Positions 1 to 64,000 of a stretch of 64,000 nt of DNA are shown in pieces; positions within the stretch are counted from its first letter, which is position 1, and each line of letters opens with the position of its first letter. The stretch is from assembly GCA_016787485.1 (NCBI GenBank), contig JAEUUL010000025.1, positions 64,496-128,495 on the forward strand. Direction: 5' to 3'. Below the pieces are notes generated by a model. It had not been told where the DNA came from and ran no database searches. It was given only the letters and a program-made list of their open reading frames with translations. This stretch comes from Bacteroidota bacterium. Its GTDB lineage: Bacteria > Bacteroidota > Bacteroidia > NS11-12g > UBA955. Position numbers and translations under genes: made by a program.

Positions 1-555
1 CCTGTGGTTGCCTATCTGTTCATCCCGGTTCTGATTGCCACTGCCACTGATGAGAATCACTACCGGGTAAATTGACTGGGTATCTGGCCGGGTAAGTGTG
101 GCCGCAAACCGGACCCGACCTCCGGGGTCGCTGAATCTCAGTTCTTCGTTGGTATATGCAAATGGAGGTTTCGGTGTCTGTGGTTTAGGACCATACGGAT
201 CGAACCACACACGGGTCAGTTGCAGCGGGTAACTACTCCCATTTTGGGTAAAAAGCCCCTTTATGTGGTTTGTATCTGTGCGTTTGCCTTTAAACACGGC
301 ATCCAGCTTGCTAAATTCGACCTGAATTTCTTTGCCTTTGGTTTCCACATATCCTGGCAGATTTCTGGCAGACTGCGCAGGAACATCCATACGGCAAACC
401 CATTGTTTGGAGGGGTTATCCATACGGAAGTACATTTCAAGCAATGATCCGTTTGCATCCAGTTCCCCGCGCCAAAGGCCTTTCCAATTGCCAGATTGCG
501 CAAATGCTGCCAGGCACACTAGGCCAGATATGAAAAATGTAATTGCTTTTTTCAT
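1..555 (-). CDS. Secreted alpha/beta hydrolase, N-terminal part (cut by window edge)
   Basis: The frame is open from an ATG at 555 to the window edge, giving 185 residues of a longer protein. Residues 1-20 look like a signal peptide (Lys-Lys, hydrophobic core, ending AFAQ), so export is likely. Residues about 20-125 form a region of beta-strand-like composition; near residue 164 the motif VVILISGSGNQNRDE matches the first strand and oxyanion-hole segment of alpha/beta hydrolases (serine esterase/peptidase fold) common in Bacteroidota. The nucleophile serine and catalytic histidine lie outside the window, so activity and substrate cannot be judged. The start codon is only three bases past the T run of the tRNA-Met terminator, leaving no room for a separate promoter; expression by read-through is inferred. 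Family call is good, specificity unknown. Confidence 0.75.
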   Translation of the reverse strand, partial: MKKAITFFISGLVCLAAFAQSGNWKGLWRGELDANGSLLEMYFRMDNPSKQWVCRMDVPAQSARNLPGYVETKGKEIQVEFSKLDAVFKGKRTDTNHIKGLFTQNGSSYPLQLTRVWFDPYGPKPQTPKPPFAYTNEELRFSDPGGRVRFAATLTRPDTQSIYPVVILISGSGNQNRDEQIGNHR

Positions 556-561
556 GGCAAA

Positions 562-587
562 AAAAAGCCGCCACAAGGGGCGGCTTT
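562..587 (-). terminator. Rho-independent terminator of tRNA-Met
   Basis: On the minus strand, directly after the tRNA CCA end, a stem GCCGCC / GGCGGC with loop CCTTGT is flanked by AAAA and followed by eight T. It separates the tRNA from the hydrolase start at 555. Confidence 0.85.
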
Positions 588-664
588 TGGTAGCGGGGAG
601 CAGGATCGAACTGCCGACCTCAGGGTTATGAATCCTGTGCTCTAACCATCTGAGCTACCCCGCC
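588..664 (-). tRNA. tRNA-Met (CAT anticodon), CCA encoded
   Basis: A 77-nt cloverleaf reads on the minus strand. Acceptor stem GGCGGGG pairs with CCCCGCT (position 1 is a G-T pair), the D stem is GCTC/GAGC, the anticodon stem is CAGGA/CCCTG with one A-C mismatch next to the loop TTCATAA, and the T arm is GGCAG TTCGATC CTGCT. The anticodon CAT lies at 628-630. The pairing at position 1 and the absence of three G-C pairs in the anticodon stem argue against the initiator tRNA, so this is elongator Met; a lysidine-modified tRNA-Ile(CAT) cannot be fully excluded by eye. CCA is encoded. Confidence 0.93.
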
Positions 665-801
665 AGGGGTTTTTGGGCGAAGATGCCATCTGAGTCCCGA
701 CACAACATCAAATCTTTGATTTGATAGTTGGTCGTGGACCCTCGACAGACTAAGCCGGAGTACCGGTGTAAGTCTCGTCGGGGCTACCCCGCCAGGAGTT
801 T
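654..801. repeat. tRNA-flanking direct repeat enclosing two long hairpins
   Basis: Nineteen bases starting at the tRNA 5' end (654-672, GCTACCCCGCCAGGGGTTT) recur at 783-801 with 18 of 19 identical, exactly 129 bases further on. Between the copies are two adjacent imperfect hairpins. Hairpin 1 (694-739) has 20 base pairs, three single-base bulges and a TTT loop. Hairpin 2 (740-782) has about 11 outer pairs with two single-base bulges plus an inner CCGG/CCGG stem. No protein gene is credible here. The layout suggests a small mobile or att-like unit, or a structured RNA upstream of the tRNA; I cannot assign it to a known family. Confidence 0.7.
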
Positions 802-916
802 GCAGGCCTTGGGCCCTGCAGTAAAAACTTTTGAAACAGTTAGGTACCCTTTCAAAAAACGAGGGTGCAAAGGTAAGTATTTTTCTATTCACTGCAATAC
901 CTCATTGCAGTTGGAT

Positions 917-1987
917 TTAACTGGCCATTACCTCCTGCACTGCTTGCATTACGGAAGCTGATTCAAGGGTTTCCATACAGGAAATGCCGTCCACACAGGT
1001 GCCTCTGTAATAGCATTTGCAGGGTTTGGGAGGTTCTATGATGCGCCCGTTGCCGAACAAATCAAATTCGTGTGGATTAAAGATGTTGTTTATCAAAACT
1101 ATTTTCTTCTGCAATCCCAGGGTAAGGTGCATGCCCATGGTTACCTGGGTTACCACCAAATTACACTGGTCTATCAGGTTGATAAACTGCGGCAATGGAA
1201 AATGACCCAGATACATAGCCCCTGAAGCGGCCTGAATTTGAAGGTTTCTCTCATGTTCCTGCTTTCCGCCCAGCAACAATACCTGGTAGCCCGCCTCCAT
1301 GGCTTTTTGGGCCAGTTCTACCCATTTTTCTATACTCCACAGCCTTGTGGTCCAGCGGTCGCCGCATCCGGTGTTGAATCCCAGTATAGGTGTGTTGTGC
1401 GATAATTCCCAGGTGTACCCATCGTTTGCATGATTGTCAAGCAAATAAGGCTCACCATCGTACTGCATACCACACAATTCAAAAATTTCGGTGCAATAAT
1501 TTTTTGTGTTGGACTTACTTACGTCATCAAACAATCCGGTATGAAATTTATGGTCCGCCAATCCGTTAACAGGTTGTATGGCACCATTTTTTAAAATGAA
1601 ACCCAACTTTTCGGTAGCATTTACCGTCTTAAGTAAAGCACCTGCTTCTTTTTCCTTGTCCAGATTGATTGCAATATCCCAGTCCGTATTCTGCACATAC
1701 AGCACTGTCTCTGTATTCAGCTTCAGAATTTCATGAATTTCATTTTTGGGAAGAATATCGGGCGACAGTGTAATCCATGTGAATTTGGCACCCGGGTACA
1801 TTTTTTTATACCTGGTTACCAGCGGTGTGGTGCGAATCACATCTCCTATAGCACCCAGTTTAATGATAAGTATGCGCTTCTCGATGGGCGTGTACGCCGG
1901 ACAATCGGTGCAATGATACCCATGCTGTTTATGCGGTTTGCAGGGAATGTGTCCGAGAAAATGAAGACAGTCCGGCTTGTAAAACAT
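917..1987 (-). CDS. Glycosyltransferase family 9 (heptosyltransferase-like)
   Basis: A 356-residue cytosolic enzyme predicted to add a heptose or similar sugar to lipopolysaccharide core or another surface glycan. The diagnostic N-terminal GT9 motif KLGAIGDVIRTTPL lies at residues 43-56, and the second Rossmann half carries GFNTGCGDRWTTRLW and VLLLGGKQE around the nucleotide-sugar site. Both ends are cysteine rich (Cys 7, 16, 26, 29 and a PCKCYYRGTC...SC cluster near the C terminus), which may bind metal. I start it at the ATG at 1987 rather than the in-frame ATG at 2035, because a -7-like box TATTTTCG (1993-2000) lies between them and the family normally begins close to this Cys-rich segment. 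It stands alone, diverging from the large surface-protein gene. Confidence 0.85.
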   Translation of the reverse strand: MFYKPDCLHFLGHIPCKPHKQHGYHCTDCPAYTPIEKRILIIKLGAIGDVIRTTPLVTRYKKMYPGAKFTWITLSPDILPKNEIHEILKLNTETVLYVQNTDWDIAINLDKEKEAGALLKTVNATEKLGFILKNGAIQPVNGLADHKFHTGLFDDVSKSNTKNYCTEIFELCGMQYDGEPYLLDNHANDGYTWELSHNTPILGFNTGCGDRWTTRLWSIEKWVELAQKAMEAGYQVLLLGGKQEHERNLQIQAASGAMYLGHFPLPQFINLIDQCNLVVTQVTMGMHLTLGLQKKIVLINNIFNPHEFDLFGNGRIIEPPKPCKCYYRGTCVDGISCMETLESASVMQAVQEVMAS

Positions 1988-1992
1988 AGCGG

Positions 1993-2000
1993 CGAAAATA
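1993..2000 (-). promoter_or_regulatory. Candidate -7 box of the glycosyltransferase gene
   Basis: TATTTTCG on the minus strand matches 7 of 8 positions of TAnnTTTG and ends five bases before the chosen ATG at 1987. Confidence 0.45.
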
Positions 2001-2113
2001 AAGGAAATGAAGGAAGCCTGCGAATCTTCTCTCAAGTTGGATTTGAATCCTGAATAATCATAAAAATGTCAGAACTACTGTATATATGCAACAAAACAGG
2101 CACAATTCTTGTC

Positions 2114-2121
2114 TATATTTG
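2114..2121 (+). promoter_or_regulatory. -7 box of the large surface-protein gene
   Basis: TATATTTG fits TAnnTTTG exactly and lies 16 bases before the ATG at 2138. It also rules out the in-frame ATG at 2066 as the main start. No clear -33 TTG is seen. Confidence 0.6.
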
Positions 2122-2137
2122 TACAAAGGATTTTTTT

Positions 2138-5100
2138 ATGTTCCGGGGGCTCAGGTTATTTATCATCTCACTTTTATGTCTGATTGCAACCCAGGCAGAA
2201 GCCACCCACCTTGTCGGCGGTTTCCTTAGTTACCGCTATCTGGGCACCAACGGAACCATGAACAGTTACAAGGTATCTCTCTATGTATACCGGGACTGTA
2301 TCAATGACAATACGCCAAACGAAGTTCCTTTTGATGAAAATATTACCCTTTGCGTTTACACGTCAAACAAGCGCTGGTACAATAGTTTCAATGTAAAATT
2401 GCTGAGTAAGCGCAAGGTAGATCCGGTAGGGAATACTTCCTGCCCGGAAGTGGCCAAAGCCTGTCTGGAACAAGGTATTTACGAAACCAATGTTTCCCTG
2501 CCGGCAAGCAATGGCGACTACCATCTCAAATGGGAACGTTGCTGCCGCAACACGCAAAACAACCTGGATGACGATGTGAATGGAACTCCTTATCAGGGAC
2601 AGACCTATTATGGAAAAATACCTGCATCCAGCCTCAGAAACAGTTCGCCCTATTTTCTGGATGTGCCGGTTCCGTTTATCTGTATCAACGATACAGTGAC
2701 CATTCGCAACCGTGCGGTAGATCCGGACGGAGACAGCCTTTCCTATAAACTGGTTACTCCCTGGCAGGGTGCAAGTACTTCCAATCCCTCCATCGACAAC
2801 TGTTACGACCCGATGAGCAGCTTCCCTACGGTAGACTATACCCCGGGATACAGCGCTACACAGCCGTTTGGCAGCACCGGACTGGCACAGATTGACGGTT
2901 ACAACGGTCTTACTACTTACCTGGCCAGAAAAACAGGCCGCTATGCAATTGCCATTGAGGTGACCGAGTGGAGGAATAAAATTCCCATCAGTACTATCAG
3001 GTTGGATTTGCAGATCCTTGTAATTGATTGCAAACCGAATAACAAGCCACGCCTTTCTTACCAGGGTGGAAGCACAATATGGAATGTGGAAGCCGGTGCG
3101 CAAATCTGCCGTGATGTAACCGTTATTGACGACAAAGACACCAAAGATGTGGTTACCCTGAAAGCGTATGGCGACATTTTTACAGGTGCCAATGGATTTA
3201 CCGGCAATAGGGCCAGTATGAATCCCGCCACTGCTGCCGCTGTCAGGACTGCTACCTCACGCTTCTGCTGGGTTACCCGTTGTGAAGATGCACGACCAGA
3301 GCCCTATCGTGTAACGTTTGAAGGGTATGACAACGGATGTCCTTCTAAATTCATCAATGAGAACGTACTCATTTATGTAAAACCTTTTACTGCCCTGGAG
3401 CAACCCACAGGACCGCTTACCGTTTGTCAGAGTGCTCAGGGTGTTGTCTATCAGGCTGCAAATGCTGATCCTAACCATACCTATCGCTGGCGTGTTTCCG
3501 GCGGAACCATAGTAGGTGACAGTACCAAAAACAAGGTGACTGTAGATTGGGGGAATGGCACTTCCGGCAGTGTGAGTTTATGGATTATCAGTCCCTACAA
3601 ATGTGAGATTGGCCCGCGCACGATTGCGGTGGTCCTGAGGCCGGCGCCGGCTAAACCGAATATCTCCGGAAACGATACGGTGTGTCTAAACACAAGCAGC
3701 AATTTCACCAGCAGCGCAGACCCCGGAGTTACCTATCAGTGGACAGCCTCAGGGGGAAATATTCTCGGTTCGTCCACAGGAAATAACGTAAACGTTCGAT
3801 GGAACACAAAAGGAAACGGATTTGTTACTTTGGTTGTTACAAACAGCACCGGCTGTCCCAGTTTGCCTGACACATTCTTTGTTTTTGTGTCACATCCGAA
3901 TACTCCGCCCTTAGAAGGTCCGGTTTCAGTATGCCCGAACAACCGCGATATCACCTATGCTGTTAATCCGGCCACACCCGGCTCGGTATATAAATGGTTC
4001 ATTTCAGGCGGGGTTCAGGGCAGTGGTGCCATGAGTCCTTCCATAACAGTGAATTGGGGTGGATTGGGTATTGGCTGGGTCAAGGTGATAGAACTGAACA
4101 AATTTGGTTGTCCGGGTGATACAGTGAGTTTGCGTGTTGTTAAAAACCATGCACTTGCAGGACAGTTGCCCATCGGCGACACTTCCATTTGTGAATTTAC
4201 AAAAGGATGGAATTACAGCATTAAGCCGGTAAACGGCGAAACATACAACTGGATTGTAACTGGAGGAACGTTGGTTTCGGGCCAGGGTACCGATGCCATA
4301 GTTGTGGACTGGGGAGCTGCCGGTGTGGGTTCTGTGGGTGTGCAATCCACCGCTTATGACTCCATCAGCGGATTACCCTGCTTCTCACCTGTTCGGGCAC
4401 GCATTGTAAACATCAGACCTGTTCCTGGTCCGGCCCGCATCAATGGAAATCTGGAATTGTGCCAGAGTCCGGGAGATGGAGCCTATACCATTACCGGGTA
4501 TCCGGGTTCTACGTACACCTGGCAGGTGCTGGGAAATACCTTCAGCGGACAGGGTACTGCCATAATCAATCTGCCGTTGGATACCTTTGGCACTTTTACC
4601 CTGAGGGTGAGGGAAACCACTCAATACGGCTGTGTAGGTCCGTGGAATGATACCGATGTGGTTATTCACCCCAAACCACGGACCAGCGGCATTACAGGTG
4701 CAGCGACCATTTGCTGGCCCCGTTTAACTGCTTATTCATACAGTGTTACCGGCCTGCCGGGCAGCACCTATCAATGGTGGATAGATCAGGGAACATTATC
4801 CGGGAACACAACCTCAAACAGCGTGACTGCAGATTGGTCCGGACAACAGAACAATACCCTGAAAGTAGTGGAAACCTCTGGTTTCGGTTGCAAGGGTGAT
4901 ACCATTACACTGCCTGTATTTATCGACAATCCGTCTATCGACTGTCGCTTGGTAACTGTTGATCCACCGCCGGCCGACGATAAAAAAGTCTTTCTTTATT
5001 TCAATCTGCTGAATGCTCCCAGGTACAATCAGCCCATTGTTGTGCAGCGCAGACCCCGCGGAAGCACAGGCTCGTTTGCCACAATAGGCAGCGCTGCAGG

Positions 5101-5761
5101 TACCGATTTCTTTTATACTGACAAAACAGCGCTTACTGATTCAATGAGCTACGAATACAGAGTGGTAGCGGTAAATCTGTGCGGTGACAGCCTCATTTCC
5201 GGCACCCATACAGATATTCTGCTGAAAGGGCAGAAGACCGGTCCCTTCAGTTTCCGGTTTACGTTCACTGATTATATGGGTTGGGCAAACGGTGTAGACA
5301 GGTATGAATTGTACCGGGCGCTGGAAGACAAAAGCGGGTATGCTTTGTATAAAACATATACGGCCGCCGGTATTACAGATAGTTTTGCCAACGGCAAAGA
5401 CCATTTTGGCCAGTGGTACCGCATTAAAGCGTACGAGAAAAATGGGATCAGAGAAAGCTGGAGCAATGATTTACGCGTGTATTTTGAGCCGGTCATATTT
5501 GTTCCCAATGCATTTACCCCTGACGGGAACGGACTAAATGACAGGTTTCTGCCAAGTTCAGGCGGATTGAAAACATATGACCTCCGCATCTATAACCGCT
5601 GGGGTGAAAAAGTATTCGAAACCCGCAATACAGAGCTGGGTTGGGATGGTTTGTACAAGGAAAAACCGGCTCAGGAAGGTGTCTATGTGTGGGCTGTGCG
5701 CTACACCGATTTTCGTGACAAAGTGTACGAGGCAAAGGGAACTTTGCACCTTCTGCGCTAA
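2138..5761 (+). CDS. Giant secreted PKD/Ig-like protein with gliding-motility (T9SS type B) C-terminal domain
   Basis: A 1207-residue exported protein. A signal peptide ending AEA precedes THLVGGFLSYRYLG, the start of the N-terminal beta domain common to Bacteroidota gliding-associated surface proteins (about residues 24-320). From about residue 430 to 940 there are roughly six PKD/Ig-like repeats, each with a CPN- or CxS-type cysteine, Y.W..SGG and V.W...G motifs. A fibronectin-like segment follows (about 960-1110). The last 90 residues carry FVPNAFTPDGNGLNDRF, IYNRWGEKVFE and WDG, the type B sorting domain used by the type IX secretion system, so it should cross the outer membrane and be surface-bound or released. 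Likely role is adhesion or motility; the ligand is unknown. Single-gene unit with its own promoter. Confidence 0.9.
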   Translation: MFRGLRLFIISLLCLIATQAEATHLVGGFLSYRYLGTNGTMNSYKVSLYVYRDCINDNTPNEVPFDENITLCVYTSNKRWYNSFNVKLLSKRKVDPVGNTSCPEVAKACLEQGIYETNVSLPASNGDYHLKWERCCRNTQNNLDDDVNGTPYQGQTYYGKIPASSLRNSSPYFLDVPVPFICINDTVTIRNRAVDPDGDSLSYKLVTPWQGASTSNPSIDNCYDPMSSFPTVDYTPGYSATQPFGSTGLAQIDGYNGLTTYLARKTGRYAIAIEVTEWRNKIPISTIRLDLQILVIDCKPNNKPRLSYQGGSTIWNVEAGAQICRDVTVIDDKDTKDVVTLKAYGDIFTGANGFTGNRASMNPATAAAVRTATSRFCWVTRCEDARPEPYRVTFEGYDNGCPSKFINENVLIYVKPFTALEQPTGPLTVCQSAQGVVYQAANADPNHTYRWRVSGGTIVGDSTKNKVTVDWGNGTSGSVSLWIISPYKCEIGPRTIAVVLRPAPAKPNISGNDTVCLNTSSNFTSSADPGVTYQWTASGGNILGSSTGNNVNVRWNTKGNGFVTLVVTNSTGCPSLPDTFFVFVSHPNTPPLEGPVSVCPNNRDITYAVNPATPGSVYKWFISGGVQGSGAMSPSITVNWGGLGIGWVKVIELNKFGCPGDTVSLRVVKNHALAGQLPIGDTSICEFTKGWNYSIKPVNGETYNWIVTGGTLVSGQGTDAIVVDWGAAGVGSVGVQSTAYDSISGLPCFSPVRARIVNIRPVPGPARINGNLELCQSPGDGAYTITGYPGSTYTWQVLGNTFSGQGTAIINLPLDTFGTFTLRVRETTQYGCVGPWNDTDVVIHPKPRTSGITGAATICWPRLTAYSYSVTGLPGSTYQWWIDQGTLSGNTTSNSVTADWSGQQNNTLKVVETSGFGCKGDTITLPVFIDNPSIDCRLVTVDPPPADDKKVFLYFNLLNAPRYNQPIVVQRRPRGSTGSFATIGSAAGTDFFYTDKTALTDSMSYEYRVVAVNLCGDSLISGTHTDILLKGQKTGPFSFRFTFTDYMGWANGVDRYELYRALEDKSGYALYKTYTAAGITDSFANGKDHFGQWYRIKAYEKNGIRESWSNDLRVYFEPVIFVPNAFTPDGNGLNDRFLPSSGGLKTYDLRIYNRWGEKVFETRNTELGWDGLYKEKPAQEGVYVWAVRYTDFRDKVYEAKGTLHLLR

Positions 5762-5790
5762 GGCATGATATTTGTCGCTTTCTGAATATA

Positions 5791-5798
5791 TACATTTG
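5791..5798 (+). promoter_or_regulatory. -7 box of the Bax-inhibitor gene
   Basis: TACATTTG is an exact TAnnTTTG match ending five bases before the ATG at 5804, implying a transcript with almost no leader. Confidence 0.55.
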
Positions 5799-5803
5799 CA
5801 ATT

Positions 5804-6547
5804 ATGTCAAATCCATTAATGACGGAATCGGCCTTTGAAAAAGTAAGGACCGGATTTGTGTCTGACGGGGAATCCATGACCCTGAAAGGCACTGTGAACA
5901 AAACCATTTTGTTGTTTATCACCATGCTGGTGCCTGCTGCGTGGATCTGGATGAAACTGGGTGGAGACCCAACACAGGCTGTCGGCCTCATGCCATTCAT
6001 GATTGGCTCCCTTGTCATCGGGCTCATTGCCAGTATTGTATTGGTATTTAAGAAATCCTGGGCACCGGTGCTGGCTCCTGTTTATGCAGCGGCCGAAGGG
6101 GTGTTTCTCGGAATTATCTCCATGATTTATGAGCACTTTCAAAGTGGCATCGTAGTTCAGGCTGTGGGTATTACACTGCTGCTATTTGCCGCTATGCTTG
6201 TGGCTTACCGCACCGGACTCATACGGGCCACACCTCTGTTTACCAAGATTATCGTTTTTGCCACACTGGGCGTTGGTCTGTTTTATCTGATCAATATGAT
6301 TGTGATGATGTTTGGTGTAGAGTCCTTCTACATGGGCAGCAGCTTGCTATCGATAGGTGTATCAGTACTCATTGCAGGAATTGCAGCCTTTAATTTCATA
6401 CTCAATTTCGATATGATTGAAAATCAGGCGCAATTGGGTGCCCCAAAATACATGGAATGGTACAGCGGATTTGGTCTGCTCCTTACTTTGGTTTGGTTAT
6501 ACCTGGAAATTTTGCGTTTGCTGAGTAAAATCAGCGGCAGAGATTAA
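5804..6547 (+). CDS. Bax inhibitor-1/YccA family membrane protein
   Basis: A 247-residue integral membrane protein with about seven hydrophobic segments, beginning after a 45-residue cytosolic N-terminus. Sequence such as TAL-type N-terminal MSNPLMTESAFEKV and the C-terminal KYMEWYSGFGLLLTLVWLY match the bacterial Bax1-I/YccA group (PF12811-like). Family members are linked to membrane calcium leak and to modulation of the FtsH protease; which applies here is not shown by the sequence. It is monocistronic: its own -7 box lies just upstream and a strong terminator follows 29 bases after the stop. Confidence 0.85.
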   Translation: MSNPLMTESAFEKVRTGFVSDGESMTLKGTVNKTILLFITMLVPAAWIWMKLGGDPTQAVGLMPFMIGSLVIGLIASIVLVFKKSWAPVLAPVYAAAEGVFLGIISMIYEHFQSGIVVQAVGITLLLFAAMLVAYRTGLIRATPLFTKIIVFATLGVGLFYLINMIVMMFGVESFYMGSSLLSIGVSVLIAGIAAFNFILNFDMIENQAQLGAPKYMEWYSGFGLLLTLVWLYLEILRLLSKISGRD

Positions 6548-6575
6548 GTCTGTTCACCTGAAAAAAAAATAAAAG

Positions 6576-6599
6576 AAACCGGCGAATGCCGGTTTTTTT
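6576..6599 (+). terminator. Terminator after the Bax-inhibitor gene
   Basis: AAACCGGC, loop GAAT, GCCGGTTT, then a T run. Its distal T run overlaps the stop codon of the convergent TPR gene (6598), so the same hairpin could serve both strands. Confidence 0.85.
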
Positions 6600-6915
6600 A
6601 TTCATACTCCAATTCCAGCAGTGCGCTTTGCAACTCTGCCAGGGTATGTTGTTCTTTCATTTCCCTTGCTTTTTCAATTCCGCTTCTGTACATATTCATT
6701 GCCTCTTCTTTCATGCCTTTTCTTTCCAGCAATTTGGCAAAATGATAATATGTGGCAGTATATCCGGGGTGTAATTGCAGCAGTTTTGAAAATACTTTTT
6801 CCGCCTCTGTGTCATTCCCTTCACTGATGAACTCCTGGGCAAGGGCATAATTCAGGAAAGCATCATCGGGGCTATCTGACAGAAATGAAAGCAATTGTGC
6901 TTTTCGTTGATTCAT
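6598..6915 (-). CDS. Small TPR protein
   Basis: A 105-residue cytosolic protein made of tetratricopeptide repeats. Residues about 15-85 show two to three helical hairpins with the TPR pattern (NYALAQEFISEGNDTEAEKVFSKL, YYHFAKLLERKGMKEEAMNMY). Such single-chain TPR proteins act as protein-protein adaptors; the partner is unknown. Its ATG overlaps the stop of the DUF5683 gene by four bases (ATGA), making it the last gene of the parA-parB operon. The minus-strand stop falls at the base of the convergent terminator. Confidence 0.8.
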   Translation of the reverse strand: MNQRKAQLLSFLSDSPDDAFLNYALAQEFISEGNDTEAEKVFSKLLQLHPGYTATYYHFAKLLERKGMKEEAMNMYRSGIEKAREMKEQHTLAELQSALLELEYE

Positions 6916-7469
6916 CGCAAACGATAGGTAAGGCTTACAAAACGGGCAGGGAAAGGCCTCAGGGTGGCACTTAAATCCTGATTGATATTCATTTTATAGA
7001 AGTGTGCGTCTACCGTGGCGTCTACTATCTGCAGCACATAAAGGGCAGAAAAGGCAAGGATGCCAAAATCGCGCATACGGCGGTAATTGTCTCTCTGTTC
7101 TAAGAGCAATGCGGGCAAAGATGTATCGGAATTAATGGCATATGCGGCTTTAAATTGTGCGTTTAATGCCCGCATTTGTTTGCGCTGGTCCAGCGTAAAC
7201 CATCCTACCGCACCCAAAGATGCGTAAACAATGGGCACCTTTACCCATTTTCGGTTATAAGCCTGCCCCAAACCCGGAATCACAGCAGAATAGATACTGG
7301 CTTTGCGGGGCTGGTGTGGGTCTGCCCAGGACAACAGGCGCAGTGGCTCTTTGGGTTTCTTGGGTTCAGCCACGGTGCTGTCCTGCCCGCGCAGAGATGA
7401 GGCTGCCAGCAACAGCAAGGCAGCACACAAGGCAAATCGTTTATAGCCGGCAGCAGGAAAGCTTTTCAA
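6912..7469 (-). CDS. DUF5683 membrane/envelope protein
   Basis: A 185-residue protein with an N-terminal signal segment (about residues 12-29, LCAALLLLAASSLRGQ) followed by KASIYSAVIPGLGQAYNRKW, the signature of the DUF5683 family, and two hydrophobic segments near residues 80-95 and 130-150. The biochemical role is not known. In Bacteroidota this gene commonly follows parB; here it starts five bases after the parB stop and overlaps the TPR gene downstream. Position suggests co-expression with chromosome segregation, not necessarily a direct role in it. Confidence 0.85.
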   Translation of the reverse strand: MKSFPAAGYKRFALCAALLLLAASSLRGQDSTVAEPKKPKEPLRLLSWADPHQPRKASIYSAVIPGLGQAYNRKWVKVPIVYASLGAVGWFTLDQRKQMRALNAQFKAAYAINSDTSLPALLLEQRDNYRRMRDFGILAFSALYVLQIVDATVDAHFYKMNINQDLSATLRPFPARFVSLTYRLR

Positions 7470-7474
7470 TGCGA

Positions 7475-8359
7475 TTATCCTATCAACCCCAATATCCGTT
7501 CCAGATCGTTCTGGTTCTTATACGTGATGATGATTTTCCCTTTGCCGCGGCCAGAGTGTTTCAGATGCACTGCAGATTTCAATTTTTCGTGAAACAATGC
7601 GGTAATACGGTCTATCTCAGGGTCCCAGTCTGTTCCCTTCAACGGAATGGATTCTTTGCGACCCTCTTTCTTGTCCTTTACCAGCGTTTCCACATCGCGT
7701 ACACTCAGCTTCTCATCTACAATCTGGTGGTACATTTCCAGTTGCTCTGCCATATCGTCCATGTTGATCATGGCGCGGGCGTGGCCCATACTTATGTTTC
7801 CACTTTTAATTCCACTCTGGATTTCATCGGGTAACCTCAGCAGGCGCAGATAATTGTTTACCGTAGTTCTGTCCTTTCCCACACGTTGTCCCAATTCATC
7901 CTGTTTCAGGCTGCATTCTTCCATCAGGCGCTTGTAGCTCATGGCCACTTCTATGGCATTCAGGTCGCTTCGCTGTATATTCTCTATCAGCGCCATTTCC
8001 AACATGTCCTGGTCGTTGGCAACCCGAACATAGGCGGGTATTTTCTCCAGCCCGGCAAGTATAGAAGCCCGGGTGCGTCTTTCTCCGCTGATGAGCTGGT
8101 ATTTGTCGTAACCCATCTTGCGCACGGTAATGGGTTGTATCACCCCATGCACTTTGATGGACTCTGCCAGTTCTTCTAGGAGAATCTGGTCAAATTCTGT
8201 CCGGGGCTGGAATGGATTTGCTTCCAGTTGGTCCAGTGGTATCTGATAAACGCCTCCTACAGGGCGGTTTTCCCGTGTTGTTATATCCGATTCGGCATTT
8301 TCAAGCAAGGCACTCAGGCCACGGCCAAGGCCGTTCTTCTTTTTTAATGGTGTGGTCAT
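7475..8359 (-). CDS. parB: Chromosome-partitioning protein ParB
   Basis: A 294-residue ParB/Spo0J family protein that loads at parS sites, clamps DNA using CTP and works with ParA to segregate origins. The N-terminal CTP-binding domain (about residues 38-130) contains NPFQPRTEF and the GERRTRAS motif; a helix-turn-helix domain follows (about 135-200, LGQRVGKDRTTVNNYLRLLRLP), and a C-terminal dimerisation tail ends at LERILGLIG. The short N-terminal GLGRGLSALL segment is the usual ParA-interacting peptide. The start overlaps parA by four bases. No full parS site was found in the window. Confidence 0.96.
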   Translation of the reverse strand: MTTPLKKKNGLGRGLSALLENAESDITTRENRPVGGVYQIPLDQLEANPFQPRTEFDQILLEELAESIKVHGVIQPITVRKMGYDKYQLISGERRTRASILAGLEKIPAYVRVANDQDMLEMALIENIQRSDLNAIEVAMSYKRLMEECSLKQDELGQRVGKDRTTVNNYLRLLRLPDEIQSGIKSGNISMGHARAMINMDDMAEQLEMYHQIVDEKLSVRDVETLVKDKKEGRKESIPLKGTDWDPEIDRITALFHEKLKSAVHLKHSGRGKGKIIITYKNQNDLERILGLIG

Positions 8360-9156
8360 TGTGCAGCTATTTCAGTCTTGTTTGATTTGAATATTCCGTT
8401 TTTCTCCAGTATTTCTTTGGCCAGATTCAGGTAGTTTACAGAACCGCGGCTTTCCGCATCGTGAAACAGAACGGGTACGCCAAAACTGGGGGCTTCTCCC
8501 AATTTGGTATTGCGCTGTATGATGCAGTCGAATACGATGTCCTGAAAATGGGTTTTTACATCTTCCACTACCTGGTTGCAAAGCCGCAGTCGTCCGTCGT
8601 ACATGGTAAGCAGAATTCCTTCTATCTCCAGACTCTTGTTCAGGTGGTTCTGGATGATTTTGATTGTGTTCAACAGTTTGCCCAATCCTTCCAAGGCAAA
8701 ATACTCGCACTGCACGGGAATGATAATGCTGTCTGCGGCCACCAGTGCGTTGGTGGTAATCAGACCCAGGGAAGGCGAACAATCGATGATGATAAAATCA
8801 TATTCGTTTTTCAGATTGCGGAACACGGCTTCCATCATGCGTTCGCGGTTGGGCATTTCCAACAACTCTATTTCTGCACCCACCAGGTCTATGTTACTGG
8901 GCATCAGGTACAGATTCGGGGTTTCTGTTTCCAGGATCACATTCTGTGGATCCAGGTCCTGCACCAGGCACTCATACAGGCCCAATTTGATGTTTTTGGG
9001 GTCAAATCCTATACCTGATGAGGCATTTGCCTGCGGATCGGCATCCACCAGCAGGGTTTTGTACTCCAATACAGCCAGACTGGCTGCCAGGTTGATGGCC
9101 GAAGTGGTTTTGCCCACTCCTCCTTTTTGATTTGCGATTGCTATGATTTTTCCCAT
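8356..9156 (-). CDS. parA: Chromosome-partitioning ATPase ParA (Soj)
   Basis: A 266-residue deviant Walker-type ATPase. The N-terminal KGGVGKTTSAINLAASLA motif (residues 10-27) carries both signature lysines, DADPQANASSGIG follows at about 40-52, and DFIIIDCSPSLGLITTNAL (about 114-132) is the Walker B region. It binds nucleoid DNA as an ATP dimer and is cleared by ParB. It sits between the UPF0173 gene (13-base gap) and parB (4-base overlap) in one minus-strand operon. Confidence 0.96.
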   Translation of the reverse strand: MGKIIAIANQKGGVGKTTSAINLAASLAVLEYKTLLVDADPQANASSGIGFDPKNIKLGLYECLVQDLDPQNVILETETPNLYLMPSNIDLVGAEIELLEMPNRERMMEAVFRNLKNEYDFIIIDCSPSLGLITTNALVAADSIIIPVQCEYFALEGLGKLLNTIKIIQNHLNKSLEIEGILLTMYDGRLRLCNQVVEDVKTHFQDIVFDCIIQRNTKLGEAPSFGVPVLFHDAESRGSVNYLNLAKEILEKNGIFKSNKTEIAAQ

Positions 9157-9169
9157 GGGATATTTACTC

Positions 9170-9850
9170 TTAAAATTCTCTGGTCTCTCCTATTTGCATC
9201 AGGTGCAGGGTAATGCCTCTGGACTTAAAAACCCTCACCGCTTCTTCATGGTTGATTACGATGTAGCCAAACGTGTCGTAATGCATTCCTATCACTTCCC
9301 GGCAATTGGACAATACCGCCGCTTCGGCTGCATCGTACATGTCCATGGTGAAATTGCTGCCAATGGGCATAAATCCCACTTTTGGGTAATAATTGCGGCC
9401 TACATAGGCCATGTCTGAAAACAGGGCTGTGTCTCCGGCATAGTAAAAGCAGTCTTTTTCGTTTTGCACCACAAAACCCGCGGCGTTACCACCGTTGCTG
9501 CCATCGGGCAGACTGCTGCTATGCACCGCCTGTACCATTTGCACGGTGCCAAAGTCAAAGGTCCACTTACCTCCGATATTCATGGGATGGGTTTGCCCTA
9601 CACCTTGTTTTTCAAGCCAGGTGGCTACTTCCCATATTCCCACTGCTTTGCAGTTGCTATTGTTGCAAATCCGCACTGCATCAGCAATATGGTCTGCATG
9701 CCCGTGGGAAATCAACATGTAATCCGGTTTAAGGCTGTCCACATCTATGGCCGCTGCCAGAGGATTCGGGGATATGAACGGATCGAAAAGTATACTTTTG
9801 CCACCGGTTCTCACCGAAAAACAACTGTGTCCGAAATAGGTTACTTCCAT
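9170..9850 (-). CDS. UPF0173 metal-dependent hydrolase (metallo-beta-lactamase fold)
   Basis: A 226-residue cytosolic MBL-fold protein. The motif SHGHADHIAD (about residues 48-57) supplies three metal-binding histidines and an aspartate; further conserved spots are AVHSSS (about 112), YYAGDTALF (about 137) and GMHYDTF (about 190), all diagnostic of the UPF0173/YtkL group. The natural substrate is not established for this family. It is the first gene of the parA-parB operon, with a TAATTTTG box at 9871-9878 upstream, inside the first codons of the divergent peptide-binding gene. Confidence 0.9.
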   Translation of the reverse strand: MEVTYFGHSCFSVRTGGKSILFDPFISPNPLAAAIDVDSLKPDYMLISHGHADHIADAVRICNNSNCKAVGIWEVATWLEKQGVGQTHPMNIGGKWTFDFGTVQMVQAVHSSSLPDGSNGGNAAGFVVQNEKDCFYYAGDTALFSDMAYVGRNYYPKVGFMPIGSNFTMDMYDAAEAAVLSNCREVIGMHYDTFGYIVINHEEAVRVFKSRGITLHLMQIGETREF

Positions 9851-9865
9851 AAGGGTTCCAGAGGG

Positions 9866-11554
9866 ATGGGCAAAATTATCTCTCGCCTGCTGTTTTCGGC
9901 AGTATGTGCTGTTGCGTTTATCTACACTACCCTTGGGGTAACCTGTTGTAAAAATGTGGAAAAAGTTTCCGACACCCTGATTTTCCGGTACAATGAAGAC
10001 CAGTCAGTGACCACACTGGACCCTGCTTTTATCAAAAGCCAGAGTGAAATATGGATAGGAACCCAGCTGTACAACGGTTTGGTGGAGTTGGACAGCCAAT
10101 TGAACCCTGTGCCTGCATTGGCTCTCCATTGGGATATCAGCCCGGATAGACTTGTGTATAAGTTTACCCTTAGACCAAATGTTTGTTTTCACGAAGCTGA
10201 AAGTAACCCTGATAAACCCAGTCGCTTTCTTTCTGCCCATGATGTAACAGCGTCCTTTATGCGTATTCTCAATCCAGGCACAGCTTCCCCCGCCGCCTGG
10301 ATTTTCGGGGATAAAGTGCTGCTTGGAGACTCTTTCTCACACATTGCCTTTGCCTCCGAATCCCAGAAACCCTTCTTTGCGCCAAACGACAGCACGTTTG
10401 TACTGCGGCTGAAAAGACCATTCCCCGCATTGCTCTCTTTGCTGGGAACTGTAAATTGTTCCATCATTCCGGCAGAAGATTGCGCGTTGCCGGTTTCTGC
10501 TTTGAGAAAAAAGCCCCGGGGCACCGGACCCTTCTATCTTAAACTGTGGGAGGAAGATGTAAAACTCATCCTTCGCCGCAACACATTGTATTTCGAAAAG
10601 GAGAACGGACAACAACTACCCATGCTGGAGGCCGTGAATGTGGATTTTATCCGCAACAAGCAAACGGCTTTCATGCGTTTCATTTCCGGTGAGTACGATT
10701 TTTTCAATGGCATGGAGCCGGGCTTTAAAGATGAATTGCTGTCGCCGGACGGCAATCTCAGACCCAAATACCAGTCGCGGATACGCATGATTTCCAGGCC
10801 TTTTCTCAATACAGAGTATCTGGGTTTCTGGCTGGGAGATTCGGTCAATAATGCCCCCAATCCTCTGCGCGATGTGCACCTGAGACGCGCTTTGAATCTG
10901 GCCATAGACCGTCCGGCACTTATCCGCTACCTGCGCAATGGGGTGGGTGTTCCCGGATTGTCGGGTTTTACACCCCCTGTATTATTCGGAGAAGCTGCAG
11001 GATTCGGCTATAAACACAATCTGAACCTGGCTGCTCAGGAGTTGAATCGGGCAGGTTACCCCGGTGGCAGAAACCTGCCCGAACTGACCCTTACCACCAC
11101 CGCGGATTACCTGGATCTGGTCATATTTATCCGTAAAAACTGGGAAGAACTGGGCGTTAAATGTAAGGTGGAAGTCCAGCCCGGTGGCATGATCCGCCAG
11201 TTGCGCAATCAGGGTAAGTTGCAGATTTACCGCGGCAGTTGGATTGCAGATTATCCCGATCCTGAGAATTATCTCAGTTGCTTTGCCACTTCCAATTTCA
11301 GCCCGAACGGCCCCAATTATACCCATTACTCCAGCACGGCCTTCGACCGGATTCTGCAGCAGTCCTATCTTTTATCGGGACAGCATAGATTGAAAGAACT
11401 GCAGCAGGCAGACAGTCTGATGATGTCCGATGCCCCGATTGCCATATTGTATTATGACAAAAGCATACGTCTTTTTCATCCCTGGGTGCAGGGCTTGCAG
11501 AACGATGCCATCAACAGGCTGATATTGAAACGCGTGAGAAAAACCGGACATTAA
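9866..11554 (+). CDS. Peptide ABC-transporter substrate-binding protein (SBP family 5)
   Basis: A 562-residue exported binding protein of the DppA/OppA type. The N-terminus (MGKIISRLLFSAVCAVAF) is a signal sequence; the following GVTCCKN offers a weak lipobox. RYNEDQSVTTLDPAFIKS and GTQLYNGLVELD (about residues 40-75) are the family-5 signature, and DVHLRRALNLAIDRPALI (about 335-352) and WIADYPDPENYLS (about 455) are further conserved segments. It would bring a peptide or similar solute to an ABC permease in the inner membrane. No permease or ATPase gene is adjacent; a DppB-type permease lies near 49 kb. I chose the ATG at 9866 because it begins the signal sequence; in-frame starts further upstream lie inside the UPF0173 gene. 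Confidence 0.88.
   Translation: MGKIISRLLFSAVCAVAFIYTTLGVTCCKNVEKVSDTLIFRYNEDQSVTTLDPAFIKSQSEIWIGTQLYNGLVELDSQLNPVPALALHWDISPDRLVYKFTLRPNVCFHEAESNPDKPSRFLSAHDVTASFMRILNPGTASPAAWIFGDKVLLGDSFSHIAFASESQKPFFAPNDSTFVLRLKRPFPALLSLLGTVNCSIIPAEDCALPVSALRKKPRGTGPFYLKLWEEDVKLILRRNTLYFEKENGQQLPMLEAVNVDFIRNKQTAFMRFISGEYDFFNGMEPGFKDELLSPDGNLRPKYQSRIRMISRPFLNTEYLGFWLGDSVNNAPNPLRDVHLRRALNLAIDRPALIRYLRNGVGVPGLSGFTPPVLFGEAAGFGYKHNLNLAAQELNRAGYPGGRNLPELTLTTTADYLDLVIFIRKNWEELGVKCKVEVQPGGMIRQLRNQGKLQIYRGSWIADYPDPENYLSCFATSNFSPNGPNYTHYSSTAFDRILQQSYLLSGQHRLKELQQADSLMMSDAPIAILYYDKSIRLFHPWVQGLQNDAINRLILKRVRKTGH
9871..9878 (-). promoter_or_regulatory. -7 box of the UPF0173-parA-parB operon
   Basis: TAATTTTG (minus strand) is an exact TAnnTTTG match 20 bases before the ATG at 9850. 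It overlaps codons 2-5 of the divergent gene that starts at 9866. Confidence 0.55.
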
Positions 11555-11556
11555 AG

Positions 11557-11585
11557 TTTGAAATCGCTGCATTTACATACCTTTG
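11557..11585 (+). promoter_or_regulatory. Promoter of the 11607 gene
   Basis: TTTG (11557-11560), a 17-base spacer and TACCTTTG (11578-11585) resemble the Bacteroidota -33/-7 pair, 21 bases before the ATG at 11607. Confidence 0.55.
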
Positions 11586-11606
11586 GTCAACCGGATAAAT
11601 GAAAAC

Positions 11607-12632
11607 ATGAAAAAACACAATCTTTTACTGAGTGTCATTGCACTGCTTGCGGCGCCTGTGTTTGCCAATTCAGCCCAACCCGGTTACTGGAACGGCACCG
11701 GATACCGCAATTTTCACCTGCTCTTTGCCGGTGATTCTGCCGCTATGGGCAAAGTCCGCATGGAGTCTGAGTTTGTTTATATCCGCATTTACAACGGTTA
11801 TGCAGCCGTCATGGGCCGGTATCATATGGAAAACCTGAGCAAACAGGCCTTGCGTTTTAAGGCGGGTTATCCGCTGCGAACAGATGACAGAACGGAAGTG
11901 GGCGGGTTCGTGGCAAAGGTGCATCCTGACAGTTTGCACGTATTCCATATTGCAGTCGATGGAGTTCAGCAGAATGTAAAACTGTTTAAGGATACAGGAC
12001 GGGAATCCTACTATCCCCAGACATGGTACACCTGGCAGGCAGAACTGGGTGGCTCAGCCAAATCCGTCTTTGAAGTATTTTTCCTGATACCCCTTGAGAA
12101 ATCCGCATTAAAAAAAGGATACGGTTCCCATGAAACCTGGCCTTTCATTTATATCACGGAGTCCGGTGCCACCTGGCAGCATCCGGTGGGTAAAGGCGAT
12201 ATCTGCATTGAACTGATGGATAATCTGCCCTGGAGTTGTCTGGAAGGAGTGTGGCCAAACAGCAGGATTTTGGGCAATGGCAAAAACAGATTGTATTACC
12301 ATTTTGAGAACAAGGTTTTGTCAGATACCGACAATGTCATTCTTGCCCTGCAATTGAATTCGCCAAAGAATTTTCAGTTTTCGCTATTGCTTGCCGATAC
12401 TATTCGTTTGGGTAATCTGGAATCTGAAATGAGGTCACAACAGCTTGGTAACTGGGTCACTGAAAAATGGCAGCCCACAGGACTAATCAGCGCACTGGCA
12501 TTGAAAGCTGAAACCAGCGCAGCCTGGAATCTGGTTTGGATTCTGCCTCTGATTGTTGCCGGAGCCATTCTCGGGGTAATCATCTGGGTGATTGTGAAGC
12601 TGGCCCGGAGGTTGAACCGTCAGCCCCGGTAA
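11607..12632 (+). CDS. Exported protein with C-terminal membrane anchor, function unknown
   Basis: A 341-residue protein. It has a signal peptide (MKKHNLLLSVIALLAAPVFA), a long extracytoplasmic domain, and one strong membrane segment near the C-terminus (about residues 303-328, WILPLIVAGAILGVIIWVIV) followed by a basic tail, so most of it should sit in the periplasm anchored to the inner membrane. The early part (KVRMESEFVYIRIYNGYAA and FKAGYPL) recalls the DUF4424 pattern of alternating strands followed by a GYP/FP motif, but I cannot confirm membership. The start was set at 11607, after a plausible promoter; an in-frame ATG-less extension upstream has none. Convergent with the RCC1-repeat gene, stops four bases apart. 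Confidence 0.75.
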   Translation: MKKHNLLLSVIALLAAPVFANSAQPGYWNGTGYRNFHLLFAGDSAAMGKVRMESEFVYIRIYNGYAAVMGRYHMENLSKQALRFKAGYPLRTDDRTEVGGFVAKVHPDSLHVFHIAVDGVQQNVKLFKDTGRESYYPQTWYTWQAELGGSAKSVFEVFFLIPLEKSALKKGYGSHETWPFIYITESGATWQHPVGKGDICIELMDNLPWSCLEGVWPNSRILGNGKNRLYYHFENKVLSDTDNVILALQLNSPKNFQFSLLLADTIRLGNLESEMRSQQLGNWVTEKWQPTGLISALALKAETSAAWNLVWILPLIVAGAILGVIIWVIVKLARRLNRQPR

Positions 12633-12636
12633 ATGC

Positions 12637-15600
12637 TCACAGCTTGATAAAACGCAGGGTTTCTTCCCATAGCCGGTTTGTAGACCTCAGGCGGAGAAGG
12701 TATGTTCCCGGTTTCAGGCCATCGGTGGCAATGTTGTCTGCTCCTGCTCTCAGGATTCCGGCGGAAATCATGCGGCCTGCAGCATCCGTTATACGGTAAT
12801 CCACAAGGCATGCAGGTACGGGTTTGATCCTGAGGCTGCCGGATACCGGGTTGGGAAACAAATCAATGTTTAGTCGATCTGACAGTGTTATTCCATTCTG
12901 ATTCACATCCAGTATAGCTTCGCGTGTATAAAGTCCGCAACCGGTGCCTGAAAAATACAGGTAACAGCGGTAAAGGCTGCTGCTCCATTCAGCACGAACA
13001 CTGTCTATGGTAAATACGGAAGCCCGTGTGCCTGAATAAGGCACTTTCTCCGGCAGAGGGATGAAGATGCCTCCACTATCCTTCTGCCACTGGTATTTCA
13101 CGCCTGCATCCTTGCTGCCGGTTTTAAAAGTAGCCGCCTGACCAGGGAATACCATCACATTGGCGGGTTGCAGGGATATAACCGGCAACGGATTGACTGT
13201 AACTGCCATGTTCCGTGTGGTAATCATGCATCCGAATCCGTTGGTCACCCGGCTATTGTAATTGCCACCGGTGGTTGCATCCAGAAACCCTTTTGTCTCA
13301 TTGACAAGGGGTTGTCCGTTGCGGAACCATTGAAAAAACGACCCCGCATCTGCTCCCGTATAAAGAATAACATGTCCGCCCAGACAAAACACAGTATCTG
13401 TGGTTGCATAAACCTCAGGCTTGGGCAGTGGGTTGGTTTGTATTGCAATGCCGCTGGAAGAATCCCTGCAGCCATGGCTTTCGCTGGAAAACACCTTATA
13501 GTATCCCTGAACCCGGGCCCGGTAGAAAGTATCTGCATGATCGGGTATTTTCTGTCCGTTTTTGCGCCATTCCAGTTTTATTCCCGGATTGCAAACGGCT
13601 TTCAGTGTCACAGAATCTCCTTCACAAAACGTTGTTGTGCCCAAAGTTTTCAGCGCTACCACAGGCAGTGGTATGGCTGTAATTGTCACTTCCGCGGTAC
13701 TGTCCGTGCATCCGTGGGGTGTGGTAATGACAGCGCGGTAGTTTCCGGAAGATTTTACAATAATCAGTGAGTCGGTTTGCCCGGGTACGGTGCTTCCATC
13801 TTTTTTCCAGATCCAGTGATATCCGGCAATGGGTGAGGCGTGCAGGGTTGCGCTGAGACCCTCACAAAAAGGAGTGGAGCCTTTAATGGAAATGTCGTTT
13901 TGAACTGTAAATACCGCCAGATCTTTGCCGTTGTCTTTTCCGGTCAGTGGTGGGCTGGAACTGATAATACGGATGCGGTAACGTTTGCCGGGTAAGGTAC
14001 TGTATGGCAGGGTGACACTGATGTTTGTGTTGGTTGATGCCATTACCGTACCCAGGTTGGTTGTGTTTGTAAAGCTACCGCTGCTGTCACTGAGTTGTGC
14101 GGTAAAGGTGTTGGTTTTACTAAAGTTGCCAGCACAAAGGACGGGTATGGTAAGTGAATTGCCCCTGCAGAATCCGGAAGCTCCGGGGTCCCCGGCCCGG
14201 AGTGAAAATATGGCCACATCGGCACACTGAAAACCCTGTATGGATTTCGTAGAACCCGCGGCCAGTTGCCCGTGGTCATTCTTTCCGGCAATACATAACT
14301 CGGTTCTGGCGGGTTTTAGAACCACTGTGTTGTTTCCACCGGCAGAAACCCATACAATTTCCCCTCCGGCCGACAGCGCAGCCGGATTATTCCGGGGTGT
14401 GCTGACCGTGTCACCTAGCTGTCCGTATTGGTTATCGCCCCAACCGAAAAGGTCACCGTTTGCATTCAGTGCAATAGAATGCTGGTTTCCCGTGGTCACC
14501 CCTTTGGGGGCAAATCCTGTTTTTACAGCAGAAGCCAATTGTGTGTCCCGAAAGGTACCAGTGCCCAACTGCCCGTATTGGTTGGCACCTGAAGCCCGGG
14601 TTATCCCGTTCTCAGTTTCAAACAGGGCGTGTTCATATCCGGCGATGGCAAACCGGGCCCTGAGCTTTTTCAGGATCTGTTCTGGTATGCTTTGTTTCGT
14701 CAAGCCAGAATCACTCAGTTGTCCGTGGTTGTTTGCCCCCCAAACCCAAATACTCCCGTCGGATTGTAAACCTCCGGCAAATGCACCGGCTGAAGCAAAT
14801 CCTGCTATCCAGGAGGCACTGTTACCAACTTGTTGTGGTGTATTCGCAGAGGTTGTATTACCGTTGCCCAGTTGGTTCTGATTGTTCAGACCCCAGGCCC
14901 AAAGCGTACCATTGGCCTGCAGACCCAGAGAGAATCCGTTACCGGCCCAGCATCCAATCCAGTTTTTGGCTGAACCCACCTGCACGGGTGCTGTCCGGGT
15001 CATATTACTTCCGTCTCCCAACTGTCCGTATGTATTATTGCCCCAGGCCCACAAAGTTCCGTCGGTGCACAGACCCAGAGTATGATTTTGCCCGGCCGAG
15101 GTGTTTATCCATTGTCTGCTGGTTCCGATTTGCCCGGGAAATGTCTTTTCAGAGGTGCTGCCGTCGCCCAGTTGCCCCGAGGAATTATCACCCCAGGCCC
15201 ACAGCGTTCCGTTGCTTTTGATGCCTGCAATATGGTTATCTCCAACCGATGCTGTCACCCATTGAAGCACGGAATCAATCAGATATGGGTCATACCTCCG
15301 GTTCGATGTACCGTCGCCGATTTGACCATGGTTACTGCGTCCCGCAGTCCATAGTGTGCCATCAGATCGCTGTGCCACAGAGTGATATTCCCCGCCGGCT
15401 GCCGACACATAATTGTTTCCTGTGCCAATTTGAACAGGGTAGGAAACAGACACATTGCCTCCGTTGCCAAATTGCCCCTGCGCATTCCAGCCCCAGGCCC
15501 AAAGTGTACCACTGGCTTTGATGCCAAAGCTGAAACCCAGTCCACCGCGGGCAATGATCCAGTCACGGTCCGTCCCAATCTGTGTAAAACTTGTGCGGTA

Positions 15601-16416
15601 AGAGGCAGTGCCATTGTCTCCCAGTTGCCCATAGGTGTTGTCTCCGGCTGCCCACAGTGTACCGTCGGCCCGGATGGCAAGACTGTGATCGTTGCCTGCA
15701 CCCAGCCCCACCCATTGGCTGCTGCTTCCAATCCGCACCGGGTAGTTCTTTTGGGCCAGTGTACCATCTCCCAATTGCCCGTACCCATTGTATCCCCAGG
15801 TCCATAGCGTTCCATCGCTGCAAATGGCCATTGCGAAATGAGCACCACAGGTAATCTGTTTCCAGAATCTTCCTTTGCCTACCTGCACCGGGTTTGATGA
15901 AGATTTTACAAGACTGTCGCCCAACTGTCCGTAATCTCCCATACCCCATGCCCACATGCTACCATCTGACTTAAGGGCCAGCGTAAAATATTTCCCGCAG
16001 GCCACACTTGTCCACTGTCTTTCTGTTCCTACCCTCCATGGATAATGTCTGTCCGAAACCGTTCCTTCACCCAATTGCCCATAGGTGTTGTAGCCCCAGG
16101 TCCACAAACTTCCATCGGCTTTAAGTCCGGCTGCATGATAATAGCCCGCCGAAACGGCTGTCCATTTGTTGCCTGCATGTATGGGTTTGGGACTCCACGA
16201 AGTTGTTGTTGTGCTGTCGCCCAGTTCTCCGTACAAATTGTATCCCCAGCTCCAAAGCTCACCATACCTGATTTCAATATTGAAATAGGCACCGGTCGCA
16301 AATCGCTGGCCAGTGAGTCTGTTTTCCCGGGTTTGTCCCTGTGCACTCAGATTGAATTGTGCATGTGCACTGCCACAAATCAGCAGCAGGCCGGTAATAA
16401 AAGCTGTGTTGGGCAT
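12637..16416 (-). CDS. RCC1-repeat surface protein with Ig-like domains and T9SS type A sorting domain
   Basis: A 1259-residue exported protein. A signal peptide ends at AHA-QF. Residues about 40-750 hold about 14 RCC1-type repeats, recognisable by W(A/T)WGxNxxGQLGDG motifs spaced some 50 residues apart; seven make one beta-propeller, so two tandem propellers are expected. About residues 760-1180 contain Ig-like domains with repeated GNY..V...GC.DS cores. The C-terminal 75 residues (DLFPNPVSGSLRI, ITDAAGRMI, GTYLLRL) form a type A sorting domain for export by the type IX secretion system. Function is probably binding at the cell surface. The ATG at 16416 is chosen over one at 16458 because the promoter lies between them. 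Confidence 0.9.
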   Translation of the reverse strand: MPNTAFITGLLLICGSAHAQFNLSAQGQTRENRLTGQRFATGAYFNIEIRYGELWSWGYNLYGELGDSTTTTSWSPKPIHAGNKWTAVSAGYYHAAGLKADGSLWTWGYNTYGQLGEGTVSDRHYPWRVGTERQWTSVACGKYFTLALKSDGSMWAWGMGDYGQLGDSLVKSSSNPVQVGKGRFWKQITCGAHFAMAICSDGTLWTWGYNGYGQLGDGTLAQKNYPVRIGSSSQWVGLGAGNDHSLAIRADGTLWAAGDNTYGQLGDNGTASYRTSFTQIGTDRDWIIARGGLGFSFGIKASGTLWAWGWNAQGQFGNGGNVSVSYPVQIGTGNNYVSAAGGEYHSVAQRSDGTLWTAGRSNHGQIGDGTSNRRYDPYLIDSVLQWVTASVGDNHIAGIKSNGTLWAWGDNSSGQLGDGSTSEKTFPGQIGTSRQWINTSAGQNHTLGLCTDGTLWAWGNNTYGQLGDGSNMTRTAPVQVGSAKNWIGCWAGNGFSLGLQANGTLWAWGLNNQNQLGNGNTTSANTPQQVGNSASWIAGFASAGAFAGGLQSDGSIWVWGANNHGQLSDSGLTKQSIPEQILKKLRARFAIAGYEHALFETENGITRASGANQYGQLGTGTFRDTQLASAVKTGFAPKGVTTGNQHSIALNANGDLFGWGDNQYGQLGDTVSTPRNNPAALSAGGEIVWVSAGGNNTVVLKPARTELCIAGKNDHGQLAAGSTKSIQGFQCADVAIFSLRAGDPGASGFCRGNSLTIPVLCAGNFSKTNTFTAQLSDSSGSFTNTTNLGTVMASTNTNISVTLPYSTLPGKRYRIRIISSSPPLTGKDNGKDLAVFTVQNDISIKGSTPFCEGLSATLHASPIAGYHWIWKKDGSTVPGQTDSLIIVKSSGNYRAVITTPHGCTDSTAEVTITAIPLPVVALKTLGTTTFCEGDSVTLKAVCNPGIKLEWRKNGQKIPDHADTFYRARVQGYYKVFSSESHGCRDSSSGIAIQTNPLPKPEVYATTDTVFCLGGHVILYTGADAGSFFQWFRNGQPLVNETKGFLDATTGGNYNSRVTNGFGCMITTRNMAVTVNPLPVISLQPANVMVFPGQAATFKTGSKDAGVKYQWQKDSGGIFIPLPEKVPYSGTRASVFTIDSVRAEWSSSLYRCYLYFSGTGCGLYTREAILDVNQNGITLSDRLNIDLFPNPVSGSLRIKPVPACLVDYRITDAAGRMISAGILRAGADNIATDGLKPGTYLLRLRSTNRLWEETLRFIKL

Positions 16417-16428
16417 TCGAATCTGTCT

Positions 16429-16458
16429 CAAAATTAACGGATCGGGAAATCTTTTCAA
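16429..16458 (-). promoter_or_regulatory. Promoter of the RCC1-repeat gene
   Basis: On the minus strand TTG (16456-16458), a 19-base spacer and TAATTTTG (16429-16436) form a full -33/-7 pair, ending 12 bases before the ATG at 16416. Confidence 0.7.
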
Positions 16459-16525
16459 TCCAAAGTTTTGTATATGAATGATTTAGAAGACAGGATTTGG
16501 CTTTTTTGAATCTACCGACCAGCCT

Positions 16526-17260
16526 TTAAAACTGACTGGCTCTGATAAAATCATCCAGCGCCTTGTTCGTGTGCCGTGCTTCGTCCAGTTCGTGCCGGTG
16601 ACCTTCCCAGTGCACGCTGCCTTTGTACATAAATACGATATGCTCTCCTATATCGTATACGGTTTTCATATCATGGCTGTTAATCACCGTGGTGATGTTG
16701 AATTCTTTGGTAATATCATGCAGCAATTCGTCGATCAGCCTGCTGGTAATGGGGTCCAGGCCTGAGTTCGGTTCATCGCAGAACAGGTATTTGGTATTCA
16801 GTGCTATAGCCCGTGCTATGCCTACACGTTTTTTCATACCTCCGCTTATTTCTGCCGGAAATTTGCTGTTCGCATTCTCCAGATTTACCCTCTCCAGACA
16901 AAAATTCACCCTGTCTTTGCGTTCAGCCGGACTCAGCGGACTGAACATGCGCAAAGGAAATTCCACATTCTCCTCCACAGTGAGTGAATCAAACAGGGCT
17001 GTTCCCTGAAATAGCATACCTATTTCACGGCGTATATCACGCACCTGCTCATAGGGCAAATGCACAAAATCCCGTCCGTTGTAATGAATTTCGCCCTCTT
17101 CGGGTTTAAAAAGACCCACCATGCATTTCAGCAGCACACTCTTACCGCCTCCGCTGGCCCCGATAATCAGGTTGGGAATCCCGGGCTCAAATTTCGAGTT
17201 GATGTTGTTCAACACCAATTTATCGCCAAACCGCTTGTTTACACCAATCAGCTCTATCAT
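16526..17260 (-). CDS. mlaF: ABC transporter ATPase, MlaF type
   Basis: A 244-residue ATPase that powers a phospholipid (Mla) transporter keeping outer-membrane lipid asymmetry. Walker A is GASGGGKS (about residues 34-41), the signature loop is ISGGMKKR (about 139-146), Walker B is YLFCDEPNSGLDP (about 158-170) and the H-loop is INSHD. The SGGM signature and the EPNSGLDP segment are typical of the MCE-transporter ATPases. It begins three bases after the mlaE stop. No MCE (MlaD) gene follows, so the substrate-binding subunit must be elsewhere. Confidence 0.92.
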   Translation of the reverse strand: MIELIGVNKRFGDKLVLNNINSKFEPGIPNLIIGASGGGKSVLLKCMVGLFKPEEGEIHYNGRDFVHLPYEQVRDIRREIGMLFQGTALFDSLTVEENVEFPLRMFSPLSPAERKDRVNFCLERVNLENANSKFPAEISGGMKKRVGIARAIALNTKYLFCDEPNSGLDPITSRLIDELLHDITKEFNITTVINSHDMKTVYDIGEHIVFMYKGSVHWEGHRHELDEARHTNKALDDFIRASQF

Positions 17261-17263
17261 CCG

Positions 17264-18001
17264 TTACAGCATCAGTTTGGCAATCACAAAGTCAAAGAAA
17301 AGAATGAGCACGCAGGCACGTGTTACAGCGCGGGTACCGGCTTCTCCCACTTCCAGTGCACCGCCGCTGGTAAAATACCCCTCGTAAGTGCTCACACTGG
17401 TAATCAGAAACGCGAACACAACAGATTTTACCATGCTAACGTTCAGTGTAAAGAATTTGAACGATTCCCGTGCCCCCTGCACAAATTCATTCGGAGGCAG
17501 AATTCCGGTCATTTTTGCGGCAATAATGCCACCGCTGATCATCAGAAAATTGGCAATGATAATCAGGCAGGGAATCATAATCAGACCACCGAGAATTTTG
17601 GGCACCCCCAGAAATCCCGCACTGTTGATCCCCATCACCTCCAGGGCATCTATCTGCTCGGTTACGCGCATATTGCCCACCTCTGAGGCAATGTTTGCTC
17701 CCACTTTTCCGGCCAATACAAGACATGTGATGGTGGGTGCCAGTTCCAGCAATGAACTGTCACTCACAATGGTACCGATAATTTTCAGCGGAATCAGCGG
17801 AGATACCAGCTGATAGGCCGTTTGAACCGTAGTTACAGCGCCAACAAAGAAGGAAATAACAGTAACAATGCCCAGCGAGCCCACGCCGATATTGTTCATT
17901 TCATGAATCGTGCGTTCTACAAACACCCTAGCGCGTTCCGGTTTAAAAAACATACTGCGGATAAACAGCAGATAGCGGCCCAGTTCGTAAAACAAATTCA
18001 T
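17264..18001 (-). CDS. mlaE: ABC transporter permease, MlaE type
   Basis: A 245-residue inner-membrane permease of the Mla lipid transporter. It has five to six hydrophobic segments and the conserved GKVGANIASEVGNMRVTEQIDALEVMG motif (about residues 113-139), which contacts MlaF and is diagnostic of MlaE/YrbE. The ATG at 18001 is preferred over an in-frame start at 18058 because the family begins close to this point and a -7-like TAATTTTA lies 11 bases upstream. It forms a two-gene unit with mlaF. Confidence 0.92.
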   Translation of the reverse strand: MNLFYELGRYLLFIRSMFFKPERARVFVERTIHEMNNIGVGSLGIVTVISFFVGAVTTVQTAYQLVSPLIPLKIIGTIVSDSSLLELAPTITCLVLAGKVGANIASEVGNMRVTEQIDALEVMGINSAGFLGVPKILGGLIMIPCLIIIANFLMISGGIIAAKMTGILPPNEFVQGARESFKFFTLNVSMVKSVVFAFLITSVSTYEGYFTSGGALEVGEAGTRAVTRACVLILFFDFVIAKLML

Positions 18002-18095
18002 AAATGAGGGGGTAAAATTAAGCAGAATTTGCCATGAAACAGGGGGACAATGCACCAAACGCAGAAATTGTGGTCAACAGCCGGACAGAATGGTT

Positions 18096-20195
18096 TCAAC
18101 TGATTTTGCTCCACACCGTTCTGTGCGGTATCTTGTTCAATTCATTCCGCACCGGCATATTCTCCGGCAACATCAGCAGCGGATCTCTGTCCAGCAGTTG
18201 CTGCGCCAGCTCACGGCTCAGCACCAGCAGATTCTCGTCTTTCTGTATATCTGCCAGCTTCAGTTCCAGTATCCCGCTTTGCCGCGTTCCGTCCATATCT
18301 CCCGGACCCCGCAATTCAAGGTCCACCTTCGATATCTCAAACCCATCCGTTGTGCGCACCATGGTTTTCAATCGTTTGCGGGCATTCTCACTCAGTTTGC
18401 TGCCTGTAACCAGTATGCAGTAACTCTGTGTGCCCCCGCGGCCCACCCGGCCCCGCAACTGGTGCAACTGTGCCAGGCCAAACCTTTCTGCATTCTCTAT
18501 CACCATCACTGTGGCGTTGGGCACATTCACCCCAACTTCTATCACTGTGGTGGCCACCATAATATCCGTCCTGTGCAGCTTGAATTTGCGCATTTCTTCG
18601 TCCTTTTCTTCCGGCTTCATGCGGCCATGCACCATGCTGTACGTGTAGTCCGGCGGCGAGAGGTAGTCGGCCACCATATCATAGCCCCCCATCAGACTTT
18701 TCAGGTCCAGTTTTTCACTGTCTTCTATCAGCGGAAATACGTAGTAAATCTGCCGGCCTGCGGCTATCTCCTTTTTCAGAAAATCCATAATCAGCGGCCG
18801 GTTGCTTTCATGCCTGTGCACCGTCACAATCGGTTTTCTACCCGCCGGCATCTGGTCTATCACACTCACATCCAGGTCGCCATATACCGTCATGGCCAGG
18901 GTGCGGGGTATGGGTGTCGCCGTCATCACCAGCACATGGGGGTAGTGGTTCCCCTTATGCCACAGTTTGGCCCTCTGGGCTACCCCAAAGCGGTGTTGCT
19001 CATCGATCACCACCAGTCCCAGGTTTTGAAATTCCACATCTGCCTCCAGCAATGCATGTGTCCCTATCAGCATGGGAATTTCACCCTGCTTCAACTGCTC
19101 CAGAATCTCTTCCCTCGCTTTTTTGCGTGTACCACCTGTAAGTAATACCGGTTTGATATGCATTTCCTGCAACAACTCACTCAAACTGTAGAAGTGCTGC
19201 GAAGCCAGAATTTCCGTTGGCGCCATCAGGCAGCTCTGGTAGCCATTGTCGGCTGCCAGCAGCATGGTAAGCAAGGCTACGATGGTTTTTCCGCTGCCCA
19301 CATCGCCCTGCAGCAGACGGTTCATCTGCTTTTCTCCCTTCATATCCTGCCGTATTTCTTTCAGCACCCGTTTTTGGGCTTCGGTCAGTGAAAAAGGCAG
19401 GTGTTCCTTGTAAAAGGTATTGAACAGTGCGCCTACTTTATCGAATATCAGTCCCTTGTGGGTGCGCTGCCGGTTTCCTTTCAGCTGCAGATGCCTTACT
19501 TGCAGAAAAAACAATTCTTCAAACTTCAGCCTTTGTCTGGCCGTTTCCAGTTGGGTGATGTTCTCCGGCTTGTGCAGCCACCGCACAGCCTCGCCGCGGG
19601 CCAGCAGTTGCTGCTGCTGTACCAGGGCTGCCGGCAGATTTTCAGGTATTTCATACCCCGGCAAGGCAAGAGCCATGTTCACGCACTGCACCATAAACCG
19701 GTTGTCCAGCCTTCTGCGGCGCATGCCTTCGCTTAGCGGATACACCGGCACCAGACCCTTGCCGCTTACCGGTGGTCTTTCCGGCAGATGCTCTATTTCC
19801 GGGTGGGCGATGTTCAGCTTTCCATTGAACTGGCTCAGTTTGCCGTGCACCAGGTACATTTCACCCGGTTTCAGCGATTTCTCTATCCAGTTTACACCCT
19901 GAAACCATACCAGTTCCAGATTGCCGGTAGTATCCTGAAAACGTGCAGTAAACCGCCTGCCGGCGCCCACACCCACAATACCCGTGGGAACGATGCGTCC
20001 GTAAAGTTGCACGTTGATATCCGCGCCCTGCAGTTCAGCTACAGTATAAATGCGGCTGCGGTCTTCGTGCCGGGCAGGGTAGTGGCTCAGCAGATCGCCG
20101 ATGGTATGAATATCCAGCTCATTTTTCAGTGCTTCTGCGCGCTGCGGACCCACCCCTTTCAGGTATTCAATGGGGGTGTCCAGGTAGCCGGCCAT
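18096..20195 (-). CDS. recG: ATP-dependent DNA helicase RecG
   Basis: A 699-residue helicase that rewinds stalled replication forks and processes Holliday junctions. The N-terminal part opens with TPIEYLKGVGPQRAEALK and a wedge OB-fold (about residues 60-150). The helicase core has QGDVGSGKT (about 295), DEQHRFG (about 398), MTATPIPRT (about 425) and the TRG region QLRGRVGRGG (about 590). All motifs are intact and length is normal for the family. A TAAATTTG box ends four bases before the ATG. It lies 38 bases downstream of the antiporter gene. Confidence 0.96.
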   Translation of the reverse strand: MAGYLDTPIEYLKGVGPQRAEALKNELDIHTIGDLLSHYPARHEDRSRIYTVAELQGADINVQLYGRIVPTGIVGVGAGRRFTARFQDTTGNLELVWFQGVNWIEKSLKPGEMYLVHGKLSQFNGKLNIAHPEIEHLPERPPVSGKGLVPVYPLSEGMRRRRLDNRFMVQCVNMALALPGYEIPENLPAALVQQQQLLARGEAVRWLHKPENITQLETARQRLKFEELFFLQVRHLQLKGNRQRTHKGLIFDKVGALFNTFYKEHLPFSLTEAQKRVLKEIRQDMKGEKQMNRLLQGDVGSGKTIVALLTMLLAADNGYQSCLMAPTEILASQHFYSLSELLQEMHIKPVLLTGGTRKKAREEILEQLKQGEIPMLIGTHALLEADVEFQNLGLVVIDEQHRFGVAQRAKLWHKGNHYPHVLVMTATPIPRTLAMTVYGDLDVSVIDQMPAGRKPIVTVHRHESNRPLIMDFLKKEIAAGRQIYYVFPLIEDSEKLDLKSLMGGYDMVADYLSPPDYTYSMVHGRMKPEEKDEEMRKFKLHRTDIMVATTVIEVGVNVPNATVMVIENAERFGLAQLHQLRGRVGRGGTQSYCILVTGSKLSENARKRLKTMVRTTDGFEISKVDLELRGPGDMDGTRQSGILELKLADIQKDENLLVLSRELAQQLLDRDPLLMLPENMPVRNELNKIPHRTVWSKIS

Positions 20196-20199
20196 GCGG

Positions 20200-20207
20200 C
20201 AAATTTA
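20200..20207 (-). promoter_or_regulatory. -7 box of recG
   Basis: TAAATTTG (minus strand), exact TAnnTTTG match, four bases before the recG ATG at 20195. Confidence 0.55.
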
Positions 20208-20233
20208 AGGAATGGATGCTCCCTGCATCACTG

Positions 20234-21403
20234 TCAGATGTTCCGCGTTTTATTCGTCATCAGTCCAACCATCATGAGCACTGCGGATAAAAGAATAACC
20301 TGTACGATGAGGGATTTGTTCACAATTTCCAGGGTATGTGCCGGCTCAATGGAAAGAAACAGCAAAATGGTGATCAGGCCTCTGGGTGCAACAAACAACA
20401 ATGGCTGAAGCGGAAGCCGGGAAACTTTGAGCTGAACAGCCCTGAGCAGAGTGATTAACAGCACAATCCCTACAGCCCAGAAAAGGGTGTCCGTATTCAA
20501 TACTTCAGCGGTTTCAATGAGAAAACCGAATAACAAAAAGAACAATGACCGTACGAGAAATGCGCCTTCTATAGTCAGTTCTTTGAATTTGGTGACTTCT
20601 TTGCTCAGTTCATCGGGTTTCAGCTTGTTAATCCATTGAAACCGTTTCAATTCTTCCAGGTTTCCAATGAATAAACCAAAAATCAGAATAAAAATCAATC
20701 CGGGTAAATGGTACAATTTGGATACAGCATAGATGAGCACAACAAGCAGAATGATGGGTACAAATTTGATATGATGTTCAATTTTGCTGAGCAGCAGGGA
20801 AAGCCCGATGGTGGCGATGAAAGAGACCACAGTAATAATGAGCAGTTCGAGGGCGAAATTTCCCACAGAAAATTTGTCAATGGTGTCATTCAGTGCCAGA
20901 AAGTTGAAAAGGAGAACCCCAAAAATGTCAGACAGGCTGCTTTCATAAATCACAAATTCCCTGTTTGGTGCGGACAGATTTCTAACACTGGGTATGGCAA
21001 TGGCACTGCTGATTACACATAGCGGAATGGCATTGATCAAACCATCTTTCAGGCTGCCATACCCCAACATATGGAATGCATAGGCAAGGATGAAAGCCAG
21101 TGCGAACATAGGAGCAAGAGCCCCTAAAAAAGATTTGGCAATGAGCCCGGATTTTGAAGCATTGAGTTCCAGTTCCAGAGAGCCTTCCAGTACAATCAGA
21201 ATGAGGCCGATGGTTCCCAATACAGGAAGGACAGGGGAAAAATCGGGCAGGGAAAGGCCGAACAATCCGGTGAGTTGCCGCACAACCCAACCCAGAAGCA
21301 ACAGTAGAATCACCGGGGGGATTTTCGTTTTTGAGGAGGTGAAGTCAAAAAGGTAGGCAATGAGCAAAAGGAGGCAAAAGGCAATGATAACAGTGATGGT
21401 CAT
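20234..21403 (-). CDS. Cation/proton antiporter (Na+/H+ exchanger family)
   Basis: A 389-residue polytopic membrane protein with about 11-12 hydrophobic segments across its whole length. It shows the monovalent cation:proton antiporter pattern (PF00999-like): VEGSLELEL-type acidic segment near residue 73 and CVISSAIAIPSVRNL plus YESSLSDIFGVLLFN (about 128-165), where the unwound helix and ion-binding acidic residues usually lie. It probably exports Na+ or K+ in exchange for protons at the inner membrane; ion specificity is not readable. No regulatory TrkA domain is present, so it is a short form. Confidence 0.85.
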   Translation of the reverse strand: MTITVIIAFCLLLLIAYLFDFTSSKTKIPPVILLLLLGWVVRQLTGLFGLSLPDFSPVLPVLGTIGLILIVLEGSLELELNASKSGLIAKSFLGALAPMFALAFILAYAFHMLGYGSLKDGLINAIPLCVISSAIAIPSVRNLSAPNREFVIYESSLSDIFGVLLFNFLALNDTIDKFSVGNFALELLIITVVSFIATIGLSLLLSKIEHHIKFVPIILLVVLIYAVSKLYHLPGLIFILIFGLFIGNLEELKRFQWINKLKPDELSKEVTKFKELTIEGAFLVRSLFFLLFGFLIETAEVLNTDTLFWAVGIVLLITLLRAVQLKVSRLPLQPLLFVAPRGLITILLFLSIEPAHTLEIVNKSLIVQVILLSAVLMMVGLMTNKTRNI

Positions 21404-21958
21404 AGGCGAAGCATAATGGCTGTGGCAGAATGGAATCCGGTTGCCGGATTCTCCACAATATCCATGGACTACAAGTATACAAAAATTCCCTTAAACAATG
21501 GCAGGGATTGCAGGATTTTTTCCCCTGGTTGGTCTTTGAGTAGCGAGAACAACCAGGGGGTGTAGGAAACGAAATAACAGAAATGCGGTCGGTCTCACTC
21601 CACTGCGTTGCGCAAAGCCCAACCGCTGGAAAAAACTACAGAATGCCCTGAAATGGTTCCACACGGAACATACTGCCGGGGTTGCACAATGCAGAACAAA
21701 AAAAGAAGACCCATTAAGACACCCTCCGCAGGTGCAGCCACAAATCTTAAGGGAGTTTAGCTTTCATGAATTGAAATCGTTCACGGTGTTCTGCCGTTTG
21801 TGAAATAATATCCCGTTTGCCCGTAACTGAAGTTGAATATTGCAATTTTGCCGAAGTTCTGTTCTTATGTAAAATTGATAACGACAAGCTCTAACTGATG
21901 CAAAAGTGCAGCACAATGGCTGAGGCTTCCTTCAGGCCAAATAGCAGCATATCCGTTG
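21404..21958. other. 555-base gene-free stretch beside the AT-rich patch
   Basis: No convincing gene is seen on either strand. It contains a 10-bp inverted repeat CCCCTGGTTG / CAACCAGGGG (21522-21531 and 21550-21559) and a second, longer-range inverted pair described separately. It may be decayed mobile DNA adjoining the NADH dehydrogenase gene. Confidence 0.5.
21483..21758. repeat. Possible small inverted-repeat-bounded element
   Basis: AAATTCCCTTAA (21483-21494) is matched in inverted orientation by TTAAGGGAGTTT (21747-21758), 11 of 12 positions. The 252 bases between carry the 10-bp CCCCTGGTTG hairpin. This is compatible with a non-autonomous element, but no target-site duplication was identified and the repeats are short. 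Confidence 0.3.
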
Positions 21959-23221
21959 TTAACTGCTCACGTTTTTCTCCGTGTCGGATTTTAGTATCAG
22001 TCGTAAACTGCTATTCTTAGTTATATATGACCAAGCCCAATTAATGAATATAATAATTTTATTCCTCACCGTCAATATAAGCATCAAATGAAGAAACATC
22101 CATACCAACCAGGCGAAATAGCCTTTAAAATTAAAATAGGGTAAGTCTACCACTGCTTTATTTCGTCCTATTGTCGCCATAGAGCCTAAATCTTTATATT
22201 CGTATTCTATAAGACTTTTTTTCAATATGGATTTTTTCAAATTCTTGCTTAATAATTTCGCTTGATTAATTGCTACATTGGCTACTTGAGGATGTCCTTT
22301 TGGATATTTTGGTGTTGTCATTAAGGCAATGTCACCTATGGCATAAATGTTTTCGTATGTATTTAATTTATTGAATCGGTCCACCAATAATCTGTCATTC
22401 GAAACCCACAGTTCATCGGGTAATCCTTTGATTCTATTCCCTTTTACACCAGCCGCCCAAATAAGTGTTGCTGTTGGTATAGTTGAGCCGTCTGACAACG
22501 TTGCTGAATTTCCATCATAGTCCTTGACAAATGTTCCGGTAATAATTTTTACACCCATTCCTGTCAGATAATCGGCAGACGTATTGCTTGATTTTTCACT
22601 CATTGCATTAAGTATCTTGTCGCTTCCTTCTATCAGGAATATGGTGAATTTTGAAAAATCAATTCCTTGGTAGTCTTTTGGGAGTATATATTTTTTTATT
22701 TCAGCAAATGCTCCGGCTAATTCCACACCTGTAGGACCTGCTCCCACAATCACCAAATTGAATAACCTCTTAAGTTCGGTTTCATTGGCAATTAAAATGC
22801 TTTCAAATACCGATATAATTTGGTTTCGAATTGAAATAGCATCATAAGTTGTTTTTAAGGTAAATGAATGTTGTTCAATCTTATTATTGTTAAAAAAATT
22901 AGTTTTACAACCTGTTGCAATAACAAGGATGTCATAAGTGTATTCTCCCGCTGAAGTTGCGACTTTATTTAGCTCCGGTATGATATCATAAACCTCAGCA
23001 AGCCTTATATCCAGGTTTTTAATGCCTTTAAATATAAATCTCAGCGGAAAAGAAATGCTTGAAGGTTCTATTTGTGATGTAGCAACCTGGTAAAATAATG
23101 GTTGAAACTGGTGATGATTGATCTTGTCAATTAAGAGTACATCAAAAAGTGTTTTATCTATCGTTTTGATAAATTCTACACCCGCAAATCCTCCGCCGAT
23201 TATAATGACTTTCTGTTTCAT
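21959..23221 (-). CDS. ndh: Type II NADH dehydrogenase (NDH-2), FAD-dependent
   Basis: A 420-residue membrane-associated flavoprotein that passes electrons from NADH to quinone without pumping protons. The FAD-binding motif IIGGGFAGVEF is at residues 6-16, the NADH-binding GAGPTGVELAGAF at about 161-173, the quinone-side GDIAL at about 298, and the C-terminal segment FAWLVWMFLHLMLIL (about 368-382) anchors it to the membrane. The gene is much richer in A+T than its neighbours (22021-22080 has 15 G+C of 60; a comparable recG line, 20101-20160, has 31 of 60), and lies next to a recombinase relic, so acquisition by transfer is likely. Four-base overlap with the small gene upstream. Confidence 0.88.
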   Translation of the reverse strand: MKQKVIIIGGGFAGVEFIKTIDKTLFDVLLIDKINHHQFQPLFYQVATSQIEPSSISFPLRFIFKGIKNLDIRLAEVYDIIPELNKVATSAGEYTYDILVIATGCKTNFFNNNKIEQHSFTLKTTYDAISIRNQIISVFESILIANETELKRLFNLVIVGAGPTGVELAGAFAEIKKYILPKDYQGIDFSKFTIFLIEGSDKILNAMSEKSSNTSADYLTGMGVKIITGTFVKDYDGNSATLSDGSTIPTATLIWAAGVKGNRIKGLPDELWVSNDRLLVDRFNKLNTYENIYAIGDIALMTTPKYPKGHPQVANVAINQAKLLSKNLKKSILKKSLIEYEYKDLGSMATIGRNKAVVDLPYFNFKGYFAWLVWMFLHLMLILTVRNKIIIFINWAWSYITKNSSLRLILKSDTEKNVSS

Positions 23222-23433
23222 TTTAAAAATGGGTATAATTCATTAACAATAAGCTTGATATTGGTCCGGACATTTTTAGCTTTATCTGATTTATACAAAA
23301 ACCCCATTTCTGTTCCAGGGTCTGTGTTTCCTGGATAGTGATTTACCGTGTCTATTTCAAATTCGTGTGAAGTTACCCATATTTTCCAATCTGTAAGACT
23401 TATTGTGAAATGTGCATCAGGCTTTTTTTCCAT
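23218..23433 (-). CDS. Small AT-rich protein, function unknown
   Basis: A 71-residue protein (MEKKPDAHFTISLTDWKI...) with no recognisable domain, no signal and no membrane segment; it is rich in Trp, Tyr and charged residues. It overlaps ndh by four bases (ATGA), so translational coupling is likely. An in-frame ATG at 23508 would make 96 residues, but that extra N-terminus is an out-of-frame reading of the recombinase relic, so I chose the internal ATG at 23433. It shares the low G+C of ndh and probably arrived with it. Confidence 0.5.
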   Translation of the reverse strand: MEKKPDAHFTISLTDWKIWVTSHEFEIDTVNHYPGNTDPGTEMGFLYKSDKAKNVRTNIKLIVNELYPFLK

Positions 23434-23458
23434 GAGTACACCGACCCAACAGGACCCA

Positions 23459-23640
23459 GAGATCGTCGAACGGACTTTTGGTATATCAGATACTGTAAAT
23501 TCCGGCATGGGTGTAAATGTCGTGTGTTTTTCTGTGTTTGTGTCCTAAAAGTTTCTGAATAGGATGTAAATCTGTGCCTGCATCCAAAAAGTGAGTTGAA
23601 TAAGGGGTCCGCTGCCCCTGAAGATGGAAGGTTTTCTCAT
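23459..23640 (-). pseudogene. Decayed tyrosine recombinase (phage-integrase family), C-terminal remnant
   Basis: One minus-strand frame reads EKTFHLQGQRTPYSTH, FLDAGTDLHPIQKLLGHK, then KTHDIYTHA, a TGA at 23486-23488, and KSPFDDL. This is the C-terminal catalytic half of a XerC/D-type integrase: the usual HxLRHSxATHxLxxGTDLxxIQxLLGH, IYTH with the nucleophile Tyr, and the KSPFDDL tail of Bacteroidota integrases. The H-x-x-R box is disrupted by two extra residues and there is an in-frame stop, so it is dead. Weaker traces (LLFHQAG, GRCSMSESIQN) in shifted frames suggest the relic reaches to about 23800. No intact recombinase remains nearby. Confidence 0.8.
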
Positions 23641-24006
23641 TCCGGCTATAAGGGTGGCGTTATTGTTGTTTTCAAAATGACTGGCAACTGCATTTGCCGA
23701 TTGGCTCGGTTTCCGCAATATTTGAATCCTGAGATTTTGTATAGATTCTGACATTGAACACCTGCCTGGTGAAATAGCAAGTTAGGAAATTGGATTCCGG
23801 ATGCAATGGGTTTACAATTGTTTTGATTGCCGTTTTTGGATATTGGTTCGGCATTGGTTTGCTCCGGACTATTAGCCCGAGAACAAGTTTCCGGGGGCAG
23901 GAAGGATGACAGACTCTTCGATAGGCTCACCGAATCAGGGATTCAGGAGTAAGAACCAAGCGCACAATCGGGCTTTGTCATATTTTTTATAAACCGCGGT
24001 TTTCGG
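23641..24006. other. Gene-free stretch upstream of the lipoprotein gene
   Basis: Small open frames here have no recognisable protein features. The part up to about 23800 may be further frameshifted recombinase sequence; the rest shows nothing I can name. Confidence 0.45.
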
Positions 24007-24037
24007 TTGCAATGCTCTTGCCCTGAACATAGTTTTG
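24007..24037 (+). promoter_or_regulatory. Promoter of the 24044 lipoprotein gene
   Basis: TTG (24007-24009), a 20-base spacer and TAGTTTTG (24030-24037), ending six bases before the ATG at 24044. Confidence 0.65.
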
Positions 24038-24043
24038 CCAGCA

Positions 24044-24634
24044 ATGAAACAAAAACGTTTGGCCGCAACCGCCCTGTGCGCGCTGGGTCTCTCACTCTTT
24101 GTCATGAATACAGGTTGCCGCAAAGCTGTATTGCGCGACCTGAAATACATGACCAAACCGGCGCACTGCTACAATCAGCAACTGGATGCCGATGAAAATA
24201 TCACAGACGCCGGAGGCTCCTGCGGCTGCAGGGAAAACACACCGGTGAGCTACTGTTCACTGGCAGCAAACCAGGTAAAGGTGGGCAGCAGTACCTATAC
24301 CGTAAGCAGCTTTGAGAAAGACACACTGGGAAATGGCAACTGGCGTTTTACCCTGAAATTCAACAGTACGGAATACCTGGTAGTAACCTGCACTCCGGCG
24401 GTGTATCTGAATTATGAATTGTCCAACAATGCCATGAACCCCAGCGACCCGGACGATATCAATGTACAGGTGTATACAAGCACATACGGCCTGCAGGATT
24501 TGGGATACGGTAAGTTTGAAATTGCCACCGATGGCTGTGTTGCATTTCTGCGGAGTTGCGATACCGGATTCAATTATGGTTTTTCCGGTGTGATCAATTG
24601 CAAGTTGTTTGTTGATCTTAAATTATTTATGTAA
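24044..24634 (+). CDS. Cysteine-rich lipoprotein, function unknown
   Basis: A 196-residue protein with a lipoprotein signal: a hydrophobic stretch then MNTGC, where the cysteine at about residue 25 would be lipidated. The mature part is beta-rich and contains at least eight cysteines, including a SCGC pair near residue 63, which could form disulfides in the periplasm or outside. No known domain is evident. The stop and the ATG of the next gene share one base (TAATG), so the two are translated together; the partner is a predicted outer-membrane protein, suggesting a joint envelope role. An alternative in-frame start three codons upstream lies inside the promoter. Confidence 0.7.
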   Translation: MKQKRLAATALCALGLSLFVMNTGCRKAVLRDLKYMTKPAHCYNQQLDADENITDAGGSCGCRENTPVSYCSLAANQVKVGSSTYTVSSFEKDTLGNGNWRFTLKFNSTEYLVVTCTPAVYLNYELSNNAMNPSDPDDINVQVYTSTYGLQDLGYGKFEIATDGCVAFLRSCDTGFNYGFSGVINCKLFVDLKLFM

Positions 24635-25641
24635 TGAAAAAATATCTTTGGATTTCATTTTTGTTGCCTCTTTTTGCAACGGCTCAGGATAAGGAGAAAC
24701 TGTATGGGAAAATCACGGCGCAGATATTAAATCCTGATTTTTATACCATTCAACTGCCATTTTTGTCTGTGGATTTTGCCCGCAGCAACTCCAATATTTT
24801 TGCGGATATGGGTGGCGATGCGAAATTTGGCAAAGTCATGCTGGGCTTTAAATACCGTGCGAATTATGTGGACAATCTGACAGAGGATATGCAGAATGTG
24901 CAGCCGATAAAACACAGCAGTGTAAATGAACCCCGGAACTCCCGAAGCCTGAATGTAAGCATGGGATATGTGGTTGCCAGTCAGGAAACAACCCGTGATG
25001 TTTCATTTCACCTGAAAACCACAGGAAATGTGCGGTATTATGGAACCACCAAGGCGCCCATTACCCGTTTTCATGCAGTGCGGGTGGGTTATACGGGAGG
25101 TTTTACCGTTGTAAACGGAACAGGAACCAAAATGGTCTTTTCCACACCCAACGGTGAAGACAAAGCGATAGAACCCCTGCCGGAAGAAACTGAAACGGTG
25201 ATGGGATATAAAACCCTGTCGCTGGGCTATATGCGGGGACATTATGGCTGGTGGCGCGCAGAAATTGAGGGATACGGAAAGCGTGAAGCGCAGGGAATGG
25301 CCTTCTGGTACGGCAATCTGCTGATTATGCCCAATGCCACCCTCGATGACGTAGCTGTGCTGGCAAGTGAGATCAACTACAACAAATTGTACCAGCGCAT
25401 GTCGCTGAAAGACACAAGGCTTTCAAAAATTGGTTTCAATGTGGGCTGGCAAACCCTGGATTTCAACGGACTGGGAATCGCTGCCCGCCTCGAAGCGGGT
25501 CTGTATCCGGGTATAAAAGGCGATTTTGGTTCCCGGTTTGGACTCAGCATCAGCAGCGGTATCAACATTGGCAAACTCTTTGGCAAAGACAGGGCACAGG
25601 TTCCGGTTGATGCAGTGCCCGATACCGTTGAAGGAAAATAA
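24634..25641 (+). CDS. Predicted outer-membrane beta-barrel protein, function unknown
   Basis: A 335-residue protein with a signal peptide (MKKYLWISFLLPLFATAQ). The mature part has many alternating-residue strands with aromatic girdles (MLGFKYRANYV, LNVSMGYVVA, VRVGYTGGFTVV, TLSLGYMRGHYGWW, IGFNVGWQTLDF, RFGLSISSGINIG), as in outer-membrane barrels of roughly 10-14 strands. I cannot assign a family. Encoded directly after the lipoprotein gene with a one-base overlap. A palindromic repeat follows its stop. Confidence 0.65.
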   Translation: MKKYLWISFLLPLFATAQDKEKLYGKITAQILNPDFYTIQLPFLSVDFARSNSNIFADMGGDAKFGKVMLGFKYRANYVDNLTEDMQNVQPIKHSSVNEPRNSRSLNVSMGYVVASQETTRDVSFHLKTTGNVRYYGTTKAPITRFHAVRVGYTGGFTVVNGTGTKMVFSTPNGEDKAIEPLPEETETVMGYKTLSLGYMRGHYGWWRAEIEGYGKREAQGMAFWYGNLLIMPNATLDDVAVLASEINYNKLYQRMSLKDTRLSKIGFNVGWQTLDFNGLGIAARLEAGLYPGIKGDFGSRFGLSISSGINIGKLFGKDRAQVPVDAVPDTVEGK

Positions 25642-25653
25642 TACGGTCGTTCT

Positions 25654-25720
25654 GTAGGGGTGTGTCGCGTTTCCGTAGGGGTGTGTCGCGACACACCCCT
25701 ACGTCGCGACGCGCCCCTAC
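25654..25720. repeat. REP-like nested palindromes (GTAGGGG/CCCCTAC family), locus 1
   Basis: A perfect 28-base palindrome, GTAGGGGTGTGTCG followed by its complement, occupies 25675-25702. It is bracketed by a left half-copy (25654-25669) and an inverted right half-copy (25705-25720), so the whole can fold as nested hairpins. It lies between the convergent stops of the barrel gene and moaCB and may end transcription on both strands. A related palindrome occurs at 33775-33812. Confidence 0.85.
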
Positions 25721-25729
25721 GTCGCGGAA

Positions 25730-26641
25730 TTATCCATGCCCCTTGTCATCCGCAATGCGGAACAGGTGAAAAATAAAAGGAAAAAGGGCATCCATATATT
25801 CAGTGGCAGCGCGGGCTGAGCCCGGCAGGGTGAGGATGAGGGTATTTCCTTTCATACCGGCTATACCGCGGCTGAACATGGCATAGGGCATCCGTTCCAT
25901 GCCATAGGCACGCGCCGATTCCATCAGTCCGGGCAGTTCCTTGTCCAATATGGGCCTTATGGCTTCCGGTGTTACATCGCGGCTGCTCACACCTGTACCA
26001 CCCGTAAAAATGATAAGATCCATACCATTTTCCACATACATTTCCGCGATTTCGCGGATGTGTTCCAGGTCATCGCGCATCACTGCATATTCGGCGGGAA
26101 TAATGCCATGATCTTCCAGTATGCGCATAATTTCCCGCCCGCTTTTGTCCTTTTTCTCACCGGCATATACACTGTCTGAACACACCAGAACGGCGGCTTT
26201 GAGATCGGTGCGGTAGCGATCCAGATAATCGGTTTTCCCGCCGGTTTTTTCCAGCAGCTTGATGCTTGCAATTTCCACCCCTTTGTCCAGGGGTTTCAAC
26301 ATGTCGTACATGGTAAGTGCGGCCACCGAAACCCCATGCATGGCTTCCACTTCCACGCCGGTTTTGTAGATGGTTTTTACTTCCAGCACAATGCGTATGG
26401 CATGCTCACTCACATCGTAACTGAATCCTGCCGCTTCCACGGGCAGAGGATGACAGTCGGGAATCATATCGCTGGTTTTTTTCACAGCCAGCAACCCAGC
26501 GGCTTTGCTCATTTCAAAAACATCGCCTTTGGGCACCCGTTTTTCAAGGATCATCTCTATGGTTTCCGGCCGGCTTACATGCACCACGGCTTGTGCAGTG
26601 GCGGTTCGCAGTGTGGTGAGTTTGCGGGTGATATCCTGCAT
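25730..26641 (-). CDS. moaCB: Bifunctional molybdenum cofactor biosynthesis protein MoaC/MoaB
   Basis: A 303-residue fusion acting in the cytosol at two steps. The first half (about 1-150) is MoaC, cyclic pyranopterin monophosphate synthase, with KTSDMIPDCHPLPV and EVEAMHGVSVAALTMYDMLK. The second half (about 153-300) is MoaB/MogA, molybdopterin adenylyltransferase, with VCSDSV, IIFTGGTGVSSRDVTPEA and LPGSARAA. Active-site segments of both look intact. It is the last gene of the minus-strand Moco operon, three bases after moaE. Confidence 0.93.
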   Translation of the reverse strand: MQDITRKLTTLRTATAQAVVHVSRPETIEMILEKRVPKGDVFEMSKAAGLLAVKKTSDMIPDCHPLPVEAAGFSYDVSEHAIRIVLEVKTIYKTGVEVEAMHGVSVAALTMYDMLKPLDKGVEIASIKLLEKTGGKTDYLDRYRTDLKAAVLVCSDSVYAGEKKDKSGREIMRILEDHGIIPAEYAVMRDDLEHIREIAEMYVENGMDLIIFTGGTGVSSRDVTPEAIRPILDKELPGLMESARAYGMERMPYAMFSRGIAGMKGNTLILTLPGSARAATEYMDALFPFIFHLFRIADDKGHG

Positions 26642-26644
26642 GTA

Positions 26645-27091
26645 TTATTGATTTGTTTTCCATTGATGGGAATCGTTTTCAAACAATTCCCTGCCAAACA
26701 CAGGCACTTCTTTTTTTATCCTTTCAACCATTTCCGAACAGGCGAGGGTAGAGGCCTCACGGTGCGGACTGCTCACGGATACAAAAAAACAAACCTGTCC
26801 GGCTTCGATATGCCCAAGGGAGTGATAAACATGGGCACAGCTCAGTTTGTATTTTACGATGATTTCTTCCCGTATCCGCGCAATTTCTGCATTGGCCATT
26901 TCCTCGTATGCACTGTATTCAATGGCGGTTACCTTTAGTCCGTTCACCTCATCGGCGCGCACTTGTCCCAGAAACAACTGGCTTGCGCCCACATGCGTTT
27001 TATTTTGGTGTGCAGCAATATTGGCTGCAATTTTTTCCGGCGAAACAGGGCCATTTACAAAAAAAGATTTTGCCTTTTTATCGCTGCTCAT
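26645..27091 (-). CDS. moaE: Molybdopterin synthase large subunit MoaE
   Basis: A 148-residue subunit that, with thiocarboxylated MoaD, inserts two sulfurs into cyclic pyranopterin. Conserved segments are GASQLFLGQVR (about 36-46), TAIEYSAYEEMAN (about 55-67), HSLGHIEAGQ (about 90-99) and SPHREASTLACSEMVERIKKEVPVFGRE (about 108-135), the last holding the catalytic lysine region. It overlaps moeB upstream by four bases (ATGA). Confidence 0.94.
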   Translation of the reverse strand: MSSDKKAKSFFVNGPVSPEKIAANIAAHQNKTHVGASQLFLGQVRADEVNGLKVTAIEYSAYEEMANAEIARIREEIIVKYKLSCAHVYHSLGHIEAGQVCFFVSVSSPHREASTLACSEMVERIKKEVPVFGRELFENDSHQWKTNQ

Positions 27092-27828
27092 TGGGATTGC
27101 AAATCAACGGTATAAATCTGGTTTTTGGTGGCACTGTATATCCCTAGTTTTCCAGCGAGAATGCCGGGAATGCCACAGATGATTTTAATCACTTCCTGAG
27201 CCTGTATGGTGCCCAGAATGCCGGGTACCGTGCCCAATACTCCCGAAAGGCTGCAGTTTTCGGGCTCAATGCCTGTGTGGGGATAGGCAGCTTCAAAATC
27301 CAGGCAATTGGCTGCCCCAGCGCCCGAGTAATGAAATACGGAGAGTTGTCCTTCCATTTTGTAAATTCCCGCATACACCATGGGTTTGGATTGTGCCCTG
27401 CAGGCTACATTCAGGGCATACCTTGCGGCCATAGAATCGGTGCAATCCACTGCAATTTCGTAAGACTGCAGCAGGGCTGACGCATTTTCTGCGGTTAAAG
27501 CATAGGGAAATACATCTATCTGGCAGCCCGGATTCATGGTGTTGAGTTTCAGGGCAGCAACGACTGCTTTGGACTGGCCTGCATCTTCCGGGGTGTACAG
27601 GGTTTGCCGGGGAAGGTTCGATATCTGCACGGTATCCGGGTCTGTGATTCCTATATGCCCGACCCCTGCTGCCACAAGGTATTGCAATACCGGACAACCC
27701 AATCCACCAGCGCCTGCAATAAGCACTTTGGCTGCAGCCAGCTTTTCCTGACCGGATATACCTATTTCGGGCAACAATATCTGCCTTGAAAATTGATTCC
27801 GGTTTTCCTTGCTGAGCACGCCCTGCAA
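27088..27828 (-). CDS. moeB: Molybdopterin-synthase adenylyltransferase (MoeB/ThiF/HesA type)
   Basis: A 246-residue E1-like enzyme that adenylates the C-terminal glycine of MoaD. FSRQILLPEIGISGQEKL, the nucleotide loop GAGGLGCPVLQYLVAAGVG (about 39-57), DPDTVQISNLPRQ (about 64-76) and DCTDS (about 128) are intact. ENCSLSGVLGTVPGILG carries the equivalent of the catalytic-loop cysteine. The usual CxxC zinc pairs are missing: only one cysteine (NCLDF) remains at the first site and the C-terminal CxxC is absent. Lies 13 bases after moaD; in an operon devoted to Moco, so MoeB rather than ThiF is inferred. Confidence 0.88.
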   Translation of the reverse strand: MQGVLSKENRNQFSRQILLPEIGISGQEKLAAAKVLIAGAGGLGCPVLQYLVAAGVGHIGITDPDTVQISNLPRQTLYTPEDAGQSKAVVAALKLNTMNPGCQIDVFPYALTAENASALLQSYEIAVDCTDSMAARYALNVACRAQSKPMVYAGIYKMEGQLSVFHYSGAGAANCLDFEAAYPHTGIEPENCSLSGVLGTVPGILGTIQAQEVIKIICGIPGILAGKLGIYSATKNQIYTVDLQSQ

Positions 27829-27841
27829 AGATGCGTTCTAA

Positions 27842-28081
27842 TTATCCTCCGGCAAAGGGGGGAAGCAGTGCTATTTCATCACCCGGCCCGAGGGCCGTTT
27901 CCGGACCCGCCAATTTGTGATTGACCGCAATGCGGAACGGACTGCTCTTCAGGGTTGGAAAGGCAATCAGCAATGCTTCATACAGTGCACCTGCATCGGG
28001 ATAAGATGGGAATGTGATTTGTTGGGTTTCCAGAACATCCTGCAATGCACCGAACAAATGGATGGTGAGTTCATTTCTCAT
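27842..28081 (-). CDS. moaD: Molybdopterin synthase sulfur carrier subunit MoaD
   Basis: A 79-residue ubiquitin-like protein ending PPFAGG, the diglycine tail that becomes a thiocarboxylate. LGPGDEIALLPPFAGG is the family C-terminus, and FGALQDVL near the start fits the first strand-helix. The ATG at 28081 is preferred to one at 28090 because it overlaps the moeA stop by four bases, the same coupling seen at two other junctions of this operon. Confidence 0.92.
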   Translation of the reverse strand: MRNELTIHLFGALQDVLETQQITFPSYPDAGALYEALLIAFPTLKSSPFRIAVNHKLAGPETALGPGDEIALLPPFAGG

Positions 28082-29256
28082 GGCAGCCAATGAATTTCGA
28101 CCTTATCTCCGGCCTGTAACAATTCCGTATCCTGGGGGAGATATACCAGGCAATTTGCCATTGCAAACGATTGTAAAATATGGCTGTCCTGCTGTGCTGG
28201 AATTTGTACTTTCCCCTGGCTGAAAGCGGCCCGTAAAAAAGCTGCACGGCCGGATTTGTTTTTCACCATATGCGATAGAATGGCCGTTTCTCTCTTTAAA
28301 AAAGGTTTTGAAAACCCCATATATTTCCGCAACACAGGATATACATATTCATAAAAACAAACCCCGGCAGAAGCCGGATTGCCCGGCAGGGCAAAAACCC
28401 ATTTCTCTCCCAGTTTCCCTGCAAGTATGGGTTTTCCCGGTTTCTGTGAAATTTTGTAAAAAATGATATCAATATTTCTGCTGTTCAGTGCATCATAAAC
28501 CAAATCGTATTTTCCTACAGAAATGCCACCGGTAATGAGGAGGAAATCGGATAGTTCAAGGGCTATATCCAGCGCAGAATCAAGTTCTGTGCGCTGGTCT
28601 GTTGCCCGGAAGCAGGAAATATTCCGTATGCCGGTTTCTTGCAGGGCTGCTTGCAGGAAAGGTGTGTTCGAATCGTAAATTTGTCCGTTTACCAGCGTGT
28701 CTCCCGGCTGCAACAACTCATTACCTGTAGTAATGATTGAAACCGAAGGGCGTGAAAATACAGGAATGGAAAATTGCCCCAGACTTGCAAGCAAACCAAT
28801 TCCCGCTGCTGTGATTTCTGTACCGGCTGAAAGGGCTATGTCGCCCTTACCCAGTTGCGAGCCCCTGCGACGGATGTTTGCTCCCTGTACAATTTCACCT
28901 TTTACCATTAGGCTTCCGTTCGTTTCGGTGGTCCATTCCTGCATGACCACAGCGTCTGCAGTTGCCGGCACCATCCCTCCGGTGAAAATGCGGACAGCTT
29001 CGCCGGGGTTCAGAACATAAGAACCGGTATCCCCCGCCTGAATTTCACCGGTGACCAGAAAAGTGTTTTCTTGCATGGGATGCATTCTTACAGCATATCC
29101 ATCCATGGCACTCATGTCAAAATCCGGTGAGTCAAACGGACTGATGATATCCGCAGCCAATACAGCACCCAATGCGTCTGCCAAAGCCAGGATCTGCACC
29201 GGACCGGATTGCGCATGCACAAGCAATCGTTGCCAGGCTTCTGTTACAGAAATCAT
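28078..29256 (-). CDS. moeA: Molybdopterin molybdenumtransferase MoeA
   Basis: A 392-residue enzyme that inserts molybdate into adenylated molybdopterin. Segments SPFDSPDFDMSAMDGYAVR (about 39-57), the GGMVPATADAVVMQEW loop (about 93-108), ITTGNELLQPGDTLVNGQIYDSN (about 175-197), LLITGGISVGKYD (about 240-252) and ALPGNPASAGVCFYEYV (about 288-304) are all family hallmarks. Its ATG overlaps the TauE-family gene by four bases. Confidence 0.95.
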   Translation of the reverse strand: MISVTEAWQRLLVHAQSGPVQILALADALGAVLAADIISPFDSPDFDMSAMDGYAVRMHPMQENTFLVTGEIQAGDTGSYVLNPGEAVRIFTGGMVPATADAVVMQEWTTETNGSLMVKGEIVQGANIRRRGSQLGKGDIALSAGTEITAAGIGLLASLGQFSIPVFSRPSVSIITTGNELLQPGDTLVNGQIYDSNTPFLQAALQETGIRNISCFRATDQRTELDSALDIALELSDFLLITGGISVGKYDLVYDALNSRNIDIIFYKISQKPGKPILAGKLGEKWVFALPGNPASAGVCFYEYVYPVLRKYMGFSKPFLKRETAILSHMVKNKSGRAAFLRAAFSQGKVQIPAQQDSHILQSFAMANCLVYLPQDTELLQAGDKVEIHWLP

Positions 29257-29990
29257 GAAATAACCAGTTTAACGCAGGCAAAAATAAGGACGGCAGCCAT
29301 CAGATATTTCAGGATTCTTGTGTTCCAGTGTCTGCTGCCAAGCCAGGCTCCTGCCAGCCCCATAAGGGCAGTGCATAACAGCAACAGGAAAAAATGGGGT
29401 GGGAAAGAGTTTGCGGAAGGCCAGTTGCCTGCCAGTGCAGCAGCGGAGTTGACCAGGATAAAGGCAGCGCTGATAGCTGCGGTTTCTTTCATTCCTGCCC
29501 AGCCCATGAGCAACAATACCGGGCTGAGAATGATGCCACCGCCCACGCCGATCAGGCCGCTGAGAAAACCAATAGAACCGCCGGTTATCAGGGCCGGAAT
29601 CCAGGGGATGTTCCGGCTTTCCCGGTTTTCTGCTCCGGGATCCGAAAGCAGGCGCCAAACAGAAAAGGCAAGAAATAATGCAAGCAGCAAATGAAACACC
29701 TTGCGGTTGATTTCTGTGCCAGCCCCCAGGTAGGCCATGGGTACGGATAAAAGAATGAATGGGAGCAGTTTTCTCCACCGGAAATGTCCGGCACCTGCGT
29801 ACTGCATCAAAGCAAGCGCGGATACAAGCAAATTCAGGGTAAGTGCTGTGGGCTTTTGTATCTGGGGTGAAAACCCGAACAACACCATCAGTGCAATGTA
29901 GCCGCTTGCACCGCCGTGTCCCACCGCGGCATAGCAAAAGGCAACGGCAGAAAGGGATACAGCAAATATAATCCAGATGCTGGTTTCCAT
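29253..29990 (-). CDS. TauE/SafE family membrane transporter
   Basis: A 245-residue inner-membrane protein with about eight hydrophobic segments. Paired repeats GHGGASGYIALMVLFGFSP (about 24-42) and FLSGLIGVGGGIILSPVLLLMGW (about 137-159) match the TauE/SafE (DUF81) family, thought to move sulfite, sulfonates or other organosulfur anions. It sits inside the Moco operon with zero gap after moaA (stop TAA touching its ATG) and a four-base overlap with moeA, so it is co-translated with both. An anion or sulfur role tied to cofactor synthesis is inference; substrate unknown. Confidence 0.85.
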   Translation of the reverse strand: METSIWIIFAVSLSAVAFCYAAVGHGGASGYIALMVLFGFSPQIQKPTALTLNLLVSALALMQYAGAGHFRWRKLLPFILLSVPMAYLGAGTEINRKVFHLLLALFLAFSVWRLLSDPGAENRESRNIPWIPALITGGSIGFLSGLIGVGGGIILSPVLLLMGWAGMKETAAISAAFILVNSAAALAGNWPSANSFPPHFFLLLLCTALMGLAGAWLGSRHWNTRILKYLMAAVLIFACVKLVIS

Positions 29991-30971
29991 TTATCCGCCT
30001 ATGGCTATCATGCTGCGGTTTTCCGTTGCAGAAAACAATTCCTGCCCGCCCCACTTCGCTTTTTTCGCTGCAATGCAGGTTTTGATTAAGTCCTGCACAT
30101 CTTCGCCGTTTCGCAGCGGGGTGAGCAGGTCCACTTCTCCGGCACTGAAAAGGCAGTTTTTCAGTTTTCCATCTGCCGTAAGGCGTATGCGGTTGCAGCC
30201 GGCACAGAAGGGCTCACTCATGGTATTGATGAATGCAAAGCTGCCCTGATGTCCCAATACCCTGAATTTTTTATCGGTATCGGAAATGTTATTTACCAGC
30301 GGTGTGATATCAAAATGGGACTGGATTCGTTCCAGCATCTCTGCCTGGGTAATGAGCCGGGCCTGCTGCCAGTGGTTGCCTGCAAACGGCATGAATTCGA
30401 TAAAACGCACATGCAGCGGAAAATCCCGGGTCAGATGCACAAATTCGAGCAATTCATTGTCATTTACACCTTTCATCATGACTACATTCAATTTTACACG
30501 AAATTGGTTATGCAGCAGCAAATGAATGTTGGACATGAGTTGGTGGAATTCATCACGACGTGTGATTTCCTGAAATTGTTCCGGCATAAGTGAATCGATA
30601 CTCACATTCAGGCTATGAATGCCGGCGGACTTAAATTCGTCAATAAACCGGTGCACCAGTATGCCATTTGTACTGATGGTGAGTTGTTTCTTCCCATCGG
30701 GGTTGCGCTGTGCAATCTCATTCCCCAGATCGCGGATGATGTTTGCTGCATCTTTCCGCACCAGTGGTTCCCCGCCTGTCAGACGGATTTTATTCACACC
30801 CAGATCGAGAAAAACAGCAGCCAGCCGCCTGATTTCCTCCCGGGTCATATACCATTTGTGGTGCGGTGGCATAAAGTCTTCGGGCATGCAGTATTTGCAG
30901 CGCAGGTTGCAGGCCTCGGTAAGGGAAATGCGGAGATAGTCGTGTACGCGACCAAAAGAATCGGCAAGCAC
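29991..30971 (-). CDS. moaA: GTP 3',8-cyclase MoaA (radical SAM)
   Basis: A 326-residue radical-SAM enzyme starting Moco synthesis from GTP. The CNLRCKYCMP motif (about 21-30) binds the SAM-coupled [4Fe-4S] cluster; the second cluster uses CAGCNRIRLTADGKLKNC near residues 257-274; the C-terminal Gly-Gly required for activity is present (MIAIGG). RLTGGEPLVR is also typical. The start is a GTG at 30971, four bases after a -7-like TAATTTCG (30976-30983). It heads the seven-gene operon and diverges from fabG. Confidence 0.95.
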   Translation of the reverse strand: MLADSFGRVHDYLRISLTEACNLRCKYCMPEDFMPPHHKWYMTREEIRRLAAVFLDLGVNKIRLTGGEPLVRKDAANIIRDLGNEIAQRNPDGKKQLTISTNGILVHRFIDEFKSAGIHSLNVSIDSLMPEQFQEITRRDEFHQLMSNIHLLLHNQFRVKLNVVMMKGVNDNELLEFVHLTRDFPLHVRFIEFMPFAGNHWQQARLITQAEMLERIQSHFDITPLVNNISDTDKKFRVLGHQGSFAFINTMSEPFCAGCNRIRLTADGKLKNCLFSAGEVDLLTPLRNGEDVQDLIKTCIAAKKAKWGGQELFSATENRSMIAIGG

Positions 30972-30975
30972 AGTG

Positions 30976-30983
30976 CGAAATTA
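30976..30983 (-). promoter_or_regulatory. Candidate -7 box of the Moco operon
   Basis: TAATTTCG on the minus strand matches TAnnTTTG at 7 of 8 positions and ends four bases before the moaA GTG. Confidence 0.4.
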
Positions 30984-31050
30984 ACGGATTTACACACAGG
31001 CGTGCAGAACCCTGTTTGTTATTTATCCATACAGCCGTTTAATTTGCCCC

Positions 31051-31794
31051 ATGCTATCAGGGAAAACTGCACTGATTACAGGTGCTTCGCGGGGAATAGG
31101 CAAGGGGATTGCCGAATTGTTTGCCGCAAATCATTGCAACATTGCCTTCACATTTGCTTCTTCTGTAGAAAAAGCCCGGGCCTTTGAGCAGGAGCTGACC
31201 CAAAAGTATGGGGTAAAAGCCAAAGGGTATCAGAGTGATGCTGCAGATTTTAAAGCCAGTGAGGCCCTCGCTGAATCGGTGATTGCCGAATTCGGGAAAG
31301 TTGACATTCTCATCAACAACGCAGGAATTACACGCGATGCGCTGATGCTGCGCATGACCGAGGAACAGTGGGATGAAGTCATCCGCACCAATCTGAAAAG
31401 TGCCTTCAACATCACCAAGGCATTTCTCAAGCATTTTCTGGGCAACCGCGCCGGCAGCATCATCAACATGACCAGTGTGGTGGGTGTGCAGGGCAATGCC
31501 GGGCAGGCCAACTATGCAGCCAGCAAAGCAGGGATGATAGGTTTTACCAAATCCATGGCCAAGGAAATCGGCAGCCGTGGCATCCGTTGCAACGCTGTAG
31601 CTCCCGGTTTCATTGAAACGGAAATGACCGAGAGCCTGAGTGATGAGGTGAAACAAGGCTGGATGGCAGATATCCCCTTAAAACGGGGCGGCAGCACCAC
31701 GGATGTGGCCAATGCCTGCCTGTTTCTGGCATCGGATATGGGTGCGTACATCACCGGGCAAACCCTGAGTGTTTGTGGCGGTATGCTCATCTGA
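31051..31794 (+). CDS. fabG: 3-oxoacyl-ACP reductase FabG
   Basis: A 247-residue short-chain dehydrogenase that reduces 3-oxoacyl-ACP with NADPH in fatty acid elongation. TGASRGIGKGIA (residues 10-21) is the cofactor loop, NNAG lies at about 90-93, the catalytic Ser is in NMTSVVG and the YAASK motif holds Tyr and Lys (about 154-158). NxxxRxxTRDALMLRM-type substrate segments support FabG over other SDRs. Its neighbours are unrelated; acpP and fabF are 6 kb away. TTAATTTG ends four bases before the ATG. Confidence 0.93.
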   Translation: MLSGKTALITGASRGIGKGIAELFAANHCNIAFTFASSVEKARAFEQELTQKYGVKAKGYQSDAADFKASEALAESVIAEFGKVDILINNAGITRDALMLRMTEEQWDEVIRTNLKSAFNITKAFLKHFLGNRAGSIINMTSVVGVQGNAGQANYAASKAGMIGFTKSMAKEIGSRGIRCNAVAPGFIETEMTESLSDEVKQGWMADIPLKRGGSTTDVANACLFLASDMGAYITGQTLSVCGGMLI

Positions 31795-31876
31795 GTATGA
31801 CATACCGGAGTTGATTACAAGCCTGTAAATTGTTGTTTTCCGGCTTGAACCGACTAACGTTTTCCCCTATTCACCC

Positions 31877-31884
31877 TACCTTTG
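31877..31884 (+). promoter_or_regulatory. -7 box of tatC-rpiB-miaE
   Basis: TACCTTTG, exact TAnnTTTG match, four bases before the tatC ATG at 31889; no clear -33 TTG at the usual spacing. Confidence 0.5.
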
Positions 31885-31888
31885 CACC

Positions 31889-32725
31889 ATGCCGCTGGAC
31901 CAAACGGATGAGCACTACCCCTACGAGAAGAACATGGGCTTTTTCGACCATGTGGACGAGCTGCGCAAGCGGCTGATGCGGGTGGCCATTGTGCTGTTTG
32001 CCTCCATTGTTATCTCCTTTTTCTGGGTTCCTGATATTTTTGAAGCCATTATCATGGCCCCGTTCAAAAAAGGATTCTGGGGCTATGAGTTCTTTTGTCA
32101 GGCAGGTCGCTTCTTTACCGGCAAAGACATTCTGTGCTGGGAGCCTCCCAAAATGATTGAAATGCAGAGCCAGAAAATCGAGGGGCAATTTATCAGTGCC
32201 TTCAAGATTAGCATGGTGGTGGGCTTTATTGTCACCTTTCCCGTCATTGTACAGCAGATATGGAGCTTTGTAAAGCCCGCACTGAAGATCACTGAGATTA
32301 AAAAGGTGCGTTACAGTCTGGGTATTGTAAGCCTGCTGTTTTTCATTGGGGTGGTATTTGCCTACTTCTTCCTGGTGCCGGTGGCCAGCAATTTTCTGCT
32401 TTCCTACCAGCTGAGTCCTTCCATCAAAAACATCATTACCATTGGCAGTGTCACCGGATTTGTAAGTTTTATGTGCCTGGCCACGGGCCTGGTATTCGAA
32501 CTGCCTGTGCTGATTTATATTCTGGCAAGAATTGGCCTCATCAGTTCTCAATTCCTCATTAAATACTGGCGCTATGCCGCGGTGATCATTTTCATCATCG
32601 CTGGTATCGCTACACCTTCACCCGATATATTCAGTCAGTTGCTGCTGGGTCTGCCTCTGATGGCCCTTTATGTCATAGGCATATTCATTGCCAAACGTGT
32701 AGAAAAAAACCGAACCGCTATATGA
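31889..32725 (+). CDS. tatC: Twin-arginine translocase subunit TatC
   Basis: A 278-residue inner-membrane protein that recognises twin-arginine signal peptides and forms the export core for folded proteins. GFFDHVDELRKRLM (about 17-30) is the conserved N-terminal cytosolic patch; six membrane segments follow, with the TFPVIVQQIWSFVKPAL loop (about 116-132) and FELPVLIYILARIGLIS (about 200-216). The long first periplasmic loop is typical of Bacteroidota. tatA is not adjacent. Four-base overlap with rpiB. Confidence 0.95.
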   Translation: MPLDQTDEHYPYEKNMGFFDHVDELRKRLMRVAIVLFASIVISFFWVPDIFEAIIMAPFKKGFWGYEFFCQAGRFFTGKDILCWEPPKMIEMQSQKIEGQFISAFKISMVVGFIVTFPVIVQQIWSFVKPALKITEIKKVRYSLGIVSLLFFIGVVFAYFFLVPVASNFLLSYQLSPSIKNIITIGSVTGFVSFMCLATGLVFELPVLIYILARIGLISSQFLIKYWRYAAVIIFIIAGIATPSPDIFSQLLLGLPLMALYVIGIFIAKRVEKNRTAI

Positions 32726-33162
32726 AAAACCTCACCATTGCCGTAGGATCCGACCATGCCGGATACAAACTGAAAAACGACCTGCTTGTGCATTTGCTGG
32801 ACCAGGGTTACGAACTGCAGGACTGCGGACCGGACAATGCGGATTCCGTGGATTACCCGGACTATGCGCACAAAGTGGCGGAAGCGGTTCAGTCTGCAGA
32901 AGCCGATTTGGGTATTCTCATCTGCGGCAGCGGCAATGGGGTGTGCATCACAGCGAACAAACACAAGGGCATTCGTGCTGCACTGGCTTGGGAAGAGGAA
33001 ATTGCTGCACTGGCCAGACAACACAACAATGCGAATGTGTTATGTCTTCCGGCGAGGTTTATCAGCAAGGCCAAAGCATTTAAAACAGCAGACGCCTACC
33101 TGGGTGCCCATTTTGAAGGGGGCCGCCATGAAAAACGGGTGGAAAAAATCGAAGAACTGTAA
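32722..33162 (+). CDS. rpiB: Ribose-5-phosphate isomerase B
   Basis: A 146-residue cytosolic isomerase joining ribulose- and ribose-5-phosphate in the pentose phosphate pathway. GSDHAGYKLK (residues 9-18), the catalytic-loop LICGSGNGVCITANKHKGIRAA (about 69-90) and HNNANVLCLPAR (about 104-115) are family signatures. The active-site cysteine is present as GSGNGVCI. Coupled by four-base overlap to tatC and by one base to miaE. Confidence 0.94.
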   Translation: MKNLTIAVGSDHAGYKLKNDLLVHLLDQGYELQDCGPDNADSVDYPDYAHKVAEAVQSAEADLGILICGSGNGVCITANKHKGIRAALAWEEEIAALARQHNNANVLCLPARFISKAKAFKTADAYLGAHFEGGRHEKRVEKIEEL

Positions 33163-33773
33163 TGGGTGAGGAAGCCGGGCAGGACGCAGTGCGCATGCTG
33201 GGTTTGAAATTGCCCACCGACCCGCGCTGGGTGAATATTGCAGAAAAATCCATAGACGAGATTCTTACAGACCATGCCTGGTGCGAGCAAAAAGCAGCGA
33301 GCAGCGGCATTTCCCTGCTGGTGAAATTTCCGGAAAGGGAAGAGCTGGTAAAGGAGGTAACCCCGCTTGTGGCGGAAGAGTGGGGGCATTTCCGCCGCGT
33401 ATTGAAGGAGATGGATAAGCGGGGACTGAAACTGGGTCCCCAGCGCAAAGATGAATATGTGAACCAGCTGAGAGAACTGCAAAAAGGCGGTAAACCCGGC
33501 CCTCAACTGATGGATATGTTGCTGGTTTGCGCACTGATTGAGGCCCGCAGTTGTGAACGTTTTCGCCTGCTCAGCCTGTATTGCAGCGATTTGAACCTGA
33601 GGGAATTTTACCATGAGTTTATGGTGAGTGAGGCAGGTCATTACCATATGTTTCTGGAACTGGCCAGACTCTATTTTCCGGTAAAAAGGGTGAATGAACG
33701 CTGGCAATATTTCCTGCAGGGTGAGGCAGAAATTATGCAATCCCTGGAATTGCGGGGTGACAGGGTCCATTGA
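33162..33773 (+). CDS. miaE: tRNA-(ms2io6A37) hydroxylase MiaE
   Basis: A 203-residue non-haem diiron enzyme that hydroxylates the isopentenyl group of ms2i6A at tRNA position 37. The ferritin-like four-helix fold shows iron-binding Glu/His spaced as ILTDHAWCEQKAAS (about 35-48), EEWGHFRRV (about 71-79), IEARSCERF (about 125-133) and SEAGHYHMFLELA (about 156-168). It ends the tatC-rpiB operon (start shares a base with the rpiB stop), and a palindrome lies just behind its stop. Confidence 0.9.
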   Translation: MGEEAGQDAVRMLGLKLPTDPRWVNIAEKSIDEILTDHAWCEQKAASSGISLLVKFPEREELVKEVTPLVAEEWGHFRRVLKEMDKRGLKLGPQRKDEYVNQLRELQKGGKPGPQLMDMLLVCALIEARSCERFRLLSLYCSDLNLREFYHEFMVSEAGHYHMFLELARLYFPVKRVNERWQYFLQGEAEIMQSLELRGDRVH

Positions 33774-33774
33774 T

Positions 33775-33812
33775 AACCTGTAGAGGCGGGTCGCGACCCG
33801 CCTCTACAGGTT
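33775..33812. repeat. REP-like palindrome (GTAGAGG/CCTCTAC family), locus 2
   Basis: A perfect 38-base palindrome, AACCTGTAGAGGCGGGTCG followed by its exact complement. It shares the GTAGRGGyGkGTCGCGAC core with the 25.7-kb locus. It begins one base after the miaE stop and could act as a transcript end or stabilising hairpin. Confidence 0.85.
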
Positions 33813-33881
33813 GTATATCAACAAAAAAATGGCCAGTGGATTTGGTGGTTTCCGTGTGATTTGTTGTAATATCTGTTGAAT

Positions 33882-34325
33882 ATGAAAAATATCAGGTGGT
33901 CATTTTTAACGCTGTTGGGTTTGCTGGCAATGGTTACACAATCCATGGATTGCGGCAGGTGCTGGAAATACGGCAATTGCGCAGAAGATGTGTATTTCCG
34001 CGTATTTGATAAAACATCGGGTAAAAACGTTTTCTTTGGTGCGGGCAGAAAATACATTCCGGACTCAGCCTATATCACCAGTGCAAAGAACAATTTATAT
34101 TCTATGCAGGCATGGGGTTATACCAATGATTCATTGATGCATGTGTATGACCTTACCAGTTCGGATACATTTTTTCTGAAATACCAGGGACAAAAAGATA
34201 CACTGGCATTTGTGTACAGGTATGAAAAGCAGGATTGCTGCGAATTGTATTACCGGGTGAAATCTCTGAAATACAACGGAAACCCGGCGGTGAACCGCAA
34301 CGGGGTGTGGGAATGCACAAAATAG
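33882..34325 (+). CDS. Small secreted cysteine-rich protein, function unknown
   Basis: A 147-residue protein with an N-terminal signal segment (about residues 6-22, SFLTLLGLLAMVTQS). The mature part starts MDCGRCWKYGNC and has six to seven cysteines, including a DCCELYY pair and a final WECTK, suggesting disulfides outside the cytoplasm. No known domain is evident. It is not a clear lipoprotein because Asp precedes the first cysteine. Alone on the plus strand, convergent with yjdM (stops 15 bases apart). I use the ATG at 33882 rather than a TTG six bases upstream. Confidence 0.65.
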   Translation: MKNIRWSFLTLLGLLAMVTQSMDCGRCWKYGNCAEDVYFRVFDKTSGKNVFFGAGRKYIPDSAYITSAKNNLYSMQAWGYTNDSLMHVYDLTSSDTFFLKYQGQKDTLAFVYRYEKQDCCELYYRVKSLKYNGNPAVNRNGVWECTK

Positions 34326-34340
34326 TGCAGCATTTGTACG

Positions 34341-34685
34341 TCAGGCTTTGCGTACAAATTCAGATTTGAGCCCCATGGCTCCGAAACCATCAATCTTACA
34401 ATCAATGTTGTGGTCACCATCGGTCAGTTTTATGTTTTTTACTTTGGTGCCGGCTTTTACCGATTTGGATGCCCCTTTTACAGGCAGGTCTTTGATCACA
34501 ATCACTGAATCCCCGTTTTGCAGAACATTGCCATTGGCATCCAGCACTTTGGGCGTACCATCCGTTGTATCATCTGAAATTTCTGCCGGATTCCACTCGT
34601 GAAAACATTCCGGGCAAACCATTAAATCGCCGCTGGGGTAAGCATATTCACAATTGCATTTGGGGCAGGAGACGGACTCAGACAT
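34341..34685 (-). CDS. yjdM: Zinc-ribbon protein YjdM (PhnA family)
   Basis: A 114-residue protein. The N-terminal zinc ribbon has CPKCNCEY and CPECFHEW pairs (about residues 7-10 and 24-27); the C-terminal domain [20 protein letters not shown] and [21 protein letters not shown] is the conserved PhnA/YjdM barrel. Despite the old name alkylphosphonate utilisation protein PhnA, a role in phosphonate use is not supported for this family and no phn genes are nearby. The ATG at 34685 is used because the zinc ribbon begins there. Confidence 0.9.
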
Positions 34686-34764
34686 TGGGGGCAAAGTTGA
34701 TACTTTTACCCCATAAAACAGCACTGTATTCTTTTAGAAAAAATGAAACCGGCAGGTATGCGGT

Positions 34765-35274
34765 TTAGTCGGCCCTTTTGAACACCGGCACTGTGCTGCA
34801 GGGTTCTCCGAACATGAGGGTTTTTACCACGGGTAGCAATAGTCTGCTCGCTTCCACATAGGCCGATTCCGGCACAGGCAGGTCGCCGCACCCTTTGATG
34901 ACTACCCGTTTGTCCTGAAAATCTTCAGGATGAATGGCAGACAGAGCTTTTTGAAAAAGGCTGGTTTCGAGGGTGGCTGTGTTTCCGAAGACAAAGTGGT
35001 GCGCAATACCTGTGAGTCGTGAAGCAATGAGCATATACGCCCAGGTGGGGATGATGGCATCTGCCGAGCAAAAAATTGCCACATTGGCATCGCGGTATTG
35101 CTCCCAATCATGGTTTTTTATCCAGTCGCGAAAATCCTTTTCACGCAGAATCTGCCCCATAAACAGGGTATCTTTGATATCAAGTTCTATGCGCGGGCCG
35201 GGGTGGCGGTACTCTTCCAGGTTCAGGGTGAGAATGCCGCTGCCGGCCACACGGTTGATAATGTTTTCTTCCAT
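34765..35274 (-). CDS. DUF2480 family protein
   Basis: A 169-residue cytosolic protein matching the Bacteroidota-specific DUF2480 family: it opens with MEENIINRVAGSGILTLNLE and contains GPRIELDIKDTLFMGQILREKDFR and ADAIIPTWAYMLI, ending in a CGD...VKTLMFGEPCSTVPV segment. Two conserved cysteines near the end (CGDLPVP and GEPCSTVP) could bind metal. Function is not known; the gene often sits near iron-sulfur or SUF genes in this phylum, but not here. A TATATTTG box lies 15 bases upstream. Confidence 0.85.
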   Translation of the reverse strand: MEENIINRVAGSGILTLNLEEYRHPGPRIELDIKDTLFMGQILREKDFRDWIKNHDWEQYRDANVAIFCSADAIIPTWAYMLIASRLTGIAHHFVFGNTATLETSLFQKALSAIHPEDFQDKRVVIKGCGDLPVPESAYVEASRLLLPVVKTLMFGEPCSTVPVFKRAD

Positions 35275-35289
35275 GTAAGAATGTTATAA

Positions 35290-35297
35290 CAAATATA
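35290..35297 (-). promoter_or_regulatory. -7 box of the DUF2480 gene
   Basis: TATATTTG (minus strand), exact match, 15 bases before the ATG at 35274. Confidence 0.5.
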
Positions 35298-35332
35298 ATT
35301 CCCGAATGGCTTTCGGCCAAACTGGCAGATGA

Positions 35333-36763
35333 TTATGCCACAATGGTCAGTTTGATGGTGTTTGTGCGCAGTTTCTTGTGCAGTGGCATGCTGGCGCAGT
35401 TGATGATGATTTCCCCTTCCGTTACATGGCCATGCGCCTTCAGGATGACTTCCACATCGTGAAAGGTTTCGTCCGTACTGTTGAATTTGTTGTAAAAGAA
35501 GCCACGCACGCCCCAAACCAGGCTGAGGGCATTGAGCAGGTCGCGGTTGTCGGTAAATATAAACACATTGGCTCTGGGGCGGTAGCTGGCCACTTTTAAA
35601 CCGGTAAAACCGGACTTGGTCATGGCCACAATGGCTTTTGCCCGCAGGTGGTCACTCATGCGCACAGCGGTAAAGCAGATTTCATCGTGCATAAAACTGG
35701 GGGAGCTGTGTTCCGGTTTTTTGCCTTTGAAATACACCCGTTTGTCTTTTTCTACGTCTGTGATGATTTTGCTCATGATTTCCACCACTTTGATGGGGTA
35801 ATTACCCACCGAGGTTTCGGCGGAGAGCATAACGGCATCTGCTCCATCCAGCACAGCATTGGCCACATCGGTTACCTCTGCACGGGTGGGTATGCTGTCT
35901 TCTATCATGCTTTCCATCATTTGTGTGGCAATAATGACCGGTTTGCTGGCAGCAATACATTTCTCAACGATTTTTTTCTGAATGAGGGGAACCCGCTGTA
36001 TGGGCAGTTCTACCCCCAGGTCACCCCGCGCAACCATAATGCCGTCGGCCACCTGAATGATGGAATCGATATTTTCAACAGCCTCGGGTTTTTCAATCTT
36101 GGCAATGACCCGCGCATGTTTGCCCTTTTCTGCGATAATGTGTTTGAGTTCAATGATGTCTTCCGGCCTGCGCACAAAGGACAGGGCAACCCAGTCAACA
36201 TTCAGTTGCAGTCCGAATTCGAGGTCGGCGCGGTCTTTTTCGGTAAGACTGGGTGTGGAAAGCTGTGTGTTTGGCAGGTTGAATCCTTTGTTGGATGTGA
36301 GAATTCCCCCGGCGATTACCTTTGCACGCAGATTTTCAGAATCGGTAATACTGGTGATTTCCAGTTCTGATTTTCCGTCATTAAGCAGGATTCGTTCACC
36401 GGGTTTGGCATCCAGGGCAAGCCGGTTGTAACTCACAAACAGGATTTCGGCAGTACTTACACATTCCTTTGTGGTCACGGTGATTTCGGAGCCTTCGAGG
36501 AGTTCCAGTTCACCATCCACTTTACCTATTCTCAGTTTGGGACCTTGCAGGTCCTGCAGCAATGCCACTGGTGTTCCCAGGGAATCATTCAGACTGCGGA
36601 CATGAGCAGCCACCTGCGCGTGCTGTTCGTGAGTGCCATGTGAAAAATTGAGACGAATGACATCCACTCCGGCGATGATGAGTTTTTCGAGTTGTTCGTA
36701 TGCGCTGGTGGCGGGGCCAATGGTGGCCACAATTTTGGTTTTGTTGAAATGGTTGATGTGCAT
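35333..36763 (-). CDS. pyk: Pyruvate kinase
   Basis: A 476-residue glycolytic enzyme making pyruvate and ATP from phosphoenolpyruvate. KTKIVATIGPATS (residues 9-21), VIRLNFSHGTHEQH (about 35-48), the lysine-containing IAKIEKPEAVENID, MVARGDLGVELP (about 243-254), the TQMMESMIEDSIPTRAEVTDVANAVLDGADAVMLSAETSVGNYP block (about 280-325, read in pieces) and a C-terminal allosteric domain are all present. Length is normal. It sits next to the IPExxxVDY-type gene and acpP, the standard Bacteroidota order. Confidence 0.96.
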   Translation of the reverse strand: MHINHFNKTKIVATIGPATSAYEQLEKLIIAGVDVIRLNFSHGTHEQHAQVAAHVRSLNDSLGTPVALLQDLQGPKLRIGKVDGELELLEGSEITVTTKECVSTAEILFVSYNRLALDAKPGERILLNDGKSELEITSITDSENLRAKVIAGGILTSNKGFNLPNTQLSTPSLTEKDRADLEFGLQLNVDWVALSFVRRPEDIIELKHIIAEKGKHARVIAKIEKPEAVENIDSIIQVADGIMVARGDLGVELPIQRVPLIQKKIVEKCIAASKPVIIATQMMESMIEDSIPTRAEVTDVANAVLDGADAVMLSAETSVGNYPIKVVEIMSKIITDVEKDKRVYFKGKKPEHSSPSFMHDEICFTAVRMSDHLRAKAIVAMTKSGFTGLKVASYRPRANVFIFTDNRDLLNALSLVWGVRGFFYNKFNSTDETFHDVEVILKAHGHVTEGEIIINCASMPLHKKLRTNTIKLTIVA

Positions 36764-36787
36764 TCAGATTCCGGGTGTAAAGGTATT

Positions 36788-37228
36788 CTATTCGGATGAA
36801 TCCGTAAGGTATGGCAACCAATTGAGCCGTTGCTGCTGATCGGCAGGCATGATGTAGGCCATGCTCACAGCGGATTCAGATTTGATGAGTTCGAGCCACA
36901 GGCTAAGCATTTCGTCCTTTTGTTCACCTTTGGCCACAAGGAGAAAATCCGGGTCGGGTCTGCCGGTGGAAAGAATGCCTGCGGTGCCGCGGTTTTCGAG
37001 TAGCCAGAAACTGGTTTCTGTTTCCGGAACATCATGGTAGAAATAGATGTGGGCGCTGCTGATTTTGCGCAGCGGGACTTCAAGGGGAACCACGCGGCGC
37101 TGAAAACCGGACATACAGCACCGGTCAATGAGCCAGGCAAGGGTATGGGGTGGCAAATTGCAATGCAGGGCCATGGCGGTGAAACCCAGGTCTGAAAAAG
37201 AAAAATCAAGCAGATCGCGCTTTGCCAT
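36788..37228 (-). CDS. IPExxxVDY family-type protein
   Basis: A 146-residue cytosolic protein of unknown function. The position between pyk and acpP is that of the Bacteroidota IPExxxVDY family, and the layout agrees: an early FTAMALHCNLPPHTLAWLID segment and a later RPDPDFLLVAKG segment where the family motif falls. The IPE residues themselves are replaced, so it is a divergent member. The ATG at 37228 is chosen over 37258 because an exact -7 box TATTTTTG (37240-37247) lies between. Separated from pyk by 24 bases and likely co-transcribed. Confidence 0.7.
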   Translation of the reverse strand: MAKRDLLDFSFSDLGFTAMALHCNLPPHTLAWLIDRCCMSGFQRRVVPLEVPLRKISSAHIYFYHDVPETETSFWLLENRGTAGILSTGRPDPDFLLVAKGEQKDEMLSLWLELIKSESAVSMAYIMPADQQQRLNWLPYLTDSSE

Positions 37229-37239
37229 GGAATGGATTG

Positions 37240-37247
37240 CAAAAATA
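37240..37247 (-). promoter_or_regulatory. -7 box of the IPExxxVDY-type gene and pyk
   Basis: TATTTTTG (minus strand), exact TAnnTTTG match, 11 bases before the ATG at 37228. Confidence 0.5.
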
Positions 37248-37317
37248 AAACCCGGCATGGGTTGGTATCCGAAAATTTATTGTTTATTTGCAGCCGCAAA
37301 ATTCAAAAATCTATAAC

Positions 37318-37554
37318 ATGTCTGAAATTGCTGAAAAAGTAAAAGCCATCATCGTCGATAAACTTGGCGTAGAAGAATCTGAAGTGAACCCTGAGGCCAG
37401 CTTCACAAATGACCTGGGTGCCGACTCACTGGACACCGTAGAGTTGATTATGGAATTCGAAAAGGAATTCGATATCAGCATTCCGGACGATCAGGCTGAG
37501 AAGATCCAGACTGTGGGCGAAGCCATTCGTTACATCGAAGAAAACAAAAAGTAA
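37318..37554 (+). CDS. acpP: Acyl carrier protein
   Basis: A 78-residue acidic four-helix protein carrying growing fatty acids on a 4'-phosphopantetheine arm. The attachment serine is in [11 protein letters not shown] (about residues 34-44), and [16 protein letters not shown] is the conserved recognition helix region. fabF starts three bases after its stop. The start is the ATG at 37318; an upstream extension in frame has no ATG and no homology. Confidence 0.97.
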
Positions 37555-37557
37555 TTC

Positions 37558-38811
37558 ATGCAACTCCGCAGGGTTGTTGTAACCGGAATGGGCGCACTTA
37601 CGCCCATTGGCAATACATTGACTGAGTATTGGGAAGGGCTCCTCGCCGGCAAAACCGGTGCGGGGCCCATCACCCAGTTCGACACCACACATTTCAAGGT
37701 GAAATTCGCCTGTGAGGTGAAGAATTTTGATGTTTCCCAGCACATGGACAAGAAGGAGGCCCGCAAAATGGATGTATTTACCCATTATGGTGTGGTATGT
37801 GCGGATCAGGCCATTGCAGACAGCGGACTTTTACAACAATCTTTCAATCCGGACCGTATCGGAGTCATCTGGGGTTCGGGTATCGGCGGACTTACCTCCT
37901 TTTTCGGGGAGGTAATGGATTACGCGAAGGGCGGGAACATTCCCCGCTTTTCACCTTTCTTTATTCCCCGTATGATTATTGATATAGCCAGTGGCTTTAT
38001 CAGTATCAAACACGGTTTCCGCGGACCGAACTTCGCTACGGTATCTGCCTGTGCCACCAGCACGCATTCAATTATTGATTCTTTCAACCTTATCCGCCTG
38101 GGTAAGGCCGATGCCATCATCACCGGTGGTTCGGAAGCCTGTGTAAATGAGCCTGCCATTGGTGGATTCCAGAACATGAAGGCACTGAGTGAGAGAAACG
38201 ATGACCCTTACACAGCCTCACGCCCGTTTGACAAAGACCGGGATGGATTTGTGCTGGGAGAAGGCGGTGCTGCACTGGTGCTGGAAGATCTCGAACATGC
38301 CAAAGCCCGCGGAGCCAGGATTTATGCCGAAATGGTAGGCGGCGGCATGACCGCGGATGCTTACCACATTACGGCGCCTCATCCTGAAGGTCTGGGCGCC
38401 AGAAACGTTATGAAAGAAGCCTTATCAGACGCTGGTCTTCAGCCGGAAGATATTGGCTACATCAATGTTCATGGTACAAGCACACCGCTGGGCGATATCG
38501 CAGAAACGAAAGCCATTACTTCGGTTTTTGGTGAGCATGCTTACAATCTGAATATAAGCAGCACAAAGAGCATGACCGGACATTTGCTGGGTGGAGCCGG
38601 TGCTGTGGAATCTGTGGCGTCTATCCTGGCTGTGGTAAATGGAGTGATTCCTCCTACCATCAACCATTTTACAGATGACCCTGAGATTGACAATGGTCTG
38701 AATCTCACCTTCAATTCCCCTCAGAAGCGTGACGTGCGCGCCGCACTGAGCAATACTTTCGGCTTTGGCGGACACAATGCATCTGTGATCTTCAAACGCT
38801 ACGAAGGTTAA
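37558..38811 (+). CDS. fabF: 3-oxoacyl-ACP synthase II (KASII)
   Basis: A 417-residue condensing enzyme of fatty acid elongation. The catalytic cysteine lies in VSACATSTHSI (about 162-172), the two histidines in INVHGTSTPLGD (about 302-313) and KSMTGHLLGGAGAVE (about 336-350), and the C-terminal GFGGHNASVIF motif is intact. VVVTGMGALTPIG opens the protein as usual. Coupled to acpP (3-base gap) and followed by rnc after 5 bases. Confidence 0.97.
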   Translation: MQLRRVVVTGMGALTPIGNTLTEYWEGLLAGKTGAGPITQFDTTHFKVKFACEVKNFDVSQHMDKKEARKMDVFTHYGVVCADQAIADSGLLQQSFNPDRIGVIWGSGIGGLTSFFGEVMDYAKGGNIPRFSPFFIPRMIIDIASGFISIKHGFRGPNFATVSACATSTHSIIDSFNLIRLGKADAIITGGSEACVNEPAIGGFQNMKALSERNDDPYTASRPFDKDRDGFVLGEGGAALVLEDLEHAKARGARIYAEMVGGGMTADAYHITAPHPEGLGARNVMKEALSDAGLQPEDIGYINVHGTSTPLGDIAETKAITSVFGEHAYNLNISSTKSMTGHLLGGAGAVESVASILAVVNGVIPPTINHFTDDPEIDNGLNLTFNSPQKRDVRAALSNTFGFGGHNASVIFKRYEG

Positions 38812-38816
38812 TTGTT

Positions 38817-39554
38817 TTGCCACTGAGAAAACTCATTTCCAGGGGCGATTCCCGATTTTCTGAAAAGATCTACCGCCTGACCGGAATCCGACCGCGCAGG
38901 CTGGGTATGTACCGCGAAGCCTTGCGGCATAGTTCGGTGAACGAAACCGATTCCGACAAAAAAAAGTTGCAGACAGACAACGAACGGCTGGAGTTTCTGG
39001 GTGATGCCATACTCGATGCCGTAGTGGCCGAGTTGCTGTTTATGCGTTATCCCTACAAGCAGGAAGGTTTTCTTACAGAAATGCGTATGCGGGTGGTAAA
39101 CCGTGAACAACTGGCTTACCTGGCAAGCAGACTGGGGCTTACCCAACTGATGGAGATAAAACCCGATTTATTGCGCAACCACACAGCTTTAAAGAGCATA
39201 GGTGGCAATGCCCTTGAAGCGTTGATAGGTGCCATATATCTGGACAAAGGGTACAGAACCACACGCAAATTCATCTCTCAGCGCCTGATAGGGCAGTATC
39301 TCGATCTGGAAAAACTGATGAGTACAACCATCAGTTATAAAGCCCAGTTGCTTAAGTGGTCGCAACAGAACAAGAAAAAGGTGGAATGGAAGCACCAGGT
39401 TACCAATTCGGGTGGCAAAGATCTGCACGAGGTGATTTTGATCATTGAAGGCGAGGAGTTGGTGCAGGAACACAACCACAGCCGCAAAAAAGCTGAAGAA
39501 TTGTGTTGCGAAAAAGCCTGCCGGCAGTTGCAAATCGACGACAACACTGCTTAA
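38817..39554 (+). CDS. rnc: Ribonuclease III
   Basis: A 245-residue endonuclease for double-stranded RNA, maturing rRNA. The signature ERLEFLGDAILDAVVAELL (about residues 56-74) and the second metal-site segment GGNALEALIGAIYLDKG (about 125-141) define the nuclease domain; a double-stranded-RNA-binding domain follows (about 170-240). The start appears to be TTG at 38817: the conserved segment IYRLTGIRPRRLGMYREALRHSS begins near residue 18, and the first in-frame ATG is downstream within it. Its stop overlaps the stop of the convergent gene by two bases. Confidence 0.95.
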   Translation: MPLRKLISRGDSRFSEKIYRLTGIRPRRLGMYREALRHSSVNETDSDKKKLQTDNERLEFLGDAILDAVVAELLFMRYPYKQEGFLTEMRMRVVNREQLAYLASRLGLTQLMEIKPDLLRNHTALKSIGGNALEALIGAIYLDKGYRTTRKFISQRLIGQYLDLEKLMSTTISYKAQLLKWSQQNKKKVEWKHQVTNSGGKDLHEVILIIEGEELVQEHNHSRKKAEELCCEKACRQLQIDDNTA

Positions 39555-40123
39555 GGTTTCAGATACCGGTATTCAATGGGCAGTTTGCGGGTTTTGAAAA
39601 TGTATTTGCCATGCTTTCCGCGGTAATTCGTTTTTCCGGGCATCCAGGTCTTGTTTGTGCTTACCGCAATTAACCCCGCAATGGCTATCGCTGAAGTACC
39701 TGCGGCCAGGATTATTCCCGTTTGCTGTGAATGCTGCCTGCCCAGCAAGTAGGCCAGTTCACCGCCAAAAAGGCCGGCAAACCAGGTGGTTGCTGTTTGG
39801 TTCATTCGTCTGGAAACAGCGACTCTTTTCCGGTTTTTCGAAAGTACCGTAACTGCCTTCAGTTGCGCCAGGGAAATACACTGACTGTCGGCGCAAACAG
39901 CACCATCCCGAAAACGGAGAATGCCCTTGTATTCCGTTCCGGAAATGGATTGGAGAATGGCTGTTTCCCCGCTATAGTACCAGACTTTCCGGGTGTGTAA
40001 AAAACCGTATTTCAGTTTCAATGCAGTGTCCCGGCCCGTGTTTGTCCAGGCATGGGCAGAAAATGCAGAAATGAAGGACAGATAAATCAATCCCCTGGGG
40101 AAGACAGAATAAATCCGGGGCAT
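39551..40123 (-). CDS. Exported membrane-associated protein, function unknown
   Basis: A 190-residue protein with a signal segment (IYLSFISAFSAHA, about residues 12-24). A small beta domain follows (about 40-95, GFLHTRKVWYYSGETAILQSISGTEYKGILRF with a CADSQC cysteine pair), then two membrane-compatible segments (about 112-128 and 136-153). No family is recognised; the pattern resembles other Bacteroidota proteins with a short periplasmic beta domain. A TATTTTCG box lies five bases upstream of the ATG. Convergent with rnc, stop codons overlapping. Confidence 0.65.
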   Translation of the reverse strand: MPRIYSVFPRGLIYLSFISAFSAHAWTNTGRDTALKLKYGFLHTRKVWYYSGETAILQSISGTEYKGILRFRDGAVCADSQCISLAQLKAVTVLSKNRKRVAVSRRMNQTATTWFAGLFGGELAYLLGRQHSQQTGIILAAGTSAIAIAGLIAVSTNKTWMPGKTNYRGKHGKYIFKTRKLPIEYRYLKP

Positions 40124-40128
40124 GGGTT

Positions 40129-40136
40129 CGAAAATA
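40129..40136 (-). promoter_or_regulatory. Candidate -7 box of the 40123 gene
   Basis: TATTTTCG (minus strand) matches 7 of 8 TAnnTTTG positions and ends five bases before the ATG at 40123. Confidence 0.4.
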
Positions 40137-40233
40137 AGTCCGGAAATGGGAAAATTGACAAATATCCCTATGGTGAAACCACAGGAATTGTAGTATCATT
40201 GAATTTCAACTTTGATTATTTCTTTATCAAAAC

Positions 40234-41508
40234 ATGACGAAAGCTGCACACACACAAATACATTGCCCCAAATGCGGAACGGTCATTGACGTTCAGAGCA
40301 TACTTGCCCGCGAATTGGAAGAGGAAATCCGGAACAAGTATTCAGCCGAAAGCGAAAAGCAGCGGCTGGAATTTGAATCAAAACAGGCACAGTTGCGCAG
40401 GGAACAGTTGCAGATGGAAGAGTACAAACGGCAGGAAAAGGAAATTTTCAACCAAAAGCTGCAGGAGAGTTTAAAACTGGAACGGGAGAAAATCATACAG
40501 CAGGAACAGGCAAAACTGAAAGACGAGCAGGCGGCAATGTTGGCTCAATTGGAAAAAGAACTGAAAGAGAAAAGTGAACAGGTAAAAGAGTTGAACCTGA
40601 CTAAAGCCGAGATCGCCAGACTGAACCGGGAAAAGGATGAATTGAAGAGCAATATCGAAGCAGAAACACAGGTGAAGCTGAATGAAACCCTGAACCAGGA
40701 AAGGGAGAAGATCCGGCTGGCTGAAGCAGAAAAATCTGAATTGAAGATGAAGGAATTACAAAAGCAACTGGAAGACCAGAAAAAGCTGACCGAAGAAATG
40801 AAGCGCAAGCAGGAGCAGGGCAGTATGCAGTTGCAGGGCGAGGTGCAGGAACTGGCCATAGAAGAGTGGTTGATGGCGAAATTTCCGCTGGATACGATTG
40901 AAGAAATAAAGAAAGGTGCGCGCGGCGGGGATTGCATTCAGATTGTAAATACCCGCACCAGGCAGAATTGTGGTAAAATTTACTACGAGAGTAAACGCAC
41001 GAAGGAATATCAGTCTGGCTGGATAGAAAAATTCCGCGCCGATATGCGCGAAAAAGGTGCAGACGTTGGGGTATTGGTTACCGAAGCCATGCCCTCAGAT
41101 ATGGAGAGGATGGGAATGGTCGACGGGGTCTGGATCTGCACATTCTCAGAATTCAAAGGACTGTGTGGTGTTTTGCGTGAAACCGTCATTCAGCTGGATG
41201 CGGCTGTGAGTTCGCAGGAGAACAAGGGGGATAAAATGGAAATGATGTACAATTTTCTCACCAGCAATACCTTTCGCATGCAGGTAGAGGCTATTGTGGA
41301 GGCTTTCCGGTCTTTGAAAGATGGCCTGGAATCTGAAAAGAGGGCAATGATGCGGATATGGAAAGAACGGGAAAAGCAACTTGAAAAAGTCATAGAAAAT
41401 ACCATAGATATGCATGGCTCTATCAAAGGGATAGCGGGCAATGCGGTGCAATCCGTAAGGGCACTGGAACTTCCCGGACAAGAGTTTCTGGATGCTGAAA
41501 CCGATTGA
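40234..41508 (+). CDS. DUF2130 coiled-coil protein with nuclease-like core
   Basis: A 424-residue cytosolic protein. It begins with a short CPKCG motif (residues 11-15), continues as a long charged coiled coil (about 25-205, rich in Glu/Lys/Gln heptads), then the DUF2130 domain: EEWLMAKFPLDTIEEIKKG, RGGDCIQIVN, GKIYYESKRTKEYQSGWIEKF, DVGVLVTEAMP. The spacing of Asp in GGDC and the later ESK recalls the PD-(D/E)XK nuclease core as in RmuC-like proteins; this is inference. A second helical stretch ends the protein. Convergent with the helicase-nuclease gene (70 bases between stops). Confidence 0.85.
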   Translation: MTKAAHTQIHCPKCGTVIDVQSILARELEEEIRNKYSAESEKQRLEFESKQAQLRREQLQMEEYKRQEKEIFNQKLQESLKLEREKIIQQEQAKLKDEQAAMLAQLEKELKEKSEQVKELNLTKAEIARLNREKDELKSNIEAETQVKLNETLNQEREKIRLAEAEKSELKMKELQKQLEDQKKLTEEMKRKQEQGSMQLQGEVQELAIEEWLMAKFPLDTIEEIKKGARGGDCIQIVNTRTRQNCGKIYYESKRTKEYQSGWIEKFRADMREKGADVGVLVTEAMPSDMERMGMVDGVWICTFSEFKGLCGVLRETVIQLDAAVSSQENKGDKMEMMYNFLTSNTFRMQVEAIVEAFRSLKDGLESEKRAMMRIWKEREKQLEKVIENTIDMHGSIKGIAGNAVQSVRALELPGQEFLDAETD

Positions 41509-41578
41509 TACCGGAAAATCATAATTGGATAGCTTACTCAGGTATCGTGCAAAGGCAGGTGTGGAAGCATCCTGCGGA

Positions 41579-44500
41579 TCAATTGATTTCCATCTCCGGA
41601 ATCAGCACGGACTGTCCGGTTTCCTTTGCAAAATTGCACCACTCGCAATCCTTATGGCCGCAGCCGGTAAGGAATTCCAAAGTCTGCAGTCTGCGGTTGC
41701 CTTCGATTAAGTAAGTGGTAAGTATCTCCAGATCTTCTGCAGAATATGTCTGTTTAAACTGATGAAACGCACCGTTTTCATCCGGCTCCACGGCATCAAT
41801 AACCGATAAAACCGCTTTCCAGTCTTTTCCGTGCTGGTTGTTAACAATGATGTGGTACAAACCCAGCTGAAACCAGTATTTGGGCGGCAATTTTCCATCA
41901 GCAATTGCTTTTTCTCCGGGTTTGACGAATTTCTTCTCAGCATTTCGCGCTTTGCCAGTTTTGTAATCCACTATGGTTACATCATTGCCGTTGAATATCA
42001 GTTTGTCTGATTTGCCGCCGATGATGATTCCGTCAATACTGGTTTCCAGCCAGGTTTCCGTTTTTACCTCCCGGTATTGCTGAAATTCCGGCATACGGGC
42101 AGCGTAATACAATGGCAACTGATCTTTGCCCTGCTCACTCCGGGTTTGGTAACTGATGCGGGAAAACGAACTGCGCAATTTGAACATTTCATATTCAAAC
42201 CAACTGAGGAATGTTTCCTGGTCCGGCCATAACTGCTTGTTTACCCCGGAATCCACCAGCCTTGCCAGGGTATTGTGCACTGCATTTCCGTATCCCATGG
42301 GCGCACTGGGTGCCGAAGGTACATGCACAATTCTGGAGAAATAAAAGCGCAGACCACATTCAAGAATATCGTACAATGTACTTGGGGAAAATTTGAATCC
42401 CTGCAGTTGTTGCCGCAGCCAGTCCGAATGGGAAAGAGGCAGCACGGGAGCCTGCACCAGACTGAGCAAGCGGGCTTCTGATTGTACCAACACCTGAGCA
42501 GAAACGGTCGCTTCCGGTATTTCTCCGCCACCTTGTATTTCTACTACAAAACGCGATGGATGCAGGTCCGTGCTTTTTGCATCCATTTTGTGAGAAGCCC
42601 AGGATACAGTGAGACTTTCTTTCGCCCGGGTAAGTGCCACATAGAACAAACGCCGCCTTTCCTGTGCATCCTCTTCTTCCTTTTCTCCTGCCGGTGGCGT
42701 GGGATTTCCCTTTTGTTTTATGCCTTCAAAGAGTTTTGAAAGCCTGAAAGGCAATGCATTTGTTCTGTCTTTTTCCCAGAACTCCTGCTCTGCGCCTATA
42801 ATCCATACGTGCTGAAACTCCAGCCCTTTGCTGCTGTGTGCTGTGGTAAGTGTAACCCCATCTGTACTGCCTATCCGTTTTTCTATGGGTATGGATATGC
42901 CGTTGGCCTGCATTTTGGTGAGGTCTTCCATAAACTGGCCCAGGGTGAGAAATGGCCTGCGCTGGTTGGCTACTGAGGAATAATTGATAAAGGTGTGCAG
43001 TATTTCCAGATTCCACTCCCGTTCTTCACTCTTCAATGCGGCAGACAGGAACCCTGCGTTGCTGATTACCTGCTCTACCAATTGAGGTACATTCAGGCTT
43101 GCAGCCTGTTTGAGCCAGTATTCCACGTTTTTCCAGAGTTGAACCAGTGCTTCGCGTTTGGGATCTGCAGGTTGGTCAGACATTTGGGCCAGATAATCCC
43201 TCCACTTCAACCCGTCTTTTTTATTGGCTGCATAAATTTCCGAAGCGATACTTGCCACCTGATAGGGTTCAATAGCATATAAATCATAATGCAAAAGCTC
43301 GTACAAGAGATATTCACCACTATGTGGCATATCCAGTTCAAGTGCGAGGTATTGCAGCCAGTGCACCAGTTGTTTGATCAGCGGTTGGGTCAGAATATCC
43401 ACACTGCGGGCCAGCACAAACGGGATATGTTCCTGACGCAGTATACCTGCAAGCTCTTCTGCAGCGCTGTGTCGTGCATATATCACAGCCATCTCAGCCC
43501 AGGGGCAACCGGCTGCATGCTGTGCTTTGATCAGATCTGCAATGCCATTGGCCTCGTGAAATCGATTTCTAAAACGCAAGAACTGCAGTGGCTGATGTGT
43601 TGCATAATGGCTATGGGCCACCAAATCTTTGTTCAGGTTGTATTCTTTTTCATTCACCAGCCGGTCCTGGTTATGGGCAATGAGCAAAGCCGCTGAATCC
43701 AGGATTTTCTGCGTGCTTCTGTAATTGTCGGTTAGTACAATTTTGGTAAGCCGGCTTTTGTACCGTTGGATGAAATCCTTCATGTTATCTACCCTTGCCC
43801 CCTGAAAAGCATAAATGCTCTGATCGTCGTCGCCAACAACGAAGCAGTTGGGATTGTCGTCCCAATAAGAAATGAGGGCGTAAACAATTTCGTTCTGCAC
43901 CCCGCTTGTGTCCTGGTATTCGTCTACAAGCACATACTGGAATTTTTCCTGATAATTGCGCAACAGGTCTTCATCGGATTTGAGGGCATCCAGCACCCAG
44001 TGAATCATGTCGCGGAATTCGTAAATCCCCAGTTCTTTTTTCTTTTTCTGATAATCCTGAAAAAGGGATGAGGCAGCTTTCAGTTTTTCCCAGAAGAGCA
44101 GTTGCTCCTGATATTTTTTTTGGTTTACGGTTCCGGCGGCCCCGAATTTTCCGTTGCGCTTATAAACCATTTCTGGATAAATCTCTGTAAAGACAGGTTC
44201 CGGACTGATTTCATTCACCCAATGGGTAAAAAAATCTGCCGACAAGTCTTCTTCCTGCATGAGGTTGAAGAGTTTATCGAGTTGTTTGCGCAAATCTTTG
44301 GGGTCCTCCTGGTAATTTTTTATCGGAGAACCGGCAGGGATGTTCTGTATCAAGCCATCCATCAGTTCCATTTTTTCCAGGTCATCCATTACCCTAAGTT
44401 CACGCTGGGCAAATTTTTCAGGATACTCCTGAATGATGCGGTTGCACAGACCGTGAAAAGTATGAATATTCACCCTGTACGCATCGGCGCCCATGAACCG

Positions 44501-44731
44501 GCTGAGGCGTTGCCGCATAGCTGCGGTGCCTGCTTCTGTATAGGTAAGGCACAGGATTTCTTCCGGACTGGCATCGGTTTTACGGAGTATGTTCAAAATT
44601 CTGGCCGCCAGAATCTGTGTTTTGCCGGTACCCGGTCCGGCTATAACCATAACCGGTCCATCTATGGCTTCCACAGCCTGCCGTTGTGCCTCATTGAGTC
44701 CGGCATAAAGGGTATCAAATTCCTGGGTCAT
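41579..44731 (-). CDS. UvrD/Rep-type helicase fused to PD-(D/E)XK nuclease (RecB/AddA-like)
   Basis: A 1050-residue DNA repair enzyme. The superfamily 1 helicase has AGPGTGKT (residues 31-38), LTYTEAGTAAM (Ia), VLVDEYQDTS (Walker B), VVGDDDQSIYAFQGA (III), DNYRST (IV), LTTAHSSKGLEFQHVWI (V) and RRLFYVALTRAKESL (VI). The C-terminal quarter is a RecB-family nuclease: GNAVHNTLARL, GKSDKLI and VTIVDYKTGK supply His, Asp and Asp-Lys. Cysteines at ILECGLRFYF and in CGHKDCEWC are arranged as in nuclease domains with a [4Fe-4S] staple (AddB, Cas4). It may resect double-strand breaks. No AddB-like partner gene is adjacent. Confidence 0.92.
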   Translation of the reverse strand: MTQEFDTLYAGLNEAQRQAVEAIDGPVMVIAGPGTGKTQILAARILNILRKTDASPEEILCLTYTEAGTAAMRQRLSRFMGADAYRVNIHTFHGLCNRIIQEYPEKFAQRELRVMDDLEKMELMDGLIQNIPAGSPIKNYQEDPKDLRKQLDKLFNLMQEEDLSADFFTHWVNEISPEPVFTEIYPEMVYKRNGKFGAAGTVNQKKYQEQLLFWEKLKAASSLFQDYQKKKKELGIYEFRDMIHWVLDALKSDEDLLRNYQEKFQYVLVDEYQDTSGVQNEIVYALISYWDDNPNCFVVGDDDQSIYAFQGARVDNMKDFIQRYKSRLTKIVLTDNYRSTQKILDSAALLIAHNQDRLVNEKEYNLNKDLVAHSHYATHQPLQFLRFRNRFHEANGIADLIKAQHAAGCPWAEMAVIYARHSAAEELAGILRQEHIPFVLARSVDILTQPLIKQLVHWLQYLALELDMPHSGEYLLYELLHYDLYAIEPYQVASIASEIYAANKKDGLKWRDYLAQMSDQPADPKREALVQLWKNVEYWLKQAASLNVPQLVEQVISNAGFLSAALKSEEREWNLEILHTFINYSSVANQRRPFLTLGQFMEDLTKMQANGISIPIEKRIGSTDGVTLTTAHSSKGLEFQHVWIIGAEQEFWEKDRTNALPFRLSKLFEGIKQKGNPTPPAGEKEEEDAQERRRLFYVALTRAKESLTVSWASHKMDAKSTDLHPSRFVVEIQGGGEIPEATVSAQVLVQSEARLLSLVQAPVLPLSHSDWLRQQLQGFKFSPSTLYDILECGLRFYFSRIVHVPSAPSAPMGYGNAVHNTLARLVDSGVNKQLWPDQETFLSWFEYEMFKLRSSFSRISYQTRSEQGKDQLPLYYAARMPEFQQYREVKTETWLETSIDGIIIGGKSDKLIFNGNDVTIVDYKTGKARNAEKKFVKPGEKAIADGKLPPKYWFQLGLYHIIVNNQHGKDWKAVLSVIDAVEPDENGAFHQFKQTYSAEDLEILTTYLIEGNRRLQTLEFLTGCGHKDCEWCNFAKETGQSVLIPEMEIN

Positions 44732-44865
44732 TGTACGGCGAATTTCAGCATTCCTCTTCTAATCTCATCTGGCATTTGCTCACAGTCATTGGCATTTTTT
44801 AATATGCAATACGACATTCTGTCATTTGTTTTGGATTGATTTGGCCTTTTTTGAAGCAAAATCAG

Positions 44866-44899
44866 ACAAAATGGCGCATTTTGTTGCATGGAATATTCC
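44866..44899. promoter_or_regulatory. Two palindromes upstream of hsp20
   Basis: ACAAAATG-GCG-CATTTTGT (44866-44884) and GGAATATTCC (44890-44899) are perfect inverted repeats 40-73 bases before the hsp20 ATG. They could be operators or part of the 5' leader; no known heat-shock element (such as CIRCE) matches. Confidence 0.4.
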
Positions 44900-44938
44900 T
44901 TGAAGGGCATGGTATATCAAACCAATTAAACAGTAAAA

Positions 44939-45379
44939 ATGAAAATCATGAAATCTCACCGCCCAGCTATGATGGATGTATTCAATCCTCAGTTTGTAAA
45001 CCGTTTCTTCAATGAAATGCTGAATCAGGAAGACGAAACCATGGCTCCTGCCTATGATTTTAAACCGGGTTCGGAAATCGTGAAAACCGAATTGGGTTAT
45101 GAAATCAAAGTTTCACTGCCGGGTGTAAAACAGGAAGATGTAAAAATTGAACTGAACGGAAATTTGCTCACCATCAGCGGAGAACGCAAGAACGAGCATA
45201 CCGAAACAAAGAACAATGTGTTGCGCACGGAAATCAGTTATGGCAAATTCAGCCGCAGTTTCACCCTGACACCGGAAATTGATGCCACACGCATTGAAGC
45301 CAACTGCAAAGATGGAATGCTGCGTGTGCAACTGCCGGTATCTGAGAAGGCCTTGCCCAGAACCATTGAGGTGAAGTAA
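44939..45379 (+). CDS. Small heat-shock protein, Hsp20/alpha-crystallin family
   Basis: A 146-residue cytosolic holdase that keeps unfolding proteins soluble. A short variable N-terminus (FNPQFVNRFFNEMLNQ) precedes the alpha-crystallin domain (about 40-135) with YEIKVSLPGVKQEDVKIELNGNLLTISGER and FTLTPEIDATRIEANCKDGMLRVQLP; the tail ends in KALPRTIEVK with an I-x-V motif for oligomer contacts. Monocistronic, with a strong terminator. The ATG at 44939 is used; a second ATG three codons later is equally possible. Confidence 0.94.
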   Translation: MKIMKSHRPAMMDVFNPQFVNRFFNEMLNQEDETMAPAYDFKPGSEIVKTELGYEIKVSLPGVKQEDVKIELNGNLLTISGERKNEHTETKNNVLRTEISYGKFSRSFTLTPEIDATRIEANCKDGMLRVQLPVSEKALPRTIEVK

Positions 45380-45408
45380 AATTAGTTGTATATACAGGCA
45401 ATGTGTTG

Positions 45409-45438
45409 AATCCCCTGTTTCTTACAGGGGATTTTTTA
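45409..45438 (+). terminator. Terminator of hsp20
   Basis: AATCCCCTGT, loop TTCTT, ACAGGGGATT, then TTTTATT. The next gene's -7 box begins five bases after it. Confidence 0.88.
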
Positions 45439-45442
45439 TTTG

Positions 45443-45450
45443 TAGTTTTG
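45443..45450 (+). promoter_or_regulatory. -7 box of the PqqB-like gene
   Basis: TAGTTTTG, exact match, four bases before the ATG at 45455 and directly after the hsp20 terminator. Confidence 0.55.
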
Positions 45451-45454
45451 TACA

Positions 45455-46354
45455 ATGCATCGGTTTGTACATTTGGTGTTTCTGCTTGCAACTGTTGCTC
45501 AGGCACAAAGCGTTTACGTGCTTGGTACGGCACAGGATGGCGGTTATCCGCACATCGGATGCAGCCGCACCTGTTGCAGGCTGGCGCTGGACTCAAACCG
45601 CCACGAATCTGTTGTTGCGCTGGCTGTGGCCGATACTGTGCGCCACCAATGGTGGCTGGTTGAGGCTACCCCCGACCTTACAACACAATTGCAACTTTTC
45701 CGGAACCTCACAGATTCTGCTTATCCCTTTCTTCCTGCAGGCATTCTGCTTACCCATGCACACATCGGACACTATACCGGATTGATGTATCTGGGCCGGG
45801 AAGCGATGGGTGCCCGAAACGTCCCTGTTTATTGTATGCCGGAAATGGCCCGGTTTCTTTCGCAGAACGGACCGTGGAAGCAGCTGGTCGAACAGAAGAA
45901 CATCTTGTTGAATCCCATGCAGTTTGACGACACCCTGCGTCTGGGTGCAAGCACGGCCGTAGTACCGGTGCAGGTAGTACACCGGGATGAATTCAGTGAA
46001 ACAGCGGGATTCAGGATTCTTGCAGGAAACAGGCGTGTGCTGTTCATTCCGGATATAGACAAGTGGGAAAAATGGGGAAGGAACATCATTCCTGAAGTTC
46101 AGCAGTCGGATATCGCCTTGCTTGACGCAACCTTTTATTCCGCGGCAGAGTTGCCCGGCAGGCGCATGGCTGAAGTACCTCATCCCTTTGTAATGGAAAC
46201 CATGGCAAAGTTTGAATCGCAAAGCCCGGCAACCCGCAGTAAGGTTTATTTTATCCATTTTAACCATACCAATCCGGCGTTGTGGAACCCGGAAATTCAG
46301 CATTTTATAAAGCAGAAAGGTTTTTTTCTGGCCAAAACCGGAGGTAAATTGTAA
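45455..46354 (+). CDS. Secreted PqqB-like metallo-hydrolase
   Basis: A 299-residue MBL-fold protein with a signal peptide ending AQA. VYVLGTAQDGGYPHIGCSRTCC (two segments about residues 20-41) and LTHAHIGHYTGLMYLGREAM (about 98-117) are the hallmark of PqqB-type hydrolases; further metal ligands are expected in IPDIDKW and FIHFNHTNP. PqqB in PQQ producers acts as a hydroxylase in the cytosol, but this copy is exported and no other pqq gene is present, so it is unlikely to make PQQ. Substrate unknown. Monocistronic or loosely followed by the DUF1801 gene (35-base gap). Confidence 0.85.
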   Translation: MHRFVHLVFLLATVAQAQSVYVLGTAQDGGYPHIGCSRTCCRLALDSNRHESVVALAVADTVRHQWWLVEATPDLTTQLQLFRNLTDSAYPFLPAGILLTHAHIGHYTGLMYLGREAMGARNVPVYCMPEMARFLSQNGPWKQLVEQKNILLNPMQFDDTLRLGASTAVVPVQVVHRDEFSETAGFRILAGNRRVLFIPDIDKWEKWGRNIIPEVQQSDIALLDATFYSAAELPGRRMAEVPHPFVMETMAKFESQSPATRSKVYFIHFNHTNPALWNPEIQHFIKQKGFFLAKTGGKL

Positions 46355-46389
46355 AAAACAACCGACACACCTATTATTGCTTCTTACCC

Positions 46390-46869
46390 ATGAATGCAGA
46401 CCAATATCTTGAAGCGCTGTCAGCCGAACGCAGGCCGGCTGTAAGAAGACTGTACCAGACCATCACAGAAAATCTGCCAGAGGGTTTTGCCGAAGGAATG
46501 GCCTATGGGATGATATGCTGGTCCGTTCCGCATAGCCTGTTTCCGGCGGGTTACCATTGTGATCCCAGGCAGCCGTTGCCGTTTTTGCAATTGGCCTCCC
46601 AAAAGAGTCACATAGCCCTGTACCATATGGGTCTGTATGCCGGGGGTGAATTGCTTGAATGGTTTCAGACTGCATGGAAGGAACACAGTGCCCGAAAATT
46701 GGATATGGGCAAATCCTGCATCCGGTTTAAAAAACCCGAAGAAATTCCCTTTGAGTTGATTGGTGAACTTTGCAGGCGCGTAACCCCAGCGCAGTGGATA
46801 GAAATGTATCAGACAACGCTGGCGGAATCCCAAAGCCGAAAAGCTGGCGCAAAAGTTGTGGGGAAATAA
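46390..46869 (+). CDS. DUF1801 family protein
   Basis: A 159-residue cytosolic protein matching the YdhG/DUF1801 fold: EGFAEGMAYGMICWSVP (about 32-48), LPFLQLASQKSHIALYHMGLYA (about 61-82) and GKSCIRFKKPEEIPFELIGELC (about 106-127). The role of these small alpha+beta proteins is not established. It opens a tight plus-strand operon (DUF1599, DoxX, permease, aroK) with an 11-base gap to the next start. Confidence 0.85.
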   Translation: MNADQYLEALSAERRPAVRRLYQTITENLPEGFAEGMAYGMICWSVPHSLFPAGYHCDPRQPLPFLQLASQKSHIALYHMGLYAGGELLEWFQTAWKEHSARKLDMGKSCIRFKKPEEIPFELIGELCRRVTPAQWIEMYQTTLAESQSRKAGAKVVGK

Positions 46870-46879
46870 CCTCAGAACC

Positions 46880-47458
46880 ATGACTCATAAAAGCATGCAA
46901 GCGGCAAATTTGCCGGCAGATATGGAACTTACCCGCCGGCAATACGATGAAGTGCTGAACCAATGCCGAAACATCTTTATCAGTAAGAATGCCGATTATG
47001 GCACATCCTGGAGATTATTCAGGCCGGAAAGTATAACAGATCAGATTTATATCAAGGCCCAGCGTATACGCAATATTGAGAGCAGCGGACACAATGCGGT
47101 GGGAGAAGATATACGGGGAGAATTCATGGGAATCGTGAATTACAGCCTGATTGCACTGATTCAGTTGCAATTGCTGGCAGAAAACCGGGATACCACAGAC
47201 AATGAAGAAATACTGGGATTGTACAATGCCCATGCTCAGGCCACCCGTGACCTGATGCTGATGAAAAACACGGATTATGGTGAAGTGTGGCGGGAAATGC
47301 GCGTAAGCAGTTTTACCGATCTGATACTGGTGAAAATTGCCCGTATCAAGCAGATTGAAGACAATTTTGGACGCACCGAAGTAAGCGAAGGTGTGGCAGC
47401 CAATTATCAGGATATCATAAACTATGCTATTTTTGCCCTGATTCGACTCATCGGATAA
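46880..47458 (+). CDS. DUF1599 protein with internally duplicated domain
   Basis: A 192-residue cytosolic protein of the DUF1599 family. It consists of two similar halves: KNADYGTSWRLFRPESITDQIYIKAQRIRNIE (about 35-66, read in parts) and KNTDYGEVWREMRVSSFTDLILVKIARIKQIE (about 131-162), each followed by a ..NYxxIALI helix. The fold resembles nucleotide-pyrophosphohydrolase-type all-alpha proteins, but catalytic acidic residues are not obvious; this is inference. The start at 46880 (ATGACTCAT) is preferred; an earlier start would overlap the previous gene. Shares one base with the DoxX start. Confidence 0.85.
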   Translation: MTHKSMQAANLPADMELTRRQYDEVLNQCRNIFISKNADYGTSWRLFRPESITDQIYIKAQRIRNIESSGHNAVGEDIRGEFMGIVNYSLIALIQLQLLAENRDTTDNEEILGLYNAHAQATRDLMLMKNTDYGEVWREMRVSSFTDLILVKIARIKQIEDNFGRTEVSEGVAANYQDIINYAIFALIRLIG

Positions 47459-48987
47459 TGAAAGTACTTTTACATTTTGCTCGATTTTTTACCGGATTGC
47501 TGTTCATCTTCTCCGGAATGGTGAAACTCAATGACCCTTCTGGTTTTGCCATAAAGCTGAACGAATACTTCGATGTGTTTGCCGAGGATGTAAGCACCCG
47601 TCAGGACTCTCTGGTACTGAGTATCAAAGAAGGTGCTGCCGAAGTTAGCCGAAAGGCTTTTCAGTTATATAGCTTTGACAAGGAACGCACATTTTCTTTG
47701 TCTTCTTCTACAGATACAGAATCCGATACCAGTGGCAAAGTCACCGGATACACCGTTCATGTTAATGCCTATCTGGGCAGCGAAAGTGCCGGCGAACTTG
47801 AATTCAGACTGCCGGACAGTGCTTCAATCGGAATGTTTACTGTCAAAGCCAGTGTATTGAACAATGTGGCACTGCAAAGTGACTTCAAGGTCAGGCCCAA
47901 TGAAAACCTCTCGGCCTCGAAACCAGTAGACCTGAGCAAATTTGCCAAGACGGAAAGCGCATTGTATGACTTTTTTAAATGGTTGAAAAAATTCAGTCTC
48001 TGGTTCAGTGTATTCTTTTGTGCCCTGGAAGTCATTCTGGGTTTTGCCCTTATCGTGGGCTGGCGCATGAGACTTACGGCTTGGTTGCTGCTCCTTATAA
48101 TATTGTTCTTTACATTCCTTACCGGTTACAGCGCATGGTTCAAGAAAGTGACAGACTGCGGCTGCTTTGGTGATTTCATCAAGCTAAAACCATGGACCAG
48201 TTTCTACAAGGATTTGGTACTTACTTTTCTTATTGTTATCATTTTTATTGGCCGGAACAAGATTACGCCTTGGTTTAGCAAGGGCTTTGGCTGGAAATTT
48301 ATTTCGGTCATCAGTCTGTTGTGTCTGGGTTTCGGTATTTACTGTTACATGTTCCTGCCGGTGTGGGATTTTCTGCCATACAAGGAAGGAAGCAACATTA
48401 AACATACCATGACCTATCTGCCACCCGGACAACTGGCTCACGACAGTGTAGAGATGAGTTATGTATTTCACAAAGGCAAGGACAGTGCGATTGTTCCCTA
48501 TGTTAAACCTTACACAGAATATACCAAATACACTGAAAAGGGTTGGGAGCCCGGACGCAGGATAGACAAAGTGCTGGTGGAGGGATACAACTGGCCCATT
48601 CATGACTTTGCCATATCCGATGCTGCAACCGGCCAGGATTTGAAAGATAGTTTCCTAAACGCCAAAACTTATCAGTTGGTATGGGTTTGCACCTACCTGG
48701 GTGAAGGATATGATGGCGCCAATAAGGATATTGCCAGATTATATGATTGGGCCAAAAAGAACAAAGTGGCTTTTTTCCCTCTTACGGCAAGTGCCGGCAC
48801 ACCTGCCGATGAATATGCCAGAAAGCACAAACTGCCATTCCGGTTCATGTCGGCCGATAACAAAATGCTTATGACCATGGGCCGGTTTAATCCAACCTTG
48901 TATTTCATGAAAGGCACCACCATTCTGGAAAAACGCAGCGGATTGAATATGCCCTCAAATGCCCGTTTGGAAAAGCTGATGAAGTAA
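47458..48987 (+). CDS. DoxX/MauE-type membrane protein with thioredoxin-like tail (BT_3928 family)
   Basis: A 509-residue inner-membrane protein. FTGLLFIFSGMVKLNDPSGFA (about 11-31) is the first membrane helix with the family motif; helices 2-4 follow at about 180-270 with TDCGCFGDFIKLKPWTSFYKDLVL, the CGCFGD signature. Between helices 1 and 2 is an extra periplasmic beta domain of about 130 residues. The C-terminal domain (about 370-505) looks thioredoxin-like but has no CxxC pair at the expected place. The DUF1599-DoxX order is common in Bacteroidota. Function probably redox or envelope related; uncertain. Confidence 0.82.
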   Translation: MKVLLHFARFFTGLLFIFSGMVKLNDPSGFAIKLNEYFDVFAEDVSTRQDSLVLSIKEGAAEVSRKAFQLYSFDKERTFSLSSSTDTESDTSGKVTGYTVHVNAYLGSESAGELEFRLPDSASIGMFTVKASVLNNVALQSDFKVRPNENLSASKPVDLSKFAKTESALYDFFKWLKKFSLWFSVFFCALEVILGFALIVGWRMRLTAWLLLLIILFFTFLTGYSAWFKKVTDCGCFGDFIKLKPWTSFYKDLVLTFLIVIIFIGRNKITPWFSKGFGWKFISVISLLCLGFGIYCYMFLPVWDFLPYKEGSNIKHTMTYLPPGQLAHDSVEMSYVFHKGKDSAIVPYVKPYTEYTKYTEKGWEPGRRIDKVLVEGYNWPIHDFAISDAATGQDLKDSFLNAKTYQLVWVCTYLGEGYDGANKDIARLYDWAKKNKVAFFPLTASAGTPADEYARKHKLPFRFMSADNKMLMTMGRFNPTLYFMKGTTILEKRSGLNMPSNARLEKLMK

Positions 48988-50042
48988 TGCGCCGGTACCT
49001 GGCCCGGAAATTTGGATTTCTAGCCGCAGTGCTGCTGGGTCTTGTTCTGTTTATCTTCTTCCTTTTCATGACCTTGCCGGGCCCGGAGCAGATTCTTACC
49101 GGGCAGCGAAGTGACAAAGCCACAACGAATGCCATCATTTCAGACCTGGGACTTGATCAGCCATGGTGGAAACAACTGGCCTTTTATCTCAATGACCTTT
49201 CTCCATTGTCCGTCTATCAGTCAGACAGTAAAAAGGTGAAGGAGGTAAGCGGGGCAGCCTTTTATACCGGTAAATCCTATACAGCTATGGTAAAGTGGCC
49301 CTGGCTCCGTAGCAGTTTTCATACACGTCGACCTGTAACTGCTATGATTGCGGAAGCATTTCCCGGCACACTGGTTTTGGCTTTTGCTGCCATACTGCTT
49401 GCCATCGCCATTGGTGTTCCCCTGGGAGTATTGGCCGCAGTAAAACAGGGGAGGCCGGTTGACAACCTCATTGTTTCCCTCTCGGCGTTGGGTATATCTG
49501 TACCTTCTTTTTTTTCGGCCATGTTGTTTGCCTGGCTTTTCGGTTTTGTTTGGAAGCAGTATACCGGGCTGAGTATGACCGGGAGTTTGTGGGAAATCGA
49601 TCCGTTGGGTGAAGGACAAACCCTGGCTCTGTGGAATCTGATTTTGCCGGCATTGGCACTCGGGGTCAGGCCATTGGCTGTTTTTGTCCAATTGACCCGC
49701 AACACCATGGTGGATGTTTTAAAAATGGACTATATACGCACGGCCAGATCCAAAGGGTTAAGTCACTCGAAGGTAATTTGGAGGCACGCTTTTCCCAATG
49801 CGGTGAATCCATTGGTTACATCTGTGGGTGGCTGGTTCAGCAGTTTGCTGGCCGGTTCATTTTTTACCGAGTACATTTTCAATTGGAAAGGTTTGGGTAA
49901 ACTGGCCATAGAAGCACTGCAGCAAAGTGACCTGCCAGTGATTATGGGAACCGTGCTGTTCACCGCCTGTCTGTTTTTTTGCATCAACATTCTCACAGAC
50001 ATATTGTATTTTTGGCTCGATCCCCGATTGAGATATGAATAA
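48987..50042 (+). CDS. Peptide ABC transporter permease, DppB/OppB type
   Basis: A 351-residue inner-membrane permease. It has an N-terminal helix (about 8-28), a periplasmic insert, then five helices; the EAA loop DYIRTARSKGLSHSKVIWRHAFPNAVNPLV (about 249-278, read in parts) contacts the ATPase. VIAEAFPGTLVLAF and GIPLGVLAA are typical of DppB. No DppC permease, ATPase or binding protein is adjacent; a family-5 binding protein gene lies 37 kb away at 9866. Start shares a base with the DoxX stop (TAATG), and the end overlaps aroK by eight bases, so it is firmly in the operon. Confidence 0.9.
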   Translation: MRRYLARKFGFLAAVLLGLVLFIFFLFMTLPGPEQILTGQRSDKATTNAIISDLGLDQPWWKQLAFYLNDLSPLSVYQSDSKKVKEVSGAAFYTGKSYTAMVKWPWLRSSFHTRRPVTAMIAEAFPGTLVLAFAAILLAIAIGVPLGVLAAVKQGRPVDNLIVSLSALGISVPSFFSAMLFAWLFGFVWKQYTGLSMTGSLWEIDPLGEGQTLALWNLILPALALGVRPLAVFVQLTRNTMVDVLKMDYIRTARSKGLSHSKVIWRHAFPNAVNPLVTSVGGWFSSLLAGSFFTEYIFNWKGLGKLAIEALQQSDLPVIMGTVLFTACLFFCINILTDILYFWLDPRLRYE

Positions 50043-50562
50043 GATATATGTAACCGGCCTGCCCGGAAGTGGAAAAACCCATACGGGAAGGCTGCTCGCC
50101 ACCCGTTTGGGTTGGGATTTTATCGATTTGGACGCAGAGGTGGCAAAACTTGCCGGCAAGCCTGTTGCCAGAATATTTGCAGAGGATGGGGAAACCATTT
50201 TCAGAGAATGGGAGCAGAAAGCACTGCACGCTACCCAGGCTGATTATGAATGTGTAATCAGTTGCGGAGGAGGCACACCTGCGTGGTTTGACAATATGGA
50301 CTGGATGGAGAAGCATGGATTAACCATCTTTTTGAACCCGCATATTGACCAGATTGTGCGCAGATTGATTGAAAATCCGGAGTCCAGACCCTTGTTTCCG
50401 GAGCTAAACGAGGTGGCTGTAAGGCAAAAACTGTCTGAATTTGTGGAAAATCGTGGGGAATACTACAGTCGGGCCAAAATGGTATGGAACAGAGATGAGC
50501 CCAATGACAATTTTTATTTTGCTGTAAATCAATTACTTAGTCTGTATTCCGCACGGCTCTAG
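50035..50562 (+). CDS. aroK: Shikimate kinase
   Basis: A 175-residue cytosolic kinase phosphorylating shikimate on the way to aromatic amino acids. Walker A is GLPGSGKTHTGR (residues 8-19); shikimate-binding acids are in FIDLDAEV (about 29-36), FREWEQKAL carries the conserved Arg-Glu (about 57-65), CGGGTPAW the Gly-rich Walker B-like loop (about 79-86) and NPESRPL the lid. All key residues are present. Last gene of the operon; overlaps the permease by eight bases. Confidence 0.93.
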   Translation: MNKIYVTGLPGSGKTHTGRLLATRLGWDFIDLDAEVAKLAGKPVARIFAEDGETIFREWEQKALHATQADYECVISCGGGTPAWFDNMDWMEKHGLTIFLNPHIDQIVRRLIENPESRPLFPELNEVAVRQKLSEFVENRGEYYSRAKMVWNRDEPNDNFYFAVNQLLSLYSARL

Positions 50563-50616
50563 GGATTTTGTGAATTTCTGGTGAATAAGTATCGTGCTGG
50601 CAAGGGTTTTAGCCTC

Positions 50617-50646
50617 TTGACAGAATGAAACGGTTTCATACTTTTG
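50617..50646 (+). promoter_or_regulatory. Promoter of the HU gene
   Basis: TTG (50617-50619), a 19-base spacer and TACTTTTG (50639-50646): a full -33/-7 pair, 30 bases before the ATG at 50677. Confidence 0.72.
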
Positions 50647-50676
50647 ACACCGTAAACCCATAACTATTCATACACT

Positions 50677-50949
50677 ATGAACAAATCAGATTTGATCGGT
50701 AAAATGGCCAGCGATGCTGGTGTTACCAAAGCACAGGCTCAGGCCGCCCTCAACAGCTTCATCAAAGCTTCAACCACTGCCCTGAAAAAAGGCGACAAAG
50801 TAATCCTGGTTGGATTCGGTACTTTTTCAGTAAGCAAGCGTAGCGCCCGCAAAGGCCGCAACCCACAAACCGGCAAGGAAATCAACATCCCTGCAAAAAA
50901 AGTGGTTCGCTTCAAAGCTGGTGCTGACCTGAGTGGCACTGTTAAGTAA
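50677..50949 (+). CDS. hup: HU-type nucleoid DNA-binding protein
   Basis: A 90-residue histone-like dimer that bends and compacts DNA. MNKSDLIGKMASDAGVTKAQAQ is the standard N-terminal helix pair, and VILVGFGTFSVSKRSARKGRNPQTGKEINIPAKKVVRFKAG contains the strand saddle and the DNA-intercalating NP arm (RNPQTG, about 61-66). Own strong promoter and own terminator: a monocistronic, probably highly expressed gene. Whether it is HU alpha- or beta-like cannot be said. Confidence 0.95.
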   Translation: MNKSDLIGKMASDAGVTKAQAQAALNSFIKASTTALKKGDKVILVGFGTFSVSKRSARKGRNPQTGKEINIPAKKVVRFKAGADLSGTVK

Positions 50950-50967
50950 GCCTCAAAAAAGATGAAA

Positions 50968-50994
50968 AAAACCCCGCCACAGCGGGGTTTTTTT
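50968..50994 (+). terminator. Terminator of the HU gene
   Basis: AAAACCCCGC, loop CACA, GCGGGGTTTTTTT. Confidence 0.9.
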
Positions 50995-51022
50995 ATGCCC
51001 TGTACAGAAAGGTGCAGATTCT

Positions 51023-51030
51023 TAATTTTG
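51023..51030 (+). promoter_or_regulatory. -7 box of the aminotransferase gene
   Basis: TAATTTTG, exact match, four bases before the ATG at 51035. Confidence 0.55.
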
Positions 51031-51034
51031 CACC

Positions 51035-52216
51035 ATGCATATTCCACACCGGATGCAGTTTTTGCAGCATTTGGCACAAACATCACCGGAGCCCCTGTTG
51101 CTTGAAATTGAATCAGCCCAAGGCCATTACCTCTACGGAAGCAGTGGTAAAAAATACCTGGATCTGATATCCGGCATTTCCGTTTCATCCTTTGGTCATC
51201 AACACCCCCATATTATTCAGGCTGCAGAAAAACAACTGCACCGCCATATGCATATTATGGTGTATGGCGAGCTAGTTCAAAGTGCGCAGACGGAATTTGC
51301 CACAGCACTTACCTCACGGCTGGGGGCGCTGGATACCTGCTATTTTACAAACAGTGGGAGTGAAGCCATTGAGGGCGCCATGAAACTGGCAAAAAGATAT
51401 ACCGGCAAGCATGGATTTGTGGCGCAGACCCAGGCTTACCATGGCAGCACTCAAGGGCCACTGAGTCTTATGAGTAACGAATATTTCAGCGATGCTTATA
51501 AGCCTCTGCTGCCCGATATCGTATTTATAGAGCAAAACAGCATTTCAGACATTGAAAACCTGCCATCTGAAACTGCAGCAGTGGTGATTGAACTAGTACA
51601 GGCCGAAAAAGGCTGTTACCCTTCCACCGTTGAATTTGTGCATGCCTTGCGCGATTGGTGCACGGCCAACCGTACCTTGCTGATTATTGATGAAAACCAG
51701 ACAGGTATGGGCCGCACAGGAACCTTATTTGCCTTTGAACAATATGAAGTGATGCCTGATATTCTGGTTTGCGGCAAAGCATTGGGTGGAGGAATGCCAC
51801 TCGGCGCTTTTCTTGCACCCGGACATATCATGTCTGTACTTTCTGTTCAGCCCGTGTTGGGGCATATCACCACATTCGGAGGTCATCCGGTATCCTGTGC
51901 TACCGGCTTGGCGGCACTAGAACTGTATACCCACAATTATGATGTAAAACACAAAGAACAACTTTTCAGACAGCGATTGGTGCATCCGTTCATCCGGGAA
52001 GTAAGGGGTTCCGGCTTATTACTGGCCGTGGAACTCGACTCTGACAGCCGCTGTAAAAATGTCATTAAGAAATGTCTGGAATACGGGTTATTTACAGACT
52101 GGTTCTTATTTGCACCCCAATGTTTGCGAATAGCACCACCCTTGTCTATAACAATTGATGAAATAGAGCAGGCGTGCGGTATCATCCTTCGGGTACTTAA
52201 TGAAGAGTTCATTTGA
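51035..52216 (+). CDS. Class III (ornithine/acetylornithine-type) PLP aminotransferase
   Basis: A 393-residue cytosolic PLP enzyme. YFTNSGSEAIEGAMKLAKRYTG (about 104-125), AYHGSTQG (about 134-141), the phosphate/ring site LLIIDENQTGMGRTG (about 212-226) and the Schiff-base lysine in LVCGKALGGGMPLGA (about 245-259) are all present. The usual DEVQTG is DENQTG here. Candidate substrates are acetylornithine, ornithine, 4-aminobutyrate or lysine; genomic neighbours give no help, so specificity is open. Monocistronic between the HU terminator and a lipoprotein gene. Confidence 0.88.
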   Translation: MHIPHRMQFLQHLAQTSPEPLLLEIESAQGHYLYGSSGKKYLDLISGISVSSFGHQHPHIIQAAEKQLHRHMHIMVYGELVQSAQTEFATALTSRLGALDTCYFTNSGSEAIEGAMKLAKRYTGKHGFVAQTQAYHGSTQGPLSLMSNEYFSDAYKPLLPDIVFIEQNSISDIENLPSETAAVVIELVQAEKGCYPSTVEFVHALRDWCTANRTLLIIDENQTGMGRTGTLFAFEQYEVMPDILVCGKALGGGMPLGAFLAPGHIMSVLSVQPVLGHITTFGGHPVSCATGLAALELYTHNYDVKHKEQLFRQRLVHPFIREVRGSGLLLAVELDSDSRCKNVIKKCLEYGLFTDWFLFAPQCLRIAPPLSITIDEIEQACGIILRVLNEEFI

Positions 52217-52244
52217 CTTTTGGGGGTAAACCTGTGTAAATTTG
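52212..52244 (+). promoter_or_regulatory. Promoter of the 52280 lipoprotein gene
   Basis: TTTG (52212-52215), a 21-base spacer and TAAATTTG (52237-52244), 35 bases before the ATG at 52280. Confidence 0.6.
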
Positions 52245-52279
52245 TATTAATAACTGTTAACCAAAAGACACAAAGACCT

Positions 52280-53158
52280 ATGAAAAAATTGAAATGGATG
52301 GCGTTGGCAGCATCGGCAGCCATGCTCACTGCCGGGGTTTATTCCTGCAAAGGGGTAAAGGATGCAAAAGACAATATTTCCAGCGCACAGGATTTTACAA
52401 GCGCAGAAACTGAGTTCTCCGGAACTTTTGATATTTCCGATGACCTTGCACAAACAGAAGGTAAAATTAAAAAAGGCGGCACCGGAATTCTTCCCAGCGG
52501 AGCAGTACTTACTTGGATAGACTCTACCTTCCTTGACGGGGATGGGGTCGATTTCAGCGTGGATTTCGGAGCCCTTGGAACAACTGCTCCAAAAGGAATG
52601 CTGTGCAACGATGGAAAATACCGTTCAGGCGTTGTGCATTATTCTCTCACCAAACGGTATTCTGAAATCGGTGCAAGCCTCACCATATCTGTAGATGCGG
52701 CAGATAAATTTTATACCGGCGACGGCACAAATATGTTTAACCTGAGTGGCAGTTTGAATGTAACCCGCAGTGCACTGGATTCAGTGAACATAACCATGAG
52801 CAACGGCAAACTGGTGGATCCCGATGGTAAAACACTGCAGTTTCAGGGTTCAAAAGCAATCAAGGTGATTTCCGGTCTGATGACTCCGGGTATCTGGGGC
52901 GATGAATACCGCATTACCGGCAGCGGCAGTGGTGTTAACCGCGAAGGCGACAGTTATACCTGGGCCATCACTACTCCGCTGATTAAAAAACTCGACGCCG
53001 GTTGTGCCCGCACTTTCATCGTAGGAGTTATCGAAGTTCAGAATACCACTGCCAGCACCAGCCTGAAAGTGGACTTTGACCCTTACAAAAACAAGGCATG
53101 CGACCGCATAGCCAAAGCCATCATCGGCTCACGTGAATTCATCTTCACCGTGCGTTAA
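52280..53158 (+). CDS. Lipoprotein, function unknown (paralogue of the 53236 gene)
   Basis: A 292-residue lipoprotein: basic N-terminus, hydrophobic stretch and VYSCKG with the lipidated cysteine at about residue 23. The mature part is beta-rich with repeated hydrophilic strands (SLTISVDAADKFY, LSGSLNVTRSALDSVNITMSNGKL). Its C-terminus DFDPYKNKACDRIAKA followed by REFIF closely parallels the end of the next gene's product (EYNPYGNAACDKVAKA, then DEMIF), marking the two as relatives. Two cysteines in the mature part could pair. Role unknown; likely outer-membrane or surface exposed. Strong terminator follows. Confidence 0.75.
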   Translation: MKKLKWMALAASAAMLTAGVYSCKGVKDAKDNISSAQDFTSAETEFSGTFDISDDLAQTEGKIKKGGTGILPSGAVLTWIDSTFLDGDGVDFSVDFGALGTTAPKGMLCNDGKYRSGVVHYSLTKRYSEIGASLTISVDAADKFYTGDGTNMFNLSGSLNVTRSALDSVNITMSNGKLVDPDGKTLQFQGSKAIKVISGLMTPGIWGDEYRITGSGSGVNREGDSYTWAITTPLIKKLDAGCARTFIVGVIEVQNTTASTSLKVDFDPYKNKACDRIAKAIIGSREFIFTVR

Positions 53159-53180
53159 TATTCAACCGCATGCATAATGA

Positions 53181-53208
53181 ACAGGCCACCTCAGGGTGGC
53201 CTGTTTTG
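53181..53208 (+). terminator. Terminator between the two lipoprotein genes
   Basis: ACAGGCCACC, loop TCAG, GGTGGCCTGT, then TTTGTTT. It separates the two related genes into distinct transcripts. Confidence 0.9.
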
Positions 53209-53223
53209 TTTGTGTAAATGTGG

Positions 53224-53231
53224 TAGGTTTG
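53224..53231 (+). promoter_or_regulatory. -7 box of the second lipoprotein gene
   Basis: TAGGTTTG, exact match, four bases before the ATG at 53236. Confidence 0.55.
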
Positions 53232-53235
53232 CAAC

Positions 53236-54057
53236 ATGCTGCGCAGCACTTCTTTGTTGGCTTTATGGGTTTTCACCACCTGTATACTGTCCTGCCGTCA
53301 GGAATCGGCTATTGAGAAGGATTTGCAACCTGCAGCCCGATTGGCCCGGTTTCAGGCTTTGCATATGGCTGCGGTGAATGTATTGCAATCAGAAATTCTG
53401 AAACAGTCCACATCCTTTTATCATGCAGGTGTTGTAGCCCACTGGATCGATTCTTTGCATTTTGATGACCATTACCGGCTGAAACTATTGGATTTCGGAC
53501 AAGGACTCGCATGCTCAGACTATATTCAGCGCAAGGGCAAAATTCTGATTTATTATACCGATAGCGGAGCCGGTTATCCTGATTCTTTGGGCGTGCTTAT
53601 CCGCGCTGCGGATAGTTTTGCCATAGGCACAGACAACGGCTGGTACTATCTGGAAGGAATTGTGGGATTGGGCCGCACATTGCCCGAATGGTACCAAACC
53701 AGTGCAGTACTGGACATTGCCGAATCGGCGGTTGTGCCCGCACGGTATACGGGTAATTTTAAAATGCAGTATTCTTTTGCACAGGTCAGTACTCCGCAAT
53801 GGAATGATGCCCAATTGTGGAATGGAAAGGCATTGTATTCCATATCGGCACCTGTAGCCGAAAGTTTGGGCCTGGACTTTTCACAATGCGTCAGACCCGC
53901 CGCCTGCAGTGTTTTTTTCAGCACCGGAGAAGCCAAAACGGCCTTGGCTGATGTGGCACAAATTGTTTTGGAGTATAACCCCTATGGCAATGCGGCTTGC
54001 GACAAGGTGGCAAAAGCGCGCCTGAACAGGGATGAAATGATTTTTAATTTCTGGTAG
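53236..54057 (+). CDS. Lipoprotein, function unknown (paralogue of the 52280 gene)
   Basis: A 273-residue lipoprotein with signal MLRSTSLLALWVFTTCILSC; the lipobox is ILSC. It shares with the preceding gene the segments WIDS, a DFG..G..C central block, and the C-terminal NPYGNAACDKVAKA motif, but the middle is strongly diverged. Separate promoter and the intervening terminator show independent control. Its last 14 bases overlap the convergent HSDR_N gene. Function unknown; probably a surface or periplasmic structural or binding protein. Confidence 0.75.
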   Translation: MLRSTSLLALWVFTTCILSCRQESAIEKDLQPAARLARFQALHMAAVNVLQSEILKQSTSFYHAGVVAHWIDSLHFDDHYRLKLLDFGQGLACSDYIQRKGKILIYYTDSGAGYPDSLGVLIRAADSFAIGTDNGWYYLEGIVGLGRTLPEWYQTSAVLDIAESAVVPARYTGNFKMQYSFAQVSTPQWNDAQLWNGKALYSISAPVAESLGLDFSQCVRPAACSVFFSTGEAKTALADVAQIVLEYNPYGNAACDKVAKARLNRDEMIFNFW

Positions 54058-54493
54058 CACACAGCGATTGAGGAGCCACTGCCGGCACCGTGTTTGCTCC
54101 ATTCCAATGTAACCATACATGCTGTATTCCGTTTGTAATCCACACCCATGGGCATTGCAGGGAATGGTTGTAAGTGGCTGCCTGAATCACTGTCTCTGTG
54201 GTAAGCGCCACATCGGGAGCCTTACATTCCACAAGACAGACAGGTGTGGTTTCATGGCACCACACCACCACGTCAAACCGTTTTTTCATCCGGTTCCATT
54301 GCAGCTCACGTTCCACCGCCAGTTTGCCCGGTGCCACACCGAGTGCTGAAATCAAATGCATAAGCACATGCTGCCTTACCCACTCCTCCGGAGTAAGGGG
54401 GATAAATTTTTTTCGTACAACATCGAAAATCCGGTTTTTTTGTCCCTCAGTCCGTATTTGGAAACTGTAGGCCGGAAACTGTAATTCCTGCAA
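54044..54493 (-). CDS. HSDR_N-type protein (type I restriction R-subunit N-terminal domain only)
   Basis: A 149-residue cytosolic protein equal to just the nuclease-like N-terminal domain of type I restriction R subunits. FDVVRKKFIPLTPEEWVRQHVLMHLIS (about 18-44) and RFDVVVW with the later CLVECKAPDV (about 75-100) give the D...ExK core of the PD-(D/E)XK fold. No helicase domain, hsdM or hsdS is present, so it is not a restriction system. The start is TTG at 54493, matching the family's MQELxFPxY opening; longer in-frame starts run into the divergent holA. The HSDR_N-holA pairing is usual in Bacteroidota. Role unknown. Confidence 0.85.
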   Translation of the reverse strand: MQELQFPAYSFQIRTEGQKNRIFDVVRKKFIPLTPEEWVRQHVLMHLISALGVAPGKLAVERELQWNRMKKRFDVVVWCHETTPVCLVECKAPDVALTTETVIQAATYNHSLQCPWVWITNGIQHVWLHWNGANTVPAVAPQSLCATRN

Positions 54494-54512
54494 CGGTGTA
54501 AAATTAGGGAAA

Positions 54513-55535
54513 ATGGCGAAAACTGCAGAAACCATCAGTAAGTATCTCAGCTTGTCTGAACAGATTGGCAGCGGCAAATTCACGCCGCTGTACCTGTTGT
54601 ATGGCGAGGAAACGTATTTTATCGACAGTCTCGTGCAGCAACTGGAAAATGCCATTCTCCCCGAAGCAGAACGCAGTTTTAACCAAAGTGTCTTGTACGG
54701 AAGAGACATCAAAATCAATGATCTCATGGGAATGGCCAGGCGCTATCCTATGATGAGCAAATACCAGGTAATTCTTGTGAAAGAGGCCCAGGACTGCAAA
54801 GACTGGGAAAAAATGTTGCCATATTTCGAGTCTCCACTGGACAGTACCATCCTGATACTGGCTTATAAAAATGCTAAGCCGGATAAGCGGCAGGCTACAT
54901 GGAAACCTTTTCAGAAACACACGCAATACGAGGCAGAGAAAATGCGTGACTACCAGATCAAAGACTGGATTCCGGAGTTTGTGCGCCGCAAGGGTCGTAG
55001 CATAGACCGCGCTGCAGTGGATATGATTGTTGATTTTCTGGGAGCCGACCTCACTGTCATTCACAATGAACTGGAGAAGATTTTCATCACCGTAAAAGAG
55101 GATTTCATACGTTCTGCCCATATTGAAGCCAATGTAGGACTCAACCGGGAATACAATGTCTTTGAATTACAGTCTGCACTGGGTCAGCGAAATTTCAACC
55201 GCAGCGTGCAGATTGCACATCAGATTGCGGCAAGGGCCGAAAAAGGTGATATCATGCGGATGGTACCTGTTTTGTTTAGCTTTTTCAGTAAAATCTTACA
55301 GGTACACGCTATGAAGTCTGTTCCCGACGAAAGAGAACTTGCCCGGCAACTGGGTGTAAATCCTTTCTTTGTGAAGGATTATCTGCTTGCCGCCAGAAAC
55401 TATAAGGGAAACGACCTGGAACGGGTGTTTTCCAGTCTTAAATATCTCGACTTGCGGTTAAAAGGTGTTCACCGTGGCAGTGCAGAAGACGGTGATTTGC
55501 TCATAGAAACCGTTCTGACCATTTTGAAAAATTGA
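54513..55535 (+). CDS. holA: DNA polymerase III delta subunit
   Basis: A 340-residue clamp-loader subunit that opens the beta sliding clamp. TPLYLLYGEETYFIDSLVQQLENAIL (about 23-48) is the typical N-terminal AAA-like start, ILVKEAQDCKDWEKMLPYFESP (about 88-109) and KNAKPDKRQATWK (about 119-131) are delta hallmarks, and the C-terminal collar domain ends with GDLLIETVLTIL. Divergent from the HSDR_N gene with only 19 bases between starts, so the promoters must overlap. Confidence 0.93.
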   Translation: MAKTAETISKYLSLSEQIGSGKFTPLYLLYGEETYFIDSLVQQLENAILPEAERSFNQSVLYGRDIKINDLMGMARRYPMMSKYQVILVKEAQDCKDWEKMLPYFESPLDSTILILAYKNAKPDKRQATWKPFQKHTQYEAEKMRDYQIKDWIPEFVRRKGRSIDRAAVDMIVDFLGADLTVIHNELEKIFITVKEDFIRSAHIEANVGLNREYNVFELQSALGQRNFNRSVQIAHQIAARAEKGDIMRMVPVLFSFFSKILQVHAMKSVPDERELARQLGVNPFFVKDYLLAARNYKGNDLERVFSSLKYLDLRLKGVHRGSAEDGDLLIETVLTILKN

Positions 55536-55604
55536 CATTTTCCATACCCTGCCTGCATGCAGAAATTGGAAAAAAGGTTTAATTTGCACTCCTTAATGTA
55601 ACCT

Positions 55605-57536
55605 ATGAGAAAACTGTACATATTGGCTGGATCTCTTTGCGTTTATGGCATAGCAGCAGCCCAGGTGGGTCAAAAACCCACTCCAACCGGCACACCAGAA
55701 CTGAGTTCGGTGAAATCCGGAAAAGTATTTGTGGATGTAAAATCGAATGGATTCGGGACCGGTAGCGGTAAAAAAGTTCAAAACCGCGGTGTGAATTACG
55801 CAAACCACATTTACATCGGCGCCTCTTATTACGATTTGCAAACCAATTATGCCATGCCACACAGGCTGGTATTGCATAACGACGGGGCCGTTTCAGGCAC
55901 CTGGACCACATCCCCAAACGATGCCAGCGGATTTCCCCAGCGCGGTTCAGGATACAATTTCCGAAATACTTCGGGTACCTGGCTGGCATCACAAAGCAGT
56001 CGTATTGAAACCGTGCGCACAGGTTGGCCCAATCTGGGTGTTTTCCGGGATGGCACAGAATTTATCATTGGCCACGAGGCAACCAACGGGGGATTTTATA
56101 TTTCGAGGAATACTGAGGCAGGCACCCGTCCAGATGTCGATACTGCTATCCTGAGAGAAGAACCCTATAAGCCCATTTGGGGAAGAGCCGCAAACTCCGG
56201 TGACACCATCCACATGATTTATTCCTACACTGACTCTGCAGCTGTGGGTGAAAAACGTGCTCCCACACGTCTGGGTATTTTTGCACCTATGGTATACAGC
56301 CGCAGCACGGACAAAGGAAAAACGTGGGATATTCAGCACATCATGCTGCCTGGTTACGACAGCACTCTTACCAACAACGGAGGCTCTGACCAATATGCCA
56401 TTGATTGCCGCAATAAAACTGTGGTCATCGTAAACGCAGACAATCTGCAGGGCGTAATTGCCTGGAAAAGTACCGATGCAGGCCGCAACTGGCAGCGCTA
56501 CATTGTAGATACTTTTGCCTATGCCCCCTACAATTCAAAGAAACTCATGCTCGACACACCTGTTACCAATGATGGTACCGTGGATGTCATCCTGGATAAA
56601 GATGAAAATATGCACGTATTCTGGGGTGTAGGTATCGTATTGGATACAGATACCACCGATGAGTCTTACAGTTTCTTCCCCGGAACCCAAAGCATAGGAT
56701 ACTGGAATGAACTTACCCGCACACGCCGCTTTATTGCCTCTGGTGCTGCATTTGACCGTACTGGTGATAATACTAATACCCTCGCATCAGCCACATTTGC
56801 CGCACTTGGAACAGGCAGCAGTATCCCATCCGGTTTGGGTACGGTAGCCCGCCTGGGTAATACCAGCGCCATGAGGCAGCCCAATGCAGCAATTGACGAA
56901 AACGACAACATATACTGCATTTTCTCCGTGCCTCTGGAACAAGACCTCAGCGACCTGGGTGCCAACTACCGCGATATCGGAATCGTGTACTCCAAAGATT
57001 TTGGCAACACATGGGGAACCCCGCAGAACATTACCCAGGTGCTTACCCGCGAAGATGATTTTGGCTGTGTAGCCCGCAAAGCCAACGGTTTCCTGCATGT
57101 AATGTGGCAACAGGATGAACTGCCCGGTACCAACTTGCAGAACAACAGCACCACTGCCGGCAATCACCCGCCTGTGCTTAACAATATTCTGTATCAGGCC
57201 ATTCCTGTTAGCGATATTCTGAATGGAAATATCGGAATGGTATGGGGAGTGAAAACAGATGAACCCAATACAGGTGAAGTTATGGTTGTAAACCAAAACT
57301 ATCCCAATCCTGTTAGCGGAACCACCAATGTGCTGGTTTGGCTTACCAAACCCGGCGATGTTACTGTTGATGTCCGCAATAGCCTGGGTGCCGTTGTAAA
57401 GTCTCAGAAAGTAACTGGCCTGAACCGTGGTAACCACATGATTACCATCGATGCCAGCGGTTTGGCTGCAGGTGTCTATACCTATTCTCTCACCAGCGGT
57501 GCGAATACCATAAGCCGCACCATGATGGTGAAATAA
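55605..57536 (+). CDS. Secreted BNR/sialidase-like propeller protein with T9SS type A sorting domain
   Basis: A 643-residue exported protein. After a signal peptide ending IAAAQ, the bulk (about 60-540) has propeller-type repeats, including Asp-box-like motifs STDKGKTWDI, STDAGRNWQR and SKDFGNTWGT as in BNR/sialidase proteins. Catalytic arginines and Tyr of true sialidases are not evident, so I do not call it an enzyme. The C-terminal 75 residues (QNYPNPVSGTTNVLV, VRNSLGAVVKS, GVYTYSLTSG) are a type A sorting domain for type IX secretion. Monocistronic with a strong terminator. Confidence 0.85.
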   Translation: MRKLYILAGSLCVYGIAAAQVGQKPTPTGTPELSSVKSGKVFVDVKSNGFGTGSGKKVQNRGVNYANHIYIGASYYDLQTNYAMPHRLVLHNDGAVSGTWTTSPNDASGFPQRGSGYNFRNTSGTWLASQSSRIETVRTGWPNLGVFRDGTEFIIGHEATNGGFYISRNTEAGTRPDVDTAILREEPYKPIWGRAANSGDTIHMIYSYTDSAAVGEKRAPTRLGIFAPMVYSRSTDKGKTWDIQHIMLPGYDSTLTNNGGSDQYAIDCRNKTVVIVNADNLQGVIAWKSTDAGRNWQRYIVDTFAYAPYNSKKLMLDTPVTNDGTVDVILDKDENMHVFWGVGIVLDTDTTDESYSFFPGTQSIGYWNELTRTRRFIASGAAFDRTGDNTNTLASATFAALGTGSSIPSGLGTVARLGNTSAMRQPNAAIDENDNIYCIFSVPLEQDLSDLGANYRDIGIVYSKDFGNTWGTPQNITQVLTREDDFGCVARKANGFLHVMWQQDELPGTNLQNNSTTAGNHPPVLNNILYQAIPVSDILNGNIGMVWGVKTDEPNTGEVMVVNQNYPNPVSGTTNVLVWLTKPGDVTVDVRNSLGAVVKSQKVTGLNRGNHMITIDASGLAAGVYTYSLTSGANTISRTMMVK

Positions 57537-57555
57537 TCGGTTAAAAATCTTTTGC

Positions 57556-57585
57556 AAAAAGTCCGGACCTGCGTCCGGACTTTTT
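57556..57585 (+). terminator. Terminator of the BNR-like T9SS gene
   Basis: AAAAAGTCCGGAC, loop CTGC, GTCCGGACTTTTT. The next promoter starts nine bases later. Confidence 0.92.
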
Positions 57586-57593
57586 CTTTGAGG

Positions 57594-57601
57594 TAACTTT
57601 G
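57594..57601 (+). promoter_or_regulatory. -7 box of the 57608-60457 operon
   Basis: TAACTTTG, exact match, six bases before the ATG at 57608; it overlaps a TTG that could be mistaken for the start. Confidence 0.6.
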
Positions 57602-57607
57602 CAACCT

Positions 57608-57817
57608 ATGCAGTTTCGCACGGGATATATATACCACTGGGTTTCTGCCGTTCTTTTTATCGGGATTGGCATGTATGTCTTTTTCAACCCCTCGGTTTTA
57701 CCGGGAAACAGCGCCTCATTAAAAACCGGAATCGCAGCCTTGCTGTCCATATGGGGTTTGTTCAGAGGGATCAACGGATATTTGATTTATCGCCGCCGCA
57801 GCCATGAGAAAGAATAG
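57608..57817 (+). CDS. Small two-helix membrane protein, function unknown
   Basis: A 69-residue protein with two membrane segments (about 7-24, YIYHWVSAVLFIGIGMYVF, and about 38-55, TGIAALLSIWGLFRGINGY) and a basic C-terminal tail. No family name is known to me, though similar small proteins occur before PstS-like lipoproteins in Bacteroidota. It overlaps the following lipoprotein gene by 14 bases, so the two are tightly coupled. The ATG at 57608 is preferred to a TTG at 57599, which lies in the promoter. Confidence 0.7.
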   Translation: MQFRTGYIYHWVSAVLFIGIGMYVFFNPSVLPGNSASLKTGIAALLSIWGLFRGINGYLIYRRRSHEKE

Positions 57818-58727
57818 TTTTCTGGGGTTCATTGTGATTGCATTGTTTGCCTCCTGCGAGAATTTTTCACACAAGGGGCAGGGCAATGATATTCCTACAG
57901 CTGGAGAACTTACAATTGCCTTTGATTACGGCGATAGTATGATGGTGACTCAGCAACTGGAATTGTTTCATGCCGCTTATCCAAAAGCGAAAATACAGCC
58001 TCTTTTTGCACCCGAAAACACCATCCTTCGCTGGCTTGAAAAGGATTCGGTAAAAGCCGTGTGGATGCACCGGAAATTCACTCCTGCAGAGAAAGAAATG
58101 CTTGAATCCCGCAAAATCAAGGTCAGGGAAGTCCTGTGTGCAAAAAGCAGTATCGCTGTTGTTGTAAATAAATCAACGGGTATTGACAGAATTGCAACAG
58201 CACAGTTGTGCGCCATTCTCAAAGACAGTTTTAATGACTGGAAAGGGATAGGTGCTTCAGAGCCACTTGTTCCTGTCTTCGATCAGCCCGGAAGCAGCAG
58301 TTATCTGTATTTCAGGCAACATTGGCTCCAGGGAAAACCCATGGGCAAAAAAGTAGCAACCCTTCAGAGTCCCGGGCAAATGCTGCAATGGGTTACCACT
58401 CATCCCAACGCAATGGGATTTGTAAGCTTAAACTGGTTGTCAGATAATGGAGATACTCTCAGCCGCAGTCTGCAAAGAAAAGTGCGTGTACTTCAGGTGC
58501 AGGGCAGCAAGGACGAGGAATATCATTATCCCTTCCAAAGTCAGATATATACCGGTCAATATCCCTTTGTACAGGATGTAATGCTATATGATTTGCAGGG
58601 ATACTCTGGTCTTGGGCAGGGCCTGCAGGCCTGGGTCTGCAGTCAGCCCGGACAGATTTTGGTGAAAAAATGCGGACTGTTGCCGGCTGTTCCAATGGCA
58701 CGTGCGGTTGAAATTATCACCAAATAG
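57804..58727 (+). CDS. PstS-like substrate-binding lipoprotein
   Basis: A 307-residue lipoprotein (lipobox FASC at about residues 15-18). ELTIAFDYGDSMMVTQQLELFHAAYPKA (read in parts) and SSIAVVVNKSTGIDRIATAQLCAILKDSFNDWKGIG match the PBP-like domain of phosphate-binding PstS proteins; QPGSSSYLYFRQHWLQG fits the anion loop. No PstC, PstA or PstB gene is nearby. In this phylum such proteins occur beside TonB-system genes and TPR proteins, so a role in envelope energy coupling or sensing rather than phosphate import is possible. Partner: the TPR gene 71 bases downstream. Confidence 0.75.
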   Translation: MRKNSFLGFIVIALFASCENFSHKGQGNDIPTAGELTIAFDYGDSMMVTQQLELFHAAYPKAKIQPLFAPENTILRWLEKDSVKAVWMHRKFTPAEKEMLESRKIKVREVLCAKSSIAVVVNKSTGIDRIATAQLCAILKDSFNDWKGIGASEPLVPVFDQPGSSSYLYFRQHWLQGKPMGKKVATLQSPGQMLQWVTTHPNAMGFVSLNWLSDNGDTLSRSLQRKVRVLQVQGSKDEEYHYPFQSQIYTGQYPFVQDVMLYDLQGYSGLGQGLQAWVCSQPGQILVKKCGLLPAVPMARAVEIITK

Positions 58728-58798
58728 TTAAAAATGGAACAATTTTTGGCCATGATACACTAAGAACAGATAAATCCTAGTTTTTTTGCAGCACCAAA

Positions 58799-60457
58799 AT
58801 GAATAAGTCCACAATTATCATCCTACTCACCCTGGCAGGAGTTTATTCTGCCACAGCACAAAACATCGAACAGGGCAAGCGTTTTACCCGCAACGAAATG
58901 TATGAAAGTGCAGAGAAGAACTACAATGAGATGATTGCCAAAAAGCCAAAGGTTGGCGATGCCTACTATTTCGCAGGCCTCAATCTGCTTGCCAAAGGAG
59001 ACAGTGCCGCAGCCCGCGCATCTTTTGAAAAAGGTTTGCTTATGGCACCAAAATACCTCATGAACCAGGTTGGTCTTGGGCATCTTGCCCTGCGCAGCGG
59101 AAATGCCACTGAGGCCGAACGGCTTTTTAACCTGGCCCTCAAAAGCAAGAAAAAGGCTCTTCCGGAAGTATACAAGGAAATTGGGCGCGCATACCTCATG
59201 GTTCCTTATGGTTCAAAAGCCACATTGGAATCAAATGCAACCAAAGCTTCAGAATGGTTGAAAAAGAATGAAACTGACTTTGAAGCAGCTCTGCTTCTGG
59301 GCGATGCATACAACACCATGTATCCGAACAACAGCACCAAGGCGGTGGAACAATACATTGTAGCCGGTTATATGAACCCGAACGACCCACGTTCCTTATT
59401 GCGTGAAGCCAAAGTGTATCAACGGGTAAAAAACCTGAATGTAGCCTTGCTGCGAATCAATGAAGCCCTTGCAAAAGATGCAGAGTTTTCACCTGCATAC
59501 CGCCAGAAAGCTGATGTGTTTACCCTTCAGGGAATCAGGGATTCTGCGGTTTATTACTATACCGAGTACCTGAAAAAGAACAACAATCTGAGTGCACGTA
59601 AAGCATATATTTCAGCTTTATATCTCAATCAGGAATACGATAACTCCATTGCAGAAGCCAGAAAACTGCTTGCCGAAGTGAACGGTGCTCCCCAGTTTGA
59701 CAATTTGCACGGTGTGATAGCCTACGCCTATGCAGAAAAGAATGATACCGCTGCAGGATCAGCCCAGCTTGGGCTAAGCAGTTTTGAAAAATATGAAGCT
59801 ACCTGGGTGAAAAATCAGAATCGTCCGTTGTCTTCATCTGAAAAAATCATCAAGGCCAAATTACTGGCGAGAACCGGTCAACTGGATCAGGCATTTGCAC
59901 TGCAGAAAGCAGTTTTGAGTGATACCGCTACAGCTACTGAAAAATGGTACCAGCAAACCCAGGATTTTTATTACAATGCCGAACAGTATGACAAGTTTGT
60001 CACTGTTATGGAATTGAAAAAGCTGAAAATGCGCAACCTTGGTACCAAAGACATGTATTATTACGGCATAGGATTGAACCAACTGGATCGTCCGAAAGAA
60101 GCATTGGGTATTTTCCGTGAGCTTGTGGCAAGAGATACCAACTATATATCAGGTTATTACCTTATTGCCAGTACATTGTCGCAAATAGACCAGAACGATA
60201 CAAGTGGCAATGCCACCCGGGCCTATGAACGCTGGATCGGTAAACTGAATCCGGATCAGAAGAAGAAATTCCGCAGGGACATTGAATCGGCAAACCGCAC
60301 CATGGCCGTGTTTGCCATTCGCAATAAACGCTATGAACAAGCCAGTGCATATTATGCAAAAGTGCTAGAATCCAGCCCGGACGATGAAGAAACCATCGCC
60401 AACAAGAAACGGGTAGATGATTATCTGGCTGCACTGAAAAAACGGGGTGGAAAATAA
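58799..60457 (+). CDS. Periplasmic tetratricopeptide-repeat protein
   Basis: A 552-residue exported protein with signal peptide ending ATAQ. Nearly the whole mature chain is TPR helices: for example YYFAGLNLLAKGDSAAARASFEKGL (about 56-80), LGHLALRSGNATEAERLFNLAL (about 92-113), AYYAKVLESSPDDEETIANKKRV (about 520-542). At least eight repeats are visible. It probably scaffolds an envelope complex with the preceding PstS-like lipoprotein and membrane protein; this is inference from order. Terminator follows. Confidence 0.82.
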   Translation: MNKSTIIILLTLAGVYSATAQNIEQGKRFTRNEMYESAEKNYNEMIAKKPKVGDAYYFAGLNLLAKGDSAAARASFEKGLLMAPKYLMNQVGLGHLALRSGNATEAERLFNLALKSKKKALPEVYKEIGRAYLMVPYGSKATLESNATKASEWLKKNETDFEAALLLGDAYNTMYPNNSTKAVEQYIVAGYMNPNDPRSLLREAKVYQRVKNLNVALLRINEALAKDAEFSPAYRQKADVFTLQGIRDSAVYYYTEYLKKNNNLSARKAYISALYLNQEYDNSIAEARKLLAEVNGAPQFDNLHGVIAYAYAEKNDTAAGSAQLGLSSFEKYEATWVKNQNRPLSSSEKIIKAKLLARTGQLDQAFALQKAVLSDTATATEKWYQQTQDFYYNAEQYDKFVTVMELKKLKMRNLGTKDMYYYGIGLNQLDRPKEALGIFRELVARDTNYISGYYLIASTLSQIDQNDTSGNATRAYERWIGKLNPDQKKKFRRDIESANRTMAVFAIRNKRYEQASAYYAKVLESSPDDEETIANKKRVDDYLAALKKRGGK

Positions 60458-60477
60458 GCGCATTGTAAAATTGACTC

Positions 60478-60506
60478 AAAAGCCTGCAATGTTGCAGGCT
60501 TTTCTT
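60478..60506 (+). terminator. Terminator of the 57608-60457 operon
   Basis: AAAAGCCTGCA, loop ATGT, TGCAGGCTTTT, then CTT. It ends immediately before the first possible ATG of the protease gene. Confidence 0.85.
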
Positions 60507-62195
60507 ATGTTTAATGACTATCTTCGGTTTGTGAAGGAAGCAGGGAATCATTCGTTACGTCTGGTTTGCTTACTGGGTGTGTTTTTCATATCGGCCTTTT
60601 CCGCATACGGTCAGGCTTTTCCGGGCCAACTGATCAGCCGCTGGAAACCCGGAACCCAACCAGAGACACTCAAAGAGAGAAATCCGTATCTGTTTGTTTC
60701 CCTGCGGTGGGCAGATAAGGATGCCGGTTTGCTGCATTCGGCATGGGATACGACCAGGTACAGTGCAGAGCAGGCAATGGCAGCCATGCGCCGCATGTAT
60801 GGATGTGAAGCCGTTCAGCAGGTGCATTCAGTGCATCGCCGGCGTGAAGCCAATGACCCACTGGCTGGCAGCCAGGGTTACCTCAGCCGGATTCAGGCCA
60901 GAGATGCATGGAATTTCGGAACCGGTGGTGTTACTGCCATGGGTGATACTGTGGTTGTGGCTGTGGTGGATGATGGGGTAGATACGTTGCATCCGGATTT
61001 GTTGCCAAACATGTGGGTAAACAGGGGTGAAATCCCTCATAACGGCCTGGACGATGATGGCAACGGTTATACAGATGATGTGCGTGGTTGGAACGGAGGA
61101 GACAGCAACAACCGCACGTTCACGGTTCAGTCCATGGATGCCCATGGTACTGCTATCTCTGGCATCATTGGTGCACGCGGAAATAACAATACAGGTATAG
61201 CGGGTGTAAACTGGCAGGTAAAAATCATGCCTGTGCTCTGTTATGCCAGCTCAGGAAGTGGTTCTGATATTGGTGTGGTGCGAAGTCTGTTGTATGTCTA
61301 CCGCATGAAAAAGCTGTATCTGAGCAGCATGGGTACTAAAGGAGCCAATGTGGTTGCCGTTAACACAAGTGTGGGCATAGACCGTGCAACCCCGCAGGAT
61401 GCACCATTGTGGTGTGCCTTATATGATTCTCTGGGGTCTGTGGGAATCATGTCTGCTGCCGCTACTTCAAATACAAATATCAATGTGGCAACAGAAGGCG
61501 ATATCCCCAGCACTTGCCCTGCACGGAGTATGCTTGTGGTTTCAAGTACAGATATCAACGACCAGAGGGTTTCCTGTGGTTTCAGCGATTCACTGGTCGA
61601 TCTGGCGGCTCCCGGTGAAAATGCATTGTCCGCAGAGTTGGTTTCCCGTCCCGGTACCAATGGCCCATACAAAGCAGTAAGCGGTACCTCTTTTGCCGCA
61701 CCTCAGGTGGCAGGAGCCTTGGCATTGCTCACTTCTCAGTCTTGCAAAGTGTATCTGGGACTGCTCAAATCAAAACCAGACAGCGCCATTCAACTGATGA
61801 CCGGTTGGATTATGCAGGGAACCGATAAACTGAATTCACTTACAGGCAAAACCAAAAGTGGTGGAAGATTGAACATAAATAAGGCATGGCTGCAAATGGA
61901 TGCATGGTGCAAAAACAATGATATTCCATATGCTGTAACAGAAGTAAATCCCCGGCTGTGTCAGGTTTTTCCGAATCCTGCTGCGGCGGGCAGCAACTTA
62001 AAAGTCTCCGCACTGAACAATGGAATTTCCAAAGTCAGCATTTATTCAGTCAGTGGTCAGTTGCTTGCTGTGGAATCGGTTTCAGCACAAAACGGAACCG
62101 GATTTCTTTCTCTGCCCGCACTTCAGCCCGGGCTGCTCATCCTTCAAATTGAAGACGGTGACAGTATACGCAGGGTAAAATTGTACACTTTTTGA
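60507..62195 (+). CDS. Subtilisin-like (S8) serine protease with T9SS type A sorting domain
   Basis: A 562-residue exported protease. A signal peptide ends at SAYGQ. The S8 catalytic triad is visible: Asp in VVAVVDDGVDTLHPD, His in DAHGTAISGIIGARG, Ser in GTSFAAPQVAGALALL. A T9SS type A domain closes the protein (VFPNPAAAGSNLKV, IYSVSGQLL, LILQIEDG), so it is delivered across the outer membrane. Start is uncertain: ATG at 60507 lies right behind the upstream terminator, whereas a GTG at 60531 follows a -7-like TATCTTCG (60519-60526) and gives a more usual signal peptide. Likely acts on extracellular protein. Confidence 0.88.
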   Translation: MFNDYLRFVKEAGNHSLRLVCLLGVFFISAFSAYGQAFPGQLISRWKPGTQPETLKERNPYLFVSLRWADKDAGLLHSAWDTTRYSAEQAMAAMRRMYGCEAVQQVHSVHRRREANDPLAGSQGYLSRIQARDAWNFGTGGVTAMGDTVVVAVVDDGVDTLHPDLLPNMWVNRGEIPHNGLDDDGNGYTDDVRGWNGGDSNNRTFTVQSMDAHGTAISGIIGARGNNNTGIAGVNWQVKIMPVLCYASSGSGSDIGVVRSLLYVYRMKKLYLSSMGTKGANVVAVNTSVGIDRATPQDAPLWCALYDSLGSVGIMSAAATSNTNINVATEGDIPSTCPARSMLVVSSTDINDQRVSCGFSDSLVDLAAPGENALSAELVSRPGTNGPYKAVSGTSFAAPQVAGALALLTSQSCKVYLGLLKSKPDSAIQLMTGWIMQGTDKLNSLTGKTKSGGRLNINKAWLQMDAWCKNNDIPYAVTEVNPRLCQVFPNPAAAGSNLKVSALNNGISKVSIYSVSGQLLAVESVSAQNGTGFLSLPALQPGLLILQIEDGDSIRRVKLYTF

Positions 62196-62224
62196 TGAGA
62201 TAACGTATCTTGCCGTCAGGATTC

Positions 62225-64000
62225 GTGTTAAACCGTTTATTTATATCCATTTCTCTGTGCATTTTCACGGTATTTGCAGGAAATGTGGCTGCCCAGAATC
62301 ACCCGGAGACAAAAAAACTCCTGAAAACGTATGAGAAGCTGAAGGCCATAAAGGACAACAGCAAAGAGATGAAGGACTCTGTGTTCAGGGCAGGCAATGC
62401 AGCCATTTCCGCAGAGTGGGATAAATCCAATAAATGTCCCGATACATTGTTTATTGCCAGGCTGGCTTTTGAACTGGCCGAAAACCGTTTGTGGAGAAAC
62501 CGTTATCCCGCGGCCATGGATTACTATATGATCTCGGCCGGATATTACAACAAGAAAAAGAAGGATACGCTGGCCGGTGTATCTCTGAGCAGATATCTGT
62601 ATACCTACAAAGAATATATAGAACTGGCAAGGGATTATCCGGCCGTTCTGCCGTACGACAGCGCCAGATTGGGCTTAGGCAGGGCCGATACCAGCATTTG
62701 GTTTTCTACCACCGCCCATGAGATTGTTCAAAAAAGAAAACGCGATACCATCTGGGTAACCATCAATGCCGGGAAAGCAGAGGGTGTTAAACCGGATTCG
62801 AAATTTGATGTGTTCACCACATTTGATACATTCAGGGCCTATGTGCGGCCAATTGTGCTTGCAGGTTCCGGCAGAATTACTGAAATTTATGACTACCGCA
62901 GCAAAGGATTTATAATCCCCGATTCCAGCTTTAATGACACCTTGTATCATGGAGAAGCGTTTGAGGTGAAAATACAGAATGAACCCCGTTTTGTGAGGGG
63001 TTTGTTGAATTCACTGGCTGCCTACAATATCCGTCTCAAAAGCATGATGGATTACCGGTATTTTACCATTGGTGCCGGCAATTTCACATTTACAGGCCAC
63101 ACCTATGAGAAAGCCCTGCTGGCTGCCATGATGAAAGAGTTTAAAGACGTGGCAGATGCATATGCATTCGATAAAGACCTGAATATCCCGGTAATGACAA
63201 GTGGAAAGTTCAAAGGAGATTCTTACATCTCAGCCCTTTATCACACCACCGAATTCGATTTGCGGCAATTTCTTGAATTTGTAATAGCCTATCCCGCCAG
63301 GTATATCAACAATGAGTACAAACTCACAGATGTGTATCTCACCTGGGTGTTAAATGGAACACAGTTAGGAAAAAACTGGCTTCCTGTGGTAGACCAGATA
63401 ATTTATATGCCGGCAGATAGCCTTGAAAAACACTGGATTGAGTGGAACGGTTATCTCGAAGGCAAGCGGGATGAAGATTTCCAGGCCCATATGCATGAGA
63501 TGGATTCACTGGTTTGGAATCGCATGCACGCAGTGTATCCAGATGAACCTGAAAAAAGAATAACAGGCTACCAAAAATTTAAAAAACTTGCACAGTTGGC
63601 TGGCCGACCGGTTTCAGACTCTTTTTATTTACAGCGGTTGATTTCCGAGTATAACGGGATTTCTGATTATCAGAATTTATTGAAAACAGTCAATATGCTC
63701 ATTCCCGTTACACGGGGCCGGCAACAACTGATTGCCATGTTCCACAAAGCGACAGCCCTGGGTGGTCTCGAAAAAAATGAGGAAGCCATCGCATGGTCTG
63801 ATTCCTGTCTGGCACGGGATCCGGAATTCAACTGGAGTATTGGGCAAAAAGGGTGGTATCTGCTCAAATTGGGGAAAGTGAATCTGGGGTATCAGCTCTG
63901 CCTGAAAGCGTGGCAGCATGATACCGATGCACAATGGACCACTGTAAACCTGGGTCATGCTTTGTTGCTGAAGGGTCAAAGGGAAGAAGCAATTCGTCTG
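62225..64000 (+). CDS. Secreted TPR-containing protein, cut by the window edge
   Basis: An open frame of 592 codons runs to the end of the window without a stop. It most likely starts with GTG at 62225 (a TTG at 62210 is the only other in-frame choice after the upstream TAA), giving a signal peptide LFISISLCIFTVFAGNVAAQ. The first 400 residues have mixed helices and strands and no domain I recognise, with a beta-rich patch around 160-240. The last visible part (GWYLLKLGKVNLGYQLCLKAW and LGHALLLKGQREEAIRL) is clearly TPR. It follows the protease gene by 29 bases and may be co-transcribed. Confidence 0.75.
   Translation, partial: MLNRLFISISLCIFTVFAGNVAAQNHPETKKLLKTYEKLKAIKDNSKEMKDSVFRAGNAAISAEWDKSNKCPDTLFIARLAFELAENRLWRNRYPAAMDYYMISAGYYNKKKKDTLAGVSLSRYLYTYKEYIELARDYPAVLPYDSARLGLGRADTSIWFSTTAHEIVQKRKRDTIWVTINAGKAEGVKPDSKFDVFTTFDTFRAYVRPIVLAGSGRITEIYDYRSKGFIIPDSSFNDTLYHGEAFEVKIQNEPRFVRGLLNSLAAYNIRLKSMMDYRYFTIGAGNFTFTGHTYEKALLAAMMKEFKDVADAYAFDKDLNIPVMTSGKFKGDSYISALYHTTEFDLRQFLEFVIAYPARYINNEYKLTDVYLTWVLNGTQLGKNWLPVVDQIIYMPADSLEKHWIEWNGYLEGKRDEDFQAHMHEMDSLVWNRMHAVYPDEPEKRITGYQKFKKLAQLAGRPVSDSFYLQRLISEYNGISDYQNLLKTVNMLIPVTRGRQQLIAMFHKATALGGLEKNEEAIAWSDSCLARDPEFNWSIGQKGWYLLKLGKVNLGYQLCLKAWQHDTDAQWTTVNLGHALLLKGQREEAIRL

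Follow-up and report, generated by a model that had tools for sequence, protein, structure and literature searches.

A nuclease-less double-hairpin unit in a tRNA-Met leader may belong to a selfish element of Bacteroidia tRNA genes

The tRNA-Met gene in the stretch of Bacteroidota DNA that we analysed (64,000 nucleotides, hereafter the window) is preceded by a broken copy of its own 5' end, and what breaks the copy is a pair of bulged hairpins. Comparison with other genomes leads us to think that this is probably a nuclease-less unit, non-autonomous or decayed, of a selfish element that lives in the tRNA genes of Bacteroidia. A wider proposal, which we put forward tentatively as possible rather than probable, is that these units represent an undescribed class of bacterial selfish element parasitising tRNA genes. 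Such an element would combine a double hairpin in the displaced arm with a small homing nuclease of the GIY-YIG type and a tRNA part whose duplication leaves the host gene intact, and would be accompanied by nuclease-less satellites that spread in tandem.

The starting point was a repeat. Nineteen bases at 654-672 (GCTACCCCGCCAGGGGTTT) match 783-801 (GCTACCCCGCCAGGAGTTT) at 18 of 19 positions with a spacing of 129 bp, just as an earlier note on this DNA had claimed; a rough estimate puts the chance of a comparable nearby repeat at about 1e-5. The two adjacent bulged hairpins that the earlier note placed between the repeats are also there, the first of them on the plus strand having 20 pairs and a 3-base loop. 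When the hairpin region is folded, both strands beat 200 of 200 dinucleotide shuffles (z of -6.7 for the minus strand and -5.0 for the plus strand). ARAGORN and Rfam agree on a tRNA-Met(CAT) at 588/591-664 of the minus strand and, because the gene runs from 664 to 588, the double-hairpin feature is its leader, about 200 nt long. What the earlier note lacked is the continuation: the tRNA copy resumes exactly past the hairpins (CTCAGATGG, 694-686), and so the hairpins interrupt a longer copy, bases 1-19 of the tRNA, split after base 10. On the minus strand the order is TACCTTTG, leader, GGCGGGGTAG, double hairpin, CTCAGATGG, spacer and intact tRNA. The features, all on the minus strand, are as follows.

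868 to 875, minus strand: probable -7 promoter motif TACCTTTG, from comparison with the syntenic loci L005-L010 and L033-L038
794 to 861, minus strand: remaining extended leader with a further small palindrome (TGCAGGGCCCAAGGCCTGCA), from the sequence
784 to 793, minus strand: upstream partial tRNA-Met copy, bases 1-10 (GGCGGGGTAG), within the 783-801 repeat, from the sequence and the repeat search
783 to 695, minus strand: double hairpin as a whole, 89 nt, from the fold and comparison with relatives
739 to 783, minus strand: hairpin 1, 45 nt, CCC-CGAC...GTCG-A-GGG, from the fold and comparison with relatives
695 to 738, minus strand: hairpin 2, 44 nt, TCC-A-CGAC...AAATCAAAGATTT...GTCG-GGA, the inverted counterpart of hairpin 1, from the fold and comparison
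686 to 694, minus strand: partial tRNA-Met copy resumed, bases 11-19 (CTCAGATGG), right after hairpin 2, an exact match
665 to 685, minus strand: spacer from the partial copy to the intact tRNA (CATCTTCGCCCAAAAACCCCT), from the repeat search
588 to 664, minus strand: intact elongator-type tRNA-Met(CAT) gene, from ARAGORN and Rfam RF00005
555 to 586, minus strand: probable terminator 3' of the tRNA (GCCGCCCCTTGTGGCGGC plus a T run), from the sequence

The end of the spacer resembles the flank of the upstream tRNA copy, and TACCTTTG is what we take to be the Bacteroidota -7 promoter motif. When Rfam models were run against the 64-kb window, tRNA was the sole match, and the double hairpin matched none. 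BLAST of the insert against its own genome found no second copy at the DNA level, because its relatives share its build and not its sequence. There is no GIY-YIG gene at the window locus or elsewhere on its contig.

That the leader is a gain can be read from sister genera. At the syntenic loci, which share a glycosyltransferase-like neighbour, the promoter equivalent TTTGCACCCTC directly abuts tRNA-Met with no leader insert; the layout is promoter, CCCTCAATT, tRNA, and the motif TTTGCACCCTCAATT runs straight into the tRNA. The window's tRNA-Met leader of about 200 nt has thus been enlarged by an insertion in the promoter-to-tRNA interval.

The earlier note had proposed a search for copies elsewhere, and the search was rewarded: double hairpins recur beside many tRNA genes. 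Among Bacteroidia, hairpin pairs of the same build sit in copies of tRNA-Met, fMet, Phe, Gly, Asp and His, and also of tRNA-Lys, Leu, Ala, Arg and an Ile-like tRNA. Searched for in 108 genomes of the order, the junction pattern TCGAGRGTYCWCGA has only six matches: one in the window, two in G078, two in G093 (at tRNA-Met and tRNA-Asp) and one in G038. Five of the six lie in tRNA leaders; the one in G038 falls within a KilA-N gene, in a MITE-like insert, and not in a tRNA. G078, from another family of the order, carries two tandem partial tRNA-Met copies, both with a two-hairpin insert at GGTAG^CTCAG. With a looser pattern, 20 matches came up in 8 of 395 genomes of the class, against three control matches, and nearly all were in partial tRNA copies. 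In the window genome these comprise a tandem pair of units before a second CAT tRNA and a single unit before the initiator tRNA-fMet, and in other genomes they lie at tRNA-His, Lys, Ala, Leu and an Ile-like tRNA. Double hairpins of the window genome occur not only at that second CAT tRNA and at fMet but also at tRNA-Phe, Gly, Arg and Pro. Pattern matches number 0 to 4 per genome, nearly all in tRNA copies. It is this recurrence that suggests mobility.

Two double hairpins stand away from any tRNA (in G038 and G789). The first (L125, on contig C59 of G038) belongs to an insert of about 250 bp, MITE-like, with terminal inverted repeats GAAGTYRTCTCAAAAA, which splits the KilA-N domain gene and carries a double hairpin of the same build. 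The second (L266, on contig C6 of G789) is likewise of the same build, has no tRNA nearby and sits in the loop of a GTCGGG/CCCGAG hairpin. Viral contigs gave 21 pattern matches, none of them a tRNA-linked double hairpin of the same kind, and plasmids gave no match to the double-hairpin pattern. The phylum-wide genome sample held few matches outside the class, and these, judged by the matched stretch (only the class match L266 was viewed in context), are unlike double hairpins. We judged the matches L128, L131, L132, L119 and L120 to be chance. The genomes are mostly drafts in which tandem arrays break off where a contig ends, as at C25 of G064, C13 of G462 and C30/C31 of G000, and the counts of tandem units are therefore lower bounds.

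The hairpins are part of a wider scarring of tRNA genes. Of the 31 tRNAs in the window genome, 11 have a partial copy of themselves alongside: eight by a strict score, in which the flank copy must beat all other tRNAs against the same flank, and three CAT tRNAs judged by eye (the window's elongator-type Met, the C7 tRNA and fMet), whose copies are split by the insert. The polarity in this genome is perfect, with 5' pieces only upstream and 3' pieces (about 55-75) only downstream. The pattern is also found at 3 of 23 tRNAs in G007 and, by the same score, at 7 of 28 in G162. Partial copies carry palindromes or double hairpins in their D-, anticodon- or T-arms, and an intact tRNA of the same kind stands beside those with a double hairpin. 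Tandem arrays of degenerate tRNA copies occur in G032, G078, G162 and G007.

Several other arrangements came to light around these copies. A second, 3' type of insert lies downstream of tRNA-Asn in G000 (L214), tRNA-Asp in G007 (L238) and a CAT tRNA in G162 (L260), where a common motif GAAGTTTATCCCG is followed by a hairpin ending CGGG, before the tRNA 3'-end copy. At tRNA-Phe of G162 (L250) the tRNA 3' end and terminator stand three times in tandem, each time with the T-loop replaced by the palindrome CCCCCGAGCACTCGGGG. Away from tRNAs, the perfect palindrome TCCCGATAGCTATCGGGA stands at one end of longer dispersed repeats in G000 (L199-L203), which have inverted ends CCACTTTTGG... or CCACCTTTTTTCG....

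For all their differences in sequence, the double hairpins conform to one consensus, [YYC-CGA...TCG-A-GRR][YYC-W-CGA...TCG-GRR]. The two hairpins are arranged in inverted fashion, each with a single-base bulge near its foot, and the apex is often AAATCnnnGATTT. Insertion is clean: at 10 or more loci the tRNA sequence stops and resumes with neither loss nor target duplication, in the D-arm at base 10, 12, 15, 18 or 19, or in the T-arm. The earlier note had also suggested looking for compensatory changes in the stems, and they are plentiful. There are 33 double-changed cells, compared with 10.5 +/- 2.3 in shuffles (none of 500 as high), and in 17 distinct stem feet 98.7% of cells are paired. Sliding the pairing partners destroys the signal, with slid controls far lower. 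The pairing of hairpin 1 counts as independent evidence, because its 5' arm lay outside the search pattern. Mismatches along the whole stems fall as 9 G-U and 10 A-C, with no G-U preference and no strand-specific one, which suggests a constraint on pairing in the DNA, or on both strands, and not on one RNA.

Where, then, might a nuclease come in? Small GIY-YIG open reading frames of about 75-200 aa adjoin tRNAs, often between an intact tRNA and its partial copy; one of 81 aa, for instance, lies beside tRNA-Arg at locus L157. Across 19 genomes, a tRNA lies within about 1.5 kb of 24 of 40 small GIY-YIG loci but of none of 19 long GIY-YIG genes, which match UvrC or polymerase subunits in size (p 3e-6); a partial copy of the nearby tRNA is present at 16 of the 40 and again at none of the 19 (p 0.001). 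The clearest layout is in G064, where a unit made of a tRNA-Arg 5' copy, a D-loop palindrome and a GIY-YIG ORF occurs twice in tandem before the intact tRNA-Arg, and the array ends, after the intact gene, with a tRNA-Arg 3' copy bearing a palindrome. By its layout the window unit looks like the G064 unit minus the GIY-YIG ORF. Three of the GIY-YIG proteins of the window genome give weak, sub-threshold matches only, all to a model of group I intron endonucleases. Partial copies and palindromes also occur at many sites with no GIY-YIG gene, and the link could therefore be indirect. One tRNA-Val locus of G000 was probably broken by assembly between the end of contig C30 and the start of C31: the C30 side (L198) has a tRNA-Val 3' copy with palindromes and a GIY-YIG gene, and the C31 side (L204) has the intact tRNA-Val and a 5' copy with a palindrome.

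From these layouts we infer a part for the nuclease in the following scheme. The GIY-YIG enzyme would cut tRNA genes or their hairpin arms, and repair from an occupied site would install the element together with the duplicated tRNA part, leaving the host with a functional tRNA. The palindrome would fill the loop of the displaced, now redundant, tRNA arm, where it might block re-cutting of the arm or recombination with the intact gene; alternatively, it may be a passenger with a preference for hairpin loops. The window unit, with its nuclease gene absent, would be carried passively in the tRNA leader as a relic or satellite.

Of the three readings offered in the earlier note, the one that fits best is the very small mobile unit with the tRNA as its target, in so far as recurrence speaks for mobility; an att-like scar and a structured RNA transcribed with the tRNA fare less well. 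The scar of an integrase-driven island at a tRNA gene seems very improbable. A direct repeat of tRNA sequence does flank the insert, but it is the 5' end with the leader that is repeated rather than the 3' end, the hairpins interrupt the copy internally, and the insert is only 89 bp, with the same pattern found in tandem. Most tRNA integrases use the tRNA 3' end. We regard as improbable a functional leader RNA that controls tRNA-Met processing, or a tRNA-like decoy for a tRNA-targeting toxin, although the insert lies between promoter and tRNA, is probably co-transcribed, folds strongly and keeps its stems by compensatory change. It is absent from the syntenic tRNA-Met loci of sister genera, double hairpins occur at many unrelated tRNAs and even 3' of tRNAs beyond the terminator, and G-U and A-C mismatches are equally frequent. 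The 5' strand of the copy has a weak tendency to pair with the spacer (z -2.9 over 19 loci), whereas the window's own closing stem does not exceed chance (p 0.51). These two values led us to discard the idea that the closing stem of a three-way junction is conserved in the RNA. In folding of the precursor, the upstream copy is predicted to compete for the acceptor stem, but we give this no meaning, as thermodynamic folding yields no cloverleaf even for the tRNA alone.

Two further explanations do without a homing element. In one, an IS200/REP-type (Y1) transposase moves palindromes that prefer loops, only inserts in redundant partial copies survive, and the GIY-YIG genes are separate residents. 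We consider this unlikely, though several observations favour it: tRNA arms are natural hairpins, clean insertion, bulged hairpins and an inverted doublet all suit it, loops of non-tRNA hairpins are also invaded (G038, G789), and Y1 genes are present in seven of seven genomes checked. REP/BIME sequences with their RAYT transposases are indeed alike in their bulged palindromes and inverted doublets (PMC3733652). They differ in that the Bacteroidia hairpins have few copies per genome, with none of the high-copy extragenic dispersal of REP/BIME, are tied near-exclusively to tRNAs and come with partial tRNA duplications and GIY-YIG genes rather than RAYTs (PMC3733652), and the duplications and the GIY-YIG link are just what a Y1 transposase leaves unexplained. 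Nor is there a consistent GTAG foot, as the TAG before hairpin 1 in the window is tRNA sequence and other insertion points read GAG, CAG, TGG, CTG, TTG or CGG. Neither of the two Y1 genes in the window genome has a double hairpin of the same type beside it. The other explanation, to which we give very little weight, has tandem tRNA duplications decaying and gaining genome-typical palindromes by replication errors, with no dedicated mobile element. The arrays of degenerate copies in four genomes speak for it, as does the presence of short palindromes, TCCCGATAGCTATCGGGA among them, in further repeats of the genome. Against that, different families have the same elaborate double hairpin at different tRNAs, a shared bulge pattern with covarying feet is not what replication error would produce, and the tie to GIY-YIG genes is strong.

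The nearest analogues of the proposed selfish element come, by likeness of layout, from mitochondria: fungal mORFs and double-hairpin elements. Fungal mORFs encode LAGLIDADG or GIY-YIG endonucleases and bring with them a duplicate of one end of the host gene, as in Allomyces atp6 and Glomus atp6, atp9, cox2 and nad3 (PMC3630166). As with mORFs, an endonuclease ORF lies beside a duplicated piece of host gene, and the inserted piece restores the gene while the native piece is displaced (PMC3630166); here this pairing of ORF and duplicate is found at sister loci and not at the window locus. Unlike mORFs, the host gene is a bacterial tRNA gene of which either end may be duplicated, the displaced piece bears palindromes, units are found in tandem, and many, including the window's, have no nuclease. 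Mitochondrial double-hairpin or repetitive hairpin-forming elements are known from Allomyces and sponges (PMC2800124), and share with ours two adjacent hairpins, low copy number, compensatory stem changes and absence of target duplication (PMC2800124). They are mostly intergenic or in genes, whereas those of Bacteroidia are near-exclusive to partial tRNA copies and have a different consensus with fixed single-base bulges; the likeness is one of analogy only.

Among phages, T4 has in its tRNA region a free-standing homing endonuclease of the GIY-YIG type, SegB. It is similar in being a GIY-YIG nuclease tied to tRNA genes and different in being phage-encoded, and we know of no partial tRNA copies with hairpins for SegB. 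A literature search in which subscription journals were thinly covered turned up no earlier description of such an element, and no account that links partial tRNA copies in Bacteroidota to GIY-YIG genes.

Integrases are known to target tRNA genes. To our knowledge, partial tRNA copies with palindrome-filled arms and homing-type nucleases have not been described in bacteria. If our reading is right, such parasites would have scarred roughly one in three tRNA genes in one genome (the 11 of 31), which would explain both the tRNA fragments and the small tRNA-adjacent GIY-YIG genes of Bacteroidota. The element would offer a direct test of how an essential gene can be invaded by a selfish one without death of the host, and it would be a bacterial counterpart of the mobile ORFs that duplicate gene ends in mitochondria.
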